Assembly (NCBI RefSeq): GCF_026151205.1
Contig: NC_087077.1
Coordinates: forward strand, 7,679,983-7,743,982
DNA length: 64,000 nt
Origin: Bolinopsis microptera
Taxonomy: Eukaryota; Ctenophora; Tentaculata; Lobata; Bolinopsidae
Direction of reading: 5' to 3'
Shown: positions 1 to 64,000 of the stretch, one piece after another
How positions within the stretch are numbered: the first letter of the stretch is position 1
Layout: the number at the start of each line of letters is the position of its first letter
Position numbers and translations under genes: made by a program
The notes under the pieces: generated by a model
Told to the model about the DNA's origin: nothing
Database searches by the model: none
The model's input: only the letters and a program-made list of their open reading frames with translations

Positions 1-81
1 ACACTTTGTGACCTAAATCCTACCATACCAAACTCTTTCACCCTAATATAATTCTGTAACCAATTTTAATCCAAACATTAA

Positions 82-2947
<2,866 letters not shown>

Positions 2948-3412
2948 ACCCGCTGTGGCAATCACCCGCTGTCCTTCTAATACACTGGTTGTCTGGACAA
3001 CTAGCCTCAACAAAACTTTGTCGGGTGTTTGATTCCCAGAACGCATTTTATTATGCCCTCCCATTATTGTATATTTAGTTATTTAATTTTTTTCTTTCGT
3101 GCAGCCAAAATTTGCTTGACCATGCACCTGATATGATAAGAAAAATTGATGATGGTATTTGATGGGCTGGTCTCAATCTTTAGATCTGGGGTTCAATAGA
3201 TTGTTGGTTTATTTGTGGTTTAAAATTTATCCTAAGATAACGTTAAATAATATTGATATACAAATTGTACATGGATGGTTATTTGCAAAATGTGAATAGA
3301 CGGGCCAATAATTTTGCCGTTTTGGGCAGGAAAAAGGCTTGCATTTATGTGATTTCATCTCGGTTGTTTTCTAAAGTGAGATTGTATTGTTTTTGCAATC
3401 ACGTTTCGCACA

Positions 3413-3418
3413 AATAAA
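3413..3418 (+). promoter_or_regulatory. Probable VCP polyadenylation signal
   Basis: A canonical AATAAA lies about 470 nt past the VCP stop, in AT-rich sequence with no further open frame. It would define a 3' UTR of roughly 0.5 kb. No cDNA is available here, so the cleavage site is not fixed. Confidence 0.5.
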
Positions 3419-4129
3419 AGCATTTTCCTTGTTTTATCTGTTCCGATCAGCTATGAATATTATGTAGCTTCTATCAAAATGAAACAAAAATTTCGGATTA
3501 AATAAATATATCAATATATTAAATTAATTTTCAAACAAGGTCGTACCGAAGGGGATCGTCAATGCTTGGTCTTATACATTTTCTATGTACAATAATAAGG
3601 GTAAAAAAGAACTAACAAAATTAACAGTTACACACAAAGTACAAAATGTATTTTTATATTACATAAAATTCAAGTTATATACTATCTATGTACACTTTTC
3701 TCACTTCTGAATTGACAATCGGCTGTCCGTTATAAAGAACACCAATGCTCCTTGCGTAGGTCCTAAAACTGAAGCTAGCAGTCACTACATTAATATTTTA
3801 ACTAATCGCGTGTTCCTATCGAATTGGATGGTCTAATATCAATTAATTAACTATCAATGCCGAGGTCAGGAGTAAGACCACACCAACATGTAAGATCAGA
3901 GAGCAATGTGGAATTATTAATACTTTCCAATGTAACAAGATGTTTTACTGCTGAATTTCTGACAAATCATAAGTCTGAATAGTACGCGTTTTGTCCAATA
4001 CACGTCACTTCACATAACTACAGTCTCTTATTACTAGACAGTATCTAACGAATCAGTTCGCTTTACGAAAAGCTGTCGTAGAATGTAAGTTTAGGGGGTA
4101 TAAGTCAGTCCCACTTGACTTCAAGGGTT
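3419..4129. other. Intergenic spacer between convergent VCP and PP1 genes
   Basis: AT-rich sequence, probably 3' UTR of both genes on opposite strands. No coding frame or repeat is evident. Confidence 0.6.
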
Positions 4130-16985
<12,856 letters not shown>

Positions 16986-17726
16986 GGTGTCTTAATCTAA
17001 CGAACATTTCAAGTTAAGATGGATTAATTTGAGTCTGTGTGCAGATTCACTGATTATAAGATATTTATTGAATTGAAAAGTCAGTGTTCATAATGCTATA
17101 ATTACATCCCTCATAAAGAAACTGCCTGATGGAATTCATTCAAGGGAAACGGAATATGAATGAATCAAAAATTGTATTATGCATTCCTTTAATCATATTT
17201 TAAACTTTCCATAAGGGGTTAAACCGCAATTTAGTTTACTTGAAGTAAGATGTAAGGGTGTCAGGGGAAATCAGTAAAAGAGGATCTCACGTGGGCTTTA
17301 TTCCTTTCAATCTCATTCCATCATGTGAATCATATGATTTTTGATTGAAGACTTTAAAAAAATTATCTTCACTATCATTTTCGGCGCTGTGTAGCTACAC
17401 GCTGTATAACATGTGAGTCAAGCGGGTGCCGCGCCTAAGCAGCAAAAGAGGTATAGATAAATTCTTTTAATATACTCTGTTCTGCCAATCAGTTCTGACT
17501 GTTGATATCATTTAAATTTGATAAAATTTATTTTTGTTTCTCAAAAATGATGTAAAGTTTTTAATATGACATAGAATTAAAGCTATTTCCGTATATAATG
17601 CTCGTTTGAAAAACTATGAACATGCTAGCTTTCTTTATTTTGTTAGTCGGCCGACATCTTGGGTTGTACTGGACCTAACAAGTTTATTATCGGATGTCTA
17701 CTTATATTTATTATGATATCATTATT
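16986..17726. other. Upstream flank of the PP1 gene
   Basis: AT-rich region 5' of the PP1 ATG. It should hold the 5' UTR and promoter, but I cannot place a TATA box or start site with confidence. Confidence 0.4.
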
Positions 17727-18020
17727 CATGTAAGGATAAGAATAAGATTCGCTATGTTAAGAACCACACTTATAGCTCTACGAGGGTACAGAGGGAAAAA
17801 AATGGACAGCAAATATGAGACACCACTATCAGAAGTCTCTTATAACCTCATCCCTGCCCCTATGATGGAGTAGATGTGTATATTATATCTGATTGTTGAT
17901 ATTTCATATTATATAATATTGGTAGCAGTGGACAATTTCCGTTACCTCTGTATTGTGCTCTGCCAATTGCAACACTTGAATTACTTTATTGTATATATAT
18001 ATACTGTCTGACACTTTTCC
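17727..18020 (+). mobile_element. Dispersed repeat R1, copy 1 (3' end of an unidentified element)
   Basis: Nearly the same sequence recurs at 33448-33732. Both copies encode the same C-terminal peptide on the + strand (FAMLRT, IALRGYR, KKMDSKYETPLS, then YNLIPAPMME and TAG) followed by a shared AT-rich 3' region. A conserved protein end and UTR in two copies indicates a transposable element, but I do not recognise the family. Confidence 0.65.
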
Positions 18021-18305
18021 AGGTTATTCATTGTAATGACCTTTAAATTTTGTTTTACTAACATTTTTGTTTAACTTTCAAGGGGATCCAATTTCTCTTT
18101 TTAAACCAAAATTTTACTAATTTAATTTATTCAATTACATTATTATTATTATTAAATCTAAAATAGCTAATAATTTAATAAATTATTAACAGGCCCCTTA
18201 ACGTGGGCAATAATATACGCTTTATAAATTATATAAACAAATTGCAGTCTATTTTTCCAATGTTGTTAAGTGTCTCTTTAGATCTGTTTTGGTGTTTTGT
18301 GGGAG

Positions 18306-20170
18306 TTCCCACATTTGTTGGTTGAGAATGCTCAACATAACATACATGATGCTTGACTGCTTTATTGACCCGGACAGGCACCGGGGGCAGACATCCCAAC
18401 ACCAGTGCGTTGGGACATAGTGTTGGTCTGCTTCAGGACGTGTTAGATCCTAGAGAAGCCGCCATCCCCTCTGGCCTCTACTGCTTTAGCTCAGCGGCAG
18501 CATGAGCCCTGGTTTCCTGCCACATTGGTACCTCTGAAAGTACAGAAAAGTGGTGGATTTCGGGGTCCAGGATCCTCCCTCTTTAATCTTTACGGTGGTG
18601 TTATTTCTCTGAGATGTTTGCAGAGTCTTTATTTTATAATCTTTCTAGTTTAGTTGGATAAATCCTGGAGAGCATCATTTTGACCCCAAAGAAATTCGAC
18701 TCTTCTAATGAATGCTTTTTGTGTGCTGCTTTTTGTTAACACTTCATCTAGATAGGAATGTGAGTCAGCCCCACCCAGCTCTTCTTTTAGCTGCAAGTAA
18801 CTGGTGTCTTGCACCTCCAGACACAATAGGAGCTGGTGTACAGGAGAATCATCGAAGCTGTTGCAGAAACGACAGGCCTCACCACTGTCACCACCCATGA
18901 TCTTTTGGATATTCGCAAAGAGTGGTGAGCTGCCGTGAATGTAGTCCATTATTCGGCTGTCCAGATTTTTACTCGTGTTGTGCCCGAATAAGAAGTTGTT
19001 TTTGTCTAGGAGCAGCCCACTGTTTTTGATCTTTGTGATCACACCAAGTATCTTGGTCTCCTTGTTGTTACTGACAGTTCTGCATTGCAGATTTGTTTCG
19101 ATGCTGTCAATCCAGATCTTATTTTTGTAGCTCATTATGTCTGCCTGAGTGTAATAGGCCAGATCCTTGAAATGTTGCTGCGTTAGGTCTATCATTCTGG
19201 TTCCGTGTGACTTATTTTCTTTCCAAAGGAAGTACTTTTTCAGTGACATTGTTAAGATATGAAAGCTTGGTATTCTGCTTTCGTCAACTTGGTAGAGTGT
19301 AGCTGAGAGGTTGTCACCTTGTGTGAGTACTTTGCACATGAATTTAACCGAAAGAGCTTCGAGTTGCACATCCAGTGGTGGGAGGTGGAGAGCAAGTTCG
19401 GTTAATTCCCTTTGTGGATTCAGGACTGATCCAGATATTTTTAGAATGATTTTATTCCAGAAGCTTTTAAATTGATTGAGACACTTGTGAAGCCAATTAG
19501 GTGCTGCATAGAACAGTTTAGTGAGGACCAATGTTTTAAGGAGGAGAGTGAGGCTGTAAACGTTTAGACCGTAGTTGCGGTTAGTTGATTTTGTTATTAA
19601 TCCCCACTTTCTTTTGCATTCTTTAAGTTTTTGAGACGCATGTTTCTTGAAATTGAGGTCTTCATCTACTATTACCCCAAGGACCTTTGTGCTTTGGACG
19701 TAGTTGATGCTTTTCCCATTAATACATAATTCTGCAGGTTTCTGTTCTTCAGTATAAGCTGCAGTTTTCAAGATTATGGCCTCCGTTTTATTCGTATCAC
19801 AGTTCACTACTAGCTTGTTCTTGATGCACCACTTGCTGAGGTGGTCACAAACCATCTGCATTTTTTCATGGCATCCGGAGATGTTCTCGAAGGAAATCAT
19901 AAGTGTACCGTCATCAGCAAATTTGTAGCAGCTTAGATATCTTTTTACTTCTTCCGGGGTGTTGTGTGTCATGTCTGCTATGTATAGGATGAAGAGGAGA
20001 GGTGAGAGTACAGCCCCCTGAAGGTTAGCCAGCATTCTGAAAAGATATCGCGTTGTTGATCTCCCTCCAATGAAACCTTCTTGATCTTCATCAAGAGTTC
20101 CTTCAATGTCCAGGAAGAGTCTCAATCTTTTATCTAGCACTCTTTCACAAATTACAAGGCAAAAACTCAA
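18306..20170 (-). mobile_element. 5'-truncated LINE (RT only, internally deleted)
   Basis: A minus-strand non-LTR fragment made of the 506-aa frame at 20170-18650 plus a probable 3' UTR to about 18306, with an AATAAA (TTTATT on the + strand near 18360). The 5' part, including the endonuclease, is missing; upstream sequence is interrupted by hAT MITE copy B. Confidence 0.8.
18650..20170 (-). CDS. Reverse transcriptase fragment with C-terminal CCHC-like finger
   Basis: 506 aa. RT finger/palm motifs are visible: GFIGGRSTT, then QGAVLSPLLFILYIADM (motif B region), then CYKFADDGTLM (catalytic ADD) and TKVLGVIVDEDLNF. The C-terminus has a zinc-finger-like CRFCNSFDDSPVHQLLLC. Between GRSTTRYLFRMLANL and QGAVLSP the stretch that should carry motif A (the first catalytic aspartate, usually DLSKAFD-like) is absent, although the frame is kept. 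The product cannot be an active RT. It has no host role that I can infer. Confidence 0.85.
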   Translation of the reverse strand: MSFCLVICERVLDKRLRLFLDIEGTLDEDQEGFIGGRSTTRYLFRMLANLQGAVLSPLLFILYIADMTHNTPEEVKRYLSCYKFADDGTLMISFENISGCHEKMQMVCDHLSKWCIKNKLVVNCDTNKTEAIILKTAAYTEEQKPAELCINGKSINYVQSTKVLGVIVDEDLNFKKHASQKLKECKRKWGLITKSTNRNYGLNVYSLTLLLKTLVLTKLFYAAPNWLHKCLNQFKSFWNKIILKISGSVLNPQRELTELALHLPPLDVQLEALSVKFMCKVLTQGDNLSATLYQVDESRIPSFHILTMSLKKYFLWKENKSHGTRMIDLTQQHFKDLAYYTQADIMSYKNKIWIDSIETNLQCRTVSNNKETKILGVITKIKNSGLLLDKNNFLFGHNTSKNLDSRIMDYIHGSSPLFANIQKIMGGDSGEACRFCNSFDDSPVHQLLLCLEVQDTSYLQLKEELGGADSHSYLDEVLTKSSTQKAFIRRVEFLWGQNDALQDLSN

Positions 20171-20206
20171 TGGATGGTTACCGTAATGGGTGCCACATGC
20201 CTAGCA

Positions 20207-20542
20207 CAGTGGCGTAACTTTGCCTGTTGGCGCCCCCCGCTCAGTGACGAAAAGTGCCCCCCCCCCCTAAAATTTTTTGTGTCCCTAAAAAAAAAAAAAA
20301 AATAAAGGTCGGGTACTTTTTTTCTCGCCCCCCCCCTCCCCTACAGCTTTTTGCACCCCCCTGAAGCAAAAAAGGGTACCCCAAATAATTTTTCGCGTCC
20401 ACCGAACGCTAAATTGGACAGGAAAATACACAAATAAGGCGTTTTTTTTTAGTGAAAGGGCCAAAAATTCAGGAAAATTGCGCCCCCCTTATACGGCGCC
20501 CCCTGCACAGCGGGGTCTGCGGGGCCCTAAGTTACGCCACTG
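20207..20542. mobile_element. hAT-type MITE, copy B, with 8-bp TSD
   Basis: CAGTGGCGTAAC and GTTACGCCACTG termini, 336 bp, internal G/C homopolymer runs, no transposase. Both flanks are GCCTAGCA (20199-20206 and 20543-20550). Confidence 0.9.
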
Positions 20543-20731
20543 GCCTAGCATGAAATATTTACCTACTTACTTGCACTTGTGTAGGTCTGTAGAAGCATTA
20601 GAATCGGGCGTTGCCTGCCACAGGCTATCCCGAATTTAGAAGCTTGCTTTCATCAATTTATTCAATTAATTATATTGTTTAGGTTGGACGTTTACCATTA
20701 CATGTTTGTTCACATTGCTTATTGTGTTCTG

Positions 20732-20775
20732 CCATGGCCTGATCAGCATAGTTTTCTATGCTGATCAGGCCATGG
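20732..20775. repeat. Perfect 20-bp palindrome with TTTT loop
   Basis: CCATGGCCTGATCAGCATAG, then TTTT, then its exact reverse complement. It is isolated in non-coding sequence and not followed by a run typical of a Pol III terminator. Confidence 0.9.
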
Positions 20776-21564
20776 TGAAATTTAGTTTAAACAAAAGTTT
20801 TCATACTGTGGCCAGTGACTTATTTTAGTAAGACAGGATAAGTTTTCTATATTCTTAGGAATAGGCAATTCTAGGAGGTAGGTATGAGGGATCAAAACGC
20901 TTCTAGGGCTAACAATAGCTGATAGCTGGACAAGAAAAGTGAGTTATGTGACTCCCGTTAGTAAAACAAAGATTTTTGGTGAAGCAAAGATTTTAGTTTA
21001 TATTACTCACTACTTACTACTACATAGTAAGTTCAAATATTCATACTTCAATAACAAATATACTATACCAGAGAAGTCCGATCTAGCAGTTGCCAATCAA
21101 AACACAATTCATTTACAGTGATCTGTTTGAGTAGACACCGATGAACTAATAAGTTTTGGTGTCATCAGTCATAACATAATAACTATTATGGATGAAATGA
21201 AATGAAATGAAATGAGGTATTTATATCCCGCTCATATGATTAACCAACAACACAAGGAAGGTGGTTAACCATGTCAGAGCGGCTGACTGTGAGTGATGTG
21301 AGCAAAAGTGTAAAAAGTGAACTAAAGTATAACTCAGCATAAGGCAAAGAAAAAATTAAAACAACTTTTATTGTAAACCACACTAAACTAAATAGAAGCA
21401 GAAACCATACAGTACATGTAGGTATAATAAAGGTTAGTACAGTGACATAATCAATCAAGAAAGAATCAGATCCAAGTAAGTAAGAGATCAAGGCATAAAA
21501 TGGAGTGCGGTAAAAAATAAAAGCCAATGTGTCTTGCAAAGTGAAGACAATGGAAAGAAAAACA

Positions 21565-23604
21565 TCAGAACTGATTATATAAATGATTCTTTAACATTCG
21601 CTTGAAACAGTTGGTATCAGTGATACATCTCAACATCAGGGGAAGAGAGTTCCATGCAATCGGTGCATGGCTTGAGAAACGTCTGTCATCAATTTTGGAT
21701 CTTTTATTCTTTGGTACCTTGAGCATGAGATGGTCATCAGGTCTCTTCGACCTGGTCATGGTCATGGTGTTTGAGAGTTCTTTATCCACTACATCCACAT
21801 CCAGTAGTGCTTTGAGGTAATCAGGTGCAGTACCGTGAACTGATTTGTGGGTTAAAAGACAAACTTTAAAGAAGATTCGTTGGTCTATAGGGAGTATGTG
21901 GGCCTTCTTATAGAAGGGAACCAAGTCCGTGGTCTTCTCTTCTATGTTATAGATGAAACGAACTGCCCCATTAAGGGTTCATCTAAGTTTGTTCAATCTG
22001 GTCTTGGGTAGATTCATGTAAAGAGAATTACAGTAGTCTAATTTAGATATGACCAGTTGTTTCACCAGCATCAATTTAATGCCTTCATCAAGGTAACGAC
22101 CAATGGTTCTTAGATTCATCATTGTCCAGCTGCATTTCCTTTTGACATTATTGATCTGTCTTTCCATATTTAGAGTTTCATCAAATTTGACACCCAGACT
22201 CTTCCAGCTGTCTCCTTTACACTCCGTAGGCAGAATTTCAGTGCTTCCAAATTGCAGTCTGACACTGAGTTCACACTTTTTTAGAACATGGCTCTTTCCT
22301 AACACCAGTAGTTCTGTCTTTGTTTCGTTCAGTTTCATGTAGTTGTTCACCATCCATGCTTTTATCTCTGCAAGACATTTGTTTGTTCTGTCTTGGACAT
22401 CAATGAACTGTACCACACGGTTTGGTTTAAATGAGATGTACAGTTGAGAATCATCTGCATAGAGCTGTATATCAAGACCATATTTGGTCGCAATTTTCTG
22501 GAGAGCTTTGATATAAAGGATGAAAAGAATAGGCCCCAAGAGTGATCCCTGGGGAACTCCAAACAGCAGCTCCAAGAAAGATGAAAGAGTATCATCAATC
22601 TTAACACAGAAGTGTCTTTTCTCAAGGTAGGACTTTATCCATTGCAGTGCACTTCCAGTAATTCCATAGTCCTTCATAAGCTTTTCCAATAAGACTGTGT
22701 GGTCAATGGTATCAAATGCTGCACTTAAGTCGAGAAGTACAACTATAACAACATTCCCAGCTTCAATTTCTTTGTTTAGATCATCACACATTCTAACAAG
22801 TAATGTTTCACAGCTATGATTAGGGCGATATCCAGATTGGACTTTTGAGTAAAGGCTATGGTTCGTTAGATGGACATTAAGCTGGTTTAGTACAATTCTC
22901 TCTAGGATCTTAGAGAAGGCAGAAAGGTTAGACACTGGTCGATAGTTACTGAGAATATCAACATCAGCATTTTCCTTCTTCAAAGTCGGTTTGATGACTG
23001 CTTTCTTCATATCTGAGGGGAAGACTCCAGTCTTCAAGGATGAGTTCAATACATGAAGTAAAAAGGGTGTTAGTTCATCGACACAGTTTTTTAAGAGAAA
23101 TGCTGGGATCGGATCCAAGCAGCAGAACTTGTTGGACATCTTTGATACCAGGTCTTTGAGTTCATCAGCTGTTATCTCAGAGAAATTATCAAAGATGCAG
23201 TCTTTATCAAGAACAGGATCTTTGTCTTTATCTTTGTCTTTGTCTTTGTCTTTGTCTTTGTCTTTGTCTTTGTCTTTGTATTTGTCTTTGTCTTTGTCTT
23301 TGTCTTTGTTTACATCTTTGTCTTTGTCTTTGTTTACATCTTTGTCTTTGTCTTTGCTTTTGTCTTTGCTTTTGTCTTTGTCTTTGTCTTTGTCTTTGTC
23401 TTTGTCTTTGTCTTTGTCTTTGTCTTTGTCTTTGTCTTTGTCTTTGTTTTTGTCTTTGTCTTTTCCTTCCTTCTCAATGGCTTGTCTGATGGTTTTTTTT
23501 TCAGCGAAGAAATCTTTGAAATCTTCTGACAGTTTCACAGGATCCTTGTAGTTTGGAAGGTTTTGGGTGTCATTTCCTAAAAGCCTGTTGACTTTTTTGT
23601 ACAA
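21565..23604 (-). CDS. LINE ORF2, reverse transcriptase part, interrupted by one TGA
   Basis: The frame runs from 23604 to a TGA at 21979-21981 and continues in the same frame to 21565. After a Lys-Asp tract (about residues 45-130) come the RT motifs: YRPVSNLSAFSKILERIVL, GYRPNHSCETLL, LLDLSAAFDTIDH (catalytic Asp), GVPQGSLLGPILFILY, QLYADDSQLYISF (catalytic ADD) and KSLGVKFDETLNM. The C-terminal domain has the common L2/CR1 ending AWNSLPLMLR and CFKRMLKNHLY. The polymerase copies element RNA at the nicked target site. The TGA makes this copy non-functional. Confidence 0.9.
23221..23462. repeat. Hexanucleotide (GTCTTT)n inside the LINE coding frame
   Basis: About 240 bp of GTCTTT-type hexamers. 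On the coding (-) strand this is AAAGAC, giving a Lys-Asp dipeptide tract between the endonuclease and RT domains. Because the unit is 6 bp it does not shift the frame. Confidence 0.95.
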
Positions 23605-24683
23605 CGCTTTAGTACCCCTGAAGAGGACCTAAGAGAGGTTTTGTGGTGAGCGCATCTTTTGACAAACTCTAGTCGGGAAAACTCATCTCTTAGCTTAACA
23701 TAATCCGATATCAGGTACTCAGATCTTGCACTGTCTATATCATCAACTTTATCTTTTCTCCACGCACGTTCAGCAGTTCTTCTCTTTCGCCTGAGAATAC
23801 GAAGTTCCAGGTCTAACCAAGGCATTGGCTTCTTAGTAATCTTCTTTTTTATGTAAGGACAGTGTTTATCCATTAACTGAGTGAGCACGGTGTTGTAAAG
23901 GACAACAGCATCATTCGGAGACATGTCTTTAGGGAAGTTTGTCAGTTTTGAAATTAAAATATCTTCTTTAAACTGTTCTGTATCAATTAAATTAAAGTTT
24001 CTGTAGTTCATGAATTTTGCGTCTTCTTTGGTCTTTGTCTTGATGTCTGCATCGAAGAGGACAAGGAAGTGGTCAGATTTGGTTCTAGAGGGACAGATTT
24101 CGAATGAAGTCAGTTTTTCCTTGAAGGATCGGTTAGTCACAACAAGATCTAGGGTTCCACCTTGGTCATGGGTTGGTTCAAGGGGAACGTGTTGGTATAG
24201 ATCATACTCCTCCAGGAGTTGGTAGAGCTTCTTTGGGTAGTGTTCTTCAGGCTTTTCCATGTGAAAGTTGAAATCTCCAGCAATGATGGGGAAGCCAGGT
24301 TTGACTGTGAGGTCTTTAAGGTAGTCTTCGAATTCTTCTAAAAAGGCACACTCCGTGTACCGAGCCTTCTTGGTATAAGGAGGCCGATATAAGTTCACAA
24401 GTCTCACAATATCTTGTTGAGATTGTAGCAGTGATTCCATCACTTGGAAGGATTTGTACTTCATGACCTTACTATTACACTTTAACTGGAGCACATTACG
24501 AAATAGCATAGCTATACCTCCTCCTCCTCTGTGTTTTCTTGGATCCGAGAGTATATTCCAACCAAGGTCTTTGATCTCCTTTATCTTAGCTGTGTTTCCA
24601 TCACGAAAGAAGGTTTCTTGTACAAAACAGATGTCACAATCAACTTCTTGAAGATGCTCTAACACTCCGACTGTTTTGTTCAC
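23577..24683 (-). CDS. LINE ORF2, APE-type endonuclease part
   Basis: The frame is open past 24683, and homology begins slightly upstream with RIGTFNVRSL (endonuclease motif with the metal-binding Asn). Then CFVQETFF (catalytic Glu), GGGIAMLFRN, VNLYRPPY, IIAGDFNFHMEK (Asp/Asn motif), TLDLVVTNRS and KSDHFLVLFD (catalytic His). This nuclease nicks target DNA to prime reverse transcription. The frame is lost near 23605-23640, where the RT frame takes over, so a one-base frameshift separates the two domains. The start overlaps the end of ORF1. Confidence 0.87.
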   Translation of the reverse strand: MNKTVGVLEHLQEVDCDICFVQETFFRDGNTAKIKEIKDLGWNILSDPRKHRGGGGIAMLFRNVLQLKCNSKVMKYKSFQVMESLLQSQQDIVRLVNLYRPPYTKKARYTECAFLEEFEDYLKDLTVKPGFPIIAGDFNFHMEKPEEHYPKKLYQLLEEYDLYQHVPLEPTHDQGGTLDLVVTNRSFKEKLTSFEICPSRTKSDHFLVLFDADIKTKTKEDAKFMNYRNFNLIDTEQFKEDILISKLTNFPKDMSPNDAVVLYNTVLTQLMDKHCPYIKKKITKKPMPWLDLELRILRRKRRTAERAWRKDKVDDIDSARSEYLISDYVKLRDEFSRLEFVKRCAHHKTSLRSSSGVLKRCTKKSTGF

Positions 24684-24712
24684 TAGGGATCTAACATTGA
24701 ACGTTCCAATCC

Positions 24713-25027
24713 TTAAACTCTTCCTAGGCGTAGTTTGGTCTCCTTTGTCTTCTGTATGTACCAGTTTTTTGCATTCTCACATCCTGCTGTTCTATTCATT
24801 ATTCCAGTCCGTTCTCTTACATACGAGGGACATAGGTTATCAGAGGCTTTATGGGTCTTTGCTGAGTTCTTCTCCGAGTGTTTACTACTTTTGGCGCAGT
24901 TAGAGCACTTTATCTTTTTTACATTATTTTCACTCTTGTTATTACAATCTTTCGACTTGTGGCTTCCTGCACAGAAGAAACATGTTGGGTCTTTATCTTT
25001 GGCTTTACAGTACATGGAATTGGCCAT
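24713..25027 (-). CDS. LINE ORF1 C-terminal part with zinc knuckles
   Basis: 104 aa from ATG at 25027. It contains CFFCAGSHKSKDC and KCSNCAKSSKHSEK, with a following LCPSY, the gag-like Cys/His pattern of LINE ORF1 proteins that bind element RNA. It is short, and probably the C-terminal part of a longer ORF1. Its end overlaps the beginning of the endonuclease frame. Confidence 0.7.
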   Translation of the reverse strand: MANSMYCKAKDKDPTCFFCAGSHKSKDCNNKSENNVKKIKCSNCAKSSKHSEKNSAKTHKASDNLCPSYVRERTGIMNRTAGCENAKNWYIQKTKETKLRLGRV

Positions 25028-25772
25028 GTGACCAAATTCCTGATAAATAATTTCATTATTTTTTATTTATTCAATTTCAAATTTCAAATTATTACCCAAT
25101 TTGCTGGTCTTTGACTCACTTCTCTTGTTGAGAAACAGAACAAAGAAGTAAAACGAATGAGGGCGGCGCGCGCTACTGCGCAAGCGCTACGGTTTTGAAT
25201 TGTAGTTAAAGCAAAACATAAAACAATGATAATTGTCAACATATGCGATTAAACACCCTCAAAAATGAATAAACCTTACCTAGGGACCCCAGGCTATTAT
25301 GTTCATTAACAAAATAGAAATTAGGTGGAATGACAGGCTGAACGCGGCCCAGTAAAATAAACCAAGAAAATAAATCAAATTTAATAAAAATGGTAAACAA
25401 TTTTAAGAACGAGGGTAGAAAATAAAATCTTTAGCAAATATTTGTCGGCATATAAAACTTTTTAAAAGCTTTCCTACGTAAAAAGCAGCAATCAAAATAC
25501 TTTTAACCATTTACATTTTAAAAATTGTTCGGTTTAAAATCTAAAAAAGTGCTTTAAACATTAAATTAAATGTTTTAACCGGTAATATCTGTAAAACATA
25601 AAATACTTGTTCCAACTCTGTGCGCGTTTTGGTTCGTTTTAAACCTACAAAACAAGTTTTATAATTTTTGGTACTTTAATGTAATGTCATGGGCAATGGG
25701 CGTTTACCGATTGTAATCAAAAAGCTTAATTTAAACATATTTGATGTTTTGATGATCAAAAACATCTTTTAA

Positions 25773-26453
25773 GTGAATAAAAAATATTCTGGAGCCACGC
25801 ATATTTTCGTTGATTTACACTATACTATGAAAATCGAGCGCTCAAACAAAATGTGTTTTCGGTGCTACTGTATCATGTTGCGAAACCTTTTACGTGTATA
25901 CAAGTGTTGCTTCCTTCTAGTTTTAAAGATGTTGAAAACACATTGCAGCAGAAGACGATTAGCGCATTTTTTAAAAAGCCTCTACAACCATCTAGTTTCA
26001 AAAATTGCCCAGATACAATCTATTAATCCGGGTGTGCATGTATATGTTTGTCCAACAATTCCTTCTAAACGTGCTGATTTAAATAGAAAGCTTATATACT
26101 TTAACAGTTTGATTCGATGTAGGCTGCTCCCGTCCAATTTTGGTGTCAGTTATGTGGATGGATTTGATGAGTTCTGTGATAGGGATGGTCTCCTTGACCG
26201 CCCTCTCTCTCGCGACCTCAACAAATACCAAAAACCGGACTTCCTTCACCTCAACTGGAGGGGACTAGCAAAGTTAGGTCAATTTATTCGTAACACTGTT
26301 CTTCTCAGGATTAACGGTGGTATCGACAAAAGGAAGAGGAGGTCCACAAGGGTAGACGATAGATCCTACAGGGATGCGACTGCTGGAAGAGAAACTGGTC
26401 CTGTTGTTCCTGCTGCTGCTAGTCAGGGTCACGTGGATGGTTACCAACCATGA
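25773..26453 (+). CDS. LINE ORF1, SGNH/GDSL-esterase-like C-terminal part
   Basis: The frame begins after a TAA without a convincing ATG. The conserved part starts about residue 80 (INPGVHVYVCPTIPSKRADL) and ends in PDFLHLNWRGLAKLGQFI, which resembles the Asp-x-x-His block of SGNH esterases found in CR1-type ORF1 proteins. The N-terminal catalytic Ser block is not seen, so the 5' part is missing or decayed. The TGA stop at 26451-26453 overlaps the ORF2 ATG. Confidence 0.65.
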   Translation: MNKKYSGATHIFVDLHYTMKIERSNKMCFRCYCIMLRNLLRVYKCCFLLVLKMLKTHCSRRRLAHFLKSLYNHLVSKIAQIQSINPGVHVYVCPTIPSKRADLNRKLIYFNSLIRCRLLPSNFGVSYVDGFDEFCDRDGLLDRPLSRDLNKYQKPDFLHLNWRGLAKLGQFIRNTVLLRINGGIDKRKRRSTRVDDRSYRDATAGRETGPVVPAAASQGHVDGYQP

Positions 26454-29400
26454 CTCCCCTCATTAAGGAGGTATGTCCTGTCTGTTCTAAGAACATAGTC
26501 ATCGGCCAAACAATAGTTGAATGTTTTCACTGTGACTGCATAATGCACCATAAATGCTATCGCAAATCAAATCCAAATAGCCAATCTAATGAGTTTTACT
26601 GTACTCGTTGTATCCATTTAGACAAGGTTAAATACAACCCATTTAAACTACTCACTGACAATGACGACGACGACAACAACCTAGACGAATACACAACCAA
26701 AATCTCAAATACTTTAAATGATTGTAACTCATACACTGCATCTGACCTTACAAATATTCTCTGCAACCAAGTAAAGAAACAATCATCTATTCTCTTTCAA
26801 AATATTGATGGAAATAAATCAAATTTTGACAACCTTGCCATTGAAACCTGTAGGTACAAAACAAAATTCTCCGTAATAGCCCTAGCTGAAACCAACACTG
26901 GAAAAGAATTAAGCAATCTATTTCAGCTCGACGGTTATAATAGTTACTATCAGGACACAGCACCTTACAAACAAAAGGGCACTGGAGTAGCCCTTTATGT
27001 TGACGATAAATTAAATGCTACTGTAATTGAGAATATATCACAAGTCACAGAACATCTAGAAATACTTGTCTTATCATTAAGTAACGAAGATCAACCTGTT
27101 AATGTAGGTGTTTTGTATCGTCCACCAAGTGGCTGTATTTCCCAAGCTCTAGTTGAACTTTCTAACCTTCTTGATCACATGCCGAAGTTTAGTTATCTAG
27201 CTGGAGACTTTAATATCGATCTTCATGATAAAGATAACAAAAATGTTCAAAAATATGAAGAAATATTATTCAGTAAAGGATTTTGTCCGTTAATATCTAT
27301 TGTTACCCACGAAAAACCAGGCTGTAAAGCATCCTGCATAGATAACATTATTACTAACGATATTGAGAATGTGATTACTTCAGGCACCCTAAAAGAACGA
27401 ATAACTCATCACTCACCTATTTTTAACACATTTAACTGGAATGTTGAAGTCAACTCTGAAAAAACTTCTTTTAAACAATATTACGACTTCTGTCAATCAA
27501 ATGTTAACGGCTTCCTAGTGGATCTTGAAGATGAGCTTAAAACTAAAACAATCCACAACTTTACTGAATTCCATGACACTTACAAAAACTGCGTCGAAAA
27601 ATCGTTTAAACTAGAGACCCCGAAAACCTCTAAGAGAACTGTTCAGGTTAACCCTTGGATAACTCCCGGTCTCATTTGCTCAATTAATAATCAGCATAAA
27701 CTGTACGAAAATTGGGTTGAGATAAGAAATAGAAAATGTAAACTCGGGGAAACTGATAACAAGGGCGGCATTTGCCAGTGCCCTGAATGCTCACTAAAAC
27801 GTAGTCGCTACCTTATCTACAAAGAATACAGAAAAGTCCTAAAGAAAACACGTCAAACTGTGAAAACAGAATACTTCTCTGGTAAATTTGCTGAAAATAG
27901 CGGTGATAGTAAAAAGACCTGGGAACTAATAAATCGTATAAGAGGTAAACGGCGGCGTGAAATAAAGCCGCTGTTCACCATAGACAACGTTAAGATAACA
28001 AATAGAAGGATCATAGCAAACGAATTCAATAAATATTTTGTATCATTAGCCTCTGACCTAAATACCGCTTACAATGATCTTGGACAAATTAACATAAACA
28101 GTATACCTAGTTTCTATGATTATCTACCGCTTTCAAACACTTCCAGCATTTACATGCATGACTGCACAACAGACGAGGTTAGCAAAATCATATCTGAACT
28201 TAAAAATGGCAAGGCAAGTGACATACCGATTCATGTAATTAAGCAGTCCTCTAAAATAGTTACTCCTTTACTCACTGTACTGTATAACGAATGTATGAAA
28301 GATGGCATATTTCCAGATGACCTTAAAGTTGGAAGGATTAGTCCCATTTACAAGAAAGATAACCAGGAACTCCTTGAAAACTATAGACCTGTATCAACGC
28401 TAGCTGTGTTTGGTAAAATATTTGAAAAGATTATATTCAATAGATTATACAGCTTCTTTCATTCACAGAACTCCTTATATGAAAACCAGTACGGATTCCG
28501 TAAAAATCACTCGACCAGTTATGCCCTAAATTACTCAGTGAACCACGTAGAATCTTGCCTCAAGAAAAAACAACACGTTCTTGGAATATTTATTGATCTT
28601 AGTAAAGCCTTTGATACAATATCACATGAAAAGTTACTGCATAAGTTAGAAAATTATGGAATCCGTGGAAATGCAAATAACCTTATAGCAAGTTACCTGT
28701 CGAACAGATACCAGTATGTCTCGGTATTAGGTGAAGAATCCGAGAAACTTCCAGTAGTCTATGGAGTGCCGCAGGGGAGCTGTCTTGGTCCCTTACTTTT
28801 TATTATTTATATTAATGACATCCGTAACTCATCAATTATAGGAAAGTTTATACTATTTGCCGACGACACTAACATATTTATAGAAGACACATGTGTCAAA
28901 AGACTATACGAAAAAGGAAATGAAGTTCTATCATTTGTGTACAAGTATATGAAACTAAACTTATTACATATTAACATTAAGAAATGTTGTTTTATTCATT
29001 TTAAACCCTCACGGGCCAAAGAGGAAGTAGAAAATGACGAGAACATACTAACTTTAAATAATGTAGTTATTAAAAGAGTTCAAGAAGCTAAATTTCTAGG
29101 CGTTATTATTGACGACCAACTTAACTGGAAATCACATACGCAGTCACTTAACTCAAAACTTAAATGCGAAGTAGGAAAGCTGTGCAGAATACGACACATT
29201 GTCCCAAAGCAGTATTATAAGGATTTATATCATACTCTATTTGAATCACATTTAGGATTTGGAATATCTGTGTGGGGTGGTATTAGTAATAACCGACTTG
29301 AACCTATCTTTAAAACACAGAAAAAGTGTATAAGAATTCTGTTTGGGGAAAGAGAAGCTTACCTAGAGAAGTTTAAAACGTGTGCCCGAACACGACCTGT

Positions 29401-29803
29401 TGATAAGCAAAGACTGGGGGTGGACTTTTACCAAAAAGAACACTCCAAGCCCTTGTTTAAAACCCACAGGTTGTTGACGGTCCACAATCTGTACAAGTAC
29501 ACTTGTCTCTTAGAACTATTCAAAATTAATAAGTTAGAGGAACCATTATCACTGTACTCATCATTTAACAGGTCACCACGACGAGAGGATTATTTCATTA
29601 CATCACAACCATCCTCACAATTCATCTACCAATCATCCTACATGTGGAACAGCTGTCGACAAACATCAAGTAAGATAAGTTTTAATACTCCGACAAACGG
29701 GTTTAAGAATATATTGAAAATTGCCTTACGAGAATTGCAATTCAAGCATGATACACTTGATTGGTGTGAGCTTAATTTTGCCACAAATGAGCTCAAGTTC
29801 TGA
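26450..29803 (+). CDS. LINE ORF2: PHD finger, APE endonuclease, reverse transcriptase (1117 aa)
   Basis: The start is ATG at 26450, which shares ATGA with the ORF1 stop. Residues 9-54 form a Cys4-His-Cys3 PHD-type finger (CPVC, CFHC, HHKC, CTRC). The endonuclease covers about residues 110-330: ALAETNT with the catalytic Glu near 147, VLYRPPS, LAGDFNIDL near 251 and THHSPI. The RT spans about 580-860: YRPVSTLAVFGKIFEKIIF, GFRKNHST, IFIDLSKAFDTISH near 713, YGVPQGSCLGPLLFIIYIND, LFADDTN near 803 and KFLGVIIDDQL. There are no stops or frameshifts, so the enzyme could be active. The PHD finger may bind histone tails and guide integration; that is inference. Confidence 0.93.
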   Translation: MTPLIKEVCPVCSKNIVIGQTIVECFHCDCIMHHKCYRKSNPNSQSNEFYCTRCIHLDKVKYNPFKLLTDNDDDDNNLDEYTTKISNTLNDCNSYTASDLTNILCNQVKKQSSILFQNIDGNKSNFDNLAIETCRYKTKFSVIALAETNTGKELSNLFQLDGYNSYYQDTAPYKQKGTGVALYVDDKLNATVIENISQVTEHLEILVLSLSNEDQPVNVGVLYRPPSGCISQALVELSNLLDHMPKFSYLAGDFNIDLHDKDNKNVQKYEEILFSKGFCPLISIVTHEKPGCKASCIDNIITNDIENVITSGTLKERITHHSPIFNTFNWNVEVNSEKTSFKQYYDFCQSNVNGFLVDLEDELKTKTIHNFTEFHDTYKNCVEKSFKLETPKTSKRTVQVNPWITPGLICSINNQHKLYENWVEIRNRKCKLGETDNKGGICQCPECSLKRSRYLIYKEYRKVLKKTRQTVKTEYFSGKFAENSGDSKKTWELINRIRGKRRREIKPLFTIDNVKITNRRIIANEFNKYFVSLASDLNTAYNDLGQININSIPSFYDYLPLSNTSSIYMHDCTTDEVSKIISELKNGKASDIPIHVIKQSSKIVTPLLTVLYNECMKDGIFPDDLKVGRISPIYKKDNQELLENYRPVSTLAVFGKIFEKIIFNRLYSFFHSQNSLYENQYGFRKNHSTSYALNYSVNHVESCLKKKQHVLGIFIDLSKAFDTISHEKLLHKLENYGIRGNANNLIASYLSNRYQYVSVLGEESEKLPVVYGVPQGSCLGPLLFIIYINDIRNSSIIGKFILFADDTNIFIEDTCVKRLYEKGNEVLSFVYKYMKLNLLHINIKKCCFIHFKPSRAKEEVENDENILTLNNVVIKRVQEAKFLGVIIDDQLNWKSHTQSLNSKLKCEVGKLCRIRHIVPKQYYKDLYHTLFESHLGFGISVWGGISNNRLEPIFKTQKKCIRILFGEREAYLEKFKTCARTRPVDKQRLGVDFYQKEHSKPLFKTHRLLTVHNLYKYTCLLELFKINKLEEPLSLYSSFNRSPRREDYFITSQPSSQFIYQSSYMWNSCRQTSSKISFNTPTNGFKNILKIALRELQFKHDTLDWCELNFATNELKF

Positions 29804-31474
29804 TTTATGTGAGTTACTAAAATGACCATATATCTTTTCTCATACATATAACCACTGCACTCCAACCAAAAACATTACTTACACCATACTCCACAAATGA
29901 TATATATATATATATACACAAACATACTAGTACCGAGCAATCGCACTGTAAAACATGCTCACGATACACTCAAAATTGGAAATATTCAACGGCTTGTATA
30001 TGAAACTTACACTTACACTCAGTGTACACCCAGTGTTAACTAGTATTACACACTGGTAAACTCTACGTAACGCGCGAAAATAATAATTCTATGGCGTTTT
30101 CATTGTCACATTTCACCTCGACGGGATTAAACGCGCGCGCGCGTAACATCTTATCTTACTGCTATCTCAACGAATAAACACACAACGACTTTGACAATTG
30201 ACCGACGACTTAACGATTGTGAATTATGACGGACTTATCTGTATGGGTCAACTACTAAAACTGCATTGTATACTATCTTAATCATTATACTGGACATGAG
30301 ATGACGAAGTATCTTGAGCAGCACTTTATACCTCCACTTAGAACTTGATTAGTCACGAACAATAGAATCATTATAAATCAATACAATAAAACATCTTGAT
30401 CAATAAATGCCTAGCAGCACCAGACAGCAGCCGTGTACCTTTCTCGACTCCACGGAGTCCCTGATGGACTTTTGTTTACTTTTGTTAATAATTTGACCGC
30501 AACCTTTCTTTCTCGAAACACAAATCCTACTGTACTTCATTACAGTATTAAAATAATATAAAGCAAATCATGTGATTATATGACTACGAAATAGATCTAT
30601 AGACTTGTCCAAAATTTTTAATACCGTATTGATGGTTTTGAATTTTGTATATTGAATTTGAATGTGAAGCGTCTACTCTTCCCCCCCGGCAATTAATTAG
30701 AAAGTTAGATTAATGACAATAATTGCCAAATGACGTAGTAGATATAGATGTTCAATGTTGTAGAGTGATTTCAAGAGAAGTGGTCCACAGGGGTCCGAAA
30801 AAGCCGTACAGGCACTTGGGTCCTTATCCTTGTCACTAGTCCCAATTGGATTCACTTTACACAAAACATGAACGTTTACAATTTAGACGTACACATTGGC
30901 ACGATATTTATTAGAAAGCAAACAGTATAAAATAATACGTGCGTGCGCGGCTTGAGCCGCGCCGCATAACAATTTATGCGTTTATGGTTTAGGGGCTGGA
31001 GTACGCGTGTTTACAGATTAATGAATTGTTGCATTGTAAATATTTAAAGTTGACGATATATTATGATTTAATAGTAAATTTTTCAAAGCTGGCTTTGGAC
31101 TTAGGTAAAATTATAATTTATTTATTTAAAAGAAAAAACCACGGATAGTTTTAAATTTACATAGTCGTATAACTATAATCAAGTTAATCCTGTTTTCAAG
31201 AATGCGCGGCTTTGGCGGCCAGTTATTGACTTGTACATAAAATTGAATTTTAAATAGAAATGTGAATGTATTAAAATTTAAAACTTTCAAAACGGAGGCT
31301 TATAAATATTATTATATTATGATTGTAAAATAAAGGATAAAATTTTAAATTTGTTTCACTAAAATTTGTTTCACTATTAGTTCAAAAGCATTTATATCAT
31401 ATTTTGGGAACCCTCGCTCTTCAGATATATTTACTACCCGTCTAACCAAAGCTGAGTCAACAGACCAAAATATA
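29804..31474. other. Non-coding region after the LINE
   Basis: LINE 3' UTR, then AT-rich sequence with a TA run at 29898-29916, CpG-rich patches near 30070 and 30130, and C8 near 30690. No gene was recognised. Confidence 0.5.
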
Positions 31475-32235
31475 CAGGGTGGGCCAAAAGTCAGTACCCA
31501 TACGTTGGCCTTTATAGCTCAGTCACTGAGTGCCCAATTTAAATACTTCCTTCTGGTATGACTTAGTACCACCACTGGTTCGAGGAATTTGTCAACTCGA
31601 AAAATATTCGTGTTCATTTTTTTCAAATGGAGGTTCATTTTCACATTTATTTGATAGTTTGGATAGTCTGATCATGCTAAATGTTATTGAATTGTGTTTG
31701 GCCATTCGAATTACGTTTGTCCTGAAAGAATTAGAACTGTAGCTTCTCAGATGACCGAGATATGAAGCATAACGAGTTTATTCATTACGTGTGATCAGGT
31801 GATTGGTTTACCTAATCACGTGATAAGGTGACCCCGTGAACTACCCCGTTAAACATTATGGGAATTGTTAAGGGTGCCCAATTAAGGAATCGTGTCACGG
31901 TGTCACATAATCACCCAGTCAGTATTGTTAACGAGATACAGAAAATGCTTGATAACTTCGTCATTTCTAATCCGTTTTGCCTCATGTTTTCAGATCATAT
32001 GCAACATTTGATAATCTACCGTCTCTGAAAAAATTAGGCGTTCAGCATGTTCAGAGAAAACAATATAGGTGTTTTAATATTGAATGGGTGTGGTCTAAAA
32101 TATTCGAATTTTCAAATTTTGACGACCAGTAACCAGTAAGTACAGTATGCCATCTGCAAAGCAACAGCTCTCAAATATACCACACGGCGGAGCTATTAAG
32201 GCCAACGTATGGGTACTGACTTTTGGCCCACCCTG
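31475..32235. mobile_element. TA-flanked TIR DNA transposon, non-autonomous, 761 bp
   Basis: Terminal inverted repeats of about 45 bp begin CAGGGTGGGCCAAAAGTCAG on each end and differ by very few bases. TA is present on both sides (31473-31474 and 32236-32237), as for Tc1/mariner-like transposition. No transposase frame is inside. A truncated second copy lies at 57420-57745. Confidence 0.88.
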
Positions 32236-32237
32236 TA

Positions 32238-33040
32238 TATATATGTATATTTTGTGAATTTTTTATCACTTGTTGATCCAAATTTAGAAAGAAAATTATT
32301 CAAACAATATACACATAATATAACAATTACCCTATATAAAAATTCAATATAAAAATTCAATATAAATTCAATACCTACTAAATAAAATTTATAAACACCC
32401 TTTAAGTAGTATAAGTAAGCCAGTTTAAAATTTTGGTACTTTAAAGTTTTATTCCTTGGCTAATAACCCAAGACTATAACAGGTGACCAAGCTCGGTTTG
32501 ACGTATCTGCTAGAGGAGTTTGGACTCAATTTGATAAGACCTTTCTTGACATAAGGGTTTCACACCCCAATTGCTTATCAAACAGGACCTAAACTCTTCA
32601 AGAAGTATACGAAGAGAACGAAAAGGAGAAGAAGGATAAGTACTTGGAGAGAGTGTTGAACGTAGAGAAGGATAGTTTTTAATATTGGTAACATTAATGA
32701 ATTGTAATTGATTGATTTTCGTGCACATACAGAATGAATGGTTAATAATTTAATATATATGTAGACCAAGCTCTGTGCACGGGATGCTTCCTGGAAGAAT
32801 CCAGTTCTTTTAGCGGGGCACCCTACCTAAAGCCAAATTGAGATATAATAATCATATTCCTAGGGAAATAATCAGAAATCGAATACCAATCAAATAATAT
32901 GATATGTAATTGATTGATATGTAATATTTAGGCCTGTGGCCAGTTTTCACAACGTAGAGAAGGCCACTTTCACCCCAGCCGTATTTCTCTCAACTGGAGG
33001 CATGTCCAAAGAATGTAAGCGGTTTCTAAATTGAGTGGCA
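32238..33040. other. Non-coding spacer
   Basis: AT-rich; no gene or defined repeat recognised between the TA-flanked element and the SINE. Confidence 0.5.
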
Positions 33041-33044
33041 GACC

Positions 33045-33405
33045 TTTTTTTTTTTTATCTAGACACTTATTTTACTTCGATGTATTCCAACAGCCACAAT
33101 GTTACACAAGTGCAACCAGCCAATTACAGGAAGCCGAAGGATCTTTTTTGGCCAGTGACGGTTAAGGTAGTGTGTACCATACTTTCTTCGTCCGAGACTT
33201 TGCTGCAATGTGCAGCTCCTCATTTAACCCTCACACCGGATTTCTCGAGTATTCGGCTGAGTAGACCGGGGGGCTGCATAGACCACTCATGATCCTTAGC
33301 TGAACGTCGACGACGCTCACCCCACGACCAGGCAGTCAGTGGGTTTCGAACTCGCAACCTAACGATTGTAAGACAGGCGTTCTAACCAACTGCGCTACCT
33401 GGCTG
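33045..33405 (-). mobile_element. tRNA-derived SINE-like element
   Basis: On the - strand the 5' end has an RNA polymerase III A box-like TAGCGCAGTTGGTTAGAACG and, about 30 nt on, a B box-like GCGAGTTCGAAACC. About 280 nt of unrelated body and an A12 tail (T run 33045-33056 on the + strand) follow. The anticodon arm does not pair properly, so this is not a tRNA gene. I could not find convincing target duplications. Confidence 0.65.
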
Positions 33406-33447
33406 TTGGAAAGGAAAAGAAAAGAGAGGTATTGCGATGTGGTAAGA

Positions 33448-33732
33448 CATGTAAGGACAAGAATAATATTCGCTATGTTAAGAACCGCACTCATAGCTCT
33501 ACGAGGGTACAGAAGAAAAAAAATGGACAGCAAATATGAGACTCCACTATCAGTAGTCTCTTATAACCTCATCCCTGCCCCTATGATGGAGTAGATGTGT
33601 ATATATCTAATTGTTGATATTTCATATTATATAATATTGGTAGCAGTGGACAATTTCCGTTACCTCTGTATTGTGCTCTGCCAATTGCAACACTTGAATT
33701 ACTTTATTGTATATAATACTGTTTGACATTTT
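33448..33732 (+). mobile_element. Dispersed repeat R1, copy 2
   Basis: Closely matches 17727-18020, including the C-terminal peptide frame ending in PAPMME and TAG and the following AT-rich tail. The few differences inside the peptide suggest descent from a common element. The family was not recognised. Confidence 0.65.
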
Positions 33733-33810
33733 TTATTCCTTGGCAATTTTTTTATTTCTTTAATACTGGTCAAAAAGCCATAAAAGCATTAAACATGTTT
33801 CAACTGAATA

Positions 33811-34099
33811 CAGTGGCGTAACGTTGCCTGTTGGCGCCCCCCTGCCGAAAAGGCGCCCCCCTGTTGGCGCCCCCTCCCCTTTTGGTGCCCCTCCCTAAAA
33901 TTGAGCAAATTAGGTGATTTTAGAGGATATGCCGGTAAAAATCTCTAAAAAAGTGTGTATCTAGAGCAAAACGCGCAGTTTTGCTAGTACTTTATTTAAG
34001 TTTTCGAAATTGTCCCACATTCAAACGACGATTTGGCACCCCCCCAAGACGGCGCCCCCCTGCACAGCGGGGTCAGCGGGGCCCTTCGTTACGCCACTG
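33811..34099. mobile_element. hAT-type MITE, copy C, with 8-bp TSD
   Basis: 289 bp with CAGTGGCGTAAC and GTTACGCCACTG ends, very similar to copy A. Flanks are ACTGAATA on both sides (33803-33810 and 34100-34107). Confidence 0.92.
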
Positions 34100-34228
34100 A
34101 CTGAATATCTCTTGCAGTGTTTGTGGAAAGTCCTATTAAAGTTGATGTTGTAGTGTCAGTAAAATGGTTACCGATATGTATATACCCACATATTGATTCT
34201 CATGATATTGTGTATAACATCTGCATCT

Positions 34229-34502
34229 TTCTATAGCTGACGATGTGAGGGTACTTGTGCGATTCCAGCATGTTTAATTATTTGATGGCTTGATATAAAA
34301 ATGGTGTTAATGAATCCTGTAAATTACGTATTATATGCTCTTGTTAGCTTCACCTTGAATCCTTTCTATAGCTGACGATGTGAGGGTACTTGTGCGATTC
34401 CATCATGTTTAATCATTTGATGGCTTGATATAAAAATGGTGTTAATGAATCCTGTAAATTACGTATTATATGCTCTTGTTAGCTTCACCTTGAATCCTTT
34501 AA
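34229..34502. repeat. Two tandem copies of a 145-bp repeat
   Basis: The sequence beginning CTATAGCTGACGATGTGAGG at 34231 starts again at 34376, with only a few substitutions between copies. It includes the word TGAGGGTACT also seen in the satellite at 58.6 kb, probably by chance. Confidence 0.88.
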
Positions 34503-36904
34503 CAATCTCAATATTACTTTGTAGGTGGTTCTGATAGGTTGTTTGTTTCGCAAGCTTTCATGTAACTTGTGTCAATCATCTTTTGATGGTATGGTGAATA
34601 TCTTTCGATTAATTGCTGTATCTTTTTTGTTTATTTATGTATTTATTAGAAGGGTGAGAATCCCTGCCACGTTTTTGGTCAGTTTCGCCGGGGCTCATGT
34701 CTTTCCTCGAGAGAGCATTAGTGTCTACAGAAAAACTGACAAATCCTAGCGAAGTCCAATCCGAACCACATCTTCCATTAGAGGTGGTGCTGGGTCAGCT
34801 GGTTACTGAACGGATTGGCCTGGAGAATGGCATAGTCCTGTTACTCTCAAGTTAACCATAGAGGGGAACAGGCGCTGTTCGCTCACGGCTGGTTCTTGGA
34901 GCCAACACCCTCAGCCCCTCAGAAGTGGGAGCACTGTCGTTGGTGGCTCACCCAGATAACAGACAGTGTCTCTCCTTTTTTCTTCTTGGACTTGCATTGT
35001 TGCTGGTGAGTCAGCCAGTAGCAATGCAGCATCTCACTCACTCAATCACCTCAGCAGTTCGGTCCCTTTTCTGTTTGATTACTAGTCTCACCTGGTTCTT
35101 GACCTGTCGCCCTCAGACCTACAGAGGTGGGTGCACTGTCGGTGGCCTGTCACCCAGGTTGTCGGTGGTATCTCTCCCTCTGCCTCCCCTTTGGACATGC
35201 ATTGTTGCTGGTGAGTCAGCTGGCAGCAGTGTACCATACTATTGCGTGTTTACTAATCCCCTCTTAGCTTCCAGGCTAAACTAAAATTATAAACCAACAG
35301 AAGCAGGATAGAAGCAAGAAATCATCAGTAGCCCCTCAACTTAACGAAGACTGATATCAACCGCTCTGGTACAAGCAACTCTGATAAAGTACGACACTGC
35401 TGCTTCTCTGGGAAGTCAGCACCAACAGAAATGGGGACACTCTCTGATATGAGTGCTGGAATTCTCAGCCGTTTTACTCTACAGGCTAAGTTTCTTGTTA
35501 TAATTCTATTGCTCTGTTCTTTCATTTGTATTCTGTCTCACTCTACTGCATATTGTAGATCGTCAGCATTCATAGAACCAGGGTCTCAGTTACAGTCCTT
35601 CAGTTTGTTGACTAGACACACTTTTTGCATCATCTTTCGGTTTTTGACGGCGTTTAGAACACATCTTGTTTTCTCGATCGTTACTTGCCTCCGTATTGGC
35701 TGCTAAACTAAAATTATAAACTAACATTCGTTCCACCCCCTTGTGTGTATACTAACACCCCTAGATTCCCAGGAACAGGCATAAATATCTACAGAAATCA
35801 AAGCCAAACAGACAGACAGCTACTCAGCCACAATGCAGGACAACAGATACTGCTCTGAACCAAGGATAAGTCTGATGGATACAGCTCACGTCTCCCTAGA
35901 CATTCGCACAGATTACAAGAATGCCAACATCAGACATCACGTCTCTTATTAAGACAAAGCTCAACTCTCTATCCAAGTTCCTGAAATCAGAGTTGTCTAA
36001 CTGAGATTCGCAGTCAGACATGCATTATACCCCCCTCGACCAACCCATCTACTAATCCGTGTCTACAGGCAAGAAATTGATCTCGTCATTTGTAATATAA
36101 TATGAAATATTATATACCTATTGAAATTCTCATCCTCCACATCATACAAAAAAGAACGGCCCATGGCCATACACCACATATCAAAGAGAAAGGCCTCCGG
36201 CCAGACATATCAGACCTAACATGATCTATTTTCCTTAAAAGCCCATGTTTATATAAAGTTTTAGCGTGTAAAATTGATTCACTTTACTTACTTGTTTATA
36301 AATTTTACCTCGAACCATGCTTTCACAGAATTAAAATATTACCACACGACAGGGCGACTGTTTTCCAAAACTGGTTACATTCTTCCCTCAAGGCGCAGCT
36401 CCTACACCTGGTAAATTCCACTCTAATAGCACAACCTCTCAAACAGACTCACCGAAGTAATCTTCAGCCATCAAATGCGAAGGGACTATAGCACCGCTGT
36501 CAAACCTGATCATGTTACAAGGCATGACTTTTCTGCCACTACTTCATCATTATAGATTAGTGATTACTTAGTGTGTAGATGAAACGATATGAGTGTAGCA
36601 CACACTGGCTTATCAATGAATGATTGATTCATCCTATCAGCGTTATCTTGATTCGAATTGAGATTGCTATATTAAATTTTTCCTTTATTTTACGTAACGC
36701 GCGAACGCCATTTGAGCACAGTATGTGCTAATAGTCTCGCTGTCAATCCTTTAATACGTTTTGCGCGCTAGCTACTCTGGTAGCGCGCATGGCGGGTAAT
36801 TTTATTATCTATTGTGTCAACTTTTTATTCAGTTTTATTCATTTAAACGATGTTAATCATTTGAAACGACTTTACTAGAATTTGTCAACGAAGAAGAACT
36901 CTAA
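34503..36904. other. Non-coding region with diverged internal duplications
   Basis: Two diverged copies of a segment containing TGCATTGTTGCTGGTGAGTC at about 34920-35040 and 35130-35240. GCTAAACTAAAATTATAAAC occurs near 35275 and 35703. It looks like old transposon UTR sequence. Open frames of up to 119 codons here lack any protein signature. Confidence 0.5.
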
Positions 36905-37126
36905 ATTGTTACCACAGCAACCATTCAATGTTGCCATAGAAACTACACACTCTTAACATAGCAACCACACACGGTTACCGTAGCAACTCCAAATCACTAC
37001 CTAGCAACTAAACACTGCTACCATAATAACTACATACTGATACTATAGCAACTACACACTGTTACCATAGCAACTACACACTGATACCATAGCAACTACA
37101 CACTGTTACCATGGCTACTACACACT
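36905..37126. repeat. 22-bp minisatellite, left block
   Basis: Degenerate units of ACCATAGCAACTACACACTG type, best conserved from about 37040. The array is cut by the LINE at 37127-39469 and resumes at 39470. Confidence 0.85.
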
Positions 37127-39469
37127 TTTTTTTTTTTTTTTTTTTTTTTAAGAGAGGCTGGGCCAAGATAGCCCACGAGAGGATAGCATTGAGATGCTCT
37201 GCCTACCTCTGGGTTGTGGCAACCTTGGGGAAGGTTGCCGGTGAAATCAGAGTGATTGGTGGAGGATGGTGTAAGATGATATATGAGTCAAAATGATACG
37301 CTTAAATGCCAGCTGGGTTTGGAAAAGTAAAACGAGACGAGACAGCATATGAGCTAATACTTTAAGTCACCCCGGTCTGATCCAGCTCTTCCGGCACAAT
37401 TAAGCGTTTGGTGCGGTTTGCGAAATTGACAATTGTGGTGATGTGTTGGTTGTCGAATATGTCATTGACAGAGAGGTAGTAGTCCTGGAAATATTGACCT
37501 CTAATTTGGGCAATAGCTGGACACTGTCCAAGGAAGTGTGAGACAGTTTCCTCTCCATCGCCGCACATAGGACAAGCACTGGTGTTTGATTTGCAAATGG
37601 TGTGAAGGTGTTTGTTTAAGCCGCAGTGACCCGTGATGAGGTGAACTGCAGTTCTGTAATCTTGTCTGTTTTTGCTGAGTGTAGTGTTGAGGTTTTTGAT
37701 GATTTTGGCATGCTTGTGGCCGAGTGTCAGTTTGGTGTGTCTGGGACCGTCAGTTAACCAAGTTTCCTGATTCAGTCTGTTGACTTTGTTGTCGATTTGA
37801 CGCTTGATGTAGGATTGTGGAATTGGACACTTCAAAGTGGATTCACTGGTTGTACCAAGCTTGGCCAGCTCATCTGCTTTTTCGTTCCCCCACAATCCGA
37901 TGTGTGCTGCAATCCATCGTATCTCTAGCGTGTTGTTGGATCCGAGTGCATTAAGAGAGTCGTAACAGTCTCTTGTAGTTCTACTTCGCGTTGAAAGCGC
38001 AGAGATAGCTTGTATAGATGAGAGACTGTCAGACCATATGATGATATGTGTGTTGGTATAGGTAGAGAGATATTTGCAAGCTTCAATGATGGCGGTGAGC
38101 TCTGTTTGGTAAACAGTGCAATAATCAGGGAGCTTGAATGATCTTTCTTCAAGGGTGGTGTTATTGTTGTCAGTTGTGATGATATAGCCAGCCCCGCATC
38201 CTGAGTCTGTGAGTGACCCGTCAGTGTAGCAGGTGATCGTTTCACTGGTAATGTTGTCGATGGTGTTTTGAAGTGAATTTCTATATTCAGTGGTATCGGC
38301 TCCAGGAGTTGTGACGGTGAAGTGCCGTCCCAGCATCATGGTTGGTGTTGTTAGGTCTCTCGTTGCTCTAGGTGGGATAATGAGGTCTGCCATGAATTGT
38401 TTGTTGATAGTGGTATGATTTTTGATAGTTCCCTTCCTGAAAGCGATAGTTTCAAGAGTGAGGCTGCCATAAGCTTGTAGCCTGGCCGCACCCTTTGCTG
38501 CTTCGCCTTGCAGGAACAGTATGATGTCAGAAGTGTCGGTGAGGTGATTCAATGCGATAAAAGGTGTGCTTGGCATGGCACCAGACATCATTCTGAGTGC
38601 CAATGCCTGAACACGTTTGAGTTTCTTCGCGTTATAGTCCGTTTGAGTGGCCCTGATCCATATACTACAGCAGTAGGATAGGATTGGACGGATGACAGCC
38701 GTGTACATCCATTTGCATGTTTTGGGGCTCATACCCCATGTGGGGCCGACAGCTCTTCGACATTGCATGAGGGATGCCGTGGCTTTTTTGGTGGTGTTGA
38801 TGATATGTTCATTGAAGTTGAGTTTGCTGTCCAAGGTCACTCCTAGAAATTTAGCAGACTTGGAAAGACCTATAATGTTGTTGCCAACTGTTATAATAGG
38901 TCTTAGAGTCCACTTACTATTCCAGGTAAACATGACTATCTGAGTTTTAAGGGCGCTAATAGATAGCTCTTTGGTTCTGCACCAATTTTCTATCGTTTTA
39001 ATAGTTTTGCATGTTCGGTCCCAGATGATGTCTAAATCATCCCCTTCCGCTAGAGACAACAGATCATCCGCAAAGGCTTGCAGGTAACCCGGGATGTCTT
39101 TTGCGGTAAAGGAAAGGAGATCGTCGACTACCAGGTTCCAGAGAAAAGGAGAGAGAATGCCTCCTTGGGGGCAACCTCGCCTGATCCGTACCCTTCTCGA
39201 CTTATCCTTATGATTTAGTGTGATGAATCGATTGGTTACCATGTTGATGATCCACTGTGCTGTAGCCAAGTCCACTTTCGTAGCCTTGACTGCTTCAGAG
39301 ATAGCCTTGAACGAGACATTATCGAAGGCGCCCTCTATATCTAGAAAGACACCTAGGACATATCCTTTCTTGGCTATTCTGCGCTCAATGGTGTGAGTAA
39401 CTTTATGAAGTGCCGCTTCTGTGGAGCAGCCCTTCTTAAAGCCGAATTGTCGTTTGTTGATATCATTAG
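37127..39469 (-). mobile_element. RNase H-bearing LINE (I/R1-like), 5'-truncated, inserted in a minisatellite
   Basis: A minus-strand element with a poly(A) tail (T run at about 37127-37149). Its 5' end breaks inside the RT domain at about 39469. The 9-bp CTACACACT occurs at 37118-37126 and 39470-39478, consistent with a target duplication made in the 22-bp array. RNase H plus a C-terminal CCHC finger points to the I/R1 side of the non-LTR tree. Confidence 0.88.
37362..39468 (-). CDS. RT - RNase H - zinc finger polyprotein fragment
   Basis: The open frame reads from the truncated 5' end to a stop at 37362, about 701 codons. Order: GFKKGCSTEAAL, VFLDIEGAFDN (motif A Asp), GCPQGGILSPFLWNLVVDD, LQAFADDLLSL (catalytic ADD), KFLGVTLDSKLNF, then RNase H with CYTDGSLTDSGCGAGY, QTELTAIIEA, IIWSDSLSSIQA and AHIGLWGNEKADELAK (the D-E-D-D catalytic set). 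It ends with a CPMCGDGEETVSHFLGQC finger. The frame has no stop, so the insertion is probably fairly young despite the truncation. Confidence 0.92.
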
Positions 39470-39550
39470 CTACACACTGTTACCATAGCAACTACACACT
39501 GTTACCATAGCAACTACACACTGTTACCATAGTAACCACACACCGTTACC
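39470..39550. repeat. 22-bp minisatellite, right block
   Basis: About four units of CTACACACTGTTACCATAGC type, continuing the array found left of the inserted LINE. Confidence 0.9.
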
Positions 39551-39555
39551 AGGAA

Positions 39556-39963
39556 CGAGAGCGAGGGTCGACAAGGGGCTATTGCGATGCAATCTGGACG
39601 AGAGTCCAGGCTGGCTCCCTAAGTTCCAACCTCTCGGTACTGCAAACGATACATTTTCTAATCCTGATCACCCATATCCAAGTTACAGTTATACAATAAA
39701 ATTACAATCTCATCGTACTCACATCTCTTGAGTTAAGCGCAAAGCGTCACTATAGGACCTTCGCGATGCGAACCAGACACATAGTCTGGACTGGTACCTC
39801 AGACGCTAACGTGAAACTTACAGAGTATATAACAACTTACTCTAACGTGAAACTTACAGAGTATATAGGATATAACAACTTACTCGGGCGTAAGGAGTCG
39901 ATACGGAGCTATTGCGATGCAATCCAGGCAAGTGTCTGGACTGGCTCCTAAAACTCCAAACGC
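39556..39963 (+). other. Three diverged copies of a conserved three-way-junction fold
   Basis: Copies are at 39556-39636, 39743-39807 and 39888-39963. Each has an outer stem (CGAGAG/CTCTCG; AGCGTC/GACGCT; GCGT/ACGC with GGAGT/ACTCC) and an inner stem (GGGGC/GCTCC; AGGACC/GGTACCT; GGAGC/GCTCC). Next is a hairpin with GAT triloop (ATTGC/GCAAT or TTCGC/GCGAA). Directly stacked on it is a second 6-bp hairpin (CTGGAC/GTCCAG; CCAGAC/GTCTGG; CCAGGC/GTCTGG), followed by an ACTG-like joint. Stem sequences differ between copies while pairing is kept. I do not recognise the class. The strand is chosen by its position before A15, not by proof of transcription. Confidence 0.6.
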
Positions 39964-40005
39964 TCGGGCGAGCGGCATGACAACTCTGATAAAAAAAAAA
40001 AAAAA

Positions 40006-40701
40006 CTTGAACCTCTGTTCAAAGCACAGAAAATGTGTGCCCGCATAATGTTTGGAGATAAAGAAGCATACTTGGATAAATTTAAAACTAGTGCACGATG
40101 CAGACCCTACGGGGAGCAAATCCTGGGCAAGGAATTCTACAGAAAGGAGCATACAAAACCCCTCTTCAACACTCATGAAATCATGAATGTGCATAATCTG
40201 TACTTCTACCATTGTATTAATGACATCTTCAAGGTCTTGAAATATAGAACCCCTATATCACTATACTCCCTCTTTGAAACATCTGGCAGACTTGGCAAAG
40301 AGACACTAATTCTCACACCTAAACCATCAGACAGCTACATATACAGAGCAGGGACAATATGGAATACAGTACGACAAAATCTCATGCTAACTACATTCAC
40401 CTGTTATAAGCCCAATCACCTCAAATCATCCATAAGAATCACCATCACTCACACTCAAAAGGAAGGAGAACCAAATGACTGGAACTTAGCTTTAAACAGC
40501 GTTCGACAAAATTCAAAAACTTTAAAATTGACCTTGCCTAGATTACTTAAGCTTGAAAAAGCGGTAATATCTCAGCAAAATATAACTTGCAGCAGCCCCA
40601 TACCTTGTCATGAACATAATATCGAAACTACCTCTGTGATCACATCTTTCTCTGGGTGCAAAATGAATATTATATATATAATAGGTTTATTAGTTTTATA
40701 G
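40006..40701 (+). pseudogene. 5'-truncated LINE fragment (C-terminal domain)
   Basis: Begins abruptly after an A15 run with LEPLFKAQKMCARIMFGDKE, matching LEPIFKTQKKCIRILFGERE of the LINE ORF2 at 26450-29803. It continues through FYRKEHTKPLFNTH, IYRAGTIWNTVRQN and further. Only the region after the RT palm is present, so it is a dead 3' fragment of a related but distinct family member. Confidence 0.88.
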
Positions 40702-41230
40702 AAATTTAAAAGTTCTATAGAAATTTATTATATAAGGATTATAAACATTTTATTTGTGTGTTTTGTGTTATGCATTTTTATACCGATTTTAGAAGAGATT
40801 TTTATAGAATGTTAGAAGTGCAGTAGGGTCAGTTTCAGACGAATTAAGCATAAATGACATCACTGCCATGTCTGAAGTGGTTTGTAAATGGGCCATTATA
40901 AGCCCCAAGCGTTTTGGTCCCTCATTCCTGCCACTCAGCATTGCCTACTGTAAATTAGAAATTTTTCTAAGATAATAGAGAAACTGACCTTGTCTCACTA
41001 AATTCAACCACTTACCATAATAAAAATACTAACAACCAAATAAAGTTTTTAAATAATTATATACAATCACCAAAAATATTTCCTCAAGTTTACTTCTAGC
41101 TAACTAGTTCGTGGTTTAAGCTCTTATTTTATTTATGATTAAAGGAATGTAAAATAAAACTTTTCGTTTCATTGGTCATTGATTCTTTACAAATAATTAT
41201 CTTACCAAACATACAGTACGCAAAACGAAC
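40702..41230. other. Non-coding AT-rich spacer
   Basis: Probably includes the 3' UTR of the LINE fragment. No other feature is seen. Confidence 0.4.
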
Positions 41231-41560
41231 GTAGATTTCAATTCTTATATAGCGAAATAGCCGAAGTGCGTGGAGGCCGGGGAGAGGGGCTAGCTCCGGC
41301 GCGGCGCGCGCGCCGGGATAGCACCCCAACACGTCAACGCGCAGCAGAGTAGTGGGGTCGGCCACACTACCGAATACACGAGAAGCCAACCCGGGATTTA
41401 TTACCCGCACGGCTATATTATCATGCGCAGTTGAAACCTGGGGGCTCGCCGACCAGGTTCACCGGGTGGAAACTGGAGGCATATATGACTCCCATATCTG
41501 AAAGCAGGTTGGGGGCACTACGGAAAGCTTAGAAGCTCCCGTCACCTACTAACTAACTAC
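41231..41560. other. GC/CpG-rich island of unknown nature
   Basis: A sharp rise in GC (GGCGCGGCGCGCGCGCCGGG near 41300) within AT-rich surroundings. It is followed by a non-coding tract ending CCCGTCACCTACTAAC. It could be the promoter or 5' UTR of a retroelement. No adjacent coding frame supports a host gene. Confidence 0.4.
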
Positions 41561-41896
41561 TAACTATGTATTTATTATAATCATGTGTCTGCTGAAAATC
41601 TTTAAACTTGTGATTAATAGATTTTACAAATGTTTTACATACATTTTTCTCACTTTTTATTATTTGAAAATTCAATTAATTATTATATATATAAATCAAG
41701 CGTTACATTTCAGCCATGCAAAATTACAATGACATATTTTGATATACTAATTGATAAATGGTACTGCAATATAAGTTGCTTAATGTTTGGCCGGATGGCA
41801 ACTAACTAAAAAATAAAAATAAACTTGATTACATAATAATTAATTCGGCTGAACCAACACATAGCTAGAGCCACATTAATGTGGGGCCCTCTAGCT

Positions 41897-42172
41897 CAGT
41901 GGCGTAATGTTGCATGTTGGTGCCTCCCCCCGCCGAATAAGCACCCCCTTATTGGCGCCCCCTCCCCTTTTAGCGCCCCTCCCTAAAATTAGACAAATAA
42001 GGTGATCCTAGAGGATACGCTGGAAAAATCTCTAAACAAATGTGTTTCTAGATCAAAACGCGCAGTTTTGCTAGTACTGCTGTTAAGTTTTTCAAAATTG
42101 TCCTGCATTCAAATAATGATTTGGTGCAATGTTGCCCACCCCCTGGCCCTCCCGCTCAGTGGGGTCAGCTGC
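41897..42172. mobile_element. hAT-type MITE, copy D, truncated
   Basis: Starts CAGTGGCGTAAT and follows the body of copies A and C, but the far end stops near GGGGTCAG without the terminal GTTACGCCACTG, so no target duplication can be shown. Confidence 0.8.
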
Positions 42173-42461
42173 AGTCTGGCAGTGTTGAGTATCATAAGTA
42201 TTTCCCTAACCTTCTTAAATCTTGTTGTTCAGGTATGACATATTTGGAGCTCCGATGGAATGCATATGTGGTTGGAACTTGATGTGATATTCAGTCATAA
42301 CTTGAGGATACTAAGTAACAAGTTATAATATCTGATATCAACAGAATGGGAGAACTGCTCTGTCATGTTGAGTTACTGTCAGACTGTAAACTATGTAGTT
42401 CTTTTGACTACTGAATCCTCAAGAAATAGCATACTTCTTTACTAAGCATACTTCTTTACTA

Positions 42462-42905
42462 AGCAGCAATTGGTTAGAAACCATTCAAATGTAGTGGGGA
42501 TGAAAATTGAAGCAGCAATTGGAGACTGGACTGAATGTTATAAATTTCAAGAAATTTATTTCTTTACTGAGCAGCAAGTGGTTAGAAACCATTCAAATGT
42601 AGTGGGGATGAAAATTGAAGCAGCAATTGGAGACTGGACTGAATGTTATAAATTTCAAGAAATTTATTTCTTTACTGAGCAGCAATTGGTTAGAAACCAT
42701 TCAAATGTAGTGGGGATGGAAATTGAAGCAGCAATTGGAGACTGGACTGAATTCATCTCATGCTAGCTATCAGTAGTATTTCAGTGTAACTATGTTCTAC
42801 ACTGTTAGAAACCATACAAATGCAGTGGGGATGAAAAGTGATGTGATTTGATTTTCAGAGACTATCCCCATTATCTTCTTGGAATTTTCATTCTTTGTTA
42901 AGCAG
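42462..42905 (+). repeat. 108-bp tandem repeat, three copies plus a degenerate fourth
   Basis: AGCAGCAATTGGTTAGAAACC starts units at 42462, 42570 and 42678; a decayed unit begins near 42800. As 108 is divisible by three, one frame stays open and repeats a 36-residue block (NHSNVVGMKIEAAIGDWTEC), but there is no ATG and the fourth unit breaks the frame. Confidence 0.9.
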
Positions 42906-43345
42906 CAACATCTTAAGACAATGAAAAGTTTCACTCTAAAGATGATTACTATGTTTATGTACTCTATTTTCAATTTCAACTATTCATTGTTATTTTCATT
43001 GCTGTGTTGAAAATGTGTTATATTAAAATTGTCATTGATTTCAAATTTTAATGCATTCTTTGCTTTGGAAAACTTTGCGGACTACTGATGACTAAGGTTA
43101 TGCTAAATTAAACATCACATAATTTGGTGACAAAGCGCCGCTAACTTTACCAATCTTTAAACTGACTTTAATCTTAACCAAATTTGTGTCATAACTCCCT
43201 CCTGCTCTGCTATTACTAATCCCACACATATTGCAATTTATGAACCTAAATTTATATGAGCGAGTCTATTTAAATCGCTATTCTGTAACTTTATATCCAC
43301 TAACACATACTGTTAAATTATAGCTTGCTTGTACCCCTACGTGTT
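42906..43345. other. Upstream flank of EIF3B
   Basis: AT-rich sequence expected to hold the EIF3B promoter and 5' UTR. No distinct core promoter motif can be called. Confidence 0.4.
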
Positions 43346-46300
43346 ATGGTGGCTTTATGCCTCGATGAAGAGGAAGTCCCCAACTATCATGAGGATGACC
43401 AGTATGAAGCACAAAAACTTGTCGATGAAATGGACGATGACAGTAAGTTTAATGAATTGTATCAAATGACTTGTACTATATCTGTACATAGATAATTTCA
43501 ACTTTTAGCCAAGAATATGAAATACCGAAATAAGAATTTGTGATAAATGTCGAAGGATTTATTTAGTTCAACTTAGATTTACGTTTATTAGGCAAAGTGC
43601 TTGCGCTCATTAAAACATTTCTTTCAGCTTTGATCAGTGATATTCTAGATAACCGACCTCACTCCAGTGAAACGGTAAAGATTTTTATCATATTTTTATC
43701 GTATTTTTATCTCCTGATGAAAAGGGGTTTAGTCGAAATTATTGATTTTTTATTTGAAATGGTTCCTTTTCACTGATAAAAATTGCAAAAAATTTATAAT
43801 TTCAGATAGAAAATGTTATTATAGTAGATAACATTCCTGTGACGGATTCCTCGAAACTGGTGAAACTCACGAATGTCCTTCTGAAGATCTTTAGTAAATG
43901 TGGCAAAGTGGAAACTCATCACATACCCCTGGATGAGAACTCGAAAACTAAAGGGTATGTTCTCCTCATCACTTATTTATTGCTATTGTTAATCTTGATA
44001 TTAATAATAGTTGAGCATAAACATTTGTTGGAAAAAGTGATATTTCGGATAAAGGTATGTGCAGTGGAATCTGTGAGACTGTTAACTAGTATTGTTCCAA
44101 GGCAGTTAGGCAGAGTTATTACAACACAATAATATACTAGAGCTTAACAATAAGATTGATTTGTACTTTATTCAAAACAATTTGGAAAGAAATTTTGGCC
44201 ATTTAATTTCGTATTGCAAATTATTGGGGGGGGGGGGGGGGGGGGGCATCCAGCATCAACCTCATAAATACCTATTATTCGGTATTCCCTCCGATTTCAA
44301 AATAGGTATAGGTATTTATGTATATTTATGGTTCTTTAAAGGTTTTGTTGTTTTTCAGTATTTTTCCCACTTTTAACATAATATAAGGGGGGGGGGGGGG
44401 GGGGGGGGGGGCCAACCATATTAAAGTATATTAAAGTATATCCCCGGGTCAAAATCGGAAAAAATCCTACATTTTAATATACTTTAATATACCTACAATT
44501 AGAAGATTTATATTCTTCGTTAAGATTTACATGATGAACTATATTTTTCACTCAGATTCGCAAGATAAGCCTGTTTTAGGACTAATACATGAATTTCCAT
44601 CCAGATTGGTCAAAAATTGGCTGAGCTATGAGCTTTAAAAAATATGCCCATATTTGGGCATACGCTTTTGTCCAAATTCGCTTTTGCCCAAATTCGATAA
44701 AATTTCAATACTTTTTAATGAGACTAACTCTATGTGAAAGATATAACTCAGTGTTTGTTGGATATAGTGGATACTAAGTAAAAAGACCTCCATGAACAAA
44801 ATTGGGAAAATTGCACATAATATCTCGGTTCAGAATACTAGCCAAAATTACTTCATTAAAATTGAATTAACTCCATCAGTTTTCAATATTTTTTCAAGAA
44901 CTTTTTGGAATCGATTAAGGATTGCATTTCAAGCTTATTTTGGGCAACAATTTTTGATGTAGGCCTCCAAGGAGATAGGGATATATTAAAGTATATTAAA
45001 GTATATTAAAGTATATTAAAGTATATCCCCGGGTCAAAATCGGGAAAAATCCTACATTTTAATATACTTTAATATGGTTGGCCCCCCCCCCCCCCCCCCA
45101 ATATAATATTCAATTCTATTCATAGTGTTAGCTGTTTTAAAGTGTTTTTACTGCACGAGGGGGTTGATATCAAGTTTTAAAACCAATTTATTGGGGTTGG
45201 GAAAAATTGGATTTTTTGCCTTTGTGTACCTTAAACTTGAGTTGTATAGGGTTTTTAATTTGATGCAAAGAACCTCGGATTTCGTCTCGACTCTCAACTA
45301 AACTTTGGTGAGCAAATCAAGCAACTTAAAACATCGTGTTTTCTGAAACTAAGAGACCTTGCTAAGATGAAAACATTCCTCACAACCAAACAGATGGGAA
45401 CACTGACTCAAGCAATTGTAATCTCATCGCTTGACTACTGCAATGCGCTTTACTATGGTTGTAGTCAAGCCTCAATTACGCAGCTGCAGAACATTCAGAA
45501 CCGAGCATGCCGTCTGGTTTTTGGATTAAAGAAGAGAGACTCAGTCGAAGAGAAGCTCAAATCCCTTCATTGGCTCAAGGTGAAGGAAAGGATTGAGTTT
45601 AAGTTATGTTTACTGATTTTCAAAGCAGTCAATGGTGTTGCTCCTGCATATCTGTGTGATCTAGTAACATTTGTTAGTTCGAGTAGCAGAAGAACTTCCT
45701 CCTTACACCTACCTGTCGGATCTACAAGATCGCACCCAAGAGCGTTTCAGACTGTTGCTCCGAAAATCTGGAACCAACTACCAATTGAAATTAAGACTTG
45801 TTCTGATGTTGATCTGTTCAAAACATTATTAAAAACTCACCTGTTTAAGAAAAGTTATGGCATGAGCGATTAATTGACAATATAACTTTATGTTATTTGC
45901 TTAAACTGTTTAGGATGCAACCTAATGTCATGATCTTTTTGAACTTATTAGCAATTAGACTGTTAGCTCGCTTCATAAGCATGTCATCTTCGTTCCAAAA
46001 CTTTTTATGTCCTATTCATACACTCCTTGATAGTTATCTTGATCTAGTATCTTTGTTTCACACAATAGAGCATAAGTTTTGTGGTTTATCCACTGGGCTT
46101 AGAGTTTGTGTTTAAGCTACCAAATTTTATTATTATTATTATTATATGAACAGTTCAAACTATCAAAAGGTTGCTTATATAGAAGTTTCTGAACATTTTG
46201 AACAACAATTAAAAATATTTCCAAAATAAATTCAATGTAATCGAAAATTTTAAAGGTAAAATCTTGTCATGAGATTTTCACCTAAAACTTAAAAAAATCA

Positions 46301-49300
46301 ATTTTGCTCACAATATTCTGAAACGTAAAATACCTATAAATAGGGTTAGGCCGTTAGGGTTAGGCCGTTAGGGTTAGGCCGTCAGGGTTAGGCCGTTAGG
46401 GTTAGGCCGTTAGGGTTAGGCCGTTGTCGGGGGGTCCTTAGCCAAGCCATCTTGTCCGGACATATTTATTTCGACCATATTCTATACGTTCATGTGAATT
46501 TAAGAAGTACTGGGTACATGTTTCTACCGTAATGGGTATTGCCAAGGGGCAACATTTTCACAGCAAATATACAGCGTAATTTCTTTCCGAATATTTGTGC
46601 AAACTTGTGCAAACCCTGTCCAATGGAAATGTGTTCTCAAATAATAACAAGAATTGCGCCATTACACTCTCTGCTTATCTCATGCTGATTGCTGCCACTA
46701 GGTAGTCCTGCAATTAGTCTATGGTCCCTATTATTACCGGTTAAGCCACTCATTAATAAGTTCTACCAAAACTGATTAATAAAAAAATCCATTTTTCAGG
46801 TTTATGTTTATCGTGTACAGAAATGGCCAGGAAGCAACGAATGCTATCTCGTCTTGTAACGGTTACAAACTGGACAAAAACCATTGCTTTGCCGTCAACA
46901 GACTCTCCGACTTTGAACAGTGAGTGAAAACGATTCTTATTTTATCAAAATACTGTAAATTTTTATTAGATTATTCTTGTTGTTGTCGTGATCAAAATCT
47001 CTTAAATATTATCTAGTTTAAACTCAACGTTTTCATGTAACTGAAAAATAAAAGGTCATAATATTAATATTCATATTCTAGGTTTTCAATCAAAAATTCA
47101 ACCGTATATAATATGTAGTACCCTGGTGCAAAGTTAGTGTACAAATTATTAAATTGAAAACTGCATTGAAACCGCAAAAAAGATTAGTATTTTATCAAAA
47201 GAATGAAACTAGACTGCAAACAAAGGAATGCATACAATATAATTTATATGCGAAACTAAGATATACTATGTAGCAGGAATGCATACAATGAATTTAAAGA
47301 AATGCACGGTGAAACGGTAAGCAGGCACTGCAATGTGTGTTGGTGTGTTTGTTGAGTGAAGCGTAAAAATGGCAGGAATTTACCAATGAGTGTGAAATTT
47401 ACCAATGAGTGTGAAATTTACCAATGAACGTGAAATTTCTATAGATAAGAGCTGGAATTTGAAGCCAATTTGAAGCCATGACCCTTCTCGCCTATGATAT
47501 CTCTTAAAAGTATGCTGGTATCTATAACGAACTAATCTTATTTCCAGCTGCATGAGTATTCCTGACAAGTGGGAAGATCCAAAACCAGAACCATACAAAC
47601 CACAAGCTAACCTGAAATCCTGGATGACTGATGCCGAGTGTTTTGATCAGTTTGCCATTGTTCATGGCAAGAACAGGAACACTGCTGTACACAGTTGTGG
47701 GCCCAGCCAGTCCTTCACTGTTCAACAGCGAGAGGTAGGTTCACATTCCAACCAGTTCTACTCCCTGATCCTCGTAATTCCGCCACGTTCTGTTGTGTCT
47801 GGGAGACAAAACTGCGCAATGTTTTATTATTTGTTTATTTTATGTTGTTGTGATCATACTGTAGCTAATTCAATAATCCTCCACTTTCAGGGTTGGACCG
47901 AATCACACGTGAAGTTTTCTCCAAAAGGATCGTATCTTGCAACATGTCACAAACAAGGTATTGCCTTGTGGGGAGGTCCAGAGTTCAGCAAAGTTGGACG
48001 ATTCAACCACCCAAATGTTACATACTTCCAATTCTCTCCATGTGAAAGGTATGTTTGGTGAACTATTTTACCGCTCTAGTTCTGTTTATGACATCTTGAC
48101 CTTGATAATTTACGCACAAATTTTTTCTGTTTTAAGATTAAAATCAAATTATTTCTCAATGAAATCTAGACAAGCAAACAACCGAATTTGCGTGCAGGTA
48201 TTTTGTGACGTACAGTAAGACCTCACTGTCTCCTGAGGATCCGCAGAACCTTATCATCTGGGAGACGAGATCCTGTCTTAACAAACGAGCTTTCTCTCTT
48301 CCCGTTCTGAACTACTGGCCCTATTTCAAGTTAGTGCATATTTTATCAATATAATATGACCGTCAAAAAGTAGTAATTAATTAATTGACGATATTGATAA
48401 GAGACGTACTGAAAGTCGGTTAAAATAGTGGTCACAACGTGTTTGTTTGTTTGCGTCACGCGCTTATACTTTGAATCATAAAGATGACCCTCAAACTTCG
48501 CGCTTTGAACAAATTTTACCGCGCGCGGCACGACTTATTGCTTCATTATACAACGCTTCGTTGCGAAATTGTACAAAGATGTATGAAAAACAATCATTAT
48601 TTAAAACTCGGGCACTAACCGTCACTCTTTCCTTATCCTATTCGTAAACGCACGCGGCAGAGTTGTGTATCTTGTCTGGACAGTATGTGGTTTACGCCAT
48701 ATGGATACTTTGACCTCTTTAACCCATTTAGTGCTACCGCGAACCAGTTCAGGGGTGAGGGGCGCAGATTAACCTATCTCGAAATGAGGCCTTTTCGGTT
48801 TAAACTCTTGGTATTTTTTTAGAGTGAGACTACCTCTGCAAAAGTTTTGTAATTAATAACTTTTAACAAAGAAGTTCGTCAAGCATGGAACCAATGGTTC
48901 CTGAGTGTTCTTGTGTTGGACGAAATAATGTAATCTGTATTCAATACTGTGCAACCTATGATCGCAGTAATCCACCATTCCTCCTTACAAAGCTTTTTTG
49001 CAGGTGGAGTCACGATGGACAGTACTTTGCTACCATCACGGGGGATAATCTGTCGATCTATTCAACACCCTCAATGAAACTGTTGGATAACAAGAAGATA
49101 TCTGTACAAAATATCAGGTATTTAAAATATCTTGTTAATGTATCTAACATTGCTTTTCTTCTCTAAATTCGGGTACAAGTGTAGTTAGCTGCATGACTTC
49201 GTAAGTTTTTTTTTTATAATTTTCTTATTTCCATCCACTTCTCAGAGATTTCAGCTGGTGCCCATGTGAGAACTGGATAGCCTACTGGCAGAGTGAGAAT

Positions 49301-51434
49301 AAAAACATTCCTGCTCGGGTCACCATCATGGATGTGCCCAGCTGCGAGCCTTTGTCGGCCAAGAATCTCTTCAACGTCAGCAACATCGAAATATTCTGGC
49401 AAAATTCAGGAAATTATTTGGCTGTGAAAGTGGACAGAACGATTAAAAACAAAAAGGTACGTTCAGTTTAAATTCCTTGCTTTGAATAGTGTCGTGATTA
49501 AAAGGCTGAATCCTCCTTCTAACCAGACCTCTTTATTACTTTTTGGTTATTAATTTCTCGTTGAATGTGCCCTTTCATTAATTTTTTATTACAGGAAGGA
49601 ACGGAAAATGTGTTTGAAATATTCAGACTTCGTGAAAAGGATATTCCAGTCGAGAACTTCGAAATCAAAAGTAAGTGTCAGCGAATATTTCATAGCTAGA
49701 TTCGTATGAATTTCGAAGGACATATTGTGACTTCTAAAAATAATCTTAAAGCGGTTCGGAATAAGATTTCCATGATTTTAACAGACTGCTACTTCAGGTA
49801 AAGTGATGTCTTTGTCGTGGGATCCAAAAGGGCCCCGTTTTGCTGTAATTCAAGGAGAACAAGGTCGAACAGATGTGTCCTTCTTTAAAATCGGAGAGAA
49901 GATCCTTCCAATCGGCAAAACTCTCCAAAACAAGAAATGTAATTGCATCAAGTGGAGTCCTCTAGGTAAGCAATCAACCCAATCAATCACATTCAATTTA
50001 TGAAACTATAAGATTTCTCCCTATAAAAGTATAAGTTCTCAACTCATCGTAATTGTAACTTGCATACTTATATATACAGAATTTATTTTCTCATGACTCA
50101 TGAGTTATGAAAGTACTGCATTCTGTATTGACCCCTTTTCCACAGGACAATATTGTGTGTTAGCCGGTCTAAACAACATTTCGTTTGACGGAGTTCTAGA
50201 ATTCTGGGATATCGGTGGAGACGCACCTACTCTCATGAACGAAGCTAGTCACTTTATGGTAACGAACATTACATGGGACCCAACTGGGCGGTACGTGTGC
50301 AGTTCCAACACTTACGGTGGACACTCCGTTGAGAATGGGTACAACATGTGGAACTTCCAGGGTCAGTATCTCATATATGCTCATAATTTACATTTTACAC
50401 CCACTTTTCCAAATTGTACACCTTACTTTTTAGGTATACTCAAAATTGTCCTTGAAAATACCCTTGATGTTTTATTTTACAGTTCATTGCAGCCCATTTA
50501 AGTGTTTTTTTAATCAGTAGATCCTGATGGATATTAACTAATTTTGTGGAGGTAATTATAAAAAGACAACTCCAGGTTCTAAAGTATTCGAGGCCAGTTT
50601 GGAAGGTTTTATTCAGTTCCAGTGGCGACCGAGACCACCTTCTCTTCTCAAAGAAATCCACACCAAAGAAATCAAGAAGAACATGAAATCCTATACTCGA
50701 GACTTCGAGATCAAGGATAAATTGTCACAATCGAAGGCTTCTAAGGTACAGTTCATCTTACGTGTATTCAGAGACATGGAGTTGTCACCATTTCTTTGCT
50801 CAAATTTGCGGCAAAAGCAAAAGTGCTCGAAAAATACCATATAATACTCTTGCTGTGGTCTTCTTAGATCTAGACATCTCGTTTTAAATTTGTCATCGAT
50901 CAACATAATAAGAAAAGAGTACAAACATATCTCTTATAATAGGGGGGATTATTTACATATTACGTAAGCCAGATTTTGGCCATTTCCGCATCCCACCTCC
51001 CCATCTGGCTTTCAAAACCCCTATTATAGTATTTTATTGACTTTTACCCTAAAACTTAATCTCTTTCTACAGGAACTGATCGAGAAGAGGAGAGCAGTGT
51101 ATGACGAGTTCATGACCTACAGACGAAAGAAGGAGAAGGATTTAGAGGTCCTTAAACTGCAATACAGCGAACTACGCACAGGTAAATTAAACCTTTATTG
51201 CTATTCTAGATTCTTTAACATTTTACAACAAGTTTTATCAGACACCCGAGACAAAAATAGGCGCTGAGTGCCTGATTAGGTATACCCAGATTCCACTTAT
51301 AGATTTTATCTCAGAATTGCCCTGAAATCGGACCCTATCTTTATCTTTTTACAGAAGTTGTCGATGAGGAATATGTTGAAGAGACTGTTGAATTCTTTAT
51401 GAAAGAAGAAGTTGAACCAGCCTCGAAAGAGTAG
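43346..51434 (+). CDS. EIF3B: Eukaryotic translation initiation factor 3 subunit B, fifteen coding exons
   Basis: Exons: 43346-43442, 43628-43674, 43806-43954, 46800-46919, 47548-47734, 47891-48048, 48198-48329, 49004-49117, 49246-49456, 49595-49670, 49798-49965, 50146-50361, 50576-50745, 51073-51181, 51355-51434. All are GT-AG and in phase, giving 677 aa (human about 814; the N-terminal extension is short here). The N-terminal RRM spans about residues 50-140 (VIIVDNIPV, IFSKCGKVET). The WD-type beta-propeller follows, with conserved KFSPKGSYLATCHKQGIALWGG, FSPCERYFVTYS, KWSHDGQYFATITGDNLSIY, VKVDRT, WDPTGRYVCSS and FQWRPRPPSLL. A charged C-terminal helix (KDKLSQSKASKELIEKRRA) ends in an acidic EETVEFF tail. 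The protein is the scaffold of eIF3 on the 40S ribosome, binding eIF3A, eIF3G/I and eIF3J. The small exon at 49595-49670 is supported by frame and conservation. Confidence 0.96.
44226..44248. repeat. Poly-G tract
   Basis: A run of about 22 G ahead of a short non-coding segment. It is not paired with a nearby C run of its own. Confidence 0.9.
44387..45099. mobile_element. Unclassified TIR element with G-tract termini and 7-bp TSD
   Basis: 713 bp that start with G25 and CCAACCATATTAAAGTATA and end with the inverse, ATACTTTAATATGGTTGGC and C17. AATATAA flanks both ends (44380-44386 and 45100-45106). Subterminal direct and inverted copies of CCCCGGGTCAAAATCGG and of a 10-bp ATTAAAGTAT unit occur at both ends. 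No coding frame. I cannot assign a superfamily. Confidence 0.75.
45263..46147 (+). pseudogene. 5'-truncated L2/CR1-like LINE fragment with (ATT)n tail
   Basis: The frame opens with AKNLGFRLDSQLNFGEQIKQ at 45263 and runs to a stop at 45873: ISSLDYCNALYYGCSQ, LQNIQNRACRLVFGL, LHWLKVKERIEFKLCLLIFK, IWNQLPIEIK and FKTLLKTHLF. It then has a 3' UTR and a (TTA)n tail at 46126-46146. Only the RT thumb and C-terminal domain remain. It sits in the sense direction within EIF3B intron 3. Confidence 0.88.
46341..46425. repeat. Telomere-like 14-bp repeat (TTAGGGTTAGGCCG)n
   Basis: About six tandem units combine the animal telomere hexamer TTAGGG with TTAGGCCG; one unit has a C for T. It is interstitial, in EIF3B intron 3. 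Confidence 0.9.
47370..47432. repeat. 19-bp tandem repeat, three copies
   Basis: GAAATTTACCAATGAGTGT-type units lie just upstream of EIF3B exon 5. Confidence 0.75.
50941..51035. mobile_element. Possible small foldback element
   Basis: AGGGGGGATTATTTACATATTACGTAAGCC faces GGGGAGGTGGG/GGCTT-type complements ending CCCCTATTATA, an imperfect inverted arrangement in EIF3B intron 13. The TTACATATTACG core resembles the termini of the element at 54597-54747. Confidence 0.35.
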
Positions 51435-54400
51435 TTCCCAAGCCGCGCCACAACTCTCGCTCCCCCCGAACTGATGTGCGTTCGGGGTCAGCAGTCGCCA
51501 GGACAACCTCCCGCGTTGTCTGGCCACGTGACGTCCTCACGTCACACGTGTTGTCACGTGCTACTCTTAACTGGTTTTCATCCTTGCTCGGTGTCAAACG
51601 GGACTGGCAAGCTCAACATTAATATTATTTACAGTAAGTGTCACAAATGCAAGGTTGAGACGGGCTTAGCTGTAGTTTTAATTTATGATTTACGGGGTAA
51701 ACTTTTGAATTTTCGTTTATGGAAAGTTATCTTAGCACTTTGTGCAAGTTTCGGTTTATTTCTTAATGAAATGCTGGGTGTATGGTTTCAGAATTGTGCA
51801 ACAATTAACTATTCCCAATTTAGTAATAGCGTAACAAGCGTAATACAGAAAATAATTTGCTACAAAACCTAAACGTAGTTTAACATTGTTTTAATTTAAG
51901 TATCGTTTTAATATGGATTTAAATCTGATTTTTGTAAGTACATAATTACACAATGAAGTAGAAGGTTTTTATTTTAATCAGATTAATATGATTTTTCTGA
52001 TTTTCGCCCTTCACAACGGGAGTTTTACCTTAGATGTCTAGATGGGATCTCTTTTACTTAGTTCCAGAATATTTAATAGCATCGATGATTTTATAGCTCT
52101 GGTTTCGTAACAATTTATTTTCTGTACTACTTTTGCTACGTTATCAAAAGATTGGGCGGACGTTTTTCTACACATTTCTGGATCTTTTGACATGCTCAAT
52201 GGATGCTTTAGTAACGAAACATTTGACGGTTATATCTCTCAAGTATCTTGTTTTATTTTTAAGGTTGTTTCTGGGAAATGGGTAAATCTTATCCGCTCCA
52301 AAAATCCAGATAAATTGCGAGACTATATTTAGCCTTCACGTAGCGTATACAGCTAGAGTAAGTAATTTAAACAAGAGCGCGCGGCGTTCAAATACGCTGG
52401 CACTTAAAATGCTCACAATAAACTTTTCCTACAATTTTATCGATGCCCCCTGCGTATAAATAACCATCTCATACACCCATTGTACGTGGAGGGGTGTGAC
52501 TTCAACGTCATATCCTAATTATGATTAAATGGCCTGGAGACAGCATTCATTTGCTCATGACGACTAATAACTGCCGGCGAATGTCATGTTTGACTGTAAT
52601 CAACCTATTCAAGCATGTTGCTGTTGTTTTTAATTTTAGACGTAATACTTGTTTAATATAGATGAAGCTCCTGTTAACTGTTTAGAGTTTCCCAATAAAT
52701 ATTGGTGTAAACAAGCCTGCCACCTCTATTAAGTGTATGTTATACCATTGTTTTATAAGTGCTGCTAAACCTTGCAATTACAATTACGAAGGGTGTGGCT
52801 AAGTATAACGATGAATTGCATATGTTAACGGGTGGGGCTTAGGAGCTTAAACTTTCCTGTCACAGTTTTAAATTCTCCTATGAACATCTATTGGATAAAT
52901 TAGCATGTCCCCACAGGAAATATTGTAAAAAATCTACAATAATAATATTGAAGTCTTACGAATTGGTCTCCACGCGAAGAGAAACTTTGTTACACTGATT
53001 GTATTTGACAAAATGTTAGCCAACTATGTTTGCTTCGTTTCTGGGTTATTTATTCACATGAGTGTGAGGATTTTTTGTATACAAGGAATTCTCATTAATT
53101 TATTATAAAAATACTTGATGCCAAACTCATTCCGAATCAATTGATGATAAATTTAAATATGCCCAAAATTTTATGTATGAACTAAAACTTACAAGCATGT
53201 AGCTTGACAAGCATTACAGCACATGACTTTTTATTCCGAGTACATATGAAAAGGTGCTAAAAGGAAATCCCGCATGGCTTAACACGTTTCATTCTGCAAA
53301 GAAAATTTGATTTTATGATTCTCAACGGAGACAGAATCAGCTTGGTAACTTGGTAAGATGAGAAATAAGACACCGTCTCTTACAATCGCTTTTGGATTCT
53401 TTAATAAAAATCCAATCGAATTAGAATTCATCTCTTATTTTTTATATTGATAAAATCAATACATAACATTATACACCCTGCAATTTACATCAGTGAAATT
53501 CAAATATCAATCTACACAAATTTCTACAGTTAACCAAGCGCACACAGAAAACTTAATCATGTGCTGACTTACATAATTAACAGGAGCGGATGTTTTTAAT
53601 GTTAATCGCTCAATTAATTAAGTGTGGTTTTACCAGAAATGTTAGCATCCTTTGAACTAAACATTAAAATTGATAAAATGAATGAAACATCTACTTTCCT
53701 AAAAAGAACGACTTAGCATGAACGCGAAGAGCCACCTCTTTCTGCTGTTAATTAAATTAAACAACCCAATCTTAAGTTAAAATAAACATGAGCGATTAAA
53801 ACAGGACGATAACCCTTGTCTCAGTTCACTACTCGCCAGCTAGTCTAATGGCTTAAATGAAATTCAAAATCTTTAAAATCTATTCTAGTTCAAATAGATT
53901 TTTAAAAGATTTGATAGTCAAATATGAAAAATTGCTACCTTTTCTATGAATTGAAAGGAGGAATGAACTTTTGGACTGTTGTTTTTCGAAACAAGCAGTA
54001 TTTCCTTCCTTCCTGCCTACTTAATAACAGTAGCTGATAAATTATTTTATGGAAACAGAACATAATATACAAAGTATTCAGCCGTCCCCTACGGATCACA
54101 ATTCACAATATTAAATTATTTGTGAAATTACAAAAATTCCATCTCCACATCTGTAAACCATTATACATTCATGTTACAATAAGTTAAAAACTCTAAAATA
54201 TGTTAAAACCTAACAACGGAAATTAGTATTCAGGGACAGACAAAAACTTAATTTCGGCAAATTTTGAGTAATTTGTTTCGCCAGTGTGAACTGTAAATTA
54301 AATAATGAGGTGACATTGTGATTAAAACTCGATTACTGAATTGTGCAATCAGCTTCACATGAGCAGAAATTATTTTATGTCTGAAATATCCTAAACAAGC

Positions 54401-54596
54401 CCAAGCATGAACATGGAACATTGTCCCTGACAGTTGAAATATGATAAAAACCGACAATGTCATACTCAAATATACTAATATAATTTACAATTCCCCAAAA
54501 AACCGTGTTAATATAAGTTACAACTCTCAATAATATGATGTAACTAATAAATTAAATTCGAAGTAGTGGTGTTTACTTGAGCATGAGAGCATGAGG
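51435..54596. other. Intergenic region between convergent EIF3B and SLC35E1-like genes
   Basis: The EIF3B 3' UTR probably occupies the start; AATAAA signals occur at 52427-52432 and near 52693. The remainder is AT-rich with no conserved frame. Confidence 0.55.
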
Positions 54597-54747
54597 TCGT
54601 TCACGTATTACGAAATCGCTTTTTGAAAAAATTTTACCTCCCCCTGGCCCTCCGTAATCGTTGATCAGTTTTACACATAGCTATTGTGTCCAAATTACAC
54701 TAGCGAAACCCCCCTCCCCCTCGGCTGATTGCGTAATATGTGAACGA
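54597..54747. mobile_element. Short TIR foldback MITE, 151 bp
   Basis: The left end TCGTTCACGTATTACG and the right end CGTAATATGTGAACGA are inverted complements with one mismatch, enclosing C-rich sequence (CCCCCCTCCCCCTC). No transposase; target duplication unclear. Confidence 0.65.
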
Positions 54748-54750
54748 ATA

Positions 54751-54814
54751 GTGTTCAGTACAGTAGGGAGCAGCACTTTGTCTGTCGAGAGCCGTGATGC
54801 TCCCTACTGAACAC
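54751..54814. repeat. Inverted repeat adjoining the MITE
   Basis: GTGTTCAGTACAGTAGGGAG pairs with TGCTCCCTACTGAACAC about 30 nt later, leaving a small bulge. It lies in the likely 3' UTR of the SLC35E1-like gene. Confidence 0.7.
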
Positions 54815-54948
54815 AACAAAGAAGCGAATAACAAATAAACCAGGAAAATACGTTCATGCTCGCACTTTGCACAGCCCAAAAGTCATGCCCAATGCCCATG
54901 CATCCGTGCATCGCCACCCCCACGCTAATATTTAAACCAGCACAATAT

Positions 54949-57900
54949 TCAAGCTATAAAACTACCATTAAAATCAGAATCCCGACGATTCAAAGTATTT
55001 AAGTTATTATTGTTAATAAACGAACTGGTATGAGTTTTAGTTTCAAAAACTGGCACTTTGAGTTTGGGGTGGATACCATTAGAAGGGTGTATCTGACCAT
55101 TTGACGGAGAATGAGGGTAGGTCTGCTTAACTGATATTGGTAGCTTGAGTTTCTCCATCTTGTTTTCATCGTATTTTATCTGAAATGAGAGCTTAGATTA
55201 ACTAACTTTATATTTAATGAATTTATTTTGACAGTATATCGAACACAACATAAACAAATCACTAATATATTTTGACTTTATCAATGAGGACGAACTTAAA
55301 AACAACTGAATGATTTTTAACTAGGCTCATAGTAAAGAACATGACGTATAATGTATATATTGTGTATGTTTTAATAAATGATAACTAGCCTTGTAGCTAG
55401 CCTTGTTATAAAGAACACCTAGATAACAACTAACCTTGTTATAAAGAGCGACTCCTCCGATGGAGGCCCCCATTCCAAGCATGTTTGTTGACGTTACTGG
55501 ATTCCTCAGTATTGCCAGAGACATGGCTATAGTGAATACCCTCTTCATACAATTAGCAACCGAGTAACTGCAGGAGTCAACTTATTAGTATCAGTTAATA
55601 AGCCATTACTAATGTAATGTAATTATGACATTAGATACTGTTTTAGATAATTTCACGTTAAACACTATAAATACGTTGCAGTTCACCTCAGTATTACATG
55701 ACTCGCCAAGACCGTACAATTTATTACCATGGCCGTTTGAATCATTCCGTTGCTAATTGGAGAACTAAATTACGTTATCCAAAAATACACACTAATTTTC
55801 TTTTCGTCTAATTAATTAAATAGCTGTCTCGAAAGTAAAAGTTATGTATTATAAAATGTATAGTTTATATTACACTATACATGAGGTTCGCTTTTTGCAG
55901 TTAAACTAACGGCTAATTATGAGAATAATTAAGATTCCTGCCAGAAAATATTCATATCATCTCACGTCATAGTAATGTGACCTTTGAACTGTACTCAACA
56001 AATCGGCTGGTATCATTTATTGTGCAAATCCCATGGCCGTTCAGTTGAGGGTGCTCGATTCTAGAGCGTGTGGAAGATTTCATAATTATAAGGCCAAGGA
56101 TCATTCTTTAATAAATTGATCACGATTGGCTAACTCTTGAAACTTTTTTGTCAAATGAGTCTAGACCTTCAGAATAACCAAATATGGTCAAATCTTGGGC
56201 TCTATTCAGAAGCTTTCAATGCCAAGGACCGTGATTTTGGGATAATAACTTTCTGAAAACCTGAATTCTGAGTTCTGAGTAATGTCGAGATTTTCGGGGG
56301 AAATATCTTATAATGCAATTTCACAAAAACCAAAATATATTGAAGCCTTTACGGTCAGCTTGTGGTTGGTTTACGATCAGTGTTGTACCAATGCATTAAT
56401 TTCACGGAGGACGTCAGGATATAATATAGTATATACATTTAGCCATATTCTTACAGAAAATACTCCTTTCTAGTCTAGACACTGCGATCCAAAATCGTGT
56501 TTTCTAATGTGGCAGTGGTCAAGATGACCTGATCTGCCTTCAGTAAGATATCAAGAGTAACAGGCGTAATAAGGCGTATGTAATTTATATTTGTCATTTA
56601 TATTTATAATTGATTAACTGAATACTGATTTGATCAGTCGATTGAAATTGCATTACTGTGGAGCGTGCCTCGTGAACTGCCGAGTCTGCAAATAGATCTC
56701 TCGTTGTATCTGAGGCAAGCTAGTGATCGACCGGTGGCAAAATTATCAATCGTTTTAACTAGATCTTATCATGAATTCTTAATCAAAAATTCCCAGCTAA
56801 ATAACCAAGATTTTAGGCGGGGATCATGACCATGTTTAGCTGGGTGCCAAGTTCAGCTGGGCCCCGGTCGATCACTGAGCAAATCACAGATCTATATTGT
56901 GGAGTACAAATCACTCCATTATCTGATGCTTTATAATAGATTCGAAGTGACTACAGATTAAAGATTTTGGTCACAAAATTTTCAATTAGCGTGCATTAGC
57001 AGATCTTTTATATGATCTGCTACACGTATTTATTTACCTAGAAACCTAGATAATGTATTATTGATTATGGAAGCAATAGTTCTATCAGAATTTGAATAAA
57101 TAGACTCCGGAAAGTACTTTCAAGGCTCGAGTCAATGCTTAAAAACCCAAAACCAAAACTCTGATCTTTAAAAATGAGAATTCTAATACCAAAACTAAGA
57201 AAAACTAATGCAATAACTAAATGTATAACACAAATACTAAAACTGACCTGACAGGATTTACAAGGCTGAGGAAGCTGAAAGCGGCCACGTTTTGTGACCA
57301 ATTAAATATGGAAACTGCGAGCATGTAGGGGAATATCTCCGATACTGGGTCCTTTAGTGCACTCTGGGGAGTGGGGGAATGTTAACTGTTATATTACATG
57401 AATATATATAATATTAGTTCACCTGATCACACGTAATGAATAAACTCGTTATGCTTCATATCTCGGTCATCTGAGAAGCTACAGTTCTAATTCTTTTAGG
57501 ACAAACGTAATTCGAATGGCCAAACACAATTCAATAACATTTAGCTTGATCCGACTATCCAAACTATCAAATAAATGTGAAAATGAACCTCCATTTGAAA
57601 AAATGAACGCGAATATTTTTCGAGTTGACAAATTCCTCGAACCAGTGGTGGTACTAAGTCATACCAGAAAGAAGTATTTAAATTGGGCACTCAGTGACTG
57701 AGCTATAAAGGCCAACGTATGGGTACTGACTTTTGGCCCACCCTGTATATTTAGTGTTGGCATAAAAATGTATATATATATATTATGTTATATCGATAAG
57801 AATATTTAATATGAAATTAAATGATGTACTCTCGAAAATTTTATCTCCTAATGATAATTTATTCGCTGGAAATTGGAAGAACGCAGATAAAAAGTCTGGT

Positions 57901-58056
57901 CTAAATAAATAAAAAATAAAAAACCGGACTCACATAATCAAAATTAAGAAGTCTGGAAGCATCGTGAAACAGCCAGAGCGGTAGACACAGGAACAGACTG
58001 GACAGAGAAACGAAGTATAACATCTTCAAGTGATGGAGGTTGTTATCTACCATCGC
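54949..58056 (-). CDS. SLC35E1: SLC35E1-like transporter (TPT/nucleotide-sugar family), 3' part, four exons
   Basis: Minus-strand exons: 58056-57934, 57363-57248, 55567-55435, 55179-54949 (TGA). They join in phase into the last 200 residues. Exon 1 gives HHLKMLYFVSLSSLFLCLPLW, exon 2 FNWSQNVAAFSFLSLVNPV, exon 3 SYSVANCMKRVFTIAMSLAI, LRNPVTSTNMLG and GVALYNK, and exon 4 IKYDENK with a long hydrophilic tail. The YSVAN, KR and RNPVTSTN motifs and YNK-KYD ending match SLC35E1 better than SLC35E2 or other TPT proteins. Hydrophobic segments fit the last membrane helices of a ten-helix Golgi/ER transporter; its substrate is not established here. Exons for the N-terminal half were not found up to 64 kb and may lie beyond the satellite or outside the window. 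Confidence 0.87.
55568..57247 (-). other. SLC35E1-like intron, no feature recognised
   Basis: AT-rich intron of about 1.7 kb. Short open frames lack protein signatures. Confidence 0.7.
57420..57745 (-). mobile_element. Truncated copy of the TA-flanked TIR element
   Basis: The reverse complement matches 31475-31800 closely, including the terminal repeat ending in CCCACCCTG followed by TA. The other end is missing. It lies in an intron of the SLC35E1-like gene. Confidence 0.88.
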
Positions 58057-58560
58057 CTGCGAAAGGGGCTATTAATTAATTGACTGTTCAAAGTGCTTAA
58101 ATTATCAATTATTTAGTCGGCATTGAACAAATTCTTTGCTTTTAACGGCTCGACTCACGTCCGAATCTATATCCTAATTTTATCATGGGAAATATCTGAG
58201 TATGCTTGTGTAAGAGCCGGCACGATCTAGTGACAGAATATCTAGATACCGTAGCACTGGTTTAGATATTGTAATTACCATCACTGGCCACACCCATATT
58301 GACGCCATCAGGCATGTAACTTTGAACTTATTACAACACTACAAATCTATTATATCTATTGAGGGAGGGACCTTCGACATTGTCCATCAAACAATAAGGA
58401 TCACTTGGTAAGCTCTGTAATGGAGGCTGATATAAAAGATATATAACGTGGCAAAATAATAACTGAGTTACAAATTAAATTAAATTAGGCAATTGATTGA
58501 TAAAGGTTTTGAGTTCTTTTCACATCTTCTGCTCAGCTGTTTATATAACGTCCTATGTCT
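58057..58560 (-). other. Probable intron of the SLC35E1-like gene
   Basis: Follows the acceptor CCCCTTTCGCAG upstream of the 58056 exon. No further exon is recognised between it and the satellite. Confidence 0.5.
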
Positions 58561-58563
58561 GAA

Positions 58564-60452
58564 GTGAGGGTAGTAATGTGAGGGTACTGAAGTGAGGGTA
58601 GCAATGTGAGGGTAGCAATGTGAGGGTAGCAATGTGAGGGTACTGAAGTGAGGGTAACAATGTGAGGGTACTGAAGTGAGGGTAGCAATGTGAGGGTAGC
58701 AATGTGAGGGTAGCAATGTGAGGGTACTGAAGTGAGGGTAACAATGTGAGGGTACTGAAGTGAGGGTAGCAATGTGAGGGTAGCAATGTGAGGGTACTGA
58801 AGTGAGGGTACTGAAGTGAGGGTACTGAAGTGAGGGTAACAATGTGAGGGTACTGAAGTGAGGGTAGCAATGTGAGGGTACTGAAGTGAGGGTACTGAAG
58901 TGAGGGTAACAATGTGAGGGTACTGAAGTGAGGGTACTGAAGTGAGGGTACTGAATTGAGGGTAACAATGTGAGGGTACTGAAGTGAGGGTAGCAATGTG
59001 AGGGTACTGAAGTGAGGGTACTGAAGTGAGGGTAACAATGTGAGGGTACTGAAGTGAGGGTACTGAAGTGAGGGTACTGAAGTGAGGGTAACAATGTGAG
59101 GGTACTGAAGTGAGGGTACTGAAGTGAGGGTACTGAAGTGAGGGTAACAATGTGAGGGTAGCAATGTGAGGGTAGCAATGTGAGGGTACTGAAGTGAGGG
59201 TAACAATGTGAGGGTACTGAAGTGAGGGTAGCAATGTGAGGGTAGCAATGTGAGGGTAGCAATGTGAGGGTACTGAAGTGAGGGTAACAATGTGAGGGTA
59301 CTGAAGTGAGGGTAGCAATGTGAGGGTAGCAATGTGAGGGTAGCAATGTGAGGGTACTGAAGTGAGGGTAACAATGTGAGGGTACTGAAGTGAGGGTAGC
59401 AATGTGAGGGTAGCAATGTGAGGGTAGCAATGTGAGGGTACTGAAGTGAGGGTAACAATGTGAGGGTACTGAAGTGAGGGTAGCAATGTGAGGGTAGCAA
59501 TGTGAGGGTACTGAAGTGAGGGTACTGAAGTGAGGGTACTGAAGTGAGGGTAACAATGTGAGGGTACTGAAGTGAGGGTAGCAATGTGAGGGTACTGAAG
59601 TGAGGGTACTGAAGTGAGGGTAACAATGTGAGGGTACTGAAGTGAGGGTACTGAAGTGAGGGTACTGAAGTGAGGGTAACAATGTGAGGGTACTGAAGTG
59701 AGGATAGCAATGTGAGGGTACTGAAGTGAGGGTACTGAAGTGAGGGTAACAATGTGAGGGTACTGAAGTGAGGGTACTGAAGTGAGGGTACTGAAGTGAG
59801 GGTAACAATGTGAGGGTACTGAAGTGAGGGTACTGAAGTGAGGGTACTGAAGTGAGGGTAACAATGTGAGGGTACTGAAGTGAGGGTAGCAATGTGAGGG
59901 TACTGAAGTGAGGGTACTGAAGTGAGGGTAACAATGTGAGGGTACTGAAGTGAGGGTAGCAATGTGAGGGTACTGAAGTGAGGGTACTGAAGTGAGGGTA
60001 ACAATGTGAGGGTACTGAAGTGAGGGTACTGAAGTGAGGGTACTGAAGTGAGGGTAACAATGTGAGGGTACTGAAGTGAGGGTACTGAAGTGAGGGTACT
60101 GAAGTGAGGGTAACAATGTGAAGGTACTGAAGTGAGGATAGCAATGTGAGGGTACTGAAGTGAGGGTACTGAAGTGAGGGTAGCAATGTGAGGGTACTGA
60201 AGTGAGGGTACTGAAGTGAGGGTACTGAAGTGAGGGTAACAATGTGAGGGTACTGAAGTGAGGGTACTGAAGTGAGGGTACTGAAGTGAGGGTACTGAAG
60301 TGAGGGTAACAATGTGAGGGTACTGAAGTGAGGGTAGCAATGTGAGGGTACTGAAGTGAGGGTAGCAATGTGAGGGTACTGAAGTGAGGGTACTGAAGTG
60401 AGGGTAGCAATGTGAGGGTACTGAAGTGAGGGTACTGAAGTGAGGGTAACAA
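58564..60452. repeat. 14-bp satellite array with higher-order structure
   Basis: About 135 tandem units of TGAGGGTA followed by one of three endings: CTGAAG, GCAATG or ACAATG. Each ACAATG unit closes a block of mostly four, five or six units. Since 14 is not a multiple of 3 and the - strand lacks stops in all phases, three overlapping frames of about 600 codons appear; these are not genes. Confidence 0.97.
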
Positions 60453-60685
60453 TGGTAATTCTCTGGAATAGTAGTGACCGGGATTCATCAAATATACAGT
60501 TATTTTCACTCTACACTTGATATCTAACACTTAATTAACTCTGGCAACAGAAAACATCAGCTCCTGAGACTGCTGAGGAGAACATGTAATCAGAAACCCA
60601 GTCGTTATTCCTGCGTGCCGGAGATATATTAGCTGTGTTGGCACTCGTCTCAGCGGAGTAAGTGTTACTGGTATGTGACTTATTT

Positions 60686-60972
<287 letters not shown>

Positions 60973-60986
60973 TATGTGACTTATTT

Positions 60987-61411
60987 GTAGCGTGAAGTTT
61001 AAAAAAGTGCACTACATCCAGAAACCAAGTGTCCAATAGCCTTCACTGCCAGTAACACTCTCTAGCGCTTTGGCTGCTAAAATTCAAATTCCTGTACTCA
61101 ACTCTCTTACTGATGACAACCGGATGGCAAGTGGCCAAAAACTAAGGAGCTATACGTATTAAAGTTCATGAGTTTGAGGCTTATCCCATGCACAGTGTTT
61201 TTAGGCCCCAAAGGTTTTACTCTATTACGGGTAAACCTAGGATGCTGCAGATTCAACTCTGTACATTCAGACCGTCTGTGCGTGGTGAAGAGCCACATCC
61301 TGCTCGAGGTGGGGCTGCATGCAACTTCAGTGATGGAGTTGTAACTGAACACAGCGGATCTAGGGGTGCACCCCCGAAAAACAAGCCGGGCATCCTCAGA
61401 ACAAGCCCGTG
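60987..61411 (+). other. Probable 5' UTR of the RTE-like LINE
   Basis: GC-richer non-coding sequence leading into the ORF2 frame. Open frames here overlap one another and do not resemble known proteins. Confidence 0.45.
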
Positions 61412-64000
61412 ATGATGGTGATGTGGGTTAATCTAGATGTAACAGATTCCGGAACTATGGGAGCACCATCTGTCATCTTACCGTTTTATTTACTGTACGT
61501 GGGAACATCTACTGATGAAGTAGCTATCAAGGGAGCCATTCCAGTGGCGCAGGTGGCTCACGTGTCACATAGCCAACAGAAAAGAAACATGATGAATAGT
61601 TCTTACAGCACTAGGGTATCAGCCCCTACTTTTGTTTCTGGACGAGAAGGTGGTAATGATTTCACCAACTTAAATCCGAATGGAAGGTTGGTGAATGATG
61701 AGCCTAATCAACCTGAAACACCCAACAGCATAAACGAAAACAACAAAAAAAGTTTATTTTCATGTACCGACATTACCTGGGTAGGCACTCTTAACACTAG
61801 AACGATAAGAACTACCCAGAGGAAACTGGAGATGGTACATCTTTTCGAGAAGAGTGGCGCAGAGATTGTAGGTATCCAAGAGCACAGGATAGTTCATGAA
61901 GAGCCTGTCAGAGTAGAGAGAGTTGGCAAAAGCAGCTATCTAATTACTTCATCAGCTACTAGGAATAGGGCCCAGGCATCAGTGGGCGGAGTGGGATTCA
62001 TCCTAACAAGCAAGGCATTTGACGCAACTACGGAGATAACACCAGTGACGGAGAGAATCCTTAAGATATCTCTCAATTGGAATCCTAAACCAACCTTCGT
62101 CTGTGTCTATGGACCTACGGAGGCAGATAGTGTAGAAGCAGCAGAAAAGTTTCATAACGATCTAAGGTGTGCAGTCTCGCAGATCCCTGCTCACAACTTC
62201 TTGGAGGTGATTGGGGATTTTAACGCTCACCTATCAAAGAGGGACGAGAATGACTGTGGTTGGTATTTCCATGAGAGAACCAACAGAAATGGGGAGCTGC
62301 TTCGGGATACTGCCCTGGAATGTAATCTGGAGATTACAAACACCAGGTTCAGAAAGAAGCGGGGTAAGATGTGGACTCACCTATCGGATGGAACCCTGAA
62401 TAAGTCTCAGATAGACTTTATTCTAGTGAGGAAGAAGTGGAGGAACAGTATCAAAGACACTGAAGTCTACAGTTTCTTTAGTACATTGGGTACTGATCAT
62501 AGATTTGTTTTGTCTAAGATCAAGCTATCTCTTCGACGAGCAAAAAAGCAACCCAAGAAAACCTGGTATAATTGGGGAGCACTAAAATCGGATGAAGACC
62601 TACAGAAGAGATATGCAGTAGAAGTCAAGAATCGGTACTCTGCTTTATGCGAGCAAACCGATGAAAGTGAGGTTACGGAACTGTATGGGCATTTTGTTGA
62701 TGCGATTGCTGATACCAACAAAGCCATACTGCCTAAGAGAGAAAAGAAGAGACGTGACGATTTCGCGGGTGATCAGCGAGTTCAAAACGTGCGTACAGCG
62801 TTGCAGCAAGCAGAGACTGTCTATCACCGGGATCCTAGTAAAGACAGTCGACTGTCTGTTAACGTACTTAAAACTGAACTGGATCAGGTGTACCAGGACA
62901 TCTTTGAAGAAGATCTAGTTGCCAAGGTTAAAAGGGTCGAAATGGCTGCAGACAGATGCAAAAATAAAGAAAGTTGGAATGTCATAAATGAGATTACTGG
63001 TAGGAAGGCCAAGGGGGCAACTCAAATAAGGGGCAACGGAGCCGAAGAGAGGAAGGAAAATTGGCTTAGGCATTTCACGAATCTGTTAGGGAGTACACCT
63101 GATGTGGAAAACGAACATCCTAGGATCGAGACTCAATTTGAAGGACTCAACATCAGTACAGAACCTTTTACTCTAGAGGAGCTCAAAGCTGCTAAACTCA
63201 GGATTAAAGAAGGTAAAGCACCAGGTGATGACGGTATACCACCTGAAGTCCTCAAAAGATGCGACCTGGATGAAATCGTGTTGTCCTTCTGCAACAAAGC
63301 CCTGACAGATGGTATTGCGCCAGATCAGTGGAGGATAAGCAACATCATTCCGGTCCCCAAAAAGGGAGACTTGACAAACCCTGGAAACTGGAGGGGGATA
63401 TCTTTGACTTCACTTGTAGCAAAGACTCTTAATAGAATGGTGCTTAATAGGATCCAGCTGGCTATAGAAGGGGTACTTAGGGACACTCAGAATGGTTTTC
63501 GGGAAGGACGGTCCACTACTAGTCATATCTTGGCACTCAGAAGGATACTAGAGGGGGCTAGACAGAGAAATCTACCGGCAGCTATGGTGTTTGTTGATTT
63601 TAAGAAGGCCTTTGATTCACTTCACCGGGGAATTTTGATGCAAATACTAAAGGCCTATGGGATACCAGACAGTATTGTGGATATCATTAATCTACTCTAT
63701 GTAAACACAAAGGGCAAAGTTATTACACCTGATGGGGATACTGAGCTATTTGATATCCTGGCAGGAGTTCTTCAAGGGGATACTTTAGCACCATACTTGT
63801 TTATTATAGCCCTTGACTATTGCATGAGACAAGCCTTAAGCAAGCACCCTGAAATAGGATTTACCATTAAGCCTTATAGGAGTAGGAGAGTTAAGGCGGA
63901 GAAGATATCAGACACTGGTTTTGCAGATGACATTGCTCTGATAGCAGATACTGTAAAGGAGGCAGAGACGCTGATGCTAGAGGTAGAAAGGGTTGCTGCT
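61412..64000 (+). CDS. RTE-like LINE ORF2 (endonuclease - reverse transcriptase), runs off the window
   Basis: The frame is open from 61364; the first ATG is at 61412 (others at 61415 and 61421). It continues for 863 codons to the last base without a stop. After about 120 residues comes an APE endonuclease: VGTLNTRTI, GIQEHRI (Glu), CVYGPTEADS, VIGDFNAHLSKRDE, SQIDFILVRKKW and GTDHRFVLSK (His). The RT then shows GKAPGDDGIPPEVL, NWRGISLTSLVAKTLNRMVL, QNGFREGRSTTSHI, MVFVDFKKAFDSLH (Asp), GVLQGDTLAPYLFII and TGFADDIALIAD (catalytic ADD). The pattern is close to RTE/craniofacial-development-protein-2-like elements; the clade is not certain. All visible catalytic residues are intact, so the copy may be competent. 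Confidence 0.93.
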   Translation, partial: MMVMWVNLDVTDSGTMGAPSVILPFYLLYVGTSTDEVAIKGAIPVAQVAHVSHSQQKRNMMNSSYSTRVSAPTFVSGREGGNDFTNLNPNGRLVNDEPNQPETPNSINENNKKSLFSCTDITWVGTLNTRTIRTTQRKLEMVHLFEKSGAEIVGIQEHRIVHEEPVRVERVGKSSYLITSSATRNRAQASVGGVGFILTSKAFDATTEITPVTERILKISLNWNPKPTFVCVYGPTEADSVEAAEKFHNDLRCAVSQIPAHNFLEVIGDFNAHLSKRDENDCGWYFHERTNRNGELLRDTALECNLEITNTRFRKKRGKMWTHLSDGTLNKSQIDFILVRKKWRNSIKDTEVYSFFSTLGTDHRFVLSKIKLSLRRAKKQPKKTWYNWGALKSDEDLQKRYAVEVKNRYSALCEQTDESEVTELYGHFVDAIADTNKAILPKREKKRRDDFAGDQRVQNVRTALQQAETVYHRDPSKDSRLSVNVLKTELDQVYQDIFEEDLVAKVKRVEMAADRCKNKESWNVINEITGRKAKGATQIRGNGAEERKENWLRHFTNLLGSTPDVENEHPRIETQFEGLNISTEPFTLEELKAAKLRIKEGKAPGDDGIPPEVLKRCDLDEIVLSFCNKALTDGIAPDQWRISNIIPVPKKGDLTNPGNWRGISLTSLVAKTLNRMVLNRIQLAIEGVLRDTQNGFREGRSTTSHILALRRILEGARQRNLPAAMVFVDFKKAFDSLHRGILMQILKAYGIPDSIVDIINLLYVNTKGKVITPDGDTELFDILAGVLQGDTLAPYLFIIALDYCMRQALSKHPEIGFTIKPYRSRRVKAEKISDTGFADDIALIADTVKEAETLMLEVERVAA
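61412..64000 (+). mobile_element. RTE-like LINE, 3' end outside window
   Basis: The element containing the open EN-RT frame; its 5' boundary may be anywhere from about 60987. The 3' UTR and tail are beyond 64000. Confidence 0.85.

Follow-up and report, generated by a model that had tools for sequence, protein, structure and literature searches.

Three segments of the window, a 64-kb stretch of the Bolinopsis microptera genome that was analysed as a whole, fold in one and the same way, and the locus raises the question of what these repeated folds are and why they have been kept. Here we surveyed the folds, the element that carries them and their relatives elsewhere in the genome. The three folds are structures in the 3′ UTR of a LINE lineage with an EN-RT-RNase H ORF2, and not a free-standing ribozyme or a satellite.

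Each unit has a length of 86-101 nt and is built of a long imperfect outer stem (P1) capped by a three-way junction (Table 1). The junction runs in the order of inner stem P2, hairpin P3 (with a GAU triloop in RNA), abutting hairpin P4, a joint of three bases and the second strand of P2; its compact head, about 33 nt long, comprises two hairpins that directly abut, the first with a GAY triloop, and a short joint. The spacing from triloop to triloop along copies 1-2-3 is 179 and 151. All stems named in the original prediction of a shared fold were found on the + strand, namely the inner stems GGGGC/GCTCC (copy 1), AGGACC/GGTACCT (copy 2) and GGAGC/GCTCC (copy 3), the triloop hairpins ATTGC-GAT-GCAAT (copies 1 and 3) and TTCGC-GAT-GCGAA (copy 2), and the outer stems CGAGAG/CTCTCG and AGCGTC/GACGCT. 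The span first given for them, 39556..39963, is too short, for the outer stems extend to 39550 and 39968. The GAGA (GNRA) loop noted in the second hairpin of copy 1 is present, but elsewhere it occurs only in L012, the other copies having AAGA and an older one TAGA. Whole units were compared with dinucleotide shuffles and gave z = -2.24 (B1), -4.11 (B2) and -5.45 (B3). Scanning the window in both directions with a junction descriptor returned 12 hits of at least 30, with the three copies on top at 41.4, 41.4 and 38.5 and the next-best hits at 37.3 and 35.6. We regard the structure and location of the folds as practically certain.

Table 1. Positions in the window of the three fold units and of the non-autonomous element that hosts them
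Feature	Position	Strand	Details
Target site duplication, left copy	34636..34648		13 bp, TATGTATTTATTA
Non-autonomous element, 5′ part	34649..37125	+	5′ module (about the first 435 bp, common to a second family) and 22-bp tandem array (36907-37125)
Later insertion	37126..39469	-	LINE piece (RT and RNase H domains; poly-T 37126-37149) within the 22-bp array; approximate borders
Element resumes	39470..39990	+	Remaining 22-bp array and, carrying the three folds, the beginning of the LINE-type 3′ UTR
Fold unit 1 (B1)	39550..39642	+	P1 CAG/CTG and CGAGAG/CTCTCG; head core 39575-39618; triloop GAT at 39586
Fold unit 2 (B2)	39725..39825	+	Outer stem with AGCGTC/GACGCT; head core 39754-39799; triloop GAT at 39765; single bulged A in the inner stem
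Fold unit 3 (B3)	39883..39968	+	Outer stem CTCGGGCGT/ACGCTCGGG and GGAGT/ACTCC; head core 39905-39948; triloop GAT at 39916
Second later insertion	39991..41179	+	Not in other element copies; ORF 40033-40701 without Pfam match; approximate borders
Element, last part	41180..41564	+	Remaining 3′ UTR, AGGTTGGGGGCACTAC (41506-41521), terminal hairpin region and (CTAACTA)n tail
Target site duplication, right copy	41565..41577		13 bp

The extent of the hosting element was defined by comparing the window with twelve stretches of 9.5-10 kb from the same genome; the 5′ end lies at 34649 and the tail ends near 41564, with two later insertions in between. Across the genome that contains the window (264.65 Mb in 232 contigs, match counts being lower bounds), at least 29 places match the 446-bp fold array, and at least 13 of these span query 9-446 or more at 83-100% identity. 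Undisturbed copies (L033-L036) measure about 3.34-3.37 kb and have no frame longer than 163 aa. Element copies are inserted at varied sites, their flanking duplications vary in sequence and length (13 bp in the window, 7-14 bp in L030 and L033-L036) and their 3′ tail is (CTAACTA)n; the variable target duplications and the short-repeat tail therefore indicate target-primed insertion of the LINE type. With these properties and a UTR that it has in common with an EN/RT-coding LINE, the window element is a derivative of a LINE (non-LTR retrotransposon). The 5′ module (34649-35083) is common to at least 40 places at 96-100% identity (117 candidates, 40 scored), including a second family of 2.17 kb. 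A part of about 150 bp in the 5′ region of the element is repeated at 74% (34882-35032 and 35087-35237), and the first 1210 bp of a further locus, L044 (C5:20752800-20758300), match the window-type element at 97%, with a 594-aa open frame further on.

The coding relatives were reached through the second family. Its first 435 bp are as in the window element (97%), it has a length of 2.17 kb, a (CATA)n end and a 13-bp duplication, and it carries a single diverged copy of the fold, having lost both ORFs and kept the head. A pattern made from two heads of this type matched 28 places of the genome at up to 3 mismatches (reversed-pattern control 0), and in two of them, L055 and L056, the head belongs to the 3′ UTR of an open-frame LINE, here called LINE-A. 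These two copies are 99.9% identical across 5336 bp; ORF1 has 308 aa, the ORF2 open frame has 1342 aa, of which a 1289-aa part matches EN, RT and RNase H, and two folds lie downstream of the ORF2 end. The C-terminus of LINE-A ORF2 (370 aa) gave 111 genome matches, among them LINE-B at about 60% identity, and LINE-B lies directly upstream of three-fold arrays at C1, C2 and C6. In the C2 copy (L040) ORF2 is broken into two frames, its stop is at 7200-7202 and the triloops then follow at 7263, 7444 and 7559. No relative of ORF2 was found in viral contigs.

The window-type element and LINE-B have 801 bp in common at 96.9%, from the base after the ORF2 stop through to the end, which is the whole 3′ UTR. 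Since the folds follow the ORF2 stop and the 3′ UTRs match, the folds are 3′ UTR structures of the LINE lineage and the window holds a non-autonomous derivative. The LINE match of the window-type element covers the 3′ UTR only, and no coding copy with its 5′ part was identified. The 2.17-kb family lacks the ORFs and matches LINE-A in the region that precedes ORF1 (84%) and a LINE-A relative in the 3′ UTR (91%), so that LINE sequences from the two ends are joined as in SIDEs (short internally deleted elements). The number of folds is particular to each subfamily, with three in LINE-B and the window type, two in LINE-A and one in the 2.17-kb derivative; one genome thus offers a natural series of one, two or three covarying folds, in open-frame LINEs as well as in ORF-less derivatives. 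The 22-bp tandem array of the window element, TGTTACCATAGCAACTACACAC, is split by the minus-strand LINE insertion (36907-37125 and 39470-39551). The first bases of the 801-bp match are one unit of this repeat, and because in LINE-B that unit comes immediately after the ORF2 stop codon, expansion of the beginning of the LINE-B 3′ UTR may have produced the array. We take its units to resemble RFX X-box half-site pairs.

The distribution of the head was profiled over the whole genome. A single-strand head pattern gave 73 matches against 1 for the reversed control, and every matched string is a known form, heads that depart from the pattern (such as L018) being left out of this count. For the 3′ ends of the A type, found by a separate pattern, a same-strand head precedes the end by 266-425 bp in 15 of 15 cases. 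Among 21 ends of the B type, a patterned head stands within 900 bp in 12, lies 1.6-4.9 kb away in 3 and is absent from 6; the head of the window lies farther than 900 bp from its 3′ end because of the second insertion. Four of the six headless ends (L046, L051, L052 and L053) matched in their last 65-230 bp only, and another, L054, looks like a chance match. The GAY-triloop head was not found in the 3′ regions of 14 other LINEs (L066-L079, some of the same family, with ORF2 C-termini 24-34% identical); weaker descriptor hits with other loops (31.3-33.3) occur in 4 of the 14, and L069 has GCGATGC without the fold. Within this genome the head is restricted to one LINE lineage.

Selection on the fold was judged from covariation, which was measured by pair counts against shuffled and slid-partner controls in two sets. 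The first is an alignment of 30 distinct cores with a folding score of at least 27, in which broken copies are under-represented because of this threshold. The second is a set of eight types hand-picked against over-counting of relatives (B1, B2, B3, the old B form, L018, the 2.17-kb form, A1 and A2); L022 and L024, whose inner stem pairs poorly in the case of L024, were omitted from it and retained among the 30 cores. In the 30 cores, 89.8% of the cells are paired, both-sided changes occur in 12 of 17 pairs and the covariation score is 0.460, where shuffles gave 0.250 (sd 0.013) and slid partners no more than 0.148. In the eight types the score is 0.561, against 0.269 (sd 0.033) and at most 0.191 respectively, and both-sided changed cells number 25 as compared with 8.5 in shuffles. 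The number of further pair types is not above shuffles, 347 of 500 (30 cores) and 104 of 500 (eight types) being at least as high. RNAalifold on the 30 cores returned 12 pairs, every one among the 17 given. The outer stem, which lies outside the eight-type alignment, is better than shuffled flanks in all eight types (z -2.5 to -6.0, with 0 to 4 of 300 shuffles equally good per type). When B copies were taken by BLAST without the folding filter, 858 of 868 pairs stood in 52 copies, a count for which near-full-length core matches were required and overlapping loci were merged only roughly.

These results strongly support the earlier reading of the paired changes as selection on the structure of a retroposon RNA, which was to fall if there were no more genomic copies or no covariation; at least 29 array matches were found, and covariation is well above the shuffled and slid controls. 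That the fold is a degenerate minisatellite with pairing of no meaning has next to no probability. Many copies are near-identical, so that the cells of the pair counts are not independent, and a clear tandem duplication, the 22-bp array, lies nearby; against this, both-sided changes extend across eight types and two lineages, slid controls are far lower and stems without common sequence still pair. Some features of the fold are less regular: mismatches or a bulge interrupt P2 in certain copies, the folding of A1 by itself is just modestly ahead of its shuffles (z -1.78) and the wobble-based strand signal is weak (37 G.T against 23 A.C cells), so the sense orientation of the fold is taken from the LINE's own strand. 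A covariance model of four B-type cores recovered B copies and one diverged L018 copy (22.3 bits) and, with E up to 10 allowed, missed the heads of A type in L042, L043 and L045; the link between A and B heads therefore rests on architecture, on GCGAYGC and on position in related LINEs. In LINE-A the two heads are near-copies, whereas P1 and P2 differ and yet pair, e.g. GAATTTTGG/CCAAAATTC and CAGCCC/GGGCTG (A2), which suggests that the head carries specificity and the stem serves as a scaffold.

Self-cleavage had been offered as one explanation of such a fold. Hammerhead-bearing retrozymes and Penelope-like elements likewise have a three-way junction, tandem copies and a retroelement context, and tandem units acting as a self-cleaving ribozyme, in a retrozyme-like element that processes its own RNA, would recall them. 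The units have no CTGATGA/GAAA core and no Rfam hammerhead match, and the coding relative here is an EN-RT-RNase H LINE. Rfam 15 at gathering thresholds gave 0 matches for the window and for L040, L042, L064 and L065; permissive searches, which covered 39440-40060, L046, L052, L055, L058 and L060, gave only one chance match (E 7.6) in one run and none at E up to 5 in another, and no ribozyme family was matched at either level. There is no internal-loop core common to both lineages: the near-invariant unpaired positions between them are essentially the GAY triloop, and in LINE-A no more than one or two bases are left of the P1-P2 internal loop. The TCGA/TCAC that directly precedes the inner stem, near which self-cleavage was to be looked for, is missing from the LINE-A lineage and is therefore not a conserved cleavage motif. 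As the number of units also varies, a ribozyme is very improbable. An HDV-like fold was rejected by eye against the HDV topology because there is no strand between the two hairpins, and at the 5′ end of the element an HDV-like ribozyme had neither a convincing P1 by eye nor an Rfam match. No tRNA was found in the window in a search under the bacterial setting.

The place of the heads with respect to the tail bears on their function. In PMC4176376, stringent LINEs are described as starting reverse transcription from a terminal hairpin next to a short-repeat tail; such a hairpin can keep its fold when its stem changes, and its specificity lies in the loop. A terminal stem-loop followed by short repeats, as in tails of this stringent type, is also present here; hairpins are predicted at the end of the folded families, not always the same one. 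The heads might be part of a 3′ UTR surface read by the LINE reverse transcriptase, that is, an extension of the stringent tail signal. Related stringent LINEs are reported to read 3′ stem-loops via ORF2 (PMC4176376), and the steady position of the head in all 15 A-type ends would agree with this. It is nevertheless improbable, for in uninterrupted copies the heads precede the 3′ end motif by about 270-710 bp, the terminal hairpin is a structure apart from them, and short 5′-truncated pieces that have the 3′ end but no head have inserted (L046-L053), a finding that truncation on insertion explains equally well.

We somewhat favour another function, in which the folds would be a modular tag in the LINE 3′ UTR to which a protein of the element itself would bind, so as to assemble the RNP or select the template. 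An RNA hairpin that a protein reads would be expected to show what is seen here, a triloop that hardly varies and hairpins that abut, on a stem free to change, and the occurrence of the head in only one LINE lineage points to a protein encoded by the element; the fold pattern, the lineage restriction and the separate tail signal together favour a multivalent tag. Of the protein-bound DNA hairpin first suggested, the protein binding is thus favoured, but the folds probably act as RNA and not as DNA. In the sense RNA, the long imperfect stem of each unit would present the compact head, which would be bound by ORF1p or by the RNA-binding region of ORF2p; several tags per RNA may together give avidity and would mark the RNA for RNP assembly or for choice as template, and the separate terminal hairpin with its short-repeat tail would be the start of target-primed reverse transcription. 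We infer the binder, because ORF1p has no recognised domain and its AlphaFold model (two input sequences) had a pLDDT of 39 and was discarded as unusable. Heads are kept in both ORF-less derivatives, the window type and the 2.17-kb family, where they may have been retained merely along with the 3′ UTR.

The heads could instead serve a host factor for nuclear export, stability or translation of an intronless LINE RNA, in the manner of constitutive transport elements, the Rev response element or exonuclease-resistant RNAs, and would then be no tag for LINE proteins. Their place between stop codon and tail, their repetition in one RNA and their Y-shaped fold fit such an element, and the need for it would be as great in ORF-less derivatives as in the LINE. 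We hold this to be rather unlikely, since a general element might occur in other elements or genes and the head is found in one LINE lineage only within this genome; no Rfam export, stability or xrRNA family was matched either.

The tag read by the element's own protein also touches the old question of how LINE proteins pick their own RNA (cis-preference) and how parasitic derivatives qualify. It is possible, and we put it forward tentatively, that the tag is a packaging signal of the LINE RNA, separate from the tail and multiply bound by ORF1p or ORF2p, which admits only tagged RNAs to the RNP. Such a signal would give cis-preference a molecular basis, would work like a viral packaging signal and would open the RNP to the LINE itself and to parasites that keep its 3′ UTR. 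Viral packaging signals, the Rev response element and the constitutive transport element are repeated structured tags of genomic RNA read by protein; the likeness would be one of working, with no sequence relationship, and the tags here are in a LINE. The mechanism of cis-preference was called unknown for L1 in 2014 (PMC4176376).

Structured LINE 3′ UTRs and internally deleted derivatives are already known (PMC4176376; PMC3414825). The tails of ZfL2-1, ZfL2-2 and UnaL2, as described in the former, are alike in being structured RNA in a LINE 3′ UTR that is common to non-autonomous partners; the heads here differ in that they are three-way junctions, number one to three in each RNA, lie hundreds of bases before the end and are additional to the terminal hairpin and short-repeat tail. 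R2 and its R2/R1 SIDEs, as the latter presents them, likewise join LINE 5′ and 3′ ends with the coding part gone. In distinction from these, no 5′ ribozyme was found here by Rfam or by eye, and the elements have 3.3 kb and 2.2 kb and stand at varied sites, not in rDNA as far as seen. The literature, judged by title and abstract opening, yielded no such fold in a LINE 3′ UTR; as far as this search reaches (Repbase lying outside it), a repeated three-way-junction tag upstream of the tail is new, and it provides a defined, structured RNA element without an entry in Rfam 15.

Other features were also recorded in the window. A LINE at 25773-29803 has ORFs of 226 aa and 1117 aa (RT, endonuclease-like and a weak zinc-finger match), and LINE frames in pieces with EN and RT domains lie on the minus strand at 18650-24683. 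A 28-bp tandem array of about 67 copies extends over 58559-60448, with a 665-aa open frame running through the repeats on the minus strand, and a (CA)n run at 9980-10659 has 340 perfect copies.
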